Shown here: piece by piece, positions 1 to 64,000 of the stretch | Layout: every line of letters begins with the position of its first letter | How positions within the stretch are numbered: the first letter of the stretch is position 1 | DNA from: Pelagerythrobacter rhizovicinus | GTDB lineage: Bacteria; Pseudomonadota; Alphaproteobacteria; Sphingomonadales; Sphingomonadaceae | Direction: 5' to 3' | Assembly: GCF_004135625.1 (NCBI RefSeq) | Contig: NZ_SDPV01000001.1 | Location: 1,114,501-1,178,500 of the forward strand | Length of the DNA stretch: 64,000 nt | The notes under the pieces: generated by a model | The model's input: only the letters and a program-made list of their open reading frames with translations | Told to the model about the DNA's origin: nothing | Database searches by the model: none | Made by a program: the position numbers and the translations under genes

Positions 1-551
1 TCCCGGTCTATGCACGCGACATTCTCCAGGTTGGTGAAACGGGTCTCGCCCAGCTCGCAATGGCGCCGGCGACCGGCGCGGCGCTCACCGCTTTGTGGTT
101 CTCGTTCCGTCCGCTCAAGTCGAACGTCGGCCCCAAGATGCTCTGGGCGGTTGCCGCCTTCGGCACCGCGACGGTCATCTTCGGCATCTCCACCTGGATG
201 CCGCTCAGCCTCGCGATGCTCTTTATCGTCGGCGCGGCGGACATGTTCTCGGTCTACATCCGCCAGTCGCTGATCCAGCTTCATACGCCCGACGACAAGC
301 GCGGCCGGGTCTCCTCCGTGTCGCTGCTGACGATTTCCGCCTCGAACGAGTTCGGCGATTTCTTCTCGGGCACGCTGGCATGGCTGATCGGCCCGGTCCT
401 GGCGGTCGTGAGCGGGGGCATCGGCGCAGTGATCACCGTCGCCCTCTGGGCGAAGATCTTCCCCGTCCTCCGCACCACCCGGACCTTTGACCCGCCGGAA
501 GAATTGGACGATCATACACCGGAAGAAAAGCTGCAGGAGAACATCCCATGA
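1..551 (+). CDS. MFS transporter, C-terminal part (gene begins before window)
   Basis: The reading frame is already open at position 3 and runs to a TGA at 549-551, giving about 182 residues. The visible part begins with a [14 protein letters not shown]-like stretch and then shows several hydrophobic helices, as in the C-terminal half of major facilitator exporters of the EntS/multidrug type. It ends in a short acidic cytoplasmic tail. It would be an inner-membrane exporter; the substrate cannot be told from this half. The stop overlaps the cysK start (ATGA), so the two are probably co-transcribed and translationally coupled. Family assignment is good; function is open. Confidence 0.8.
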
Positions 552-1468
552 AAGCCGCCAGCGTTCTAGAGACCATCGGCCGCACTCCGCACATCAGGCT
601 CTCGCGAATGTTCCCCGACCACGAGGTATGGGTGAAGAGCGAGCGCGCCAACCCCGGCGGTTCGATCAAGGACCGCATCGCGCTCGCCATGGTCGAGGAT
701 GCGGAGAAGTCCGGCGCGCTCAAGCCCGGCGGCACGATCATCGAGCCGACCAGCGGCAACACCGGCATCGGCCTCGCCATGGTCGCGGCGGTCAAGGGGT
801 ACAAGCTCGTGCTCGTCATGCCCGAAAGCATGAGTATCGAGCGCCGCCGCCTGATGCTCGCTTACGGCGCCACCTTCGATCTCACGCCCAAGGAAAAGGG
901 CATGAAGGGCGCGATCGAGCGCGCCAGCGAGCTGGCCGCGGAGACCGAAGGCGCGTGGATCCCCAGCCAGTTCGACAACGAGGCGAACTGGAAGGTCCAT
1001 CTCGCAACGACCGCGAAGGAGATCCTCGAGGATTTCGGCGACAGCCCGATCGACGTGCTCGTCACGGGCGTCGGCACCGGCGGGCATCTCACGGGCTGCG
1101 CCGAAGAGCTGAAGCGGCACTGGAACGGAATGAGGGCCTACGCGGTCGAGCCGGAGCTCTCGCCCGTGATCTCGGGCGGCCAGCCCGGCCCGCACCCGAT
1201 CCAGGGCATCGGGGCCGGCTTCATTCCGGGCAACCTGCATACCCAGGCGATCGACGGTGCGATCCAGGTGACGGCCGACGAAGCCAAGGACATGGCCCGC
1301 CGCTGCGCGCGCGAGGAAGGTCTGCTGGTCGGCATATCGAGCGGAGCGACGCTGGCGGCGATCGCCAGGAAGCTCGGCGACCTCGACAGCGGCGCCCGGG
1401 TGCTCGGCTTCAACTACGACACCGGCGAGCGCTATCTCTCGGTGCCCGACTTCCTGCCCGAGGAGTAG
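548..1468 (+). CDS. cysK: Cysteine synthase A (O-acetylserine sulfhydrylase)
   Basis: A 306-residue PLP enzyme that makes L-cysteine from O-acetylserine and sulfide in the cytoplasm. Lys41 in GGSIKDR is the expected PLP lysine, TSGNT at 68-72 is the substrate loop, and a glycine-rich phosphate loop (GTGTGGH-like) follows at about 175-185. Length matches the family. The ATG overlaps the stop of the preceding transporter by 4 nt. A palindromic repeat lies just after the stop. CysK and CysM are close relatives; the [10 protein letters not shown] and [11 protein letters not shown] signatures favour CysK. Confidence 0.93.
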
Positions 1469-1483
1469 GAGCCACCCCGTTCC

Positions 1484-1510
1484 GTCGGCCCTGAGCTTGC
1501 CGAAGGGCGG
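1484..1510. repeat. Short palindromic repeat after cysK
   Basis: The dyad GCCCT (1488-1492) with AGGGC (1504-1508) around the core GAGCTTGCCGA resembles a dispersed CCTGAGC..GTCGAAGGGC-type repeat common between sphingomonad genes. It may also end the cysK transcript, since a T-rich stretch follows. Confidence 0.5.
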
Positions 1511-1584
1511 TCTTTCCCTTTAGCGTGACGCTCGAACATCGTGCGGTGCTTCGAAGTCAGCATGAACGGACGTGGGAGGTCGGG

Positions 1585-2724
1585 TTGAAAGTCGAACGAC
1601 GCACCGTGCTTGTCGGCAGCGCCGCCGCTCTCCTCGCGGGCTGCACCCGCACCGGCGGCGCGCTCACCTCCGCGCCGACGGCCCCGCGCCTCGCCCCGCT
1701 CCACTTCGATGCGGCGCACCTGATGAAGATAACCGTCTGCCTGCGCCCGTTCCGCCCGGCGGGCCCGCGGCTCGAGGCCGAGCGCTTCGGCGAGAAGACG
1801 GTGGTCCACAACTACGGCCACGGCGGTTCGGGCTGGTCGCTGAGCTGGGGCTGCGCCGCCGAAGCCACGACGCTGGCGCGCTCGGGCGGCGCCGGCGAGT
1901 TCGCGGTGATCGGCGCGGGGGTGATCGGTCTCACCACCGCGCTGCGCCTTGTCGAGACGGGTGCGAAGGTTACCATCTACGCCGAGGAATTCCCCGCCGA
2001 GACCCGCTCCGCCCGTGCCACCGGCGTGTGGTCGCCGAGCAGCCGGATCGCGCTCGCCGATGGCGCACCCGACGGCTTTGCCGAACGCTGGGAAAGCTGG
2101 GCCCGCATCGCCCATGCCGCACACCTGCGGATGGTCGGACTGCCCGGGGATCCGGTCGAGTTTCTGCCGGAGTACGAGGTAAGCGGCGGCGAAAGCGGCG
2201 CCTCGCCGCCGGCCGCGCACGACTTCCTCCATCTCAACCGCCGGGTCCGCGATCTGCGCCCGCCCTGGCGGCGGCTCGAGCCGGGCGAGAACCCGTTCGC
2301 CCCGCGCGATGCTGCGACCGGGCAGGGGATGGTGTTCAATGTCGCCAGCTACGCCGACCGGCTTGCGCAGCTCTTCATGCTCCGTGGCGGCCGGATGATC
2401 CGCCGCGCCTTTCCCGATCGGACGGCTGTCCTGGCCCTGCCCGAGACGGTGATCGTCAACTGCATGGGCTACGGCGCGAAGGACATCTGGGGCGATAGCG
2501 GGATGGTCCCGGTGCGCGGCCAGATCGGCTGGCTGATCCCGCAGCCCGAGGCGCGCTATGCGGTCTACTACGGGGGCGTCAACGCGATCTCGCGCCGTGA
2601 TGGCGTCGTGATCCAGTACTACGGCCCGAACGAGGACTTCGGCTACGGCGATCCCGACGAGATCGTGGATCGGGTCGAAACCGAGCGCGCGCTGGAGATA
2701 CTGCGCGGCGTGTACCTCTCGTAA
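1585..2724 (+). CDS. FAD-dependent D-amino-acid-oxidase-like protein, Tat/lipoprotein signal
   Basis: A predicted flavoprotein oxidoreductase of the D-amino-acid oxidase family, 379 residues from the TTG at 1585. I chose this TTG because GGGAGGT lies 5-10 nt upstream and because translation then begins with VERRTVLVGSAAALLAGC: a twin-arginine motif followed by a lipobox-like LLAGC. An upstream ATG at 1525 would bury this signal. The dinucleotide fold VIGAGVIGLTTALRLVE lies at about 110-126 and binds FAD. Family members deaminate D-amino acids or related amines; the substrate here is unknown. Export of a folded flavoprotein and anchoring at the inner membrane are inference from the signal. It stands alone, 42 nt before the hydrolase gene. 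Confidence 0.75.
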   Translation: MKVERRTVLVGSAAALLAGCTRTGGALTSAPTAPRLAPLHFDAAHLMKITVCLRPFRPAGPRLEAERFGEKTVVHNYGHGGSGWSLSWGCAAEATTLARSGGAGEFAVIGAGVIGLTTALRLVETGAKVTIYAEEFPAETRSARATGVWSPSSRIALADGAPDGFAERWESWARIAHAAHLRMVGLPGDPVEFLPEYEVSGGESGASPPAAHDFLHLNRRVRDLRPPWRRLEPGENPFAPRDAATGQGMVFNVASYADRLAQLFMLRGGRMIRRAFPDRTAVLALPETVIVNCMGYGAKDIWGDSGMVPVRGQIGWLIPQPEARYAVYYGGVNAISRRDGVVIQYYGPNEDFGYGDPDEIVDRVETERALEILRGVYLS

Positions 2725-2766
2725 CCGCAGCGGGGACGGGACCGAAAGGAGCGAGTCGGAAAGGCG

Positions 2767-3477
2767 ATGGAGCGACTTGAACCGATTTCCTACCGGGACG
2801 GGGAAACCGCCCTCACCGGTCATCTCGCCCGCCCGGCGGGAAAGCCGCGGGCGGCGATTGCAGTTTTCCCGACGATCATGAATTCCACGCCTGCGGTCGA
2901 GGCCAAGGCGTGCGTATTGGCCGAGGCCGGTTACCTGGCGATGATCTGCGACTTCTACGGCCGGCAGCCGGACGGCCCGGTGGCGTTCGAATGGGCCGAC
3001 GCGCTGCGCGCCGACACCGGTGCCTGGCGCGCACGCCTTCGTGCCGGGCTCGCCGCGCTGCGCGAAATCGCGCCGGACCTGCGGCAGGCGGCGATCGGCT
3101 TCTGCATGGGAGGCCAGGCAGTGCTCGAACTGGCCCGCGACGGGGCCGAGCTCGCGCTGGTGACGAGCTTTCACGGCCTGCTGGAGACCAAGGCGCCTGC
3201 CGCGCCGGGCAGCGTGAAGGCGCGCATTCTCGTCTGCCACGGCGATGCCGATCCGCTGGTGCCGCGCGAACATGTCCTGCGCTTCTGGGAAGAGATGGAC
3301 CGCGCGGGGGCCGACTGGCACTTCCATGGCTACAGCGGCGTGAAACACGGCTTCACCAACCCCGATCCTCCCTCGGGCAATCCGGTGGTCGACTACGACG
3401 CCAGCGCCGACCGCCAGAGCTGGGCGGCGATGGGGGAAATGCTCGCCGAAGTTCTCGACCAGGCCGCTCGCGCCTGA
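2767..3477 (+). CDS. Dienelactone hydrolase family protein
   Basis: A 236-residue alpha/beta-hydrolase of the dienelactone hydrolase family. The catalytic triad can be read: Cys113 in GFCMGGQ, an Asp at about 160-162 in CHGDADPLVP, and His194 in SGVKHGFTNP. A Cys nucleophile is diagnostic of this family rather than ordinary Ser hydrolases. No signal peptide, so cytoplasmic. There is no aromatic degradation cluster nearby, so the natural substrate is not known and general ester or lactone hydrolysis is the safest call. Confidence 0.85.
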   Translation: MERLEPISYRDGETALTGHLARPAGKPRAAIAVFPTIMNSTPAVEAKACVLAEAGYLAMICDFYGRQPDGPVAFEWADALRADTGAWRARLRAGLAALREIAPDLRQAAIGFCMGGQAVLELARDGAELALVTSFHGLLETKAPAAPGSVKARILVCHGDADPLVPREHVLRFWEEMDRAGADWHFHGYSGVKHGFTNPDPPSGNPVVDYDASADRQSWAAMGEMLAEVLDQAARA

Positions 3478-3580
3478 ACGCCGGGCGGCGCGGGACACAC
3501 TCATTAACTTTTCTCTTTCCTGCGATTGTGTCTTAACCTGTCCGGGGAGACGATAGACAACGGAGAGGGAGGAGAAAGAT

Positions 3581-4303
3581 ATGGTCCGCAAACTCGGGGC
3601 CGAGTTCTTCGGTACGTTCTGGCTCGTATTCGGCGGCTGCGGCGCGGCCGTTCTTGCGGCGGGATTTCCGGAACTCGGGATAGGCTTCGCCGGGGTCGCC
3701 CTGGCGTTCGGGCTGACGGTCCTGACCATGGCCTACGCGGTCGGCGGGATCTCCGGCGGCCATTTCAACCCGGCGGTGACGCTGGGGCTGGCGCTCGCCG
3801 GGCGGGTGCCCTGGAGCGACGTGGTTCCCTACTGGATCGCGCAAGTCGTGGCCGGGATCGTCGCCGGCGCCACGCTGCTGGCGATCGCGTCCGGCCAGGC
3901 CGGGTTCGAAGCCGGCGGATTCGCCACGAACGGCTTCGGCGATCTATCGCCCGGCGGCTACTCCATGCAGGCGGCGCTGCTGATCGAGATCATCCTGACC
4001 GCAGGTTTCCTGGTCGTGATTCTCGGGTCGACCTCGAAAGTGGCGCCCGCGGGCTTCGCCCCGCTGGCGATCGGCCTGGCGCTCACGCTGATCCATCTCA
4101 TCTCGATTCCGGTGACGAACACGTCGGTCAATCCGGCGCGCTCGACCGGCGTCGCCCTGTTCGCGGATACCGCGGCGACCGGCCAGCTCTGGCTGTTCTG
4201 GCTCGCACCCCTGGCAGGCGCCGCGCTGGGCGCCCTGATCTGGCGCTTCCTGCTGATGCCGGGCGAGAGCCTCGGACATCTCGCGGGAAAACCGGAGGCC
4301 TGA
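3581..4303 (+). CDS. aqpZ: Aquaporin Z, water channel
   Basis: A 240-residue, six-helix inner-membrane channel. Both NPA boxes are present (63-65 in HFNPAVTLG and 184-186 in [10 protein letters not shown]). The selectivity filter reads F43, H172, T181, R187, which is the water-specific AqpZ set rather than the glycerol-facilitator set. A strong purine-rich ribosome site (GAGGGAGGAG) precedes the ATG. It is monocistronic, with a repeat-rich gap downstream. Confidence 0.93.
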
Positions 4304-4369
4304 ATAGAAGGGGTTCTCGCGCGGAGACGCGGAGGAGGGCCGCGCGCCTTCCTTTATTATCCGCTCACT

Positions 4370-4446
4370 TCGTCATTCCCGCGAAAGCGGGGATCCAGGG
4401 ACGAGCGCTGGACAATGGATCCCCGCCGTGCGCGGGGATGACGAAA
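4370..4446. repeat. Palindromic repeat, copy 1 of 4
   Basis: Two outward-facing arms: CGTCATTCCCGCGAAAGCGG at the left and its near reverse complement ending GCGCGGGGATGACG at the right, with about 35 nt between. Each arm also folds on itself. This is the REP-like element seen in many sphingomonads. Confidence 0.75.
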
Positions 4447-4524
4447 GGGGGGAGGATTCGCCAGCCGGCACGCGGCGGGGCTTCTGCGCGTCTCGGCGTC
4501 TTCGCGGCGCGCGCTTTTCCTCCC

Positions 4525-4552
4525 CGTCATCCCAGCTTTCGCCGGGATGACG
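4525..4552. repeat. Palindromic repeat, half copy (2 of 4)
   Basis: CGTCATCCC and GGGATGACG flank a CAGCTTTCGCC loop, so this is a single arm of the same element as the copy at 4370. Confidence 0.7.
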
Positions 4553-5220
4553 TGAGCGGGGTGCACCGACTGCACCCACACAACATCCTCCGGCGGCGAA
4601 CCCGGATGCGTGACGCCTGGGAACTCGGATCGCGCGGCCGGTGCGGCACGCCAGGAGGCGTGCGCGGGGTCGGGCGGGTGGCGGTTTGGTTGCGAACGAC
4701 CGACGGATGCGTTTGCGGCGTGAGGTTCGCCGCACCCGATCCGCTTGCCCGCCGCCGCCGCGGTGGGGCCCGGTTCGATCCCTCGGCTCCGGGACTGGCG
4801 GGCGCAGACGGCCGGGACTCGCCAAAAGTCCGCCCGTGCCCCGTGGCTGATCCGCCACGCCAGCGCGCGGTGGGCCGCTGCCGGGAGACCCGGGGCTGAT
4901 CGCCGGGTTCGCAAGGGCAGCGCGCAGGCACCGCGAACATCCATGTCCCGGCTTCCGGCGGAAGGGAGCGAGCTTCCGGCTCCTTGGGAGTACACACCCG
5001 AGCCTTGCATCGCACGCCAGCCGCACCGGCCGCGCCGCTGGAGCGAGGAGCAGAGCCCATCGACCAGCGGAAGAGAGACAAGGCACCGTCGACACAAGCG
5101 CCTGCCCCGATCCTCGTTGCCTGGCGTTGAGGTCCACCAGGCCAGCACCCCATAACCTATATGGTTCGTTTTGTCAAGGTGGCTGGTAAACCGGATGAGG
5201 GGGCGCCGCTTTCCACCCCT
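4553..5220. other. Unassigned stretch between palindromic repeats
   Basis: About 670 nt with no convincing gene. Long frames are open on both strands, mainly because high GC makes stops rare; their translations are Arg/Pro/Ser/Ala-rich and match no family I know. No good ribosome site, tRNA, tmRNA or RNase P signature was found. The flanking repeats on both sides suggest a site where repeats and foreign or decayed DNA collect. Confidence 0.5.
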
Positions 5221-5301
5221 CGTCATCCCAGCGAAAGCTGGGATCGCGTGCGGCACCGTACGACCTGGCGGAGAGCGATCCCAGCTTTCGCTGAGATGAC
5301 G
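5221..5301. repeat. Palindromic repeat, copy 3 of 4
   Basis: The left arm CGTCATCCCAGCGAAAGCTG and the right arm CAGCTTTCGCTGAGATGACG form an almost perfect inverted repeat around about 40 nt. It is the same family as the copies at 4370 and 5371. Confidence 0.75.
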
Positions 5302-5370
5302 GGAAGCGCAGAAGCGTAAGGTAGAGGCCCGCTCTGCCGCCACCCTTTGTCTTCTGCCGCCTCCCCCCTT

Positions 5371-5437
5371 GTCATCCCCGCGGACGCGGGGATCCAGGGT
5401 CGCCGTCAACCCACAGATCCCCGCTTTCGAGGATGAC
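5371..5437. repeat. Palindromic repeat, copy 4 of 4
   Basis: GTCATCCCCGCGGACGCGGG pairs with the right arm CCCCGCTTTCGAGGATGAC. It lies 90 nt from the 3' end of the acyl-CoA dehydrogenase gene and may take part in ending that transcript. Confidence 0.7.
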
Positions 5438-5526
5438 AGAATCGTACGCGCGGGATGAGCTCTGCGCCCGCGCTTTCACCTCCGGGGCCTTCCTCCCGGA
5501 AGGGGCCGATCGACGCGATGCGGGCC

Positions 5527-7344
5527 CTACGCCGCCGTGGCGAAGGCCTCCTCCCCCAGGGCCATGACGCTTTCGCTGCCCGCCTCGAGCTTGCGCCGCA
5601 GCGCGCCCGCGTCGGGCAGGAAGCGTTCGGCGTAGTAGCGGGCGGTGACCAGCTTCGCCTCGTAGAACGCCCGGTCGCTTTCACCACCTTCGCCGCCTTC
5701 GGCCAGCCTCGCTTGCGCGACCTTGGCCATGCGCAGCCACATCAGGCCGAGCGTCACGATCCCCATGATATGCATGTAATGATGCGCGCCCGCGCCGAGG
5801 TTGTTGGGGTTCTGCATCGCGTTCTGCATGAACCACATGGTCGCGGCCTGCTGTTCGTTCAGCGCCTTCTCGAGCCGTTCGGCGAGCGGGCCGAGCGTCT
5901 CATCGTCCTTGGCCGCCGCGGCTTCCTCGCCCACCAGTTTGAAGAACGCCTGGATCGCCGCTCCGCCGTTCTGCGCCAGCTTGCGGCCGCACAGGTCCAT
6001 CGCCTGGATGCCGTTGGTGCCTTCGTAGATCTGGGTGATGCGGGCATCGCGCACGAACTGCTCCATGCCCCATTCCTTGATGTAGCCGTGCCCGCCAAAG
6101 ACCTGCTGCATGTTGACTGCGGTCTCGAACCCCTTGTCGGTACCGTAGCCCTTGATCACCGGGGTCATCAGCCCGAGCAGCATGTCGGCCTCGGCGCGTT
6201 CTTCCTCGCTCGCGGCCTTGTGCGTCAGGTCGACGAGCAGCGCGCCCCACAGCGCGAATGCGCGGAAGCCCTCGGTAAAGGCCTTGGCGTCCATCAGCAT
6301 GCGTCGCACGTCGGGGTGGACGATGATCGGGTCGGCTTTCTCGTCCGGCTCGGCCGGCCCGGTCAGCGCGCGCCCCTGCCGCCGGTCGAGCGCGTAGGCG
6401 ACCGCGTTCTGATAGGCGGCTTCGGCCTGGCTGAAGCCCTGAATGCCGACGCCCAGACGCGCCGCGTTCATCATGATGAACATCGCGGCGAGGCCCTTGT
6501 TCTCCTCGCCGACCATCCAGCCTTTGGCCTCGTCGTAGTTGAGGACGCAGGTGGAGTTGCCGTGGATGCCCATCTTGTGTTCGATCGAGCCGCAGCTGAC
6601 GCCGTTGCGCTCACCGAGCGAGCCGTCGTCGTTCACCAGCACCTTGGGCACCACGAACAGCGAGATGCCCTTGGTCGAGTCGGGCGCGCCCGGGGTCTTG
6701 GCCAGCACGAGGTGAACGATCTGCTCGGTCAGGTCGTGCTCGCCGGCCGAGATGAAGATCTTGGTTCCCGTGATCGCGTAGCTGCCGTCGGCCTGCGGTT
6801 CCGCCCGGGTGCGGATCAGGCCAAGGTCGGTGCCGCACTGCGGCTCCGTCAGGTTCATCGTGCCGAGCCATTCGTTGGCGATCATCTTCGGCACGTATTT
6901 CGCCTGCTGCTCGGGAGAGCCTTTCGCAAGCAGGGCGGAGACGGCGCCATTGGTCAGGCCGGGATACATGCCGAACGCCTGGTTGGCGGAGGAAATGAAC
7001 TCCTCGATCACGAAGCCGAGCACATGCGGCATGCCCTGCCCGCCGAACTCCTCCGGAGCGGAAATCGTGCCCCATCCCGCTTCGCGGAACTGCTGGAACG
7101 CCTCCTTGAAGCCAGGCGGCGTCGTGACCGAGCCGTCATCGTTCCGTGTGCAGCCGTGCTCGTCGCCCGCCCGGTTGAGCGGCGCGAGCACTTCGGAGCA
7201 GAACTTGCCCGCTTCGTTGATCACCGTGTCGATCATGTCGGGCGTGGCGCTCTCGAAGCCCGGCAGGTCGCCGTAGCTGGCGAGGTCGAGCACTTCGTTG
7301 ACCACGAAGCGCGTGTCGCGGGTCGGGGCGGTATAAGTCGGCAT
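5527..7344 (-). CDS. Acyl-CoA dehydrogenase, DmdC/C-terminally extended type
   Basis: A 605-residue FAD acyl-CoA dehydrogenase starting MPTYTAPTRD at 7344. The length, well above the 380 residues of classical members, and the extra C-terminal domain place it with the DmdC-like (3-methylmercaptopropionyl-CoA dehydrogenase-related) group. LTEPQCGTDLG (flavin contacts) and QIYEGTNGIQAMDL, with the likely catalytic Glu, are present. It introduces an alpha-beta double bond into an acyl-CoA; DMSP catabolism cannot be claimed because no DmdA/B/D genes are nearby and many paralogues act on other acyl-CoAs. It lies 29 nt behind a MerR regulator gene on the same strand, so the regulator probably controls both. 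Confidence 0.85.
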   Translation of the reverse strand: MPTYTAPTRDTRFVVNEVLDLASYGDLPGFESATPDMIDTVINEAGKFCSEVLAPLNRAGDEHGCTRNDDGSVTTPPGFKEAFQQFREAGWGTISAPEEFGGQGMPHVLGFVIEEFISSANQAFGMYPGLTNGAVSALLAKGSPEQQAKYVPKMIANEWLGTMNLTEPQCGTDLGLIRTRAEPQADGSYAITGTKIFISAGEHDLTEQIVHLVLAKTPGAPDSTKGISLFVVPKVLVNDDGSLGERNGVSCGSIEHKMGIHGNSTCVLNYDEAKGWMVGEENKGLAAMFIMMNAARLGVGIQGFSQAEAAYQNAVAYALDRRQGRALTGPAEPDEKADPIIVHPDVRRMLMDAKAFTEGFRAFALWGALLVDLTHKAASEEERAEADMLLGLMTPVIKGYGTDKGFETAVNMQQVFGGHGYIKEWGMEQFVRDARITQIYEGTNGIQAMDLCGRKLAQNGGAAIQAFFKLVGEEAAAAKDDETLGPLAERLEKALNEQQAATMWFMQNAMQNPNNLGAGAHHYMHIMGIVTLGLMWLRMAKVAQARLAEGGEGGESDRAFYEAKLVTARYYAERFLPDAGALRRKLEAGSESVMALGEEAFATAA

Positions 7345-7373
7345 TGGTCGGTCCTGCAAAAAAAGTGTGCTGG

Positions 7374-7808
7374 TCAGTCGATCGATTCGACGAGCTTGAT
7401 GAAGGCGCTCAGTTCCTTGATCGAGGAATCGATGTCCGCCTTCTGACGCTTGAGCTTTGCGACGTGCGCGCGGCATTTCTCGACCGTCACGCGCCGCTGT
7501 TCGACTCGCCCGTCGCCGAGGTCGTAGAGGTCGATCATCTCGCGAATTTCGGAAAGCGAGAAGCCGACGTTCTTCGCCCGCATGATCCACGCGAGTCGGG
7601 CGCGGTCGCGCTTCGAGTAGACACGCGTCAGACCGAGGCGCTTGGGAGCGATCAGCCCTTCGTCTTCGTAAAAACGCAGAGCGCGTGCGGTGCAGCCGAA
7701 TTCCGACGTCAGGTCGGAGATCGAGTATTGCTCGCGCGAATGCTTGTCGGGGCGCTCGAGATGAGCGCCGGAGTGCGGTTCGGGCAGCTTGCGGGCGGGA
7801 TCGGACAT
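7374..7808 (-). CDS. MerR-family regulator, LiuR-like, of the acyl-CoA dehydrogenase
   Basis: A 144-residue MerR-type activator. After about 25 flexible residues comes the winged helix (YSISDLTSEFGCTARALRFYEDEGLI), then the MIDLYDLGDGR linker and a coiled-coil dimer helix. The linker and the partner gene resemble the LiuR/PsrA-linked MerR proteins that respond to branched-chain or other acyl-CoA metabolites. There is no Cys cluster, so metal sensing is unlikely. Its likely operator lies just upstream (7827-7842). It is probably autoregulated and co-transcribed with the dehydrogenase. The effector is unknown. Confidence 0.85.
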   Translation of the reverse strand: MSDPARKLPEPHSGAHLERPDKHSREQYSISDLTSEFGCTARALRFYEDEGLIAPKRLGLTRVYSKRDRARLAWIMRAKNVGFSLSEIREMIDLYDLGDGRVEQRRVTVEKCRAHVAKLKRQKADIDSSIKELSAFIKLVESID

Positions 7809-7826
7809 GGCCGCAGAATAATACCC

Positions 7827-7842
7827 TTTACGTAAACGTCAA
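7827..7842 (-). promoter_or_regulatory. Probable LiuR-type operator
   Basis: The 16-nt site TTGACGTTTACGTAAA (minus strand) contains two ACGT cores and the palindrome TTTACGTAAA. It resembles the LiuR-type MerR site as I recall it. It sits 18 nt upstream of the regulator gene and overlaps the hisI stop codon. The -35-like TTGACG is part of it. Confidence 0.5.
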
Positions 7843-8183
7843 TCGCCGGGAACCAGCCAGTCGTCTTCGAGGCGGCGGAAGAAGCAGCTCTCGGCGCCGG
7901 TGTGACAGGTGGGCCCTTGAGGGCGGCAGCGGAGCACAACCGCATCCTGATCGCAATCGACCAGAATCTCGTCGACCTGCAGGGTATTGCCCGACGTTTC
8001 CCCCTTCAGCCAGAGCGTTCCGCGCGAACGTGAGTAGAAGTGGGCAAGACCGGTCTCGCGTGTCTTCGCAAGTGCTTCGCGGTCCATGAAGGCGACCATG
8101 CGCACCGCCCCGTCCCCGCTATCGACGACCACTGCGGTGAGCAGTCCGTGGCCATCGAACTTCGGTGCGAATTGATCGGTCAT
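7839..8183 (-). CDS. hisI: Phosphoribosyl-AMP cyclohydrolase
   Basis: A 114-residue single-domain HisI that opens the purine ring of phosphoribosyl-AMP in histidine synthesis. The start MTDQFAPKFD at 8183 gives the usual length; an ATG further upstream would add an unrelated tail. The Mg-binding DCDQDA run (D76, D78, D80) and the Zn cysteines C77, C93 and C100 (PTCHTGAESCF) are all present. It is not fused to HisE and is away from other his genes. Its stop codon overlaps the probable operator of the following regulator gene. Confidence 0.93.
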   Translation of the reverse strand: MTDQFAPKFDGHGLLTAVVVDSGDGAVRMVAFMDREALAKTRETGLAHFYSRSRGTLWLKGETSGNTLQVDEILVDCDQDAVVLRCRPQGPTCHTGAESCFFRRLEDDWLVPGD

Positions 8184-8497
8184 TGGCTTTCCATCATGCG
8201 GAGCGGACACATGCCTCGCCGTTAGTCGATTTGTTGCACGATAACCACAGCGGCAGCCCAAAATCCGCACCTGGCGCACATGTCACTTTGATGAACGGCG
8301 CCGAGATGGGAAGAAGTGCAGGCAGCTCGCAAGGGCCGCCCACCGACCTTCCGGTGCCGCAAGAGCGCCAGGTTCAGGGGGAATGGGGACGCAGCCAGCC
8401 GCAAGGTGATGGCGCCCCCGCAACGTTGAGGGATCGGGCTTCGTGCCCGCAGTCGATGGGGGCGACTGCGAAGCTGAAGCGAGGCCGACGATTTTCG
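8184..8497. other. Intergenic stretch with no recognised feature
   Basis: This 314-nt gap between comF and hisI (both minus strand) has no family-like reading frame, no clear terminator with a T-run, and no RNA signature that I recognise. The hisI promoter must lie here, but no clear -35/-10 pair stands out. Confidence 0.4.
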
Positions 8498-9346
8498 TCA
8501 CGTGGCGCCCGGAGCTTCGGCTTCGGGCGTTTCGTTATGAGGGCCTTTCGTTTCCGGCCGCCCGATGCCTCCGCCGCCGTCCTCCAGAACTCGGGCAAAG
8601 CATGCGACGACAACGCGCGCGGCGCCCGCTCGCTTGAGAGCGGCGACGCAGGCATCGCTGGTAGCTCCGCTCGTCAGCACGTCGTCCACCAGCAGGACCT
8701 GCGCTCCGCGGATGCGCGCATGGCGGCGCGGGCCGACGGCGATCGCCCCCCGAAGCGTCCGCATACGGGCCTTGCGCCCCAACCCGCCGAGCGCCGGCGT
8801 GCGCTTGCGGCGCTCGAGACCATCGACGAGAAGCTCGGCATCCGTCGAACGCGCGATCTCGGCGGCGATAAGAGCGGCCTGATTGAAACCGCGATGCCAG
8901 AGGCGCCAGCGGTGGAGCGGAACCGGCATCACCAGCCACTCGCCCTCCATCGCCGGTAGCCGGGCGGCGATCAGGCGGGCCAGCATCGGCGCGAGGGCGA
9001 TGCGCCGGCCATGCTTGAAGGCCAGCACGAGCTTGCGTGCGGTGTCGTTGTAGAGCGCTCCCGCAGCGATTCCGTCGTGGCGCGGAGGCTGGGCCTGGCA
9101 CGGCGCGCAGATCGCTCCCCGGCCAGCCGCGTCGCTTGCAAGCGGCCTCTGGCACGTGGCGCACGCCGGTTCGCCGGGAATGACGAGGTCGCCCCAGCAT
9201 GGCGCGCAGAGCCCATCCTGCTGCGCGATCGCCTCGCCGCAGACCGGGCAGCGCGGGGGGAAGACGAGATCGACCAGCGGAGCGACCGATTCGCGCAGGG
9301 TCCTGACGGCACTCACCCGGCGATGCTGTCGCGCTTGCATGGGCAA
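8498..9346 (-). CDS. ComF family phosphoribosyltransferase-like protein
   Basis: A 282-residue ComF/GntX-type protein. Cysteine pairs at 33/36, 47/50, 62/65 and 80/83 form a probable zinc region; the type I phosphoribosyltransferase loop VLLVDDVLTSGAT lies at 217-229. In competent bacteria ComF helps bring in DNA; in most Proteobacteria its role is uncertain. The last 25 residues are a low-complexity Pro/Glu tail. It is divergent from the methyltransferase gene, with only 23 nt between the two starts. Confidence 0.85.
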   Translation of the reverse strand: MPMQARQHRRVSAVRTLRESVAPLVDLVFPPRCPVCGEAIAQQDGLCAPCWGDLVIPGEPACATCQRPLASDAAGRGAICAPCQAQPPRHDGIAAGALYNDTARKLVLAFKHGRRIALAPMLARLIAARLPAMEGEWLVMPVPLHRWRLWHRGFNQAALIAAEIARSTDAELLVDGLERRKRTPALGGLGRKARMRTLRGAIAVGPRRHARIRGAQVLLVDDVLTSGATSDACVAALKRAGAARVVVACFARVLEDGGGGIGRPETKGPHNETPEAEAPGAT

Positions 9347-9369
9347 GGCAAGCCCGGCAGGGCGGGCGA

Positions 9370-10121
9370 ATGATCGAAAGCCGCGTTCCCCAGATCTTCT
9401 CGGCCCGGCGGCGGCGCGTCCGCTGGCTGCGGGCCCTCGCCGAGCAGCGCCGCGGCGGCGCAGCCGACTTCGTGTTCCGCTCGATGGCCGAGGAGCTGGA
9501 GGAGCGACTCGACTTCATGCAGGTTCGCCCCAACTCCGTGCTGCTGTCCGGCGATCCGACCGGGCTGGCGCAAGCCGCGCTGGCAACTCGGGCGAACTCG
9601 GTCCTCGCCGTCGCACCGTCCGACCACGACGAGGAGGCTGCGTTCGACGGCTCGTTCGACCTGATCGCCAGCCTCGGCACGCTCGACACCGTCAACGACG
9701 TGCCTGGGGCGCTGATCCACCTGCGGGCCGCTCTTGCACCGGGCGGGATCGCCATGGTGAGCTTCGTCGGCGCGGGGAGCCTGGCCAACCTGCGGCGCGC
9801 CCTGCTTGCGGCGGAGCCTGACAGGCCGGCGGCGCGCATGCACCCGATGATCGACGTCCAGGCGGGCTCCGCCCTGATGCAGCGCGCCGGCTTTGCGCGG
9901 CAGGTGGCGGACGGCTACACGCTGCGCGTTCGCTATGGCGCGCTCGATCGCCTGGTGGAGGACTTGCGCGACCAGGCTCTGACCAATGTTCTGGCAGCTC
10001 CGCCGCCGCCCCTGTCGCGGACCGCCCTCCAGCGCGCCCGCGATGCGTTCGCCGACGCGGCCGACGAGGACGGACGCGTCACCGAACTTTTCGAGATTGT
10101 CACCCTTACGGGCTGGAAAGA

Positions 10122-10125
<4 letters not shown>
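9370..10125 (+). CDS. SAM-dependent methyltransferase, BioC/NDUFAF5-like
   Basis: A 251-residue class I methyltransferase. The AdoMet fold is weak at motif I, but FDLIASLGTLDTVNDVPGALIHLRAALAPGG at about 95-125 is the typical BioC/NDUFAF5 central part, and the C-terminal region resembles NDUFAF5, which hydroxylates a complex I arginine. It could instead be BioC; no bio genes are adjacent. Its stop overlaps the ppdK stop on the other strand by 4 nt. Confidence 0.75.
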
Positions 10126-12785
<2,660 letters not shown>

Positions 12786-12903
12786 TGCGCTCCCTGCCGG
12801 AAAAGTTACCGGGACGATGCCGTCCCCACCCCTAAGTGCGCGATCCAACCGGTTGTTCCCGGACGATATTTCGTCTCCAGGCCAACCCGTGCGGAGCGCG
12901 CCC

Positions 12904-15422
12904 TCACCCCTCGATGCGCGAGAAGTCGGCCACTTTGTGCACCGCAGCACGGAAGCGCGCAAGCAGATCGAGCCGCGCGGCGCGCTTCTTTTCTTCATCC
13001 GCGTTTACCGTCACTTCGTCGAAGAAGCGGTCGATCGGCGCGCGCAGCGAGGCGAGCGCGGCCATGGCGGCGGCGAAGTCTTCCTGTTCCACCGCCCGCG
13101 CGGCTTCGGGCTCCGCAGCGTGCAGCGCGTCTATCAGCGCCTTCTCGGCCGGCTCGGGCGTGTAGGACAGCCCGCTCGCGTGCCGCTCCGCCATCTTCGC
13201 CGCCACCACGGCCGCGAGATCGGGGTCGTCGACGATCGCCAGCGGATCTTCCTCGCCAGTCTGCGCGATCTCGCCCTCGATGCCGCGCCAGTCCTCCTTC
13301 TTGAGGATGTTGGACGCACGCTTGTAGGCGGCGAGCAGATTGGCGCCGTCCTCGGTCTCGATAAAGGCCTGCAGTGCGTTCACACGAGCAAGAAGCCGCA
13401 CAAGGTCATCTTCGTTCCCGAGCGCGAACACGGCGTCGATCAGATCATGGCGAACGCCGGCCTCGCGTTGCTGGACTTTGAGGCGATCGGCGAAGAAGTC
13501 GAGAAACTCCCGTTCGGAACTCTCATACTCGGTCAATATCGCCTGAGCACGAGTTCGCCCAAACTGCTTCATTTTGGTCGGATCAGCAACTCGATGAGCG
13601 CGATCCTCCATGATCTCGAACACATTTTCAGCTTCCTGAGCCTGCCGCAGGGCAAAGAGGTCGAGCGACTTGAAGTAATCATCGTCAATAGCCCGTTGAG
13701 CCTTGGGAACCTCGGAGTTGTCCAATCGCAGGTTCAGACGCGCAGGCAAGAAGGTTGCGCGATACACAACACTCAGGGGAATCCGCAGATTGTTCTGAGC
13801 TACTACGGCAGCGAGGCTGATTGCAGCGCGCCGGAGAGCATATGGGTCTTTTGAGCCAGTCGGTTTATCGTCGTTTGCGAAAAACGCGGCAACTGTATCC
13901 AGCTTATCCGCCAAACTCACCGCAACCGTCACAGGCGCGGTTGGCACTTCATCGCCCTGCCCGACCGGCTTGTAATGGTCGCGAATGGCATCAGCGACTT
14001 CGTCGGGCAGGCCCTCGGCGCGGGCGTAGTAGCCGCCCATAAGGCCCTGGAGTTCGGGGAATTCCCCGACCATTTCGGTCACGAGGTCGGCCTTGGCGAG
14101 GCGTGCGGCCTGTTCGGCGAGGTTGGCCAAATCCCCCTCCCGCTTGCGGGAGGGGTTAGGGGAGGGAATGTCGGAGTCGGACGAAGCAGGCCCTCCCCCG
14201 GCCCCTCCCGCAAGCGGGAGGGGGGATTCGCGCACGATCCCCTCCTCCACCAGCCAGCGGGCCAGCTTCGCAACACGCTCGACCTTGTCGGCAACGGTGC
14301 CGAGCTTCTCGTGGAAGGTGATCCGCTCGAGCTTGCTCGCATGGTCCGCCAGCGAGGTCTTGCGGTCCTGCTCCCAGAAGAAGCGGGCGTCGGAGAGGCG
14401 CGCGGCGAGGACTTTGCGGTTGCCGTCGACGATCGCCGCGCCGCCGTCCTCAGCTTCGATGTTGGCGGTGCAGACGAAGGCGTTGGCGAGCTCCTGCGTC
14501 CCCGCGGAGGCGGGGGCCTCGTGCGGTTGCTCGCCTTCGCCTGAGGCCCCCGCCTGCGCGGGGGCTCTGGTACACACGAAATACTTCTGGTTGGTCCGCG
14601 CGGTGAGCTGGATCACTTCGGGCGGGACGTCGAGGAAAGCCTCGTCGAAGCGGCCGAGCAGTGGCACGGGCCATTCCGTGAGGCCGGCGTTCTCGATCAC
14701 CAGACCCTCGTCCTCGACCAGCGCGAGCCCGGCGTCGGCGGCGGCCTTGCGCGCGCCCTCGCGGATCAGCGCCGCGCGTTCCTCATGATCGACGATCACG
14801 TGGCAGGCGCGCAGCTTCTCGGCGTAGTCGTGCGCGCCGCCGATGGTGATCTCACCCGGACAGTGGAAGCGATGGCCGAGCGTGGCATAGCCGGAGCGGA
14901 CCCCGTCCACCGCGCATTCGACCAGATCCTCGCCCAGGATCGCCACGATCCCAGACAGCGGGCGCACCCAGCGCAGCGAGCCGGTCGAGACCGAGGCGGC
15001 GCCCCAGCGCATCGACTTGGGCCAGGCGAAATCGCGCGCGATGGCCGGGATCGCCTCTGCGAGGAGATCGCGGGTCGCACGGCCCGGCTTCTCGATCACC
15101 GCGAACCAGGTCGGCCGACCTTTGACCTCGCGAAGCTCGAGCTGATCCCGACCGACGCCGTTCTTGCGGCAGAAGCCGTCGATCGCCGCGTCGGGGGCGC
15201 CCTCCGGCGGCCCCTTGGCTTCCTCCCGCACGGCCTCGGTGCTTTCCGGCAGGCCCCGCGCGACCAGGGCGAGCCGGCGCGGGGTCGACCAGACGGTCAC
15301 CTCGCCGATCCCGACCCCTGCGGCATCCATCTCGCGGCGGAAGAGCTTTTCCAGCTCTCCCCGCGCGCCGGCCTGCATCCGGGCGGGGATCTCTTCGGAG
15401 CGCAGTTCGAGGAGGAAGTCGC

Positions 15423-15426
<4 letters not shown>
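12904..15426 (-). CDS. glyS: Glycyl-tRNA synthetase beta subunit, with two in-frame palindromic insertions
   Basis: An 840-residue beta subunit of the (alpha-beta)2 glycyl-tRNA synthetase, starting [16 protein letters not shown] at 15426 and overlapping glyQ by 4 nt. It is longer than the usual roughly 690-750 residues. Part of the excess comes from two segments coded by palindromic repeats: about residues 287-309 ([19 protein letters not shown]...) and about 399-433 ([13 protein letters not shown]...). Both keep the frame and lie where relatives have short surface loops. The rest, including the HD region and the C-terminal tRNA-binding part, looks intact, so the gene should be functional. 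Bases from about 13500 to 13860 have clearly lower GC (about 48-55% in sampled blocks) than the flanks. Confidence 0.92.
14128..14231. repeat. Palindromic repeat inserted inside glyS (element A)
   Basis: The arms CCCCTCCCGCTTGCGGGAGG and CCTCCCGCAAGCGGGAGGGG enclose about 60 nt. On the glyS strand it reads in frame as a Pro/Ser/Gly/Arg-rich loop with no stop. This matches a dispersed repeat frequent between genes in related genomes. Confidence 0.85.
14499..14567. repeat. Second palindromic repeat inserted inside glyS (element B)
   Basis: The arms CCCCGCGGAGGCGGGGGCCTC and GAGGCCCCCGCCTGCGCGGGG differ at about one position and enclose about 25 nt. It is read in frame as an Ala/Gly/Glu/Pro-rich loop between NQKYFVCT and [13 protein letters not shown], which are contiguous or joined by a few residues in relatives. 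It is a different family from element A. Confidence 0.85.
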
Positions 15427-16322
<896 letters not shown>

Positions 16323-16395
16323 CGCGCCGCGCCATGACGGCTGAAGTGAAAAGCGTCAATGGCAGGCCACGCGGAGCAAGCAACGCTTGCTATTT

Positions 16396-16451
16396 GTCAG
16401 GTCTTCTTGACACAGTCGTGAACTCACGACATATAGTCAGGTATTCCTGAC
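16396..16451 (+). promoter_or_regulatory. Three phased 16-bp operators over the XRE gene promoter
   Basis: Three dyads share one pattern: GTCAGG-N4-CTTGAC (16396-16411), GTCGTG-N4-CACGAC (16415-16430) and GTCAGG-N4-CCTGAC (16436-16451). Their centres are 19 and 21 bp apart, about two helical turns. A TTGACA -35 (16407-16412) overlaps the first, the second fills the spacer, and TATAGT or CATATA -10 candidates touch the third. This is a classical cooperative repressor layout, most likely for the small XRE protein encoded 22 nt downstream. Confidence 0.75.
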
Positions 16452-16472
16452 ATAGTGGCAGGCAAGGGCGAT

Positions 16473-16670
16473 ATGGACAACCGGTTGAAAGTGCTGCGCG
16501 CGGAACGTGACTGGAGCCAGGCGGAGCTGGCTCTCCGGCTCGACGTCTCGCGCCAGGCGGTCAACGCTATCGAGACGGGCAAGCACGATCCGTCGTTGCC
16601 ACTCGCCTTTCGCATCGCCCGTCTGTTCGGGATGCCGATCGAGGAGATTTTCGATGATGGTCACGCATGA
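16473..16670 (+). CDS. Small XRE-family transcriptional regulator
   Basis: A 65-residue protein that is almost only a Cro/CI helix-turn-helix (SQAELALRLDVSRQAVNAIE at 15-34, with the recognition helix VSRQAVNAIE), ending in FGMPIEEIFDD. I chose the ATG at 16473; an in-frame GTG 18 nt earlier is possible. Relatives are stand-alone repressors paired with a membrane protein. The three operators upstream suggest tight autorepression. The next gene starts inside this one, so the two products are coupled. Confidence 0.85.
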   Translation: MDNRLKVLRAERDWSQAELALRLDVSRQAVNAIETGKHDPSLPLAFRIARLFGMPIEEIFDDGHA

Positions 16671-17310
16671 GGATCGATCCCGAGGGCCGGAGGGCGGTGG
16701 GATGACTTTCGGCAAGGCCCTCGGCGGGCTGGCGCTGGTGCTCGGCGCGATCTTTGCCGCAGGCGTCGCCCTGGGCCTGGCAGTCGTTGCGGTGACCGAT
16801 GGCCCGACCGGCCTCATGCTCGCAACGATCGTGGCGACGCTCGCCGCCTGCGGCGTTTGCCTGTGGGGCCTGTTCCTGCTGAAGCCCTGGCCCGCAGGTG
16901 ACGAACCCGTTGCGCCGAGCCAGCGCCGTGCCCGTACGATGCTCGTACTCTCGGGAATCCTCGGCGGGGTCCTCGGCATCATCCTCTCGCTCGGAATGTT
17001 CGGTGACGGAGGGATAGATTTTGCTTTCAGCAACGCGCCGCTCGCACCGGCCGCGGCCGCAGGTATCCTCGCCGGATGGCTGCTGTTCGTCCCCGTGCTC
17101 TCATGGATATGGTGGCGCAATATCGACGAGCACGAGGCGCAGGCGTACACCTACGGCGCCGTCGTCGCGCTCCATCTCTACTACTTCGTCACGCCTGCCT
17201 GGTGGATCGGGTGGCGCGGCGGCTTCCTGCCGGAGCCGCAGCACATGCTGGTCTTCATTCTGGCGACGATCGCCTGGCTGGGCGGATGGGCGTGGCGCCG
17301 GTACCGCTGA
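16654..17310 (+). CDS. Multi-pass membrane protein coupled to the XRE regulator
   Basis: About 218 residues, starting at 16654 or 16657 inside the end of the regulator gene, after GAGGAG seven bases upstream. About six hydrophobic helices are visible (for example GLALVLGAIFAAGVALGLAV and ILGGVLGIILSLGMF), with a conserved-looking WRNIDEHEAQAYTYGAVVALH segment before the last two. I recognise no named family. Small XRE regulators followed by such a membrane protein recur in Alphaproteobacteria; the protein may sense an envelope state or be the regulated output. Inner-membrane location is secure, function is not. Confidence 0.75.
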   Translation: MMVTHEDRSRGPEGGGMTFGKALGGLALVLGAIFAAGVALGLAVVAVTDGPTGLMLATIVATLAACGVCLWGLFLLKPWPAGDEPVAPSQRRARTMLVLSGILGGVLGIILSLGMFGDGGIDFAFSNAPLAPAAAAGILAGWLLFVPVLSWIWWRNIDEHEAQAYTYGAVVALHLYYFVTPAWWIGWRGGFLPEPQHMLVFILATIAWLGGWAWRRYR

Positions 17311-17347
17311 CACCATAGACTTTCCCTGCAACAAGGATCCAGAAACG

Positions 17348-18283
17348 ATGAAACTGAACCGCATCTCCACGAACATCCGCACGCTGCTGCTCGGCGCATC
17401 GGCCTGCGCCTTCGCCTTGGTCGCCCCGGCCCAGGCGCAGGAGGGCGCGCCCGCAGCAGCGGAGGCGCAGGAGGCGGTGGCCGCTACGCCGGCGCTGTGG
17501 AAGGTCGCCGACGAGGATACCACGATCTACTTGTTTGGCACGGTGCATGCGCTGCCCGACGGCATCGAGTGGTATCACGGCCCCCTCGCCGAAGCGCTCG
17601 GTTCGTCCGAGATCCTTGTGACCGAGATCGAGATGACACCGGAGTCGATGGCCGCGACCCAGCAGCTCGTGTTGGCCAAGGGCGTACTGCCCGAGGGGCA
17701 GACGCTGCGCGACCTGCTGAACGACGAGCAGCGCGCCGTATACGAGGCAGCGCTGGCCAAGGTCGATCTGCCGGCCGGCGCCTTCGACCGGTTCGAACCG
17801 TGGTACGGCGCCATGATGATGACCATGCTGCCGCTGCTCAAGCAGGGCTATTCGCTCGACGCGGGGGTCGAGAAAGTGCTGGAAGCCAAAGCCGGTAACG
17901 GGATGGAGCGCGGCGCACTGGAGACCATCGAGGAACAGCTCTCGATCTTCGACGGTCTGCCGCAGGAAGCACAGATCGCATTCCTGATGGAGACGGTCGA
18001 GGGGGTCGACGAGATCAAGGCGATGCTCGACCAGATGGTTGCGGAATGGGCCGAAGGCGACGCGACCGAGCTCGCGCGACTGATGAACGAAGGTATGACC
18101 GATCCGGTGCTGGCCGAGCGCCTGCTCTATGCCCGCAACGCCAACTGGGCGGAATGGATCGACGAACGACTCGATGCGCCGGGTACGGTATTCGTCGCGG
18201 TCGGCGCGGGGCACCTTGCCGGCCAGCAAAGCGTGCAGGACAAGCTCGCCGAGCTCGGCATCGAGACCACCCGGGTCCAGTGA
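17348..18283 (+). CDS. TraB/GumN family protein (first of tandem pair)
   Basis: A 311-residue exported protein with a cleavable signal (about residues 1-29, ending APAQAQ). It shows the family start TIYLFGTVHALPDGIEW and the family end VAVGAGHLAGQQSVQDKLAEL, where the two GT.H and G.GH motifs carry the His residues thought to bind metal in this protease-like (Tiki-related) fold. Probably periplasmic. Its real substrate is unknown. It is followed with a 1-nt overlap by a second member, so the pair probably arose by duplication and may work together. Confidence 0.85.
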   Translation: MKLNRISTNIRTLLLGASACAFALVAPAQAQEGAPAAAEAQEAVAATPALWKVADEDTTIYLFGTVHALPDGIEWYHGPLAEALGSSEILVTEIEMTPESMAATQQLVLAKGVLPEGQTLRDLLNDEQRAVYEAALAKVDLPAGAFDRFEPWYGAMMMTMLPLLKQGYSLDAGVEKVLEAKAGNGMERGALETIEEQLSIFDGLPQEAQIAFLMETVEGVDEIKAMLDQMVAEWAEGDATELARLMNEGMTDPVLAERLLYARNANWAEWIDERLDAPGTVFVAVGAGHLAGQQSVQDKLAELGIETTRVQ

Positions 18284-19164
18284 TGCGGGGCGTTGCCCTC
18301 GCCCTTGCAGCGCCGCTCGCGCTCGCTGCTTGCGGGACGGCCGATCCGCCGCCTGGTTTCGACGGGCCGCCATCGCCCGCGCTGTTCGAGATTTCCTCTC
18401 CGGACGGCGCGGTAGAAGGGTGGATGTTCGGAACGATCCATTCATTGCCTGACGGCGTGGCGTGGCAGACCGAGGCGCTGGACGGCGCGCTTGCCCGGGC
18501 GGATCTGCTGGTGGTCGAGGTGCGCGATCTCGACGATCCGGCGGCCCTCTACGAGGTTTTTGCCGCCCGCGCCTATGCTGCCGGGGAGCCTCCTCTCCCG
18601 GCAAAGCTGCCCGCCGCGCTGCGCCGAGACCTCTTTGCGATCCTCGCCGAGCACGACGTCACCGCCGATGCCTTTGCCGGCATGGAAACATGGGCTGCCG
18701 CGCTGACGCTAGCGCAACATGCCGAGACGGGCGATGCCGCGAACGGCGTGGACCGGGCGCTGCTTGCCCGGGTCCCGCGCGAGAATGTCGTTGAGCTCGA
18801 AGGCGCTGCGCGGCAGCTTGACGTGTTCGACCGCTTGCCGGAGGCGGAGCAGCGCGATCTGCTCGCGGCAGTGGTTGCGGACATGGTCCGGCATGGCGAC
18901 GACCCCGCGCGGCATGCCCGGGCCTGGTACGAAGGCCGGATAGATCACCTGGCCGATCCGGCGACGAGTGCGATCCTCGCCGATCCGGAGCTGCGGGAGG
19001 CGCTCTATGCCGGCCGCAACCGCGACTGGGCGGTGCGGCTCACGGAGCTGCTCGCAGACGATCCACGGCCGTTCGTCGCGGTGGGATCGGCGCATCTTGC
19101 GGGCGAGGACGGGCTGCCCGCGCTGCTTGCCGCCCGCGGCTACACAGTGCGGCGCATCCAGTAG
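18283..19164 (+). CDS. TraB/GumN family lipoprotein (second of tandem pair)
   Basis: A 293-residue paralogue of the preceding gene, starting within its stop (TGATG). The signal MRGVALALAAPLALAAC contains a lipobox, so unlike its neighbour it should be lipid-anchored. WMFGTIHSLPDGVAWQ and FVAVGSAHLAGEDGLPALL repeat the two family motifs. One soluble and one anchored member suggests related but separate positions in the periplasm. Function is not known. Confidence 0.85.
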   Translation: MRGVALALAAPLALAACGTADPPPGFDGPPSPALFEISSPDGAVEGWMFGTIHSLPDGVAWQTEALDGALARADLLVVEVRDLDDPAALYEVFAARAYAAGEPPLPAKLPAALRRDLFAILAEHDVTADAFAGMETWAAALTLAQHAETGDAANGVDRALLARVPRENVVELEGAARQLDVFDRLPEAEQRDLLAAVVADMVRHGDDPARHARAWYEGRIDHLADPATSAILADPELREALYAGRNRDWAVRLTELLADDPRPFVAVGSAHLAGEDGLPALLAARGYTVRRIQ

Positions 19165-19169
19165 CGTGC

Positions 19170-19197
19170 TTGCATTTCCGCCGCGGCCCGCTATAGG
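19170..19197 (+). promoter_or_regulatory. Probable housekeeping promoter of rplY
   Basis: TTGCAT (19170-19175), a 16-nt spacer and TATAGG (19192-19197) precede rplY by about 78 nt. GCTATAGG is a common -10 form in sphingomonads. It is placed right after the stop of the preceding gene. Confidence 0.45.
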
Positions 19198-19274
19198 CGC
19201 GCGCTTCCGGCCATGGTCATCCCTGGAGGCGTGGCGGAAACCTGTACTCAGAAGCATTTCGAAAGGTAAGTGAC

Positions 19275-19937
19275 ATGAGCGACGCTCTGACCCTGCCGGC
19301 CGAGACGCGCGATCGGGCTGGCAAGGGAGCCTCCCGTGCACTGCGTCGCGAAGGCCGTGTTCCCGCCGTCATCTACGGCGGCAAGGAAGCCCCCACTCCG
19401 ATCCACGTCGAGGAACGCCTGCTGGTAAAGCAGCTCGGCACCGGCCACTTCATGAACTCGATCGTCGAGATCGAATTCGGCGGCAAGACCTTGCGCACGC
19501 TGCCGAAGGACGTCGCTCTCCACCCGGTTACCGACCGCCCGATCCACGTCGACTTCCTGCGCCTGGCGAAGGGCGCCAAGGTCGATGTCGCCGTGCCGGT
19601 GCTGTTCGTGAACGAAGAAGCGAGCCCCGGCCTCAAGAAGGGCGGCGTGCTCAACGTCGTGCGTCACGAGCTCGAACTGGTCTGCGACGCGGACAAGATC
19701 CCGAGCGAGATCGAGATCGACGTCACCGGCCTTGAGGTCGGCGACTCGATTCACATCAGCCACGTCAACCTGCCCGCAGGTTCGGAAAGCGCGATCACCG
19801 ACCGCGACTTCACCATCGCCACTGTCGTCGCTCCGTCCGCGCTCAAGCGCGCCGAGGCTGCCGAGGGCGAGGAAGCCGCGGCCGACGAGGTTCCCGCCAC
19901 CGAGCAGACCGAAGAAGAGGAAGGCGGCGAGGAGTAA
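19275..19937 (+). CDS. rplY: 50S ribosomal protein L25, Ctc/TL5 type
   Basis: A 220-residue L25 that binds 5S rRNA. The N-terminal L25 domain ([20 protein letters not shown]) is followed by the TL5 domain and an acidic tail rich in Glu (EEEEGGEE), the usual form in Alphaproteobacteria. AAAGGT just before the ATG is the ribosome site. In many relatives pth follows directly; here acs lies between. Confidence 0.95.
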
Positions 19938-19966
19938 TCCCGCCCGTTCCTTTACGGCATTTTTCG

Positions 19967-20004
19967 AAGCGCCGGTCCAGCGATGGGCCGGCGCTTTGTC
20001 TTTG
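19967..20004 (+). terminator. Rho-independent terminator after rplY
   Basis: AAGCGCCGG (19967-19975) pairs with CCGGCGCTT (19988-19996), followed by TGTCTTT. It separates rplY from acs. Confidence 0.8.
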
Positions 20005-20080
20005 CGCGCTCGCTTGTCTATCTACCCCGCCGCGATACCATGATGCCGACCAGCATTGCGGACCCCCGGGAGATACCGAC

Positions 20081-22030
20081 TTGAGCGACACCGTTACCAC
20101 CGCCGACACCGTACCCGTCCCAGCTTCCGCAAAGGAACGGACCGGTTGCACGCTCGAACAGTACGACGCGATGTACCGCCGCAGCATCGAGGCGTCCGAC
20201 GCGTTCTGGACCGAGCAGGCACGGCGGCTCGACTGGTTCCGCGCGCCGACCACGATCGCCGAGTGGAGCTTCGATCCGGTTTCGATCAAATGGTTCGCGG
20301 ACGGCACGCTCAACATCTGCCACAATGCGGTGGACCGCCATGTGAACGCGGGCCGCGGCGACACGGTTGCGCTGATCTTCGAACCCGATGATCCCGACGG
20401 CGCCGTGCGGCGTCTGACCTACGCCGACCTCCAGCGCGAGACGATCCGCATGGCGAACACGCTCCGAAAAATGGGCGTGGCGAAGGGCGACCGCGTGACG
20501 ATCTACATGCCGATGATCCCCGAAGGCGCGATCGCCATGCTCGCCTGCGCGCGCATCGGAGCCGTGCATTCGGTGATCTTCGGCGGCTTCTCCCCCGACG
20601 CGATCGCCGGCCGGATCGAGGACTGCGCGAGCGACTGGGTCGTCACCGCCGACGAGGGCCTGCGCGGATCGAAGACGATCCCGCTCAAGGCCAACGTCGA
20701 TGCGGCGCTCGAGAAAGCCCCGGCCAAGGCCGTGCTGGTGATCCGCCACACCGGCGCCGACGTGTCGATGAAGGACGGGCGCGACCACTGGTATCACGAG
20801 CTATCGGAGGGCGTTTCCGAGGAATGCCCATGTGAGGCAATGAGCGCGGAGGACCCGCTGTTCATCCTTTACACGTCCGGTTCGACCGGCAAGCCCAAGG
20901 GGCTGCTGCATACCACGGGCGGCTATGCGGTGTGGACCGAAACGACCTTCCGCTATGTCTTCGACTACCGTCCCGGCGAGATCTACTGGTGCACCGCGGA
21001 CATCGGCTGGGTGACCGGCCACAGCTACATCGTCTACGGCCCGCTCCAGGCGGGTGCGACCGCGCTGATGTTCGAAGGCGTGCCCAACTGGCCCGATCAC
21101 GACCGCTTCTGGGCCGTATGCGCAAAGCACAAGGTCAACATCTTCTACACCGCCCCCACCGCGATCCGCGCGCTGATGCGCGAGGGCGCCGGGCACGTGA
21201 CCAAGCACGACCTGTCGAGCCTGCGGCTGCTCGGCACCGTGGGCGAGCCGATCAACCCCGAAGCCTGGCGCTGGTATCACGACACGGTCGGCAAGGGCGA
21301 GGTCCCGGTCGTCGACACATGGTGGCAGACCGAGACCGGCGGGATCATGATTACCACGCTTCCCGGCGCGCACCCGATGAAGCCGGGCAGCGCCGGCAGG
21401 CCGTTCTTCGGGGTCTGTCCCGAGATCGTCGACGCCGACGGCGAGCCGATCGAAGGCGCCGGTTCGGGCAACTTGTGCATCACGCGGAGCTGGCCCGGCC
21501 AGGCGCGCACCGTCTACGGCGATCACGAGCGCTTCGTGCAGACCTACTTCAGCACTTATGCCGGCAAGTACTTCACCGGCGACGGCTGCCGCCGCGACGA
21601 GGACGGGTACTACTGGATCACGGGCCGGGTGGACGACGTGATCAACGTCTCCGGCCACCGCATGGGCACGGCCGAAGTCGAAAGCGCGCTGGTGCTCCAC
21701 CCAAAGGTGGCGGAGGCGGCCGTGGTCGGCTTCCCGCACGACATCAAGGGTCAGGGCATCTACTGCTATGTCACGCTCATTGCAGGCGAGGAGCCGTCCG
21801 ACGATCTCGCCGAGGAGCTGCGCCAGCAGGTGCGCAAGGAGATCGGCCCGATCGCGACGCCCGACCACCTGCATTTCACGCCCGCCCTCCCCAAGACCCG
21901 TTCGGGCAAGATCATGCGCCGCATCCTGCGCAAGATCGCGGAGAACGACTACAGCTCGCTCGGCGACACCTCGACGCTGGCCGATCCCTCGCTGGTCGAC
22001 GGGCTGATCGAGGGGCGGTTGAATAGGTAG
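20081..22030 (+). CDS. acs: Acetyl-CoA synthetase (AMP-forming)
   Basis: A 649-residue adenylate-forming ligase that activates acetate to acetyl-CoA. The best start is the TTG at 20081, with GGGAG upstream, which gives the normal length; no ATG fits better. [14 protein letters not shown] is the P-loop, WWQTETGG the adenylate motif, and TRSGKIMRR near residue 610 carries the lysine that Pat-type acetylation silences in relatives. It sits between rplY and pth, which are usually neighbours. A palindromic repeat follows its stop. Confidence 0.95.
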
Positions 22031-22051
22031 CGGTTTGCGAACTCCGATTCG

Positions 22052-22133
22052 CCCGATCCCCGGCGAAGGCTGGGGTCTCGTGCCGCTGGTGCACCGCTGA
22101 TGGCCTGAGGCCCCAGCCTTCGCTGGGATCGGG
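22052..22133. repeat. Palindromic repeat between acs and pth
   Basis: CCCGATCCCCGGCGAAGGCT and AGCCTTCGCTGGGATCGGG are inverted around about 40 nt. The layout is like the repeats near 4.4 and 5.2 kb but the arm sequence differs, so it is a related subfamily. Confidence 0.75.
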
Positions 22134-22183
22134 AGGGACTCTCAAGGGGTTGCCGTGCCTTTGAGGAACGCTAGGGAGCGCGG

Positions 22184-22753
22184 ATGCAGATTTGGGCAGG
22201 CCTCGGTAACCCCGGACCGCAGTACGCGCTCCACCGCCACAACGTGGGCTTCATGGCCTGCGACGTGATCGCGGAGATGCACGACTTCGGCCCGGTGCAG
22301 AAGAAGTTCTCCGGCTGGGTGCAGGAAGGCCGCATCGGCGGCGACAAAGTCCTGCTCCTCAAACCCGCGACCTACATGAACGAAAGCGGCCGCAGCGTGG
22401 GAGAGGCGCTGCGCTTCTACAAGCTCGGCACCGAGGCGCTGACGGTATTTCACGACGAGCTCGACCTCGCGCCGTTCAAGGTCAAGGTCCGCACCGGCGG
22501 CGGCCTCGCCGGGCACAACGGCCTCAGGAGCATCGACAAGCATCTCGGCCCCGACTTCCGCCGCGTCCGCATCGGAATCGGCCATCCGGGGCACAAGGAC
22601 CGCGTGACCGGCCACGTCCTCGGCAACTACGCCAAGGCGGAGCTGGAAGACCTGACCGACATGCTCGCTGCGATGGGCGCGGAAGCGGAGTGGCTCGCGA
22701 AGGGCGACGACGCCCGCTTCATGAGCGATGTCGCGCTGCGACTGCAGAAATAA
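22184..22753 (+). CDS. pth: Peptidyl-tRNA hydrolase
   Basis: A 189-residue hydrolase that frees tRNA from dropped-off peptidyl-tRNA. GLGNPGPQY holds the conserved Asn, HRHNVGF the catalytic His at about 20, and FHDELDL the conserved Asp near 93; GGGLAGHNGLRSI is also typical. AGGGAG precedes the ATG. Normal length. Confidence 0.95.
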   Translation: MQIWAGLGNPGPQYALHRHNVGFMACDVIAEMHDFGPVQKKFSGWVQEGRIGGDKVLLLKPATYMNESGRSVGEALRFYKLGTEALTVFHDELDLAPFKVKVRTGGGLAGHNGLRSIDKHLGPDFRRVRIGIGHPGHKDRVTGHVLGNYAKAELEDLTDMLAAMGAEAEWLAKGDDARFMSDVALRLQK

Positions 22754-22849
22754 GCGCGCGCTCTTCTCCTGCGATCGGAGCGGGTGCTCTGCCTTCGCAG
22801 AGCCCAAGGCTTCGGGTAATAGGGAGCAAAAGGAAGAGGAGAGCCCCGC

Positions 22850-23845
22850 ATGCCTTCGATCGACCGCCGCACTCTGCTCGCAGGCGCAGCCGCCACCACC
22901 GCCCTTGCCGCCAGCGCATCGCGCGCGCAGCCGGATGCCGTCGCAGCCACGCCCGATCTTTCGGGCAAGGCGATCCTGATCACCGGCTGCTCCTCCGGCT
23001 TCGGCAGGCTCGGGGCGGAGCACTACGCCAGGCTCGGGGCGAAGGTGTTCGCAACCATGCGCAACATTCCGCGCCCAGAAGCCGAGGAACTGCGGCAGCT
23101 CGCCGCCGACGACAAGCTCGACCTGCACGTGATCGAGATCGACGTGCTTTCTGACGAGCAGGTCGCGCAGGGGGTGGCCGAGGCGGAGCGAATCAACGGC
23201 GGCCCTCTCGACGTGCTGGTCAACAATGCGGGCATCGGGATTTCCGGCCCGGTCGAGGTCCAGGACATGGAGGCGACTCGGCTGGCCTTCGACACCAACG
23301 TCTTCGGCTATCATCGTCTCGCCCGCGCGGTGCTTCCCGGCATGCGCGCGCAAAAAAGCGGCCAGATCTTCGCCGTCTCCTCCCAGCTCGGCCGGGTCAT
23401 CGTGCCATACGGCGGGCACTATTCCGCCAACAAATTCGCCGTCGAGGCGATGTTCGAGCAGCTCGCCTACGAGCTCGTGCCGCACAACATCGACGTGACC
23501 ATCATCGAGCCGGGCGGCTACCCGACCGAGGTGTGGGTCAACCGCAACATCTACACCGGCGCGCTGAAGGAACGGGCGGAGGAGATCCACAAGGCCGGCT
23601 ATCCCGAGGTCGTCGCCCGCATGGGCACCGAGGACGGGTCGGGCCGCACGGCGGACGCCATGGACGTGCCGCGGGCGATCGCCGAGATCATCGCCCTCCC
23701 CGCCGGCACGCGCCCTCTGCGCCGCGCGGTGAGCGGGAGCGCAATCCCGCAGACGCAGATCAACGAGGTCGCGGCGCAAACCCAGGTCGCCTGGCTCGGC
23801 CGCTCGGAAGCGCTGGGCCCTCTGGTGCGGGCGGTGCACGACTAG
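22850..23845 (+). CDS. Short-chain dehydrogenase/reductase with Tat signal
   Basis: A 331-residue SDR. The first 26 residues, with DRRTLLAGAAATTALAASAS followed by an RAQ end, form a twin-arginine signal, so the folded enzyme is predicted to reach the periplasm. The Rossmann motif ITGCSSGFG, NNAG and the active-site YSANK (Tyr-x3-Lys) are all in place. It is therefore a complete NAD(P)-dependent oxidoreductase of the classical type with an unusual address. The substrate is unknown. A GC-rich hairpin around 22783-22804 separates it from pth. Confidence 0.85.
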   Translation: MPSIDRRTLLAGAAATTALAASASRAQPDAVAATPDLSGKAILITGCSSGFGRLGAEHYARLGAKVFATMRNIPRPEAEELRQLAADDKLDLHVIEIDVLSDEQVAQGVAEAERINGGPLDVLVNNAGIGISGPVEVQDMEATRLAFDTNVFGYHRLARAVLPGMRAQKSGQIFAVSSQLGRVIVPYGGHYSANKFAVEAMFEQLAYELVPHNIDVTIIEPGGYPTEVWVNRNIYTGALKERAEEIHKAGYPEVVARMGTEDGSGRTADAMDVPRAIAEIIALPAGTRPLRRAVSGSAIPQTQINEVAAQTQVAWLGRSEALGPLVRAVHD

Positions 23846-23901
23846 CATTGTGCCCGGTCTGCCGCTAAGGGCCGCGGCCTGCTTTCTATCCGGAGTATTC
23901 G

Positions 23902-25002
23902 ATGGGTTTCCGTTGCGGAATCGTCGGGCTGCCCAATGTCGGCAAGTCCACCCTGTTCAACGCGCTGACCGAGACGCAGGCCGCGCAGGCGGCGAACTAC
24001 CCGTTCTGCACGATCGAGCCGAATGTCGGCCAGGTCGCCGTGCCCGACGACCGGCTCGAGAAGATCGCCGCAATCGCCGGTTCGGCCAAGATCGTTCCGA
24101 CCCAGCTGGCCTTCGTCGACATCGCGGGTCTCGTGAAAGGCGCCAGCAAGGGCGAAGGCCTGGGGAACCAGTTCCTCGGCAATATCCGCGAGGTCGATGC
24201 GATCGTCCACGTCCTGCGCTGCTTCGAGGACGACGACATCCAGCACGTCGCCAACAAGGTCGATCCGATCGCCGATGCCGAAGTGGTCGAGACCGAACTG
24301 ATGCTCGCCGATCTCGAAAGCCTGGAGAAGCGCGTACCTGCGGCGGCCAAGAAGGCGACCGGCGGCGACAAGGAAGCGAAGGCGATGGCGAGCGTGCTCG
24401 GCCAGGCACTCGAGCTGCTGCGCGACGGCAAGCCTGCCCGCCTCACCGAGCCCAAGGACGACGAGGAGGCGCGCCTCTTCGAACAGGCGCAGCTCCTCAC
24501 CGCCAAGCCGGTGCTCTACGTCTGCAACGTGGCGGAAGAAGACGCGGCCGACGGCAATGCGCTGTCGGCGCAGGTGTTCGAGAAAGCCAAGGCCGAAGGC
24601 GCCGAAGCGGTCGTCGTTTCCGCGGCGATCGAAAGCGAGCTCGTGGCGATGCCGGCCGAGGAGCGCGCCGAGTACCTTGCCGAGCTGGGCCTGACCGAAA
24701 GCGGCCTCAGCCGGGTGATCCGCGCCGGTTACAAGTTGCTCGGCCTGCAGACCTTCTTCACGGCCGGCCCGAAGGAGGCGCGCGCCTGGACCTTCCCCGC
24801 CGGTGCCAAGGCGCCGCAGGCCGCCGGCGAGATCCACTCCGATTTCGAGCGCGGCTTTATTCGTGCTGAAACAATTGCCTTCGATGACTACGTCGCGCTC
24901 GGCGGCGAGACGGGCGCGCGCGAAGCCGGAAAGCTGCGGCAGGAAGGCAAGGAATACCTCGTCCAGGACGGCGACGTCGTGCTGTTCAAGTTCAACGTCT
25001 GA
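23902..25002 (+). CDS. ychF: Redox-regulated ATPase/GTPase YchF (Obg-like)
   Basis: A 366-residue P-loop protein of the Obg family. G1 is GLPNVGKST (9-17) and the NKxD motif is replaced by NVAE (209-212), which explains why family members prefer ATP. The C-terminal TGS-like domain ends LVQDGDVVLFKFNV. It binds ribosomes and is linked to the oxidative stress response in other bacteria. It often lies near pth, as here. Confidence 0.95.
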   Translation: MGFRCGIVGLPNVGKSTLFNALTETQAAQAANYPFCTIEPNVGQVAVPDDRLEKIAAIAGSAKIVPTQLAFVDIAGLVKGASKGEGLGNQFLGNIREVDAIVHVLRCFEDDDIQHVANKVDPIADAEVVETELMLADLESLEKRVPAAAKKATGGDKEAKAMASVLGQALELLRDGKPARLTEPKDDEEARLFEQAQLLTAKPVLYVCNVAEEDAADGNALSAQVFEKAKAEGAEAVVVSAAIESELVAMPAEERAEYLAELGLTESGLSRVIRAGYKLLGLQTFFTAGPKEARAWTFPAGAKAPQAAGEIHSDFERGFIRAETIAFDDYVALGGETGAREAGKLRQEGKEYLVQDGDVVLFKFNV

Positions 25003-25019
25003 ACACGCGGAGTGACGAG

Positions 25020-26306
25020 ATGCGCAGGCTTGCGAGTGCCCTTACCCTGACGGCGGCGGCACTGCTCGCCGCTTGCGCGCCGGTTTCCCAAAGCACTGCT
25101 CCTGCGAACGCCAGCGCCGTACAGGCCGAGCAGCGCGCGCCTGTCACTATCCTGGTGTCGATAGACGGCTTTCGGCCCGACTATCTCGACCGCGGATTGA
25201 CGCCGACACTCTCGGCGCTCGCTGCCGAAGGCGTGCGCGCGCCGATGCAGGCATCCTTTCCGACCAAGACCTTCCCCAACCACTGGACGCTGGTGACCGG
25301 TATGGTGCCCGACCATCACGGCATCGTCGCGAACCGGATCGAAGACCCCGCACGTCCGGGCGAAGTGTTCACCATGGCGACGCTCGACCCGTGGTGGTGG
25401 AATGAAGCGAAACCGGTGTGGGTAGCCGCGGAGGAAGCGGGCATTCGCAGCGCGGCAATGTTCTGGCCCGGTTCGTCGGTCGCCTGGGGCGGCACGATGC
25501 CAAAAGGGAGCTGGGGGCCAGTCACTGACGGAACACTGCCCCAGGACTGGCAGCAGTTTAGCATGCAGGTCACCAACGTGCAGCGCGTCAACACCGTTCT
25601 CGACTGGCTGCGCCGTCCCGCCGAAATCCGCCCCGAGTTCGTCACCCTCTACTTCGACACGGTGGACACCGCCGGTCACGGCGGCGGGCCCGACAGCGAG
25701 GAACTGAACGAGGCGCTGCGCGGCATCGACGGTGATATCGCGAGGCTGGTCGGCGGCCTGCGCGATCTCGGTCAACCGGCCAATCTCGTCATCGTCTCCG
25801 ACCATGGTATGGCGGCGACGAGTTCGGAGCGCGTGATCGCGCTCGACGAACTGCTCGACGCCTCGCTCTACCGGTTGGTCGAGGGCGGCGCCTATGCCAC
25901 GTTCGAGCCGACAGAAGGCAACACCGCCGCGCTCGAGAAAGCGCTCCTGCGCGAGCACGAGCATATGGAGTGTTGGCGCAAGGGTGATATCCCGGAACGC
26001 TTCGCTTACGGCACCCACGACCGCATTCCGCCCTACTTCTGTTTGCCGGAGGTCGGCTGGACGGTCGCTCCCACGCAGCCCGAACAGGCGTGGACCGGCG
26101 GCAGCCACGGCTACGACCCGGCCGCGCCCGAGATGGCCGCGCTGTTCGTCGCCCATGGCCCTTCCTTCCGCAACGGCGCGGTCCTGCCGTCCTTTCGCAA
26201 CACAGCGATAACGCCGTTGATTCGCGAGTTGATCGGGCTGCCGCAGGTAACGGGCGCGGACGGCTCGCTTGAGCCGGTGCGCGGGGCGCTGTCGCCGGAG
26301 CGATAA
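25020..26306 (+). CDS. Ectonucleotide pyrophosphatase/phosphodiesterase-family lipoprotein
   Basis: A 428-residue alkaline-phosphatase-superfamily enzyme. The signal MRRLASALTLTAAALLAAC gives a lipid-anchored Cys19. PTKTFPNHW holds the nucleophile Thr84, ILVSIDGFRPDY the first metal Asp, DTVDTAGHG and SDHGM the other metal ligands, so the two-zinc site is complete. Relatives (NPP type) split nucleotide phosphodiester or pyrophosphate bonds outside the cell. It follows ychF by 17 nt and may share its transcript. Confidence 0.88.
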   Translation: MRRLASALTLTAAALLAACAPVSQSTAPANASAVQAEQRAPVTILVSIDGFRPDYLDRGLTPTLSALAAEGVRAPMQASFPTKTFPNHWTLVTGMVPDHHGIVANRIEDPARPGEVFTMATLDPWWWNEAKPVWVAAEEAGIRSAAMFWPGSSVAWGGTMPKGSWGPVTDGTLPQDWQQFSMQVTNVQRVNTVLDWLRRPAEIRPEFVTLYFDTVDTAGHGGGPDSEELNEALRGIDGDIARLVGGLRDLGQPANLVIVSDHGMAATSSERVIALDELLDASLYRLVEGGAYATFEPTEGNTAALEKALLREHEHMECWRKGDIPERFAYGTHDRIPPYFCLPEVGWTVAPTQPEQAWTGGSHGYDPAAPEMAALFVAHGPSFRNGAVLPSFRNTAITPLIRELIGLPQVTGADGSLEPVRGALSPER

Positions 26307-26372
26307 AGGCTCCGACGCCGGGCACCAATTCTCTCCCCGTCCGTTTCGCCAGGAATTTCAAAGGGGAGAGCG

Positions 26373-27176
26373 ATGGTAGACAAGTCCGAGAAGTTCCGCT
26401 GGCTCGTGCGCCTTGGCTTCGCGGCGCGAGGCGTGGTCTATCTTCTGCTCGGCTATATCGCGCTTGCCACCGCAGGTGAGGCCCAGAACGGCCAGTCGGC
26501 GGTGTTCGATTATATCCAGGAAGTTCCCTTCGGCACGCCGCTGCTGTGGATCATGGCCCTCGGCCTGCTCGGTTACGCAGCGTTCAAGTTCCTTTCCGCC
26601 TTCGCGGATATCCAGCATCGCGGCAACGACACGATGGGCGGCGTAAAGCGCATCGGCGACGCCGCCAGCGGCGTGGCGCACAGCTTTCTCGCTTATGCCT
26701 GTTATCAGTTCGCCAGCGGCGCTCAGCAGAGTTCGGGAGGCGGCTCGAGCGGCGAGGAGATGGCCGGCTCGGTACTATCGATGGAACTCGGTTCGGTCGT
26801 CATCGGCGCCGTCGGCCTGGGCTTTCTGGTGGCCGGCGTCATGCAGGGCAAGAAAGCCTGGACTTGCGAGTTCATGCACAGGATCAGCGGCCGCGCGCCT
26901 TCCGGAGTGCGGACCATCGGCCGCATCGGACACGCTGCGCGCGCGATCGTGTTCGCGATCATCGGGTGGTCGATGGTTCAGGGCGCGTGGTTCGCGCAGG
27001 AAAGCCAGATCAAGGGGCTCGGCGAAGCGATACTCTCGCTGCGGGACACGGGCGCGCTCTACACGCTGGTCGCCGTGGGTCTGATGCTGTTCGGGGCGTT
27101 CAGTCTCGTGCTAGCGCGATACCGGATCATCCCGGATCTCGGCCCGCGCGGACTGCGCCCAAGCTTTCGCACTTAG
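26373..27176 (+). CDS. DUF1206 domain membrane protein
   Basis: A 267-residue inner-membrane protein made of three repeats of two helices, the DUF1206 pattern: RLGFAARGVVYLLLGYIAL, GDAASGVAHSFLAYACYQF and RIGHAARAIVFAIIGWSM begin the repeats. AAAGGGGAG precedes the ATG. The function of the family is unknown. Its stop overlaps the MerR gene stop on the opposite strand by 4 nt. Confidence 0.88.
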   Translation: MVDKSEKFRWLVRLGFAARGVVYLLLGYIALATAGEAQNGQSAVFDYIQEVPFGTPLLWIMALGLLGYAAFKFLSAFADIQHRGNDTMGGVKRIGDAASGVAHSFLAYACYQFASGAQQSSGGGSSGEEMAGSVLSMELGSVVIGAVGLGFLVAGVMQGKKAWTCEFMHRISGRAPSGVRTIGRIGHAARAIVFAIIGWSMVQGAWFAQESQIKGLGEAILSLRDTGALYTLVAVGLMLFGAFSLVLARYRIIPDLGPRGLRPSFRT

Positions 27177-27559
27177 GCGAACGCCGCCAGAATCGGACAG
27201 GGCCCTTCCCCGCCTTTCGCGCAGTCCGCTGCAAGTTTCGAGAGCGAGGCGCGCGCGGCGGTGAGCTGCGCGATCTGTTCGTCGAGCGCCGCGATCCGCC
27301 TGCGCGCCATGTCGCGGGCCCGCGGACGGTCGTCGGTCCGGTCGAGATCGATCAGCTCGGCTATCTCCGCCAGCGTGAACCCCGCCGTCTGCGCCTGCTT
27401 GACGTAGCGCAGGCGGCGCAGGTCGTCGGGGCCGTAGTGCCGCCCGCCGGGCGCATCGCCCCGCGGAACCTGCAGCAGCCCCTTGCGCTGGTAGTAGCGC
27501 ACGGTCTCGACGCCGACTCCGCCAGCCTTTGCGAGATCCGAGATGCGCATCGCTTTCAT
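27173..27559 (-). CDS. MerR-family metal-responsive regulator
   Basis: A 128-residue MerR protein starting at 27559 (MKAMRIS) or 27550 (MRISDLAKAG). The N-terminal winged helix with VETVRYYQRKGLL closely follows mercury MerR. At the C terminus Cys113 and Cys121 form a C-x7-C loop (CAKGGEGPC); mercury MerR has C-x8-C and a third Cys near 82 that is absent here, whereas CueR has C-x7-C. The metal may thus be Cu/Ag/Au-like or thiophilic; the sequence does not decide. It is divergent from the glutaredoxin/MauE gene across a mer-like operator. Confidence 0.85.
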   Translation of the reverse strand: MKAMRISDLAKAGGVGVETVRYYQRKGLLQVPRGDAPGGRHYGPDDLRRLRYVKQAQTAGFTLAEIAELIDLDRTDDRPRARDMARRRIAALDEQIAQLTAARASLSKLAADCAKGGEGPCPILAAFA

Positions 27560-27561
27560 GC

Positions 27562-27592
27562 TTGACTCCGTACCGTAGTACGGAGGTTATGG
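27562..27592 (+). promoter_or_regulatory. mer-type operator-promoter with 19-nt spacer
   Basis: TTGACT (27562-27567), exactly 19 nt, then TTATGG (27587-27592). The spacer region holds the perfect dyad CTCCGTAC-N4-GTACGGAG. The -35 and the dyad are nearly the same as the Tn501/Tn21 mer operator. An overlong spacer with a centred dyad is the hallmark of MerR activation by DNA distortion. The predicted start point falls at or just before the ATG at 27601. Confidence 0.8.
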
Positions 27593-27600
27593 GTGCTTTC

Positions 27601-28341
27601 ATGACTGGAAACAAGACCGCCCGCCTCCATCGCATGGTGATGGACAAGCACATCTGCCCCTACGGCGTGAAAGCGAAGTGGCTGCTCGAACGCCACGGCT
27701 ATACGGTGGAGGACAACTGGCTGACGACTCGCGAAGAGACCGACGCGTTCAAGCGCGAGCACGACGTTGCGACCACCCCGCAGACCTTCATCGACGGCCA
27801 GCGCATCGGCGGTTACACCGAGCTGCGCGCCTTCCTCGGCAAGCCGCTGCCGGAGAAGGGTGCAACCAGCTATACGCCGGTGATCGCCGTATTCGTCATC
27901 GCGGCCGCGCTGGGGATGGCCGTCAGCCATTTCATGTTCGGCTCGCCCTTCACCGTTCGCGCGGCCGAATGGTTCGTCGCTTTCACCATGGCGATCCTCG
28001 CAATGCTCAAGCTGCAGGACATCGAGCAGTTCTCGACCATGTTCCTCGGCTACGACCTGCTGGCCAAGCGCTTCGTGCCTTACGCCTATGCCTACCCCTT
28101 CCTGGAGGCCGGCGCCGGCGTGCTGATGGCGGCGCACGCGCTCAACTGGCTCTCCATTCCCGTTGCGCTGTTCATCGGCACGATCGGCGCGGCCAGCGTG
28201 TTCTACGCCGTCTACGTGCAGAAGCGCGAGATCAAGTGCGCCTGCGTCGGCGGATCGAGCAACGTGCCGCTCGGCTTCGTCTCGTTGACCGAGAACTTCT
28301 TCATGATCGGCATGGCGGTCTGGATGCTCTTTACCCTTTGA
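27601..28341 (+). CDS. Glutaredoxin-like/MauE redox membrane protein
   Basis: A 246-residue fusion. Residues about 8-82 are a glutaredoxin fold with a single-Cys site C19PYG and the cis-Pro segment TTPQTF; from about 92 on come four membrane helices of the MauE/DoxX-like redox family with a KCACVGG cysteine pair near 210. It probably passes thiol electrons or delivers a thiolate metal at the inner membrane. I start at 27601: upstream ATGs lie inside the promoter, and with the predicted transcription start the mRNA would be nearly leaderless. It is regulated by the divergent MerR protein and leads a two-gene unit. Confidence 0.82.
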   Translation: MTGNKTARLHRMVMDKHICPYGVKAKWLLERHGYTVEDNWLTTREETDAFKREHDVATTPQTFIDGQRIGGYTELRAFLGKPLPEKGATSYTPVIAVFVIAAALGMAVSHFMFGSPFTVRAAEWFVAFTMAILAMLKLQDIEQFSTMFLGYDLLAKRFVPYAYAYPFLEAGAGVLMAAHALNWLSIPVALFIGTIGAASVFYAVYVQKREIKCACVGGSSNVPLGFVSLTENFFMIGMAVWMLFTL

Positions 28342-28354
28342 AGGATCTCATGAA

Positions 28355-29671
28355 ATGCGTTTCCAACTGCTCGCCGGCGCTGCGGCGCTGTGCTTATTCG
28401 CCCCGGTTCCGGCCATCGCGCAGGATCACGGCCATCATTCGCCCTCCGAAGAGGAGACAGGCCCCGCGCAGGAGACCGATCACGCTGCGATGGGCCACGC
28501 GATGGCCGAGCCCGACGCCGATCATCCAGGCATGGACCATCATGGCGGCGAGGGCTCGGGCACCTCGCGCCTTCCGGCCAACGAGATCATGCGTCACGGC
28601 GCCATGGTCGATCTCGGAAGCGACGCGACGTTGATGCTCCATGGCTTCGTCTGGCCGGTTTACACCGATCAGACAGGCCCGCGCGGTGACGACAAGTTCT
28701 ACGTTCAATCGATGGCCATGGCCACCGTCGAGAAGCCGTTCGAAGGCGGCAAGCTGACGCTGCGCACGATGATGAGCCTCGAGCCCGCGATGCGGCACGA
28801 CGGGTATCCCAATCTCTTCGCGACGGGCGAAGTGGCCTATGGAGAACCGCTGGTCGACCGCCAGCATCCCCACGACCTGTTCATGGAACTCGCCGGCAAG
28901 GTCGATTTCGACATAGGCGAAGACACGACGGCATTCCTCTACGGCGGACCGGTGGGCGAACCGGCGCTCGGTCCGAGCGCCTTCATGCACCGCGCAAGCG
29001 CGCGCTATAACCCCGAAGCCCCGATCACCCACCACTGGTTCGATTCGACGCACATCACTTACGGCGTGATCACCGCCGGTCTGGGCGGACCGCAATGGCA
29101 GATCGAGGCGAGCGCCTTCCGCGGCCGCGAACCCGACGAATACCGCTGGAACATCGAGAGTCCGAAGCTCGATTCATGGAGCGTCCGCGCCAGCTTCGCG
29201 CCCTCCCCGACCTGGCTTCTCCAGGCGAGTTACGGACAGATCGACGAACCGGAAGAACTGCACGGGGGCGAGGACGAACATCGCACGACCGCCTCCGTCC
29301 ACTACAATGACGGCCGCGGCTTGTCGGCCATGGCTGCCTTCTCCGCCAAGAACCGCCAGCCTGGCGACACGCTGACCGCCTGGCTCGGCGAAGTGAACTG
29401 GGACATCACCGGCCGCCATACGCTGTTCGGACGGGTCGAGAACGTGAAGAACGACGAGCTCTTTCCCGATCATTCGGATCCGTTGCATGGCACGCCGTTC
29501 CGCGTGACGAAGTTCCAGGCCGGCTATGCCTATCGCCTGCCTCTAGGACCGGTGAATGTCGCGCTCGGTGGCAGCATTTCGGCTTTCGCAAAGCCCGATG
29601 CGCTTGACCCCTATTACGGAAACAGTCCCATGGGCTACACGGTCTTCGCCCGATTCAGCCTGGGGGATTAG
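28355..29671 (+). CDS. His/Met-rich outer-membrane beta-barrel protein
   Basis: A 438-residue exported protein. The signal ends around AIAQ (residue 23). Residues 24-70 are packed with His and Met (DHGHH, HPGMDHHGG), a metal-binding style. The rest alternates polar and aromatic residues in strands and ends in FARFSLGD, as in outer-membrane barrels. It lies 13 nt after the redox membrane protein gene and is probably under the same mer-type promoter. Similar proteins occur with copper genes. It could move or sequester metal at the outer membrane; the exact function is not known. Confidence 0.75.
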   Translation: MRFQLLAGAAALCLFAPVPAIAQDHGHHSPSEEETGPAQETDHAAMGHAMAEPDADHPGMDHHGGEGSGTSRLPANEIMRHGAMVDLGSDATLMLHGFVWPVYTDQTGPRGDDKFYVQSMAMATVEKPFEGGKLTLRTMMSLEPAMRHDGYPNLFATGEVAYGEPLVDRQHPHDLFMELAGKVDFDIGEDTTAFLYGGPVGEPALGPSAFMHRASARYNPEAPITHHWFDSTHITYGVITAGLGGPQWQIEASAFRGREPDEYRWNIESPKLDSWSVRASFAPSPTWLLQASYGQIDEPEELHGGEDEHRTTASVHYNDGRGLSAMAAFSAKNRQPGDTLTAWLGEVNWDITGRHTLFGRVENVKNDELFPDHSDPLHGTPFRVTKFQAGYAYRLPLGPVNVALGGSISAFAKPDALDPYYGNSPMGYTVFARFSLGD

Positions 29672-29672
29672 A

Positions 29673-30137
29673 ATGCTGTACTACGAGGATATCGAAGTCG
29701 GCGCGAAGCAGAGCTTCGGACGCTATGAGGTGACGCGCGAGGAAGTGACCGACTTCGCCTCCAAGTACGATCCTCAACCCTTTCATCTCGACGACGAGGC
29801 TGCAGCGAAGACGCATTTCGGGCGTCTCTCCGCCAGCGGATGGCATACCTGCGCGATGACCATGGCGATGCTGGTCGAGAACATGAAATCGCAGACGCAG
29901 GCGGGGCTCGGCTCGCCCGGAGTCGATCAGCTCAAGTGGCTGCGCCCTGTCTATCCGGGCGACACACTGCGGTGCGAAACCGAAGTCATCGAAAAGCGTC
30001 GCAGCAAGTCGCGGCGCGACATGGGGTTGTTCAAGTCGCGCGTGCGCGTTTTCAATCAGGACGGCACGCCGGTACTGGAGATGACGTCGAACGGCCTTAT
30101 CACCGTTCGCGAGCCGGAGGCGCCGATCGAGGACTAG
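29673..30137 (+). CDS. MaoC family dehydratase
   Basis: A 154-residue hot-dog-fold (R)-hydratase. YDPQPFHLDDEAA carries the catalytic Asp33 and His38; ASGWHTCAMTM and GSPGVDQLKWLRPVYPGDTL are typical. The ATG follows the preceding stop by one nucleotide, with GGGGGA as ribosome site. It hydrates enoyl-CoA-type substrates; which one is unclear, and its position after the metal genes looks incidental. Confidence 0.88.
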   Translation: MLYYEDIEVGAKQSFGRYEVTREEVTDFASKYDPQPFHLDDEAAAKTHFGRLSASGWHTCAMTMAMLVENMKSQTQAGLGSPGVDQLKWLRPVYPGDTLRCETEVIEKRRSKSRRDMGLFKSRVRVFNQDGTPVLEMTSNGLITVREPEAPIED

Positions 30138-30141
30138 CGGC

Positions 30142-30660
30142 TCACGCCCCGCATTCTGCGGTCCCCGTCTCTGCATAGACGGTCTGGTCGCGCGCGTTGC
30201 GCAACTCGATGCGGGCAGGGAAGTCGACAGTCTCCGTGCCGCTCTGCCTGCCCTCCTCGCTCGCGATATCGAGGACCATCACATATTCCTTGCCGTCGTA
30301 CTTGCCGCGCGCGCCAAGCGGCAACGCAGGGCTGCCCGCATCGGGAGCAAGGCGGTGCAGATCGCCATCGATCTTGATGTAAGCGGCGCGTTCGCTGGCC
30401 AGCGCCAAGACGCCTTCACCGTCCGGCGCGCGTGCCGGTTCGCCGGCAGACATAAAGCTGCATCCTGCGCCCGACAGGTTATATCGCTCGATGTCTTCGA
30501 ACAGGATGATCTCGGGCGTCACCGGCGCTGGCGGCACGATCTGTGCAGCCTCGACCGACGCGATGGCGTGCTCTTCGGCCGCCTCCCGTTGTGCCGGGGT
30601 AAGCTCGGGTTCGCCGCAGGCGGCGAGCAGGAGGGGGAAAAGCGCGGCGACCCGTTTCAT
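30142..30660 (-). CDS. Hypothetical lipoprotein
   Basis: 172 residues. MKRVAALFPLLLAAC is a clear lipoprotein signal with Cys15. The mature part has the segments EDIERYNLSGAGCSFM and GKYDGKEYVMVLDIA and ends with a Cys near the C terminus (AECGA), so a disulfide is possible. No family recognised. It starts one nucleotide past the mutL stop and is probably co-transcribed with it. It is convergent with the MaoC gene, 4 nt apart. Confidence 0.75.
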   Translation of the reverse strand: MKRVAALFPLLLAACGEPELTPAQREAAEEHAIASVEAAQIVPPAPVTPEIILFEDIERYNLSGAGCSFMSAGEPARAPDGEGVLALASERAAYIKIDGDLHRLAPDAGSPALPLGARGKYDGKEYVMVLDIASEEGRQSGTETVDFPARIELRNARDQTVYAETGTAECGA

Positions 30661-30661
30661 C

Positions 30662-33709
<3,048 letters not shown>

Positions 33710-33719
33710 GGGGAGAGAT

Positions 33720-34625
33720 ATGGCGCCGCCTTCGTCACGGCGCTCGAGCTATTCGCGCAGGGCGCAATATGGGGTCTTTACCGGCTACGTGATTGCCGGG
33801 GTCGGTGCGCTGATCGGCGCGATCCTGCTCGCTCTCTCGCTCTGGCGGCCTGCAAGCTTCAACGGCCCGCGCACCGTTGCGCAGGACGCAGTCGCCCCCG
33901 CCGCCGAAGCAAGCGCGGAAGTCCGGGCCGAAAGCCTGAACCTGATCGAGGCTATCCGCGGCTACTTGCGCGCGGGAAGCCAGAACGCCGAACTGAAGGA
34001 AGAAGTCGAACTCGCCCGCATCCGCCTGGCGGAAGCAGAAGCGATCAGGCGTGAGAACGCGCGCCTCAAGGCTCTGTTGGGTTTGGAGGAGGACGAGGAG
34101 GCGCGGCCGGTAACGGTCGCGCGGCTGATCGGGTCGACATCGGCCAGCGCACGGCGCTTTGCCTATCTCGGTGCGGGCCGTATCCACGGAGTTCGTGTGG
34201 GAATGCCCGTACGCAGTCCGCGGGGCATCGTGGGGCGGGTACTCGAGGTCGGACGACGCAGTTCGCGCGTTCTACTCCTTACCGACAGCCAAAGCGTCCT
34301 GCCGGTCCGGCTCGCCGACGGCAACGTCGTCGCCTATGCTGAAGGCCGCGGCGATAGCATGCTGCGAATCCGCTTGATCAACCTCGGCATCAACCCGCTG
34401 AAAAAAGGCGACGTTTTCGTGACCAGCGGCGCCGGGGGCTATTATCGGCCGGGTATCGCAGTCGCCATCGTTGCCGAGAAGACCGAAGATGGCGCGCTCG
34501 CTCGCATCATCAGTGACCCTGCCGCGACGGATTACGTTGCGGTCGAGCAGGTCTGGCAGCCCGAGGCGGTTCGCGCGGCCGCCACTCCGGTCGAACAGTC
34601 GGTTTCGGAAGCGAACGAGAACTGA
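33720..34625 (+). CDS. mreC: Rod shape-determining protein MreC
   Basis: A 301-residue bitopic protein: one membrane helix at about 20-42, a coiled coil at about 70-115 (ELKEEVELARIRLAEAEAIR), then the periplasmic beta domain with RSPRGIVGRVLEVG. It joins MreB inside to the synthases outside. GGGGAGAGAT precedes the ATG. It ends in a 1-nt overlap with mreD. Confidence 0.93.
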   Translation: MAPPSSRRSSYSRRAQYGVFTGYVIAGVGALIGAILLALSLWRPASFNGPRTVAQDAVAPAAEASAEVRAESLNLIEAIRGYLRAGSQNAELKEEVELARIRLAEAEAIRRENARLKALLGLEEDEEARPVTVARLIGSTSASARRFAYLGAGRIHGVRVGMPVRSPRGIVGRVLEVGRRSSRVLLLTDSQSVLPVRLADGNVVAYAEGRGDSMLRIRLINLGINPLKKGDVFVTSGAGGYYRPGIAVAIVAEKTEDGALARIISDPAATDYVAVEQVWQPEAVRAAATPVEQSVSEANEN

Positions 34626-35179
34626 TGGAGCGGGCCGATCCCAGATCGCGGCGGGATGCCTACGGCTCCCGCATCAACCGTGCGCACTCGCCGCTCCTCG
34701 CCTATGCAGTGCCATGGGCGACGATCCTTTTCGCCAGCGTCCTGCCGATGTTCCCGATCGCTTCGGCCGCGCCCATCGTGCCGCCGATCGGGCTGATGAC
34801 CCTCGTGGCTTGGCGCCTTGTGCGACCGGGTTTGCTACCCGTCTGGGCGGGATTTCCGCTCGGCTTGTTCAGCGATCTCTTCAGCGGACAGCCGTTCGGC
34901 AGCGGCGTCCTGTTGTGGTCCCTGGCCCTGATCGCGATCGAGGCCATCGAAACGCGTTTCCCCTGGCGCAGCTTCGTTCAGGACTGGTTGATCGCAGTTG
35001 CGATAGTGGCCTGCGACGTGGTCGCCGCGGCGTGCCTGTCGGGCGCCCGGCTTGCCGCTCCCCTGTTCGCCGCGCTCGTGCCCCAGGTCTTGTTGTCGCT
35101 GATGCTCTATCCCATTATCGCCCGGATGATCTCCGCTCTCGACCGCTTCAGGCTGCTGCGCGTCCGGATTCTCGGCTGA
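34625..35179 (+). CDS. mreD: Rod shape-determining protein MreD
   Basis: A 184-residue inner-membrane protein with about five or six helices. Sequence is poorly conserved in this family, but the position between mreC and the PBP2 gene, the length and the GLFSDLFSGQPFGSGVLLW segment support it. Start and stop overlap both neighbours by one base. Confidence 0.88.
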   Translation: MERADPRSRRDAYGSRINRAHSPLLAYAVPWATILFASVLPMFPIASAAPIVPPIGLMTLVAWRLVRPGLLPVWAGFPLGLFSDLFSGQPFGSGVLLWSLALIAIEAIETRFPWRSFVQDWLIAVAIVACDVVAAACLSGARLAAPLFAALVPQVLLSLMLYPIIARMISALDRFRLLRVRILG

Positions 35180-37221
35180 TGCTCGGCAGACGATCGCTGT
35201 TCCGGAAGGCTCCACCGGTGCAGGTCACTTCCGCCACGCTCGAAAACACATACGATCGGCGGAGCTTCGTGATCGCCGGCTTTGGCGCCGGGGTCGGTGT
35301 GCTGCTGGCAAGCCGGATGAGCTATATCGCGATCGCCGAGAACGAGAAGTATGCGACGGAAGCGGAAAGCAACCGCGTCAACCTGTCGCTCATTCCGCCT
35401 CGCCGTGGCTGGATCGTCGATCGCAATGGTGCGCCCCTGGCTTCCAATCGCGCCGACTTTCGTGTCGACGTGATCCCCGAGCGGATGACTCGCCCCGAGG
35501 AGGAACTGGGGGTCATCCGCGATGTGCTTGGCCTGGACAGCGCCGCAATGGCGGATCTCCGCGAACGCATCGACCGAACGCGCGGCTTTCGACCGGTGGA
35601 GATCGCAAACGGCCTCTCCTACGAACAATTCGCCGCCTTGAGCGTGCGGCTGCCCAATCTTCCGGGGGTCGTGCCGCAGCGCGGCTATTCGCGTTATTAT
35701 CCGACCGGACCGGCGGTAGGCCACCTGCTCGGCTATGTCGGTGCAGCGTCTGCCGAAGAATATGAGGAAGAGCGCAACCCGCTGCTGATCACGCCTGGAT
35801 ACAAGATCGGCAAAGACGGGCTGGAGAAGCAGTTCGAACAGCGCCTGCGCGGCGTGCCGGGCGCCCGGCGAGTGGAGGTGACAGCCACTGGCCGGATCGT
35901 GCGCGACCTCGAGACGCGCGAGGATGTGCAAGGTAAGCCGGTCATGCTGACTATCGATGGCCCGCTCCAGGATTATGCAGCGCGCCGCATCGGACTCGAA
36001 TCCGGGTCCGTCGTGGTCATGGATTGCCGCACCGGCGACGTGCTGTGCATGGCCTCCATGCCGAGCTTCGATCCCAACAGCTTCTCCGACGGCATCGGTC
36101 GAGTCGAATATGCCATGCTGCGCGACGACGAGCGGGTGCCGCTGCGCAACAAGGTGCTGAAGGGGCTCTATCCTCCGGGTTCGACAGTGAAACCGATGGT
36201 GTCGATGGCGCTCTTGCGTGAAGGCGTCGACCCCGAGGAGACCGTATACTGCGGCGGCGGCTTGCGGGTGGGCAACCGCGTTTTTCACTGCTGGCAGCGC
36301 CGGGGCCACGGTCAGGTAAACATGGCGAAGGGCATCTATCAAAGCTGCGACGTCTATTTCTACCACCTGGCGCAGCGCATCGGCATGGATCCGATCGCGG
36401 CAATGGCGCGCCGCTGCGGCATGGGGCAGGAATTCGACCTGCCGGTGCTGAGCCAGTTCTACGGCACGGTGCCCGATCCGGCATGGAAGCTCGAGAAGTA
36501 CGGCACGAAGTGGCAGGCCTACGACACGGTCAACGCCACGATCGGCCAAGGCTACATGCTGGCAAACCCCCTCCAGCTCGCGGTGATGGCCGCGCGGCTG
36601 GCGAGCGGGCACCATGTCGAGCCGCATCTGTTGTTGGGCGAATCCGAAGGGGAGTTCCCCCCCGCCGACTTTGCCGACGAGCACGTCGCGCTGGTGCGCA
36701 AGGCCATGAGCGATGTGGTCAACGGACCCGGCACCGCCGGCCGGGCAAGGTTGCCGCTTGAAGACGTGCTGATGGCGGGCAAGACGGGAACCGCGCAGGT
36801 CGTGTCGCTCTCCCGCTCCGATGGCCGCTCGGGTCCATGGAAATATCGCGACCACGGCCTGTTCATCTTCTTCGCGCCCTACGACAACCCACGCTACGCC
36901 GGGGCGGTGGTAATTGAGCACGGGGGCGGGTCGGGCGCGGCCTATCCCATCGCGCGCGACGTGACGACCTTCCTGTTCGACCCTCAAAAAGGGATGGAAG
37001 CTCTCCACGCGCTGGAGGCGCAATGGGGTGGCACCGCGCAGGAGCGCCTTGCCGCACGGTACGCCGACTATGCCTCCCGCGCGGGCGAGGCGGCGCCGCC
37101 CGTGCCGCGGCGTGAGGAGGACATTTTCGCGCGCGTAGATGCGGAGGCGCGCGCCGCCGCCATGATTCCGGTGACCGCGGCAACCGACGCTGCCGTCAAC
37201 CGCTCGGACGCACCCGAATGA
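35179..37221 (+). CDS. mrdA: Penicillin-binding protein 2 (elongasome transpeptidase)
   Basis: A 680-residue class B PBP. One N-terminal membrane helix (about 30-50), the pedestal region with RRGWIVDRNG, then the transpeptidase: Ser335-TVK338, Ser389-Cys-Asp391 and KTGTA from Lys535. It cross-links peptidoglycan with RodA during elongation. The last 50 residues are a low-complexity Ala/Glu/Arg tail beyond the domain. It overlaps mreD by one base and rodA by four. Confidence 0.95.
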   Translation: MLGRRSLFRKAPPVQVTSATLENTYDRRSFVIAGFGAGVGVLLASRMSYIAIAENEKYATEAESNRVNLSLIPPRRGWIVDRNGAPLASNRADFRVDVIPERMTRPEEELGVIRDVLGLDSAAMADLRERIDRTRGFRPVEIANGLSYEQFAALSVRLPNLPGVVPQRGYSRYYPTGPAVGHLLGYVGAASAEEYEEERNPLLITPGYKIGKDGLEKQFEQRLRGVPGARRVEVTATGRIVRDLETREDVQGKPVMLTIDGPLQDYAARRIGLESGSVVVMDCRTGDVLCMASMPSFDPNSFSDGIGRVEYAMLRDDERVPLRNKVLKGLYPPGSTVKPMVSMALLREGVDPEETVYCGGGLRVGNRVFHCWQRRGHGQVNMAKGIYQSCDVYFYHLAQRIGMDPIAAMARRCGMGQEFDLPVLSQFYGTVPDPAWKLEKYGTKWQAYDTVNATIGQGYMLANPLQLAVMAARLASGHHVEPHLLLGESEGEFPPADFADEHVALVRKAMSDVVNGPGTAGRARLPLEDVLMAGKTGTAQVVSLSRSDGRSGPWKYRDHGLFIFFAPYDNPRYAGAVVIEHGGGSGAAYPIARDVTTFLFDPQKGMEALHALEAQWGGTAQERLAARYADYASRAGEAAPPVPRREEDIFARVDAEARAAAMIPVTAATDAAVNRSDAPE

Positions 37222-38333
37222 ACTCGGTGATCCCCGCCCCTATCGCACGGCAGCCGTGGTCGATGCTGCTTCCGCTCATCGTGCTCGTCTGCTTCGGCGC
37301 GATGGTTCTGTTCTCGGCGGCGGGCGGCCATTGGCAACCATTCGCAACATCGCACCTCATTCGTTTTGCGGTGTTTCTCCTGATGGCCTCGGTCATGACC
37401 CTCTTCCCGCGCGACTTGGTGCGTTTCGTATCCTATCCTGTATATGCTCTGCTCCTCGTGCTGCTGGTTGCGGTGGAAGCGATCGGCGCGGTTGGGGGAG
37501 GCAGCCAGCGCTGGCTCGATCTCGGCGTGATCCAGCTGCAGCCTTCGGAGCTCATGAAGCCCGCAATCGTCCTCGTCCTCGCCCGGTTCTACAGCGGGCT
37601 TCCGTCGGGGATGATCACGAGCTGGCGTGCGTTGGTGCCGGCGGCGGTCTTGATCGCCATGCCGGTCGGCTTGGTGCTACTACAGCCCGACCTCGGCACC
37701 GCTCTCTCCATCATGTTCGGCGGCGTGGTGGTGATGTTCCTGGCCGGATTACCGATGCGCTGGTTCATTTCCGGTGGTGTGGCTGCCTTGGTAATCGCCC
37801 CGATTGCCTACTTCTTCGGTCTGCACGACTATCAGCAGCGCCGGGTAACCACCTTCCTGAACCCCGAGAGCGACCCGCTCGGTGCCGGCTACCACATCAC
37901 CCAGTCGAAGATTGCGATCGGCTCCGGCGGACTGTTTGGCAAGGGTTTCAACGAAGGCTCGCAAAGCCACCTCAACTATCTCCCGGAACCGCACACCGAT
38001 TTTGTCTTCGCCACGATGGCGGAGGAATGGGGCCTCCTCGGCGGATTGATGGTGATCCTGATCTACGGGCTCATCATGCGCTGGGGCCTCAGCGTCGCGC
38101 GCAAGTCGCACGATCGCTTCGCCAAGCTGCTCGCCTCGGGCATGGTGGCGACGATGTTCTTCTACGTCGCAATCAACCTCATGATGGTCATGGGGCTCGC
38201 GCCGGTGGTTGGCATTCCCCTTCCCTTCATGAGCCATGGCGGATCGTCAATGATGACGAACATGATCTGCATCGGCACGCTGATGATGGTGAACCGCTGG
38301 AACAGTCGCGCCCCGCGCAGCCGGTTGAGCTAG
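37218..38333 (+). CDS. rodA: RodA peptidoglycan glycosyltransferase
   Basis: A 371-residue SEDS protein with about ten helices. GGGSQRWLDLG, LQPSELMKPA, LVLLQPDLGTALSI and LPFMSHGGSSMM are the family blocks; the Asp of QPDLGT is the essential catalytic residue in this family. It polymerises lipid II with PBP2. It is the last gene of the rod operon, overlapping mrdA by ATGA, and is followed by the tRNA-Lys gene. Confidence 0.96.
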   Translation: MNSVIPAPIARQPWSMLLPLIVLVCFGAMVLFSAAGGHWQPFATSHLIRFAVFLLMASVMTLFPRDLVRFVSYPVYALLLVLLVAVEAIGAVGGGSQRWLDLGVIQLQPSELMKPAIVLVLARFYSGLPSGMITSWRALVPAAVLIAMPVGLVLLQPDLGTALSIMFGGVVVMFLAGLPMRWFISGGVAALVIAPIAYFFGLHDYQQRRVTTFLNPESDPLGAGYHITQSKIAIGSGGLFGKGFNEGSQSHLNYLPEPHTDFVFATMAEEWGLLGGLMVILIYGLIMRWGLSVARKSHDRFAKLLASGMVATMFFYVAINLMMVMGLAPVVGIPLPFMSHGGSSMMTNMICIGTLMMVNRWNSRAPRSRLS

Positions 38334-38429
38334 AGCGAAAAAATCGCCCTTTTCATGTTCGAGGAGATCGCTATATGCAGCGCCTCCCGAGTCGGACGGT
38401 ACCTTCGGTCCGGCAGTCTGACGGGATGT

Positions 38430-38508
<79 letters not shown>

Positions 38509-38957
38509 TCTCAACGACCTAAGTCAGTCTCGGGTCTGACTTCACGCCTCAAGGTGCGATCTAGGTAGCGCTGATCTGGGACGAAGTGAGCCGTTATCGA
38601 GCTGACTCGAACAATCCGTGCTGCGATGCAGGACCACGCGCCAAACCAGATTCTAGGCTTCCGTGCGGAAAGCCTACCGGTACCTCCGGAAGCGAAGCTG
38701 ACCGGTGATGTTCCTTCGGCCCTACCCTCGAACGCGCCCATCTCAGGCTTTTGTAGTATGAGCATGAGGTGCGCTCTTTCACGAAATGTCGGGACTCAAG
38801 TGACTATCATCAACCAGCGGCACTTCGAGTGAATATGCTGCAAAGCATGGCCTCTTCCTCGCTGGCCACGGCAAACTGAAAGCAACTCGCCTACCCCCGT
38901 AGGTCTAGGTGCTAGTGGCCTGGCATCACCTCGCTTGAGCGCAGGGGGCACCAATTC
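38509..38957. other. Left end of island, no gene recognised
   Basis: About 450 nt after the tRNA. Short frames exist on both strands, but none has a good ribosome site with a family-like product. The sequence is less GC-rich than the core. Confidence 0.45.
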
Positions 38958-39575
38958 GTGTTCCAAGCGTCATTCGCCCGTGCACGCCCGGCTTCTCCAG
39001 TTCGTCGCTCAACTGCGCGCCAGCTACTGTTCGTGCCCAGCCTGATGGCGACCCCGGCCGTTGCGCTCGGAGCGTTGACCGTTTGGCTAGATGCCGCGCC
39101 CGCGGCCGGCTTGCTCGATGGCCTGAGCTGGTATCAGGCAGCAAAGCCGGATGGTGCCCGCGAGGTGCTGTCGACAATTGCCGGCTCGATGATCACAGTG
39201 GCGGGAGTGGTTTTCTCGATCACGATCGTCGCGATTTCCTACGCTGCCAGCCAATACGGCCCGCGGATTCGCACGAACTTCATGAGTGATCGGGGCAACC
39301 AGTTCACTTCGGGCACGTTCATTGCGACTTTCCTCTATTGCCTTGTGGTGCTGCGTACCGTGAAGAGCAGGGACGAAACCAGGACCAACGGCTATAACAT
39401 GTTCAATGCGACGCGCTGCTATCGGCTCAATGTCGGCTTGCGCAAATCCGTGGAGCTCTACGCGCGTGGAACCGATCTCGCCAACGAGTTGGCCTTTTCA
39501 CACACCTCGTTCGTGAAAGATCAATCGCCGCTTCGTGGGCGGAACATCGTTTTTGGAATGCGCCACCAGTTCTGA
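38958..39575 (+). pseudogene. DUF2254 membrane protein, truncated remnant
   Basis: The frame codes 205 residues. Residues about 25-135 match the N-terminal part of DUF2254 proteins: two membrane helices, SMITVAGVVFSITIVAISYA, then QYGPRIRTNFMSDRGNQFTS and GTFIATFLYCLVVLRTV. After TVKSRDE the sequence no longer fits the family, which is normally over 400 residues. A deletion or rearrangement has probably replaced the rest. No clear ribosome site was seen. Function of the intact family is unknown. Confidence 0.7.
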
Positions 39576-39667
39576 AGTAGGATGGAACTGATGGCCGTTG
39601 CGATTCACATACGATCTCGCGGGAACAGTCGTTATTCGAGCGTGCGCGCGTGCCCGCTAGCGGCCGC

Positions 39668-39877
39668 TCACGAACGAGCGCGAGCCTCGTCGCCGCGAAA
39701 GAGCGGAACGAGCTGCCACAGCGCCGACAGGCCCACCAGCACGTAGACAATTCGCGAGAGCATCGACATCTCTCCGAACAGTGCCGCAACGAGATTGAAG
39801 TCGAAGAGACCCACGAGCCCCCAGTTGAGCCCGCCTACGATTACCAGAATCAAGGTCACGATGTTTAGTATGCGCAT
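39668..39877 (-). CDS. DUF378 domain small membrane protein
   Basis: A 69-residue protein starting MRILNIVTLILVIVGGLNWG, with two membrane helices; GGLNWGLVGLF and SRIVYVLVGLSALW are the DUF378 signature. AAGGGAG eight bases before the ATG fixes the start at 39877. A GGAAC-N17-CGTT promoter lies directly upstream, so it should be induced in the general stress response. Its role is unknown. It looks intact although its neighbours are decayed. Confidence 0.88.
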   Translation of the reverse strand: MRILNIVTLILVIVGGLNWGLVGLFDFNLVAALFGEMSMLSRIVYVLVGLSALWQLVPLFRGDEARARS

Positions 39878-39899
39878 GAGATACTCCCTTCCCGGCAGC

Positions 39900-39925
39900 A
39901 ACGCACACTGGGCGGACGACGTTCC
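39900..39925 (-). promoter_or_regulatory. EcfG-type general stress promoter of the DUF378 gene
   Basis: On the minus strand GGAAC (39925-39921), 17 nt, CGTT (39903-39900). This equals the alphaproteobacterial EcfG consensus. The ATG follows 23 nt after the -10 element, with the ribosome site between. Confidence 0.75.
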
Positions 39926-40149
39926 GCGATTAGCGAATTGAATGCAGCGCTTGAGTAGCTGAACAGATGCAGAGGTGGGCGTTCGGCTGTATCGAAGGAG
40001 GCACACAGGAACTCAAGCCGAGCTTTGCAAGCGAATGTCCGCTCTCGCTCCGTCGGAATACCACACCTATTTGTCGACCAAGGCGAGGATCCGGTCGAAG
40101 GGCGGCCTTCAGGGTAGGCGGCGGCTCTCGTCACCCCGCTCGCACCGAC

Positions 40150-40599
40150 ACGGGGGGCGTCGTCCTGCCAAATCGATTGGCTCCGAAAGAGTACGTCGAA
40201 GTCAGTTTGGACACAGCGACTCTCAAGGGCGCGCAGTTGCAGCCGGCGGTGGCCGGAACTCGGACTCTTCCGCGGCCTAGCGAGGTGGAGATGGCCGATT
40301 TCCCGCTCGTGCTGACCGGCGAGATTGACGGCACCGTCTAGCTGACCGAGAATGGCACGCGGCGCGCGATCGGCAATGCCGTGGTCGAGCTCGTCGACAC
40401 AGCAGGCGAAGTTAGCAGTTCAGCGCGAAGCCCCAGCGACGGCTTCTAGGTGCTACTTGGAGGCAAGCCGGGGACGCACCACGTGCGCATCGCGCCAGCT
40501 CCGGTGCAGGAACTCCGAGTGTCCGCGGACAGGGGCGTCCTCGTGATGCCCTCCGACCCGGATTTCATCAGCGGAATTGATCTCCATCTGCGCAAGTAG
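40150..40599 (+). pseudogene. Remnant of a carboxypeptidase-regulatory-like domain protein
   Basis: One frame reads EYVEVSLDTATLKGAQLQP, FPLVLTGEIDGTV, AIGNAVVELVDTAGEV and SGIDLHLRK, the C-terminal region of large surface/usher-like proteins with a carboxypeptidase-regulatory-like fold. It is broken by TAG at 40339-40341 and 40447-40449, and ends at TAG 40597-40599. The N-terminal bulk is missing. It should not give a working product. Confidence 0.7.
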
Positions 40600-40723
40600 C
40601 AGCTTGCCGCTTCGCCTGGCCTCAACGCCGAGCCGATACAGATGTCCCGTAGTACTACCACTCCGCGCTTCGGGATGTTGAAAGCGCATGCGCGTAGCGA
40701 AGGCCAAGGAAGGAGGCGAGGCG

Positions 40724-41002
40724 ATGCCCCACATGCCTCTTGGTTGCTCCCCCTGGGCAACCCCTCCTTCCGAATCTCCTGAGGACGAGGGTGGATTGAG
40801 GTACAAGCTCATTTTCAAGCATCCAACGACATCCGAGAATCTCGTGTCATTGGACTTTGACGGTTCCGGCGAAGAAGCTGCCGTTGTCTTCCACAGGATT
40901 ATTGCCGGGTACCTGTCAGGCGAGCTCTGGCATGGTGGGACACTTGTCAAGATCCTCAAGCCGGATACGGCCCTCTTCAGCGAAAAAGAGGGGCGGCTTT
41001 AG
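40724..41002 (+). CDS. Small protein of unknown family, copy A (paralogue at 46766)
   Basis: 92 residues from the ATG at 40724, chosen because GGAAGGAGG ends 7 nt upstream. After about 24 flexible residues comes a compact block, LRYKLIFKHPTTSENLVSLD then GEEAAVVFHRIIAGYLSGELW, ending KILKPD. The block aligns with nearly the whole product of the gene at 46766-46960 on the other strand. I recognise no family and no motif of known function. No signal peptide or membrane helix. It lies left of the signalling genes. Confidence 0.7.
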   Translation: MPHMPLGCSPWATPPSESPEDEGGLRYKLIFKHPTTSENLVSLDFDGSGEEAAVVFHRIIAGYLSGELWHGGTLVKILKPDTALFSEKEGRL

Positions 41003-41024
41003 CTGGACTCGTTTGCCGACGTGC

Positions 41025-41094
41025 TGGCTCCCGCAAACAGCGATGTCGCTGGCTATGGCGATGCACGAGCTGTGCACGAACGTGGCGCCGCGCA
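41025..41094 (+). pseudogene. HWE-type histidine kinase fragment
   Basis: About 24 codons read LPQTAMSLAMAMHELCTNVA, which is the N-box region of HWE/HisKA_2 kinases. No start, histidine box or G-boxes accompany it in frame. It is a scrap of a sensor kinase gene. Confidence 0.6.
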
Positions 41095-41232
41095 CAATGA
41101 GCATAAGGGGTCAACCCGCAGCTGATCATGAGCGCGTCCGCCAAGTCCCGCCGGCTGATCCAAAGCGATGAATTCCGCACCTTGAGTGTGCATTGGCGCC
41201 TGGTCGTGGCGAACCTGCATCTCCGCGATCTG

Positions 41233-41358
41233 CTTGAACGGAGGCAGCTGCGCACGACGTAAAGTTGTGCGGACAACGGCCTTGCTCTGCGCATCTACGC
41301 CGTGAACCTGGAAAACGTTCTTGGCCAAGTCGAAGTCGATCGCGCTAATCTCCGTCTG
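41233..41358 (-). pseudogene. IS110-family transposase N-terminal fragment
   Basis: About 42 codons read AIDFDLAKNVFQVHGVDAQS then KAVVRTTLRRAQLPPF, matching the N-terminal DEDD-domain start of IS110 transposases. The frame stays open, but what follows no longer resembles the family. The rest of the insertion sequence is absent. Confidence 0.75.
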
Positions 41359-41524
41359 GGTCGCTCCCAATTTGCTCGTGAATACGGTCGTCACACTTCG
41401 ACGCCTAGGTGCCCGAGCGGAAGCCATCCCACCCCATCTCCTTTGTCTGCGAGCTTTTCTCAAATGGTAGATGTACGATTGATGCCTTAATGGACCGCTG
41501 AGGTGGGAACCCTACCACAACGGG

Positions 41525-43285
41525 ATGACCCAAGATCACTTGCGAGTTGGAAGGATCGAGGACCTTCAATCCTTGATCGACGTGATGCCTAACCCGGTGA
41601 TCGTGAAAAGCCGCGACCACAGGATTGTGCTGATCAATCGTAGCGCGTGCGCTCTTTTTGGCTACTCCCGCGAAGTCGTCGTTGGTTTCAGCGACCATGA
41701 TCTGTTTCCTGCCGAACAGGTCGCCGTATTCGAAGCAGCCGATAACCGCGTCTTCGACTCGGGACTGGTAGATGAGATCGAAGAGCAAATTACCGACGCA
41801 ACGGGCAACACGCGCACGGTCATTACCCGCAAGCAACGAGTTCGCCTGAACGGCCAGGACCTGCTCGTTGCAGTCATCACCGACATCACGGCCTATCGGG
41901 AAGCGGAGGCGCACAACCGCTATCTCGCCTTTCACGACGTGCTCACCGGGCTTCCGAACCGGGCACTGCTCAACGAGCGTATCGACCAGATCTTGCTCAG
42001 GATGCCCCGTACGCGGGCAAAATGTGCTCTAATCTATGTCGACCTCGATCGGTTCAAAGAAGTCAACGACACGTTCGGGCATCAAGCAGGCGACGAGCTC
42101 ATCCGCCAGTTCGCGAGCCGGCTCGGCACAATCGTGCGCGCATCAGATACGGCTGCGCGCCTCGGTGGGGACGAGTTCGCAATCCTGCTTCAGGATACCG
42201 CCGAGGGCCTATGTCCGGCGGAAGTATGCCAGCGTATCCTCGACGCCGCGGCGCGGCCTTTCACTTTGAGCGAGGGACAAGCTCACGTCAGCGCGTCGAT
42301 TGGCCTTATCGAATGTGAGAGCGGCGGGGCCACCCGTGTCGAACTTCATCAGCGGGCAGACATGGCCCTTTACCAGGCGAAGCGCGATGGTCGGGCCTGC
42401 TTTCGAATTTTCACCGCGGCCCTTGACCGAAGAATTCGTGATCGCCGACTTCTGGAATCCGAACTGCGCCACGCGCTGGTCACCGGCGACGGCCTGAAGA
42501 TCGATTATCAGCCGTTGTTCGAAACCCGCGGAGAGCGCCTAGTGGCCTTTGAAGCACTGGTGCGCTGGGAGCATCCTCGCCTGGGCCTTCTCCAGCCCGC
42601 AGACTTTCTGGACATCGCCGAAGAGTCAGGCCTTATCATACCGCTTGGCGACTGGGTGCTTGAGCGCGGCTGTCGGACACTCTCAGGCTGGCCCGAGGTC
42701 TCCCTAGCCGTCAATGTCTCCCCAGGGCAGCTTTCCAAGGACGGCTGGGTCGAACACGTCCTTGAGATTCTCCAGAATACCGGATTCGACCTTTCCAGGC
42801 TGCAGCTCGAGGTAACCGAGCATACCATTCTCGATCTGCCGGTCGCTGTCGAGAAGCTCAGGCAATTCCGTTCGGCCGGTATCAAAATCGTTCTGGACGA
42901 TTTCGGCACGGGGTATTCGAGCCTGTCCCACCTTCAGAAGCTTGCGATCGACAAGGTGAAGATCGACCGATCGTTCGTGCAGGATCTCGTGAACGAGCGC
43001 GAGTCGAAGGCCATCATCCGGGCGGTCACCAGACTGGGTCGATCGCTCGGCGTTTCGGTAACTGCTGAGGGCGTTGAGACTGAACAGCAGCGGAGCTTTG
43101 TGCGCGCGCTCGGGTGCGAGGAAATGCAGGGCTTCCTCCTCTCCAAGCCGCTCAGTGAGGCGGACACCATTGATCTATTGGAGCACCTTGCTCGTCAGGT
43201 CGTGCGAACCGGGACGCCTGAGCCAGGTGATAAGTCCTTCGAGCAAGGAACTTCACAACCAAGTCTACGTTGGCTTGGACAGTGA
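41525..43285 (+). CDS. PAS-GGDEF-EAL cyclic-di-GMP enzyme
   Basis: A 586-residue soluble protein. A PAS domain (about 13-125) precedes GGDEF (214-218) with the inhibitory site RASD (205-208), then an EAL domain: FEALVRW (E343), NVSPGQL, DDFGTGYSS (458-466) and TAEGVE (515-518). Both active sites look complete, so it could make or break c-di-GMP; the intact EAL residues favour phosphodiesterase activity tuned by GGDEF and PAS. It leads the signalling group and lies 16 nt before the FixJ-type regulator gene. No membrane helix. Confidence 0.92.
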   Translation: MTQDHLRVGRIEDLQSLIDVMPNPVIVKSRDHRIVLINRSACALFGYSREVVVGFSDHDLFPAEQVAVFEAADNRVFDSGLVDEIEEQITDATGNTRTVITRKQRVRLNGQDLLVAVITDITAYREAEAHNRYLAFHDVLTGLPNRALLNERIDQILLRMPRTRAKCALIYVDLDRFKEVNDTFGHQAGDELIRQFASRLGTIVRASDTAARLGGDEFAILLQDTAEGLCPAEVCQRILDAAARPFTLSEGQAHVSASIGLIECESGGATRVELHQRADMALYQAKRDGRACFRIFTAALDRRIRDRRLLESELRHALVTGDGLKIDYQPLFETRGERLVAFEALVRWEHPRLGLLQPADFLDIAEESGLIIPLGDWVLERGCRTLSGWPEVSLAVNVSPGQLSKDGWVEHVLEILQNTGFDLSRLQLEVTEHTILDLPVAVEKLRQFRSAGIKIVLDDFGTGYSSLSHLQKLAIDKVKIDRSFVQDLVNERESKAIIRAVTRLGRSLGVSVTAEGVETEQQRSFVRALGCEEMQGFLLSKPLSEADTIDLLEHLARQVVRTGTPEPGDKSFEQGTSQPSLRWLGQ

Positions 43286-43301
43286 TAGAACTTGACGGCG
43301 T

Positions 43302-43931
43302 ATGGAGATGGCCAGCGCGATGCGGCGCGCTTACATAATCGACGACGACTCGGGCATCCGGCGCTCGATGCAGTTTGCACTTTCCGCTGCTGGCTATCAG
43401 TCCCGGCCCTTCCTCTCGGGACAGGATTTTCTCGAAGAATTACCTCATCTCGACCCCGGGTGCATCTTCCTGGATGTCCGTATGCCGGACATGAATGGGC
43501 TTCAGGTGCTCACGGCTCTTCGAAAGATAAACAGTCGCTTTCCGGTGGTCATGATGACCGGGCATGGCGATGTGCCCACAGCCGTCGAGGCCATGAAGCT
43601 TGGCGCGGCCGACTTTCTGGAGAAGCCTTTCGAAGAGAACGAGGTTCTCAAATTGCTCGAGGCCTTGTGCACGCGTCTGGAAGCTCGCTTGGAGGACGAT
43701 CGTGTTCTCGAAGAAGGCAGGCAGAAAATCGCCCTGCTGAACGAGCGCGAGCTAAGCGTGCTGCGCGGTCTCATCGCTGGATATTCGAACCGTCAGGTGG
43801 CGGAAAGGCTCGACCTCAGTGTGCGGACCGTCGAAGCTTACCGCGCCAACCTGATGGCAAAGCTTGGCATTTCGTCGCTGGCAGATCTCGTTCGTTTGGG
43901 TCTTGTGGTCAACCTGTCACCTCTGGACTGA
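43302..43931 (+). CDS. FixJ-family response regulator
   Basis: A 209-residue two-domain regulator: receiver with IIDDDSGIR, phospho-acceptor Asp58 in IFLDVRMPD, Thr86 and Lys108 (EKPF), then a LuxR-type helix-turn-helix (LNERELSVLRGLIAGYSNRQVAERLDL...). It starts 16 nt after the GGDEF-EAL gene on the same strand and converges with the kinase gene, overlapping its 3' end by 23 nt. It is the likely partner of that kinase. Target genes are unknown; no fixK or oxygen-regulated gene is nearby. Confidence 0.92.
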   Translation: MEMASAMRRAYIIDDDSGIRRSMQFALSAAGYQSRPFLSGQDFLEELPHLDPGCIFLDVRMPDMNGLQVLTALRKINSRFPVVMMTGHGDVPTAVEAMKLGAADFLEKPFEENEVLKLLEALCTRLEARLEDDRVLEEGRQKIALLNERELSVLRGLIAGYSNRQVAERLDLSVRTVEAYRANLMAKLGISSLADLVRLGLVVNLSPLD

Positions 43932-46140
43932 CGGGCCGGCCTTCACCGCCTGCGGGCAATGTGAAGGCAAAGGTTGCGCCTTCATCACCGGTGTCTTCCG
44001 CCCAGATCGAGCCTCCGTGCGCTTCGATTATCGTCCGGCAAATGCTCAGGCCGACGCCTAGGCCGCCCGGTTTTGTAGATGCGAAGGCGGAGAACAGGCG
44101 CTCCTTGACCTCGGGCTGGAGACCTTCCCCGGTATCCGAAACACGCACTACGACCTGATTCTCACGATCGCGAGCTTGGATCTCGATCCGCCCAATTTCC
44201 GTCTGCGCAATCGCTTCGACACTGTTGCGGATCAGGTTGTACAGGACCTGCTGCAACTGGATGGCATCGGCCATGACGGTCATGTCGGACGGAACGTCGA
44301 CGTTTATGCCAATTTTTCGTACCTGAGTATCGGGAAGCGCTAGCATCAAGGCCTCATCGACACAGATCCTGAGCTTAATCGGATGAAGCTCGGCCTGTCC
44401 CTGCTCGACCAGACGGCGCAACTTGCGAATGATCTCGCCGGCTCGCGATATCTCGGCCTGGGCCTGCTCAAGGCCCCGTCGGACCGAGGCTGGATCGGGG
44501 GCGTTCCCATCGACGATCCGACGCAAGCCGGTAAGGTAGTTGCCCGCCGAAGCCAAGGGCTGGTTGATCTCGTGTGCCAAAGTGGACCCCATTGTTCCCA
44601 TCGCATTGATCCGAGAAATGTGCCCCAATTCTGCTTGCAGCCTGTTGATCCTGGCCTGGGCCTCGACCGATTCCGTGATGTCGCTCATCGAGCCGATCAT
44701 GCGCACGACTTTGCCCGAGCCGTCCCTGATCAAATACGCGCAATCCGCTACGACGCCGTACGAATTATCCGGCCTGAGGAAGCGATATTCGGCCTCCCAC
44801 CTCTGACCTTCGCTTTGGACAAATGCATTAAGACTGCTCATCGTGGCCTCGCGATCATCTGGATGAACGCGCTCGTTCCACCACTCGATCGCCCCACCCG
44901 GAACCTCGCCCGTGAGGCCGGGCGCGGTACTGCTCCAATGAATCGCGCCACTTTCCAGATCCCATTCCCAGATCGCGTCGCCGGTAGCCGCCGCGGCGAG
45001 GCGAAAGCGCTCCTCGCTCTCCCGCAAGGCCTGCTCGTTCCGGACGCGCTCGGAAATGTCTCGCGAAATGCCGATCACGCCTTTGGTGGCACCGTTCTGC
45101 TGCCAGGGAACCTTGACGGTCAGGAACGTTGCCGCCCCGCTCTTCGTCGGGATCTGCTCTTCGATGACGAGCCGCTCATCAGTCGTCATGACTTGTTCGT
45201 CTTCGGCGGTGAATCGGGGCGCAAGGTCCGGAAAGCGGTCTCCGCCAGCTTGCCCAATGGCAATGCCGAATTCTCGGGCCATTTTCTTGTTAACGAGGAC
45301 GAACCTGCCCTCCGCGTCCTTCACATAAATGAGATCATCCGCACCGTCGACGACCGCGCGCAGGAGCGCTCGTGTCTCTTCCGCCTTTCGCTGAGCTTCG
45401 ACTTCCTCGTCGATATTCCGCGCCACTACGATGGTGGTCGGCTCCTTGGTTTCGCGGTGGCGGACAAAGGAAATTGCGACCGAACACCAGACGATCTCGC
45501 CGTCGGGCCGCACGTAGCGCTTCTTGATATGGAACGGCGTCTCAGCTTGGCGGTGCTTCCTCAGTAGTTCCGCGTTCCGGGGTATATCGTCAGGGTGGGT
45601 GAAGGTCTCCATTGGAAGCCCATTGAGCTCTTCCTTTGTCCGACCCAATATCTCGCAAAACAGCTTGTTGATAACCATCAGACGATGATTCTCGGCATAC
45701 TGCATAATGCCCACGCCAGCCCAGCCGAGCACGGTGTCCAGTTCGTTGTGCCGTCGCAGCAACGCGCGTACGGCTAGGCGGCGTTTGGTTATGTTGCGGA
45801 AGAAAGCGACGATCGTGTCCTGGTAAGGCACGGCATGAACTTCGTACCAGCGGTTCAGCGGATCGGGATAATAGGCCTCGAAGGTCTCGCTCTCGCGGCG
45901 TTCGGCGACGCGCCGATAAACATCCTCGAACTTCGAGCCGACGGCTGCTGGAAACGACCGCCAGATCACCGTTCCCAAAAGATCACCGGCATGAAGTTCC
46001 GCAATCGCCTTGGCGTTCAGGTATGAGAACCGCCAGTCGGCATCGAGGACAAACACGCAATCGGAAGTCGCCTCAAACAGCTCGAATGGAAACGCCAGTC
46101 CCCCTTCCACTCCGAACTTGTCTTGATCCCTGCGTGACAT
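43909..46140 (-). CDS. FixL-type sensor histidine kinase with four PAS domains
   Basis: 743 residues from MSRRDQDKFG (46140); a start 42 nt upstream is possible. Four PAS domains follow each other (about 15-115, 120-245, 250-370, 375-500), with no membrane segment, so it is a cytosolic sensor. The kinase core shows LAHEINQPLASAGNYLTGL (H box), NLIRNSVEAI (N box), VSDTGEGL and GLGVGLSICRTII. The HEINQPL form is that of FixL/TodS-type kinases. Ligands could be a gas, flavin or small molecule; I cannot identify a haem ligand. It pairs with the convergent FixJ-type regulator. Confidence 0.9.
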   Translation of the reverse strand: MSRRDQDKFGVEGGLAFPFELFEATSDCVFVLDADWRFSYLNAKAIAELHAGDLLGTVIWRSFPAAVGSKFEDVYRRVAERRESETFEAYYPDPLNRWYEVHAVPYQDTIVAFFRNITKRRLAVRALLRRHNELDTVLGWAGVGIMQYAENHRLMVINKLFCEILGRTKEELNGLPMETFTHPDDIPRNAELLRKHRQAETPFHIKKRYVRPDGEIVWCSVAISFVRHRETKEPTTIVVARNIDEEVEAQRKAEETRALLRAVVDGADDLIYVKDAEGRFVLVNKKMAREFGIAIGQAGGDRFPDLAPRFTAEDEQVMTTDERLVIEEQIPTKSGAATFLTVKVPWQQNGATKGVIGISRDISERVRNEQALRESEERFRLAAAATGDAIWEWDLESGAIHWSSTAPGLTGEVPGGAIEWWNERVHPDDREATMSSLNAFVQSEGQRWEAEYRFLRPDNSYGVVADCAYLIRDGSGKVVRMIGSMSDITESVEAQARINRLQAELGHISRINAMGTMGSTLAHEINQPLASAGNYLTGLRRIVDGNAPDPASVRRGLEQAQAEISRAGEIIRKLRRLVEQGQAELHPIKLRICVDEALMLALPDTQVRKIGINVDVPSDMTVMADAIQLQQVLYNLIRNSVEAIAQTEIGRIEIQARDRENQVVVRVSDTGEGLQPEVKERLFSAFASTKPGGLGVGLSICRTIIEAHGGSIWAEDTGDEGATFAFTLPAGGEGRPVSPEVTG

Positions 46141-46188
46141 CGTGGTGGTCCATCTGACGGCCGAACATCGATCTGGGCCCATTTTTCG

Positions 46189-46764
46189 TTACTCTGCCTC
46201 GCGCACTGGCGACAGAGAAGAGGCGATCGTCTGCATGGGGCTCGCAAGAGCCTCGTGAAGCACCCACGCGATAGTCGCAGTCACCGATAGCGCAATCCCG
46301 ATGCTTGCAGCGAATTGTATTGTTCGCGCGACGAGGTGGTAATCTCTCGATCCGCCCGTTCCGCAAATTCCAAGTGCAACTTGAGCGGTGCGGCGTCTGT
46401 TGCGATGCAAAAGGTAAGCAACGTCGATACGGTGCGGAAAATGGACGCCAAATCGGTCGACCTTCCTCCACACGACTCTCCCCAGAAGTATGGTCCGTCC
46501 GACGCGTACCTCGATGCGCTGCCCGACAAGGGGGATCGACCCTGCCTCGATCATCATGCCACGCGGTGACAGGTTCCTGATGCAAGCCGCGCGTTCGCGG
46601 CCATGCACGCGGAGCGTCGCATACAGGGTCGCAGACGTTCGCGGCTCACGCAGCTTGGCTTTGCGGCCGAACGGCGTTGAATAGTCGTCCAGCAGCGCGA
46701 CGTAATCCACCTGGCCGGTCCCCGCGGAATCCACCTTGTCAGTTCCCAGCACCACACCCCGCAC
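46189..46764 (-). CDS. PilZ-domain protein with C-terminal membrane helix
   Basis: 191 residues. A PilZ domain at about 34-115: an Arg-rich stretch R34..R39..R42, then NLSPRGMMIE (N-x-S-x-x-G, 64-69) and GRVVWRKVDRFGVHF, so c-di-GMP binding is plausible. One hydrophobic helix near 148-170 (IQFAASIGIALSVTATIAW) probably anchors it to the inner membrane. It lies just upstream of the kinase gene on the same strand and is the likely receptor for the nucleotide handled by the PAS-GGDEF-EAL protein. Confidence 0.85.
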   Translation of the reverse strand: MRGVVLGTDKVDSAGTGQVDYVALLDDYSTPFGRKAKLREPRTSATLYATLRVHGRERAACIRNLSPRGMMIEAGSIPLVGQRIEVRVGRTILLGRVVWRKVDRFGVHFPHRIDVAYLLHRNRRRTAQVALGICGTGGSRDYHLVARTIQFAASIGIALSVTATIAWVLHEALASPMQTIASSLSPVREAE

Positions 46765-46765
46765 T

Positions 46766-46960
46766 CTAATGGACTACCGCCACCAGTTCCGGCGCGAACA
46801 CCCTCAAACGAACCTTGCCGCGCCAAAGCTCCCCCGGCATGAACGCAGCAATGGCTTTGAAGCGCTGAATGGCCGCCTCCTCGTCTGGACAGTCGAGGCT
46901 TATGCTCGCCACGGCTTCGCCGGTCTCCATCTTCTTGAATAGTATATGATATCTCATCAT
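46766..46960 (-). CDS. Small protein of unknown family, copy B (paralogue at 40724)
   Basis: 64 residues (start at 46960 or 46957). MRYHILFKKMETGEAVASIS, then DEEAAIQRFKAIAAFMPGEL and a W, aligns with the core of the protein coded at 40724-41002: RY-x-[LI]-x-FK near the start, EEAA in the middle, GELW-x-G and KxxxPE-like endings are shared. No known family, signal or membrane helix. It directly precedes the PilZ gene (one nucleotide between), so it is probably first in that transcript. Confidence 0.65.
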   Translation of the reverse strand: MMRYHILFKKMETGEAVASISLDCPDEEAAIQRFKAIAAFMPGELWRGKVRLRVFAPELVAVVH

Positions 46961-47122
46961 CGCGTCTTGTCCAAGGGATGGAAGGGGCCGCCGGAGTGAA
47001 GTGGGTCGGATCTTCTTTCGGTTGCCACCTTCCTTAGATGCCTTGACTGGAGCGGCCTTTCATTCCGCCGAACCTGGAAGTCGTAATAATACGGTCGATC
47101 AACGCCAAAGCCGCGGTCCCGG
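46961..47122. other. Former 3' part of the integrase gene, not recognisable
   Basis: This 162-nt stretch is where the catalytic domain of the integrase should begin, but no RHRY-type residues can be read in any minus-strand frame. Confidence 0.4.
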
Positions 47123-47758
47123 TCATTCACCTCGTTTCTGGCTGTTCGCGCGGCAGGGGTTGCCGGGAAGATCGTCGAGCCGGGGCAAGGCCCAGCTGTG
47201 GAAGGCGGAGAGGTACCCGTGCACGTTGCGCGCCACGACCGGCGTGGTGCGCGCGATCTCATCGAGGAAACGGGTAATCTCACCGCGGGTGATCTTGTGG
47301 GCCGCCCGGTCGCCGAACGAAGGCAGGATATGGCGCTCGAACACGCGCTCGACCTCGCGGATCGTGCGAAGGTGGGATCTCGCGGCCCGATAGCTGGGCC
47401 ACAACGACCGAACTGTAGGCACGACCCGGCGCCGGACCGGTGAAGGCAGAGTGGCCGCAGGATCGGCGCTGAACTCGATGTCGGATATGAGTTGGCGCGC
47501 CTTCTTGCGCGCTTCGGCAAGACCGAAGCGCTCGCAGTAGCGACGGAGCGTGATGTTGCGATAGCGCCCGGCGACGGTTTTGCGCAGCACGAATGCGCGC
47601 GCGCTCGAACTTCCGACTCTGATGCGCAGCCCGGGCACGGACTTGTCGCGGACCTGGACCTGGCCTTTTTCCGACTTCGTGATCGCACGGATCTTGGCGT
47701 CGGTGAGAATGGTGATCGTGCCGGGTTCTACCTTTTGCATGAGCGCTTTCGTTTCCAA
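47123..47758 (-). pseudogene. Tyrosine integrase, catalytic domain missing
   Basis: 211 residues. The N-terminal arm-binding domain (LTDAKIRAIT, VPGLRIRVGSSSARAFVLR, DUF4102 type) and the core-binding SAM-like domain (about 110-200) are present, then the frame ends after LPGNPCRANSQKRGE. The whole C-terminal domain with the R-H-R-Y active site is absent. Full family members have about 400 residues. The gene lies 138 nt from the right attachment site, as expected for a tRNA-targeting island. It should bind DNA but not recombine. Confidence 0.82.
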
Positions 47759-47895
47759 TCAACGGGTCCCGGACACAAACTGCTACCTGAGGTAGAAAGT
47801 GGCCGGGACGTCCTGAACACTTGTTGGAAACAGTATGCCGCAAACAATTGAAATCATAACATCCTGGGATGTCCTGAAGTTTGGTCCGGAGCGTT

Positions 47896-47942
47896 TCTTA
47901 ATCAGCGGGTCCTGGGTTCGAGCCCTGGTGCGTCCACCACCT
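47896..47942 (+). repeat. attR: tRNA-Lys 3' fragment
   Basis: It matches 38462-38508 at 45 of 47 positions. The two differences turn A-U and U-A pairs of the T stem into G-U wobbles. The acceptor 5' side and D arm are absent, so it is not a tRNA gene. Confidence 0.88.
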
Positions 47943-48006
47943 CCCTCCGTCATCGGCTTCCTGTCGCACCCCGGAGCTTGTACGGCCTGACCCGAAGGGG
48001 ACTGCC

Positions 48007-48333
48007 GTGAGAACTTTCCTGCTTTATGCCGCAACGGCGCTGGCCGAGATCGCCGGCTGCTACCTGGCCTATCTCTGGCTACGTGAGGACAAATCCGTCT
48101 GGTTGCTCGTGCCGGCGGCGATCGCGCTTGCGTTGTTCGCCTGGTTGCTTGCGATGCACGATACCGCGGCGGGGCGCGTCTATGCGGCCTATGGCGGAGT
48201 CTACATCGGCGCTGCGATTATGTGGCTCTGGATGGTCGACGGAGTTCGCCCGACCATGTGGGATGTAGCGGGAGTGCTGGTCGCGCTCGCGGGCATGGCG
48301 ATCATCATGTTCCAGCCTTCAGTCGCCAGGTAA
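48007..48333 (+). CDS. YnfA/UPF0060 family membrane protein
   Basis: 108 residues with four membrane helices. It starts with GTG at 48007; [17 protein letters not shown] and [19 protein letters not shown] are the family motifs. The family resembles small multidrug transporters and forms dimers in the inner membrane, but substrates are mostly untested. It is the first core gene right of the island. Confidence 0.9.
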
Positions 48334-48454
48334 GGCGCGTCGCGACCACGCATCAACGGACCCCAACATTTTTTGGGATAGGTTCGCGACCCGAGAACCG
48401 GCAAGGTCTCCGAGCGACCCGACGGGCCCCTGTTCGCATGGGCTCTCTCCTTTC

Positions 48455-48483
48455 AGCCCCGCCTTCGTGCGGGGCTTTCTTTT
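48455..48483 (+). terminator. Rho-independent terminator
   Basis: AGCCCCGC (48455-48462) pairs with GCGGGGCT (48469-48476), followed by TTCTTTT. It lies 122 nt after the ynfA-like stop and before ribH. The bases between show hairpins but no RNA family that I recognise. Confidence 0.85.
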
Positions 48484-48549
48484 GCGTCCCTCTTCCCCTG
48501 CGACGATCGGATGGCTACCTCGCTGCCTTGACTGCCTGCGGAGAAAGAC

Positions 48550-48969
48550 ATGGCGCGCTTCCTGATCGTAGAAGCCCGGTTCTACGACCATCTCAACGAC
48601 ATGCTGATCGACGGTGCGCGAAGCGCAATCGAGGCGGCAGGCCACGAAGCCGAAGTGTTGACCGTCCCGGGCGCGCTCGAAATCCCGGGTGCGATCGCCC
48701 TCGCCGCAGAGAGCGGGCGCTATGACGGCTTCGTGGGGATCGGCGTGGTCATTCGCGGCGAGACCTACCATTTCGAGATCGTCGCCGGCGAAAGCGCACG
48801 CGGGATCATGGCGCTGACGATGGACGGCATCGCCATCGGCAATGGCATCCTGACAGTCGAGAACGAGCAGCAAGCCCTCGTTCGGGCAGACAAAACGCAG
48901 AAGGACAAAGGCGGCGAAGCGGCCAGGGCCGCATTGGCGTTGCTGGCGCTGCAGGAGAAGTTTGCGTGA
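48550..48969 (+). CDS. ribH: 6,7-dimethyl-8-ribityllumazine synthase
   Basis: A 139-residue subunit of the capsid-like lumazine synthase, the next-to-last step of riboflavin synthesis. [26 protein letters not shown] with the catalytic His, and [15 protein letters not shown] are diagnostic. No other rib gene and no FMN riboswitch is present here. Its TGA overlaps the GTG of the next gene. Confidence 0.94.
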
Positions 48970-49895
48970 ACGCGCATCCGGCCATCGGCGGCATTCCGCT
49001 CGTGCTGGGCGGCAATGTCTTCGGCTGGACTGCGAGGGGCGACGACGCTTTTGCGGTGCTTGACGTATTCTACGAGGCCGGCGGGCGGATGATCGACACG
49101 GCTGACGTCTATTCGGTCTGGGTCGACGGGCACCAGGGCGGCGAATCCGAACGGGTGATTGGCGAATGGCTCGAATCGCGCGACGTCCGCGGCGACATGC
49201 TGATCCACACGAAGACCGGGATGTTGGGCGGCAAGGAGCTCTACGAGCCTGTTCGCGTACTGCGCTCGCTCGACGCATCGCTGGAAAGGCTCCGGACCGA
49301 CTATCTCGATCTTTATTACGCGCACAAGGACTATCCCGAGTTGCCGGTGGAGCAGATCGTCGAAGCGTTCGACGGCACAGTCGCGAGCGGGAAAGTGCGC
49401 GAGATCGGTGCCTCCAATTTCGATGCGGCGCGCCTCTCCGCCGCGATCGAGACTGCGGAGGCCTCGGGCCGCGCGGCGTTCACCGTGCTGCAGAACGAAT
49501 ACAACCTCGTCTCGCGCCACAGGTACGGTGAGGACCTGCAGGCGTTATGCACCGCACGCGGTATCGCCATGCTGCCGTTCTACGGCCTCGCTGCCGGCTA
49601 TCTGACGGGCAAGTATCGAACCGCTGATGACTTTGCGGACGGTGCCCGTGCATCCACCGTGAAGCACTATGACGCAGCCGGCCGTCCCGTCCTCCGCGTC
49701 ATGGACGAGATCGCACGGGAAACCGGCGCCTCGCTTCCTGCCATTGCCCTTGCCTGGTTGATCCACCAGCCCGGCATTCCCGCACCGATAGCGAGCGCGC
49801 GCACGGTTGAGCAGATGCGCGACCTGCTCGAGTTCACGCGCATCGAGCTAAGCGACGACCAGATCGCACGGCTGACCGCGTCGTTCCCGGGTTAG
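48966..49895 (+). CDS. Aldo/keto reductase
   Basis: A 309-residue NADPH-dependent reductase. MIDTADVYS holds the catalytic Asp and Tyr, IHTKTGM the Lys and YYAHKDYP the His. The C-terminal [17 protein letters not shown] binds the cofactor phosphate. It starts with GTG inside the ribH stop, so it is coupled to ribH. The substrate is not known; relatives reduce sugars or aldehydes. Confidence 0.9.
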
Positions 49896-49934
49896 GCGCA
49901 GGAACTTTCTTGCTCGCCGAGCGCTCGGGCTGGG

Positions 49935-50243
49935 ATGAACGGTTCGCTCGAATGGCTCGCTGCCGTAGGCACAATGATCGCCGCGGGCCTGATCGCCGCC
50001 GACCTCGGACGCCGCGCCACTGGCTGGGGTTTCGTCCTGTTCTGCGCGGTTGCGGTCACTTGGATCATCTCTGGCGTCACCAGCGACGCACTGCCGATCG
50101 CGGCGATGAACGCGATCCTCCTGCTGATCAACGCATGGGGCGTGTGGCAGTATCTCCTCAGTCCGAAGAACCGGAAGAAGATCGAGAAGCTGGAGGAACT
50201 GGAACAGGCGGCCGAGCGCGAGACGGAAGCCGAGAGCGGCTAG
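49935..50243 (+). CDS. Small three-helix membrane protein, unknown function
   Basis: 102 residues: three hydrophobic helices (LEWLAAVGTMIAAGLIAAD, GFVLFCAVAVTWIISGV, AAMNAILLLINAWGVWQYL) and a charged C-terminal coiled tail (KNRKKIEKLEELEQAAERE). A similar protein is common in sphingomonads, but I know of no function. It ends 6 nt from the convergent eno stop. Confidence 0.75.
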   Translation: MNGSLEWLAAVGTMIAAGLIAADLGRRATGWGFVLFCAVAVTWIISGVTSDALPIAAMNAILLLINAWGVWQYLLSPKNRKKIEKLEELEQAAERETEAESG

Positions 50244-50249
50244 ACCGTA

Positions 50250-52732
<2,483 letters not shown>

Positions 52733-52736
<4 letters not shown>

Positions 52737-53047
52737 GTGATCTCGAGCGCAAGATGATCGAGGGCCGGGCGTTGCGTGATGCAGCGTTGGCGCTGGTCAA
52801 GGCCGATCTCGCTCACCTCCGCGTCGACCTCACCGCCAAGGGTATCGGTGCCCGGGTGATGGATCGGGTGACGGAGGGCGCGAACGACGTGCTCGACGAG
52901 GCGACCGAAGTCGCCGAGAACAACCGCGGGGTGTTGCTGACCCTCCTGGCGGCGGTCGTTCTTTGGCTCGCCCGCAATCCGCTTCTCTCGCTGTTCGACG
53001 AGGACGACGAGCAGGACGAAGAATCCGAGGAACCCGAGCGCGATTGA
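52733..53047 (+). CDS. YqjK-like small single-helix protein
   Basis: 104 residues: a long amphipathic helix (1-60), one membrane helix (VLLTLLAAVVLWLARNPLL) and a strongly acidic tail (DEDDEQDEESEEPERD). The plan matches the third gene of the E. coli yqjD-yqjE-yqjK group, but sequence similarity is weak. Translationally coupled to the gene before it. Confidence 0.65.
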
Positions 53048-53090
53048 GGCCGTTCGGTCCACGAGAACCCCTTCAAGCAGAGGCAAACCA

Positions 53091-53585
53091 ATGGCCGACA
53101 AACAGAAACGCGAAGAACTGAAGAATCGTATCGAGGCAGGCCAGCAGCGTCACGCGAACCGTACGGTGAGCGACTACGCTCGCGAGGCGCGCGACAATGC
53201 GACGGCTTTCGTCAAGGAACACCCTGTGGCGACGGTAGTCGGCGGCGTTGCAATCGGTGTGATCGTCGCCAGCCTGGTGCCGGGACCGGGCCGGCGGATG
53301 CGCAAGAAGGCGACCAGGCGCGGATCGGCGCTTGCAGCCATGGCGACGGAGATCGGCCTCGCATACGGCGCCAGTCTGATCGACAGCCTTGGCAATGCCG
53401 CGCGTGCGAGCGGCGACAGGCTGGAGGATCTGGGCGATGCGATCGGCGACGGCGCTCGCGACCTGCGCCGGCAGGCGGGGTTCCAAGGGAGCGCGGCCGG
53501 CGAAGGCGCCCGACGCCTCACGCGCGAGGCTGGGAAGAAGACAAGCCGCAAGGTGCGCGATCTGCGCGCCCGCATGGCACACTGA
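53091..53585 (+). CDS. DUF883-like membrane protein with long basic tail
   Basis: 164 residues. Residues 1-45 form a charged helix, then FVKEHPVATVVGGVAIGVIV is the ElaB/YqjD-type anchor (EHP before the helix is typical). After it comes a basic and amphipathic C-terminal half of about 90 residues that E. coli members lack. It is 43 nt after the previous gene and ends at a terminator, closing the stress-promoter unit. Confidence 0.7.
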   Translation: MADKQKREELKNRIEAGQQRHANRTVSDYAREARDNATAFVKEHPVATVVGGVAIGVIVASLVPGPGRRMRKKATRRGSALAAMATEIGLAYGASLIDSLGNAARASGDRLEDLGDAIGDGARDLRRQAGFQGSAAGEGARRLTREAGKKTSRKVRDLRARMAH

Positions 53586-53610
53586 GCGACCGGCAAAGCG
53601 CCAAGCACGC

Positions 53611-53645
53611 GGCGCGGCGGGGTTGCCTGCCGCGCCGTTTGCTTT
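53611..53645 (+). terminator. Terminator of the stress cluster
   Basis: GGCGCGGC (53611-53618) pairs with GCCGCGCC (53629-53636), followed by GTTTGCTTT. Confidence 0.75.
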
Positions 53646-53686
53646 ATGGGCCGCGCCGTCCTCCCCACGACCTCAGAGACGGAAAA

Positions 53687-53917
53687 ATGGAAGAAACCGA
53701 AGCCAAGCAGCGGCTGCACCTCGTGATGGGCGGTCGCGTCAGCGATCCGCGGACCCTCGAGTTCCAGGACCCGGAGAGCATCCACGTCGTCGGCGTATTC
53801 AGCGACTACGACGCCGCAGTCGAGGCCTGGCGCGCGAACGCCCAGCGTACAGTCGACGATGCGGAGATGAAATATGTCGTCGTTCACCTGCACCGCCTGC
53901 TGACGCCGGAGGTGTGA
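53687..53917 (+). CDS. DUF4170 domain protein
   Basis: 76 residues: KQRLHLVMGGRVSDPRTLEF and VGVFSDYDAAVEAWRANAQR are the DUF4170 signature of Alphaproteobacteria. Start at 53687 (MEETEAKQ) by length. Cytosolic; its function is unknown. It is convergent with greA. Confidence 0.88.
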   Translation: MEETEAKQRLHLVMGGRVSDPRTLEFQDPESIHVVGVFSDYDAAVEAWRANAQRTVDDAEMKYVVVHLHRLLTPEV

Positions 53918-53980
53918 CGAACAGCGATCGCCCCCCGACAAAAGCCGAAGGCTCTAGCAGACAAGCCGCCAGCGCGCTGC

Positions 53981-54002
53981 AGCCTCAGCCTGGGCTGAGG
54001 CT
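53981..54002. terminator. Bidirectional hairpin between DUF4170 and greA
   Basis: AGCCTCAGCC (53981-53990) and GGCTGAGGCT (53993-54002) are a perfect 10-bp inverted repeat with a 2-nt loop, between two convergent genes. There is no T-run. Confidence 0.55.
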
Positions 54003-54010
54003 CGCAGAAT

Positions 54011-54487
54011 TCAAATGAACTCGATCTTGTCGACGAGGTAGAACTTGTCGCCCGAGGGAACGGTGACTTCGATCTCGTCGCCCACGCTCTTGCCGATCAG
54101 CGCGCGGCCGAGCGGCGAGTTGTAGGAAATCCGCCCCTTGTTCGCGTCGGCTTCCGTCTGGCCGACGATCTGGTATTTCACAGGCTTGTCATCATCGTCT
54201 AGCAGGGTGACGGTGGCGCCGAATACGATCTTGTCACCCGACAGCGTCGAAGGATCGATGATCTGCGCGCGGCTTACCCTGTCCTCGATTTCTGCGATCT
54301 GCGCCTCGACCTGCCCCTGACGTTCCTTCGCGGCGTGATATTCGGCGTTCTCCGAGAGGTCGCCGTGCGCGCGTGCTTCCTCGATCGCGTCGACGATCTT
54401 CGGACGTTCCGCGCGCAGCGTCTTGAGGTCGGCCGTCAGCCGCTCGTAACCCTCCGCCAGCATCGGAACCTTTTCCATCGTAGCCAT
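54011..54487 (-). CDS. greA: Transcription elongation factor GreA
   Basis: 158 residues. An N-terminal coiled coil with the acidic tip GDLSENAEY (Asp43, Glu46) stimulates cleavage of backtracked RNA; the C-terminal FKBP-like domain ends [14 protein letters not shown]. It follows carB at 108 nt on the same strand, the usual carA-carB-greA order. Confidence 0.96.
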
Positions 54488-54595
54488 CGCGTCTTTCCTC
54501 CAGGCGGCCCCTGCAACCGCAATCCGCCCTTCTGCCCCTCCCTCGGGAGCGGCGATTGAACGGTGAATTGTCCGGAAGAGGGAACCGCGGTTGTT

Positions 54596-57919
<3,324 letters not shown>

Positions 57920-59083
57920 TTATCCGAGCGATCCCACAAATTTCTCAAAAAGGTAGAAGCTGTCCTGCGGCCCTGGGCTGGCTTCCGGGTGATACTGCAC
58001 ACCGAACGCCTTCTTCCCGCGGATCGCAATGCCGCAGTTGGAGCCGTCGAATAGAGAGACGTGGGTTTCCTCCACTCCCTCCGGCAGCGTCGCGTTGTCG
58101 ATCGCGAAGCCGTGGTTCATGCTGGTGATCTCGACCACGCCGTCCTCCAGGCGCTTGACCGGGTGGTTCGCGCCGCGGTGACCCTGGTGCATCTTGGCGG
58201 TCTTTGCGCCGGCGGCGAGACCGAGCATCTGGTGGCCCAGGCAGATGCCGAAGACCGGCATGTCGCGCTCCAGCAGCGCCTTGATCGTCGGCACCGCGTA
58301 TTCGCCGGTCGCCGCCGGGTCGCCGGGGCCGTTAGAGAGGAACACACCGTCGGGTTCGAGCGCCATGATCTCGTCGAGCGTGGTTTTCGCGGGAACCACC
58401 GTCACCCGCGCGCCGGCCTTCACCAGGTTGCGGAAGATGTTGTCCTTGCTGCCGTAGTCGATGGCGACCACGTGCGGCTTCGCATCGCGCGGCGCGCGGC
58501 CGTAGCCGGTGCCGAGGCGCCAGTAGCCCCCTTCCCAGCTCTCCTGCTTCTCGCGGCTGACGCGCTGGGCGAGGTCCATGCCCTCCAGCCCCGGCCATTC
58601 CTGCGCGCGCTTGAGCAATGCGGGAATGTCAAACTTCCCCTCTGGGTCGTGCGCGATCACCGCATTGGGCGCGCCGTTCAGGCGGATGCGGCGCGTGAGC
58701 GCACGGGTATCGACGCCCGAGAGGCCGACCTTGCCCATCGCGGCGAGCCACTCGCCGAACTGATCGCGCGCGCGGAAGTTCGAATGCGGAGTGATCTCTT
58801 CCCGCACCACGCAGCCGACCGCGCCTTCCACCTTCGACTCGATGTCCTCCGGATTCGCCCCGACGTTGCCGATATGGGGGAACGTGAAGGTGACGATCTG
58901 CCCCGCGTAAGAGGGGTCGGTCATCACTTCCTGATAGCCGGTCATCGCGGTATTGAAACATACCTCGCCCACGGCGCTGCCGACGGCACCGAAGCCTTTG
59001 CCCCAGATGACGGTTCCGTCGGCCAGCACGAGGACTCCCGTCGCGCCGCTGGGTTGCGCGCGAGAGTTTGCGGGGTCTGCCAT
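57920..59083 (-). CDS. carA: Carbamoyl-phosphate synthase small subunit
   Basis: A 387-residue glutamine amidotransferase subunit. The start MADPANSRAQ at 59083 fits. The class I triad is visible: Cys in FGICLGHQML, and His and Glu in YHPEASPGP. LSNGPGDPAATGEYAV forms the oxyanion turn. It is divergent from yqeY with 143 nt between, where the promoters of both units must lie. Confidence 0.95.
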   Translation of the reverse strand: MADPANSRAQPSGATGVLVLADGTVIWGKGFGAVGSAVGEVCFNTAMTGYQEVMTDPSYAGQIVTFTFPHIGNVGANPEDIESKVEGAVGCVVREEITPHSNFRARDQFGEWLAAMGKVGLSGVDTRALTRRIRLNGAPNAVIAHDPEGKFDIPALLKRAQEWPGLEGMDLAQRVSREKQESWEGGYWRLGTGYGRAPRDAKPHVVAIDYGSKDNIFRNLVKAGARVTVVPAKTTLDEIMALEPDGVFLSNGPGDPAATGEYAVPTIKALLERDMPVFGICLGHQMLGLAAGAKTAKMHQGHRGANHPVKRLEDGVVEITSMNHGFAIDNATLPEGVEETHVSLFDGSNCGIAIRGKKAFGVQYHPEASPGPQDSFYLFEKFVGSLG

Positions 59084-59226
59084 GTGGCGCTCCGAGTCAG
59101 GTGTTTCCGGCGATGTCGCTAAGTCGTTGCCGCTAGGCTCCGGGCGAGCACCCGTCAACCTGTCCATTCGCGAATTATCGGGTTAAGTGCGCTGTTCCGC
59201 AAGACACCGACAGAAAGACACACGCC

Positions 59227-59679
59227 ATGATCCGCGACGACATCAAGCAGGCCACCGTCCAGGCGATGAAGGCGGGCGACAAGCCGCGCACCGCCGCGCT
59301 GCGCCTGATCTCCGCCCGGATCAAGGACCGCGATATCGAGATGCGCACCTCCGCCAAGGCAGTGGACGACGACGATCTCGTGACCGAAGTGCTGCAGAAG
59401 ATGGCCAAGCAACGCCGCGAATCGATCCAGATGTATGAGGAAGGCGGCCGCGAGGAGCTTGCACAGCAGGAGCGCGAGGAGCTTGCCGTGATCGAGGAAT
59501 TCCTGCCGCAGATGATGGACGAGACGGCTACCCGCGCGGCCATCGAGGCGGTGAAGAGCGACCTCGGCGCCTCCTCCGTCAAGGACATGGGCCGCGTCAT
59601 GGCCGAACTCAAAGCCCGCCACGGCGCCGTGCTCGACATGAGCAAGGCCAGCGGCTGGGTGAAAGAAGCGCTCGGCTGA
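59227..59679 (+). CDS. GatB/YqeY domain-containing protein
   Basis: 150 residues: a helical domain like the tail of GatB, which grips tRNA. MIRDDIKQATVQAMKAGDKP and KDMGRVMAELKARHGAVLDM are typical. In E. coli-like and alphaproteobacterial genomes it lies beside dnaG and rpoD, as here. Its own role is not settled. Confidence 0.92.
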   Translation: MIRDDIKQATVQAMKAGDKPRTAALRLISARIKDRDIEMRTSAKAVDDDDLVTEVLQKMAKQRRESIQMYEEGGREELAQQEREELAVIEEFLPQMMDETATRAAIEAVKSDLGASSVKDMGRVMAELKARHGAVLDMSKASGWVKEALG

Positions 59680-59737
59680 GGCGCTCCTTCGCCGATCACA
59701 ACTTGAATCCGCCGCCGCACCCGCGCAATGATCGGGC

Positions 59738-61606
59738 ATGGCGCTTTCCCCCCAATGGCTGGATGAACTGCGGTCGCGCGTGACGCTTTCGGGCGTCATC
59801 ATGCGTACGACCAAGCTCCAGCGCGCAGGGCGCGAGTGGAAGGCGTGCTGCCCTTTCCACAACGAGAAGACGCCAAGCTTCACCGTCAGCGACGAGAAGG
59901 GATTCTATCACTGCTTCGGCTGCGGCGCGCATGGCGACGTGATCCGCTGGATGACCGACCAGCGTGGGCTTTCTTTCATGGACGCGGTGAAGGAACTCGC
60001 GGCCGAGGCGGGACTGGAAGTCCCCGCGCCCGATCCGCGTGCGGCGCAGCGGGCGGAGGAACGCGCGGGCCTGCACGATGTCACGCAGGCGGCGCAGGAC
60101 TGGTTCTCCGCCAATCTCGTGGGACCGGGCGGTGCGAAGGCGCGCGAGTACCTGCAGTCGCGCGGGTTCAACGCACGGACGGTCGAGCGCTTCGGTTTCG
60201 GCTTTGCGCCGAACGAACGGCAGGCGCTCAAGGCGGCGCTGTCGCGCTTCGAAGAGAAGTTGCTGATCGAAGCCGGTCTGAGGATTTCGGTGGAGGAACG
60301 CGATCCATACGACCGATTTCGGGGGCGCCTTATGCTGCCGATCCACGATGCGCGCGGGCGAGTGATCGCGTTCGGCGGGCGCATCCTCGAGGCCGACATC
60401 AACGCGCCCAAGTACCTGAACTCGCCCGACACGCCTTTGTTCGACAAGGGGCGCACGCTCTACAACCTGCATCGCGCCGGCCCCGCTTCGCGGCAGACGG
60501 GGCGGATGATCGTCGTCGAAGGCTACATGGACGTGATCGCGCTCGCGGCGCACGGGTTCGAGGATGCGGTGGCACCGCTCGGTACCGCTCTGACCGAGCG
60601 GCAGATCGAACTGCTCTGGCGCATGGTCGAGACGCCGATCCTGTGCTTCGACGGCGATGCGGCGGGGCAGCGCGCCGCCATGCGCGCGATCGAGCGGGCC
60701 CTGCCACTGCTCCGCCCGGCCCATTCGCTGGCTATCGTGCGTCTGCCGACCGGGCTCGACCCCGACGACCTGCTGCGGGCCAAAGGCAAAGGTGCGATCG
60801 AGAAACTGCTCGCCGAACCCGCAAGCCTGCTCGACACGCTGTGGGAATTCGAGCGCGCCGCGCAGCCGTTGAACACGCCCGAGGACAAGGCTGGCCTCAA
60901 GCAGCGCCTAGTTGATCACGTCGAGAAGATCGAGCATCCCGACATCCGCGCGCTTTACAAGCGAGAACTGCTGGAGCGCTTCTCCGCCTTCGCCTTCCCG
61001 CGCCGGGAGCGCACGCGCGGCGACTGGCGCAAACCGGTCGTGCCGCGACTTTCGCCCGAGGCGGCCCGGCGGCTGCGCGGCGCGCGAGACGGATCGCGTG
61101 ACCAACTCGTCTCCGCGGTGATTGCCGGATTGGTGCGCTTTCCGGAGGAAGCGCTGCGCCATGCGGAGCAGCTCGGACGCTTCGCGCAGATGGATGCGAA
61201 ATCCGGGCCACTGGTCGACGCGATACTCGAAGCGGTGGAAATGCTTGAACCGGGAGAGATTTTCCCCATATCCTCGTTCGACGGTCCCGTCGCGCCGCCG
61301 GATAACACCCGTTTCGCCTTCCTCAGTGAAGGCATCGATCCGCAAGACGCGCGCGAACAGTTGGCCGAAGCCGTGGCGCTGCTGGTCGAAAGGCCCGCGC
61401 TGGAAGCTGCGCTTTCCGCAGCGACCGCGCGGTTCGAAGTTGACCCTGAAGGAGCCTTCGCCGAGCAGCAGAGGCTGCTCAAACGAAAGCTGGAATTCGA
61501 GCGGCGACTCGGGCAAATGGCAAGCCGACGGGCTGCTTCGGCGGCCCAAACTGATTCAACGCGTCGGCGGGAGACAGGGCCCGCCAACGGCGCAGAAACG
61601 GACTGA
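59738..61606 (+). CDS. dnaG: DNA primase
   Basis: 622 residues. The zinc-binding module has Cys38, His41, Cys59 and Cys62 ([21 protein letters not shown]). The TOPRIM core follows with [11 protein letters not shown] and [11 protein letters not shown], and a C-terminal helical part contacts DnaB. It makes RNA primers at the replication fork. It is 58 nt after yqeY and 10 nt before rpoD, so the three form one unit. Confidence 0.97.
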
Positions 61607-61616
61607 ACGCACCTCC

Positions 61617-63650
<2,034 letters not shown>

Positions 63651-63660
63651 TTTCGACCTG

Positions 63661-63685
63661 GGAACCGGCCGCGCAGTCAGCCGTT
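63661..63685 (+). promoter_or_regulatory. EcfG-type general stress promoter after rpoD
   Basis: GGAAC (63661-63665), 16 nt, CGTT (63682-63685), starting 11 nt after the rpoD stop. The predicted start point is near 63692. A terminator follows about 60 nt later, before any gene. Confidence 0.75.
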
Positions 63686-63691
63686 ATTCGA

Positions 63692-63785
63692 GTCCAGACG
63701 ATGTAAAAATCGACTGGATATGAAGTTTCTCCCAGGAGAAGCTATCAGGAGCCCCGGTGCCTTACGGCGCCGGGGCTTTTGCTTT
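63692..63785 (+). ncRNA. Predicted stress-induced small RNA
   Basis: About 94 nt between an exact EcfG-type promoter and a strong terminator. Two hairpins are predicted: AGTTTCTC-CCAG-GAGAAGCT (63724-63743, 8 bp, tetraloop CCAG) and the 12-bp terminator stem. A CTCCC run lies in the first hairpin and could pair with ribosome sites. The only ATG inside (63720) has no ribosome site and its frame runs through the terminator, so a peptide is unlikely. Transcription itself is inference. Confidence 0.55.
63750..63785 (+). terminator. Strong rho-independent terminator
   Basis: AGCCCCGGTGCC (63750-63761), loop TTAC, GGCGCCGGGGCT (63766-63777), then TTTTGCTTT. Twelve pairs with one wobble. Confidence 0.9.
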
Positions 63786-63885
63786 GCGCCTCCCGCGGCG
63801 CCTCAAGCAGGCCGCCTTTCCAGCCCGTCGGGGACAAGGCCGGTTTGCGGTGGCGACATGGCGCGGGAATCACTATGGGGACGCC

Positions 63886-64000
63886 ATGCGTATCGCCATT
63901 GCCTCTGACCATGCTGCCATCGAGATGAAAGCCGCCCTGCGCGAGTGGCTGATCGAAGAGGGCCATGAAGTCGCCGATCTCGGCCCCGATAGCCACGACA
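63886..64000 (+). CDS. rpiB: Ribose-5-phosphate isomerase B, N-terminal part (continues beyond window)
   Basis: 38 codons are visible, starting MRIAIASDHAAIEMKAALRE and reaching DLGPDSHD. SDHAA with the sugar-phosphate-binding Asp and His is the RpiB/LacAB signature. GGGGA precedes the ATG. It converts ribulose-5-phosphate and ribose-5-phosphate. Confidence 0.88.
   Translation, partial: MRIAIASDHAAIEMKAALREWLIEEGHEVADLGPDSHD

Follow-up and report, generated by a model that had tools for sequence, protein, structure and literature searches.

A candidate EcfG-controlled small RNA behind rpoD in Pelagerythrobacter rhizovicinus, with relatives across Sphingomonadaceae

Directly behind rpoD, P. 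rhizovicinus probably encodes a small RNA of the general stress response. We propose, with a probability of roughly 85%, that it is a stand-alone, EcfG-dependent non-coding RNA of ~90 nucleotides, which would be transcribed from its own promoter after rpoD and would share its terminator with that gene. The stand-alone reading draws on a conserved promoter, a covarying structure, independence from neighbouring genes, the lack of a conserved open reading frame (ORF), and a nepR-ecfG pair preceded by the same promoter motif. An earlier note on this DNA had put forward a candidate EcfG-driven small RNA after rpoD; in relatives the promoter is conserved together with the RNA and the hairpins covary, which bears the proposal out. 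From this comparative evidence, the stress RNA is very probably real and absent from Rfam. Rfam 15 gave no covariance-model match up to E 1 in window positions 61000-64000, and across 19 member loci nothing up to E 0.1 other than a neighbouring tRNA.

The locus in P. rhizovicinus

The window is the whole stretch of DNA that was analysed, 64,000 nucleotides long; the features of the locus are collected in Table 1. The rpoD stop codon, TGA, occupies 63648-63650, and GGAAC starts 10 nt further on. A 16-nt spacer separates GGAAC from CGTT (promoter 63661-63685), so the exact GGAAC-N16-CGTT motif previously reported after the rpoD stop is indeed present. This motif is described as the EcfG promoter consensus of Sphingopyxis granuli TFA (PMC7083833).

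Table 1. Features of the rpoD-rpiB region in P. rhizovicinus (window positions)
Feature	Position	Strand	Remark
rpoD (housekeeping sigma-70)	61617..63650	+	Upstream neighbour; Sigma70 domains
-35 box GGAAC, EcfG-type promoter	63661..63665	+	From sequence; GGAAC in 32 of 33 members (GGAAG in L095)
-10 box CGTT	63682..63685	+	CGTT in 28 of 33 members; others CATT (4), TGTT (1)
Predicted small RNA, ~90 nt	63691..63780	+	Start inferred from -10 box, end from terminator
Hairpin H1	63692..63719	+	TCCAG / CTGGA stem; predicted fold; 9 of 11 pairs changed on both sides in some member
Hairpin H2	63724..63743	+	Loop CCAG in host; pairing kept, sequence not
Linker AUCAGGA	63744..63750	+	Most of conserved UCAGGAG ahead of terminator; partial pairing with U tail
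Intrinsic terminator	63751..63780	+	Stem GCCCCGGTGCC / GGCGCCGGGGC plus TTTT
rpiB	63886..64000	+	Downstream neighbour, runs past window end; PF02502

Positions 63690-63785 are predicted to fold into three hairpins, the last of which is the terminator, at -55.6 kcal/mol (z = -8.4; none of 200 shuffles as good). The apical loop of H1 reads GUAAAA (63703-63708). A terminator with a T-run had been claimed at this place and both parts stand, but the core measures 11 bp (63751-63761 with 63766-63776), not 12, with weak pairs extending to the T-run at 63777-63780. This terminator apparently also terminates rpoD. The CTCCC segment of the earlier description, and with it the CCAG loop, proved to be specific to the host: three aligned congeners read CTCTC.

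Both BLASTN and covariance models find the RNA as a single copy in the host genome, at C1:1178190. Exact GGAAC-N16-CGTT motifs number 22 in the 3.0-Mb genome, compared with 17 for a reversed control. This count is near chance, and from the window alone the motif could be a chance occurrence. The motif by itself is no proof; the proof is that relatives conserve it at a set distance from an RNA whose pairs covary.

Two further copies of the motif in the window stand ahead of other genes. One, at 51620-51644, lies ~74 nt ahead of a Lys/Ala-rich ORF that starts at 51718 and has no Pfam match; on this sequence, the ORF is a plausible EcfG target. The other, at 43247-43271, lies upstream of what by eye appears to be a response-regulator gene.

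Relatives, structure and promoter conservation

A BLASTN search with a 143-bp stretch matched 7 of 59 genomes: besides the host, these were three congeners, two genomes from other genera, matched at rpoD, and a genome in which only the terminator matched. Two covariance models followed, R2 (the transcript without its promoter, built from six sequences) and R3 (20 sequences). At E 0.01, R2 had hits in 79 of 397 family genomes, most of them weak. At E 5e-4, R3 matched 37 of 397 family genomes, 24 of which hold a counted member; among 396 order genomes it matched 28, and 17 of these hold one. The family and order draws overlap. The single match among 337 class-level genomes was the host genome itself. 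The large searches scored about ten candidates per genome under strict filters, so absence from a genome is weakly shown.

Named rpoD loci, 80 in all and drawn with a query that had been translated out of frame, were searched as well. R2 was strong there only in Pelagerythrobacter aerophilus (L008), and R3 matched 6 of the 48 genomes behind 48 of these loci, two of them at places already counted (P. aerophilus in group A and Sphingomonas flavalba in group B, as defined below). The rpoD-linked form of the RNA is a minority. R2 also gave a weak match of 24.9 bits in Novosphingobium flavum (L051; 25.6 bits with R3). Directly after the rpoD stop, this locus carries GGAAC-N16-CGTT, then a stretch that resembles a hairpin and a terminator whose sequence differs; it may encode, in this same position, a stress RNA that has diverged or is of independent origin.

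We inspected 56 hit loci (30 via R2, 26 via R3), set 23 aside (L107, L108, L110-L117, L121-L123, L126, L135, L137-L143, L145) and kept 33, which represent 19 genera of Sphingomonadaceae. L139 went uncounted because its GGAAC-N16-CGTT lies within a badly placed match, and L140 because it touches a contig end. L109 (32.7 bits) stayed in on account of its promoter, H1 and linker, though it scores below the dropped L107 (34.0) and L108 (32.9); L124, L125 and L127 were likewise kept despite scoring under 45 bits. Four of the 33 members thus fall under the score cuts given below and were retained partly for the promoter. The member count excludes weaker R2 and R3 hits without a locus, as well as L161-L163.

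By eye, the members split into two groups. Group A comprises 17 loci from 10 genera, including the host locus, with an H1 loop that is mostly GAUGUAAAAAUC-like and a linker that is mostly UCAGGAG. Group B comprises 16 loci from 10 genera, one of them in common with group A; its loop is mostly AUCGAAAGA and its end mostly GGGGCUUAC. The loop type is GUAAAA-like in A and CGAAAG-like in B.

Structure is conserved beyond sequence. When 20 members were aligned by sequence only, 87.0% of cells in H1 and the terminator were paired, against a shuffled mean of 77.1%, and versions of this structure slid along the alignment reached at most 43.1%. In the same alignment, 13 of 22 pairs had changed on both sides in some member, nine of the 11 pairs of H1 among them. 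A model-fitted alignment, which leans towards structure, gave 19 of 29 such pairs and extended the result to H2 (8 of 9 pairs). The covariation between species that the earlier note had proposed to look for is thus found in the hairpins.

The ends of the RNA vary. U tails are short, and group B has no T-run; its RNAs (L106, L129 and L132, for example) seemingly end in GGGGCUUAC instead, an ending that is itself conserved. Within the terminator stem, position 63757 is mismatched with 63770 in 16 of 20 members, the mismatch being kept on both sides: A-C in 13 of the 16 rows from group A, C-A in three of the four from group B.

Neither R2 nor R3 contains the promoter, so its presence is a largely independent test; the earlier note had named loss of the promoter in relatives that keep the terminator as counting against its proposal. 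A loose EcfG-type promoter lies 26-31 nt ahead of the modelled start in all 33 members; the motif is exact, as in the host, in 26, and the spacer measures 16 nt in 31. Among 6073 windows in the members' own flanks, the loose motif occurred 16 times (0.26%) and the exact one three times. Across the 33 members, the promoter boxes stand out from the spacer. CATT and TGTT, the variant -10 boxes, are among those of promoters reported to be transcribed in vitro with S. granuli EcfG (PMC7083833).

The promoter also tracks the score. GGAA[C/G]-N16/17-[C/T][G/A]TT preceded the modelled start by 29-31 nt in 20 of the 30 R2 loci and was missing from the other 10; among the 26 further R3 loci, 13 had a motif of this kind between -26 and -30, and 13 lacked it. 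With cuts of 36 bits for R2 and 45 bits for R3, chosen after the lists were seen, the promoter was present in 19 of 19 R2 hits with a locus (13 of 13 outside the six that built the model) and in 10 of 11 new R3 hits, the exception being L135. Taken by score alone outside the R2-building sequences, 23 of 24 loci had it. A second RNA copy in one genome (G013; 36.7 bits with R2) carries the exact motif too. A promoter at a fixed distance in every member, against 0.26% of background windows, together with covariation in H1 and H2, makes a chance motif beside the rpoD terminator scarcely credible, despite the near-chance motif count in the host genome.

Coding potential does not share this conservation. 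A 62-aa ORF begins within the RNA at 63720 and is conserved in no relatives. A small-peptide gene or dual-function RNA could nevertheless be read into an ATG between H1 and H2, found in 15 of 17 group A members and some of group B, and into the AUG with an immediate stop codon in the group A H1 loop (window 63701-63706 in the host; 14 of 17 members). However, frames, lengths and stops vary, many group B members have no such ATG, and the conserved feature is the pairing. We consider a coding role very improbable and rejected the small peptide on account of its unconserved reading frames. The AUG-stop in the loop is probably loop sequence rather than coding.

Genomic neighbourhoods

In all 17 group A loci, rpoD lies upstream on the strand of the RNA, within the 1.5-kb flank in 16 and 4.4 kb upstream in the seventeenth (G095). 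Twelve of the 17 start within ~70 nt of the rpoD end, and in the window sequence no terminator was seen between the rpoD stop and the small-RNA gene. Both observations fit an RNA cut from the 3'UTR of the rpoD mRNA, for which the EcfG promoter would be additional or of little weight. Against such an origin, rpoD and the RNA are parted by a reverse-strand gene in L096 (cold-shock domain, CSD) and L099 (GNAT acetyltransferase) and by an opposite-strand ORF in L100; G095 keeps rpoD at a distance; none of the 16 group B loci has rpoD in its 1.5-kb flanks; and the promoter is present throughout. We regard derivation from the 3'UTR as unlikely, though in the host the RNA could possibly be made from both the rpoD mRNA and its own promoter.

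The downstream side is equally variable. In the host, rpiB follows on the same strand, as a leader or attenuator of a downstream gene would require of its neighbour. Elsewhere the downstream genes vary and run in the opposite direction in at least six loci, where genes with Pfam support point towards the RNA (L125, L128, L130, L131, L132, L134); the neighbour in L094 has no Pfam match. A strong terminator-like stem moreover closes the unit. A leader has next to no probability on this evidence, and an rpiB leader was rejected for the orientation of neighbours elsewhere. Separating reverse-strand genes and converging neighbours together imply that the RNA is not only an rpoD 3'UTR and not a leader.

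Position has also suggested a function. The earlier note found the place beside the housekeeping sigma gene suggestive, and all 17 group A loci are indeed downstream of rpoD on the same strand, as one might expect if, under stress, the RNA paired with rpoD mRNA and so damped the housekeeping sigma factor. In the host genome, however, no tested segment paired with the rpoD leader clearly better than with shuffled leaders (fractions 0.065 to 0.495), and group B is located elsewhere. The suggested link to rpoD regulation thus found no support, and we consider damping of this kind improbable.

The RNA is missing from 3 of 7 genomes of the genus Pelagerythrobacter. By eye, one of these congeners (G005) has a PAS-like frame after rpoD, and the other two (G002, G006) run straight to rpiB. 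In the G013 genome (L164), two RNA copies lie between rpoD and rpiB. Copy 1 is followed by an EcfG-type motif, a kinase of the PAS-HWE type and a response regulator with a single domain; then come copy 2, with its own exact motif, and rpiB. HWE/HisKA2 kinases are described as coordinating the general stress response (PMC12148442).

General stress response and known systems

The host genome encodes the regulators that the stand-alone reading calls for: NepR (PF18557, 60.5 bits) and, directly behind nepR, an ECF-type sigma factor, the pair being preceded by GGAAC-N16-CGTT. The two genes lie at C2:612981, apart from the RNA. The host Hfq gene (L171, C1:1046336-1046761) encodes two Hfq domains in one reading frame.

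We propose that, under general stress, EcfG-RNA polymerase would transcribe the RNA from the promoter just after rpoD, and that transcription would end at the terminator common to both. From its 5' end, the product would consist of a hairpin whose purine-rich loop is conserved, another hairpin, the linker with AGGAG, and finally the terminator. We infer from the promoter that EcfG drives the RNA in cells, where, acting in trans, it may form a post-transcriptional branch of the general stress response. Base-pairing with mRNAs, with or without Hfq, would most likely involve either the H1 loop, which is exposed, or the AGGAG linker.

In the host genome, the complement of the H1 loop, TTTTTACATC, has no copy outside the RNA gene, leaving no long unique target in view. 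As an antisense target of the loop, TTTTTACATC was tried and rejected: of 12 genomes searched, eight contain it, six of these at the RNA gene and nowhere else. A different mode of action, unlikely but conceivable, is a stress-made decoy whose purine loop and AGGAG linker bind a protein, such as the two-domain Hfq; the rpoD-rpiB interval would then be a second general-stress locus, where RNA copies sit together with kinase and response regulator. If so, the partner would be that Hfq or another RNA-binding protein, not a long mRNA site. Under either mode, a conserved RNA with an EcfG-type promoter offers a deletion target, a bait with which to capture its partners, and a covariance model for searching other genomes.

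In the open-licence literature, which leaves most subscription journals outside, we found no description of this RNA. The terms sRNA and small RNA are absent from the main text of two sphingomonad EcfG regulon papers, which treat EcfG and protein genes.

Two known small RNAs invite comparison. MicL of E. coli is a 3'UTR small RNA that has a stress-sigma promoter to itself, placed at the 3' end of a gene to which it is unrelated and whose terminator it shares, and GsrN of Caulobacter crescentus activates katG by pairing. The RNA described here resembles MicL in this placement, in its own predicted stress-sigma promoter and in the shared terminator, but its promoter lies after the stop codon, and in some relatives genes part the RNA from rpoD.

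GsrN is described as being under an EcfG-type sigma factor, with an exposed C-rich 5' loop and BLASTn hits confined to Caulobacteraceae (PMC5869019). Its relatives often lie near general-stress genes, typically ecfG-nepR-phyR, C. crescentus itself being an exception (PMC5869019). EcfG-type control, predicted here, and exposed loops are common to both RNAs, and the G013 copies near a kinase and a response regulator recall the GsrN relatives near stress genes. Unlike GsrN, the H1 loop is GUAAAA-like or CGAAAG-like rather than C-rich, the RNA is not near ecfG-nepR-phyR, and group A follows rpoD. GsrN-like RNAs were also predicted in Rhizobiaceae from their expression, their promoter and a location close to the stress locus, and were described as having a C-rich 5' loop (PMC5869019); compared by description only, these share the promoter class. 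The family occurs in a group whose example, Erythrobacter litoralis, has no apparent gsrN-like gene according to the Figure 9 legend of the same paper (PMC5869019). As far as predicted control goes, the RNA would work like GsrN, and it is best called a new family among EcfG-controlled small RNAs, set apart by loop and position from GsrN as known by description.
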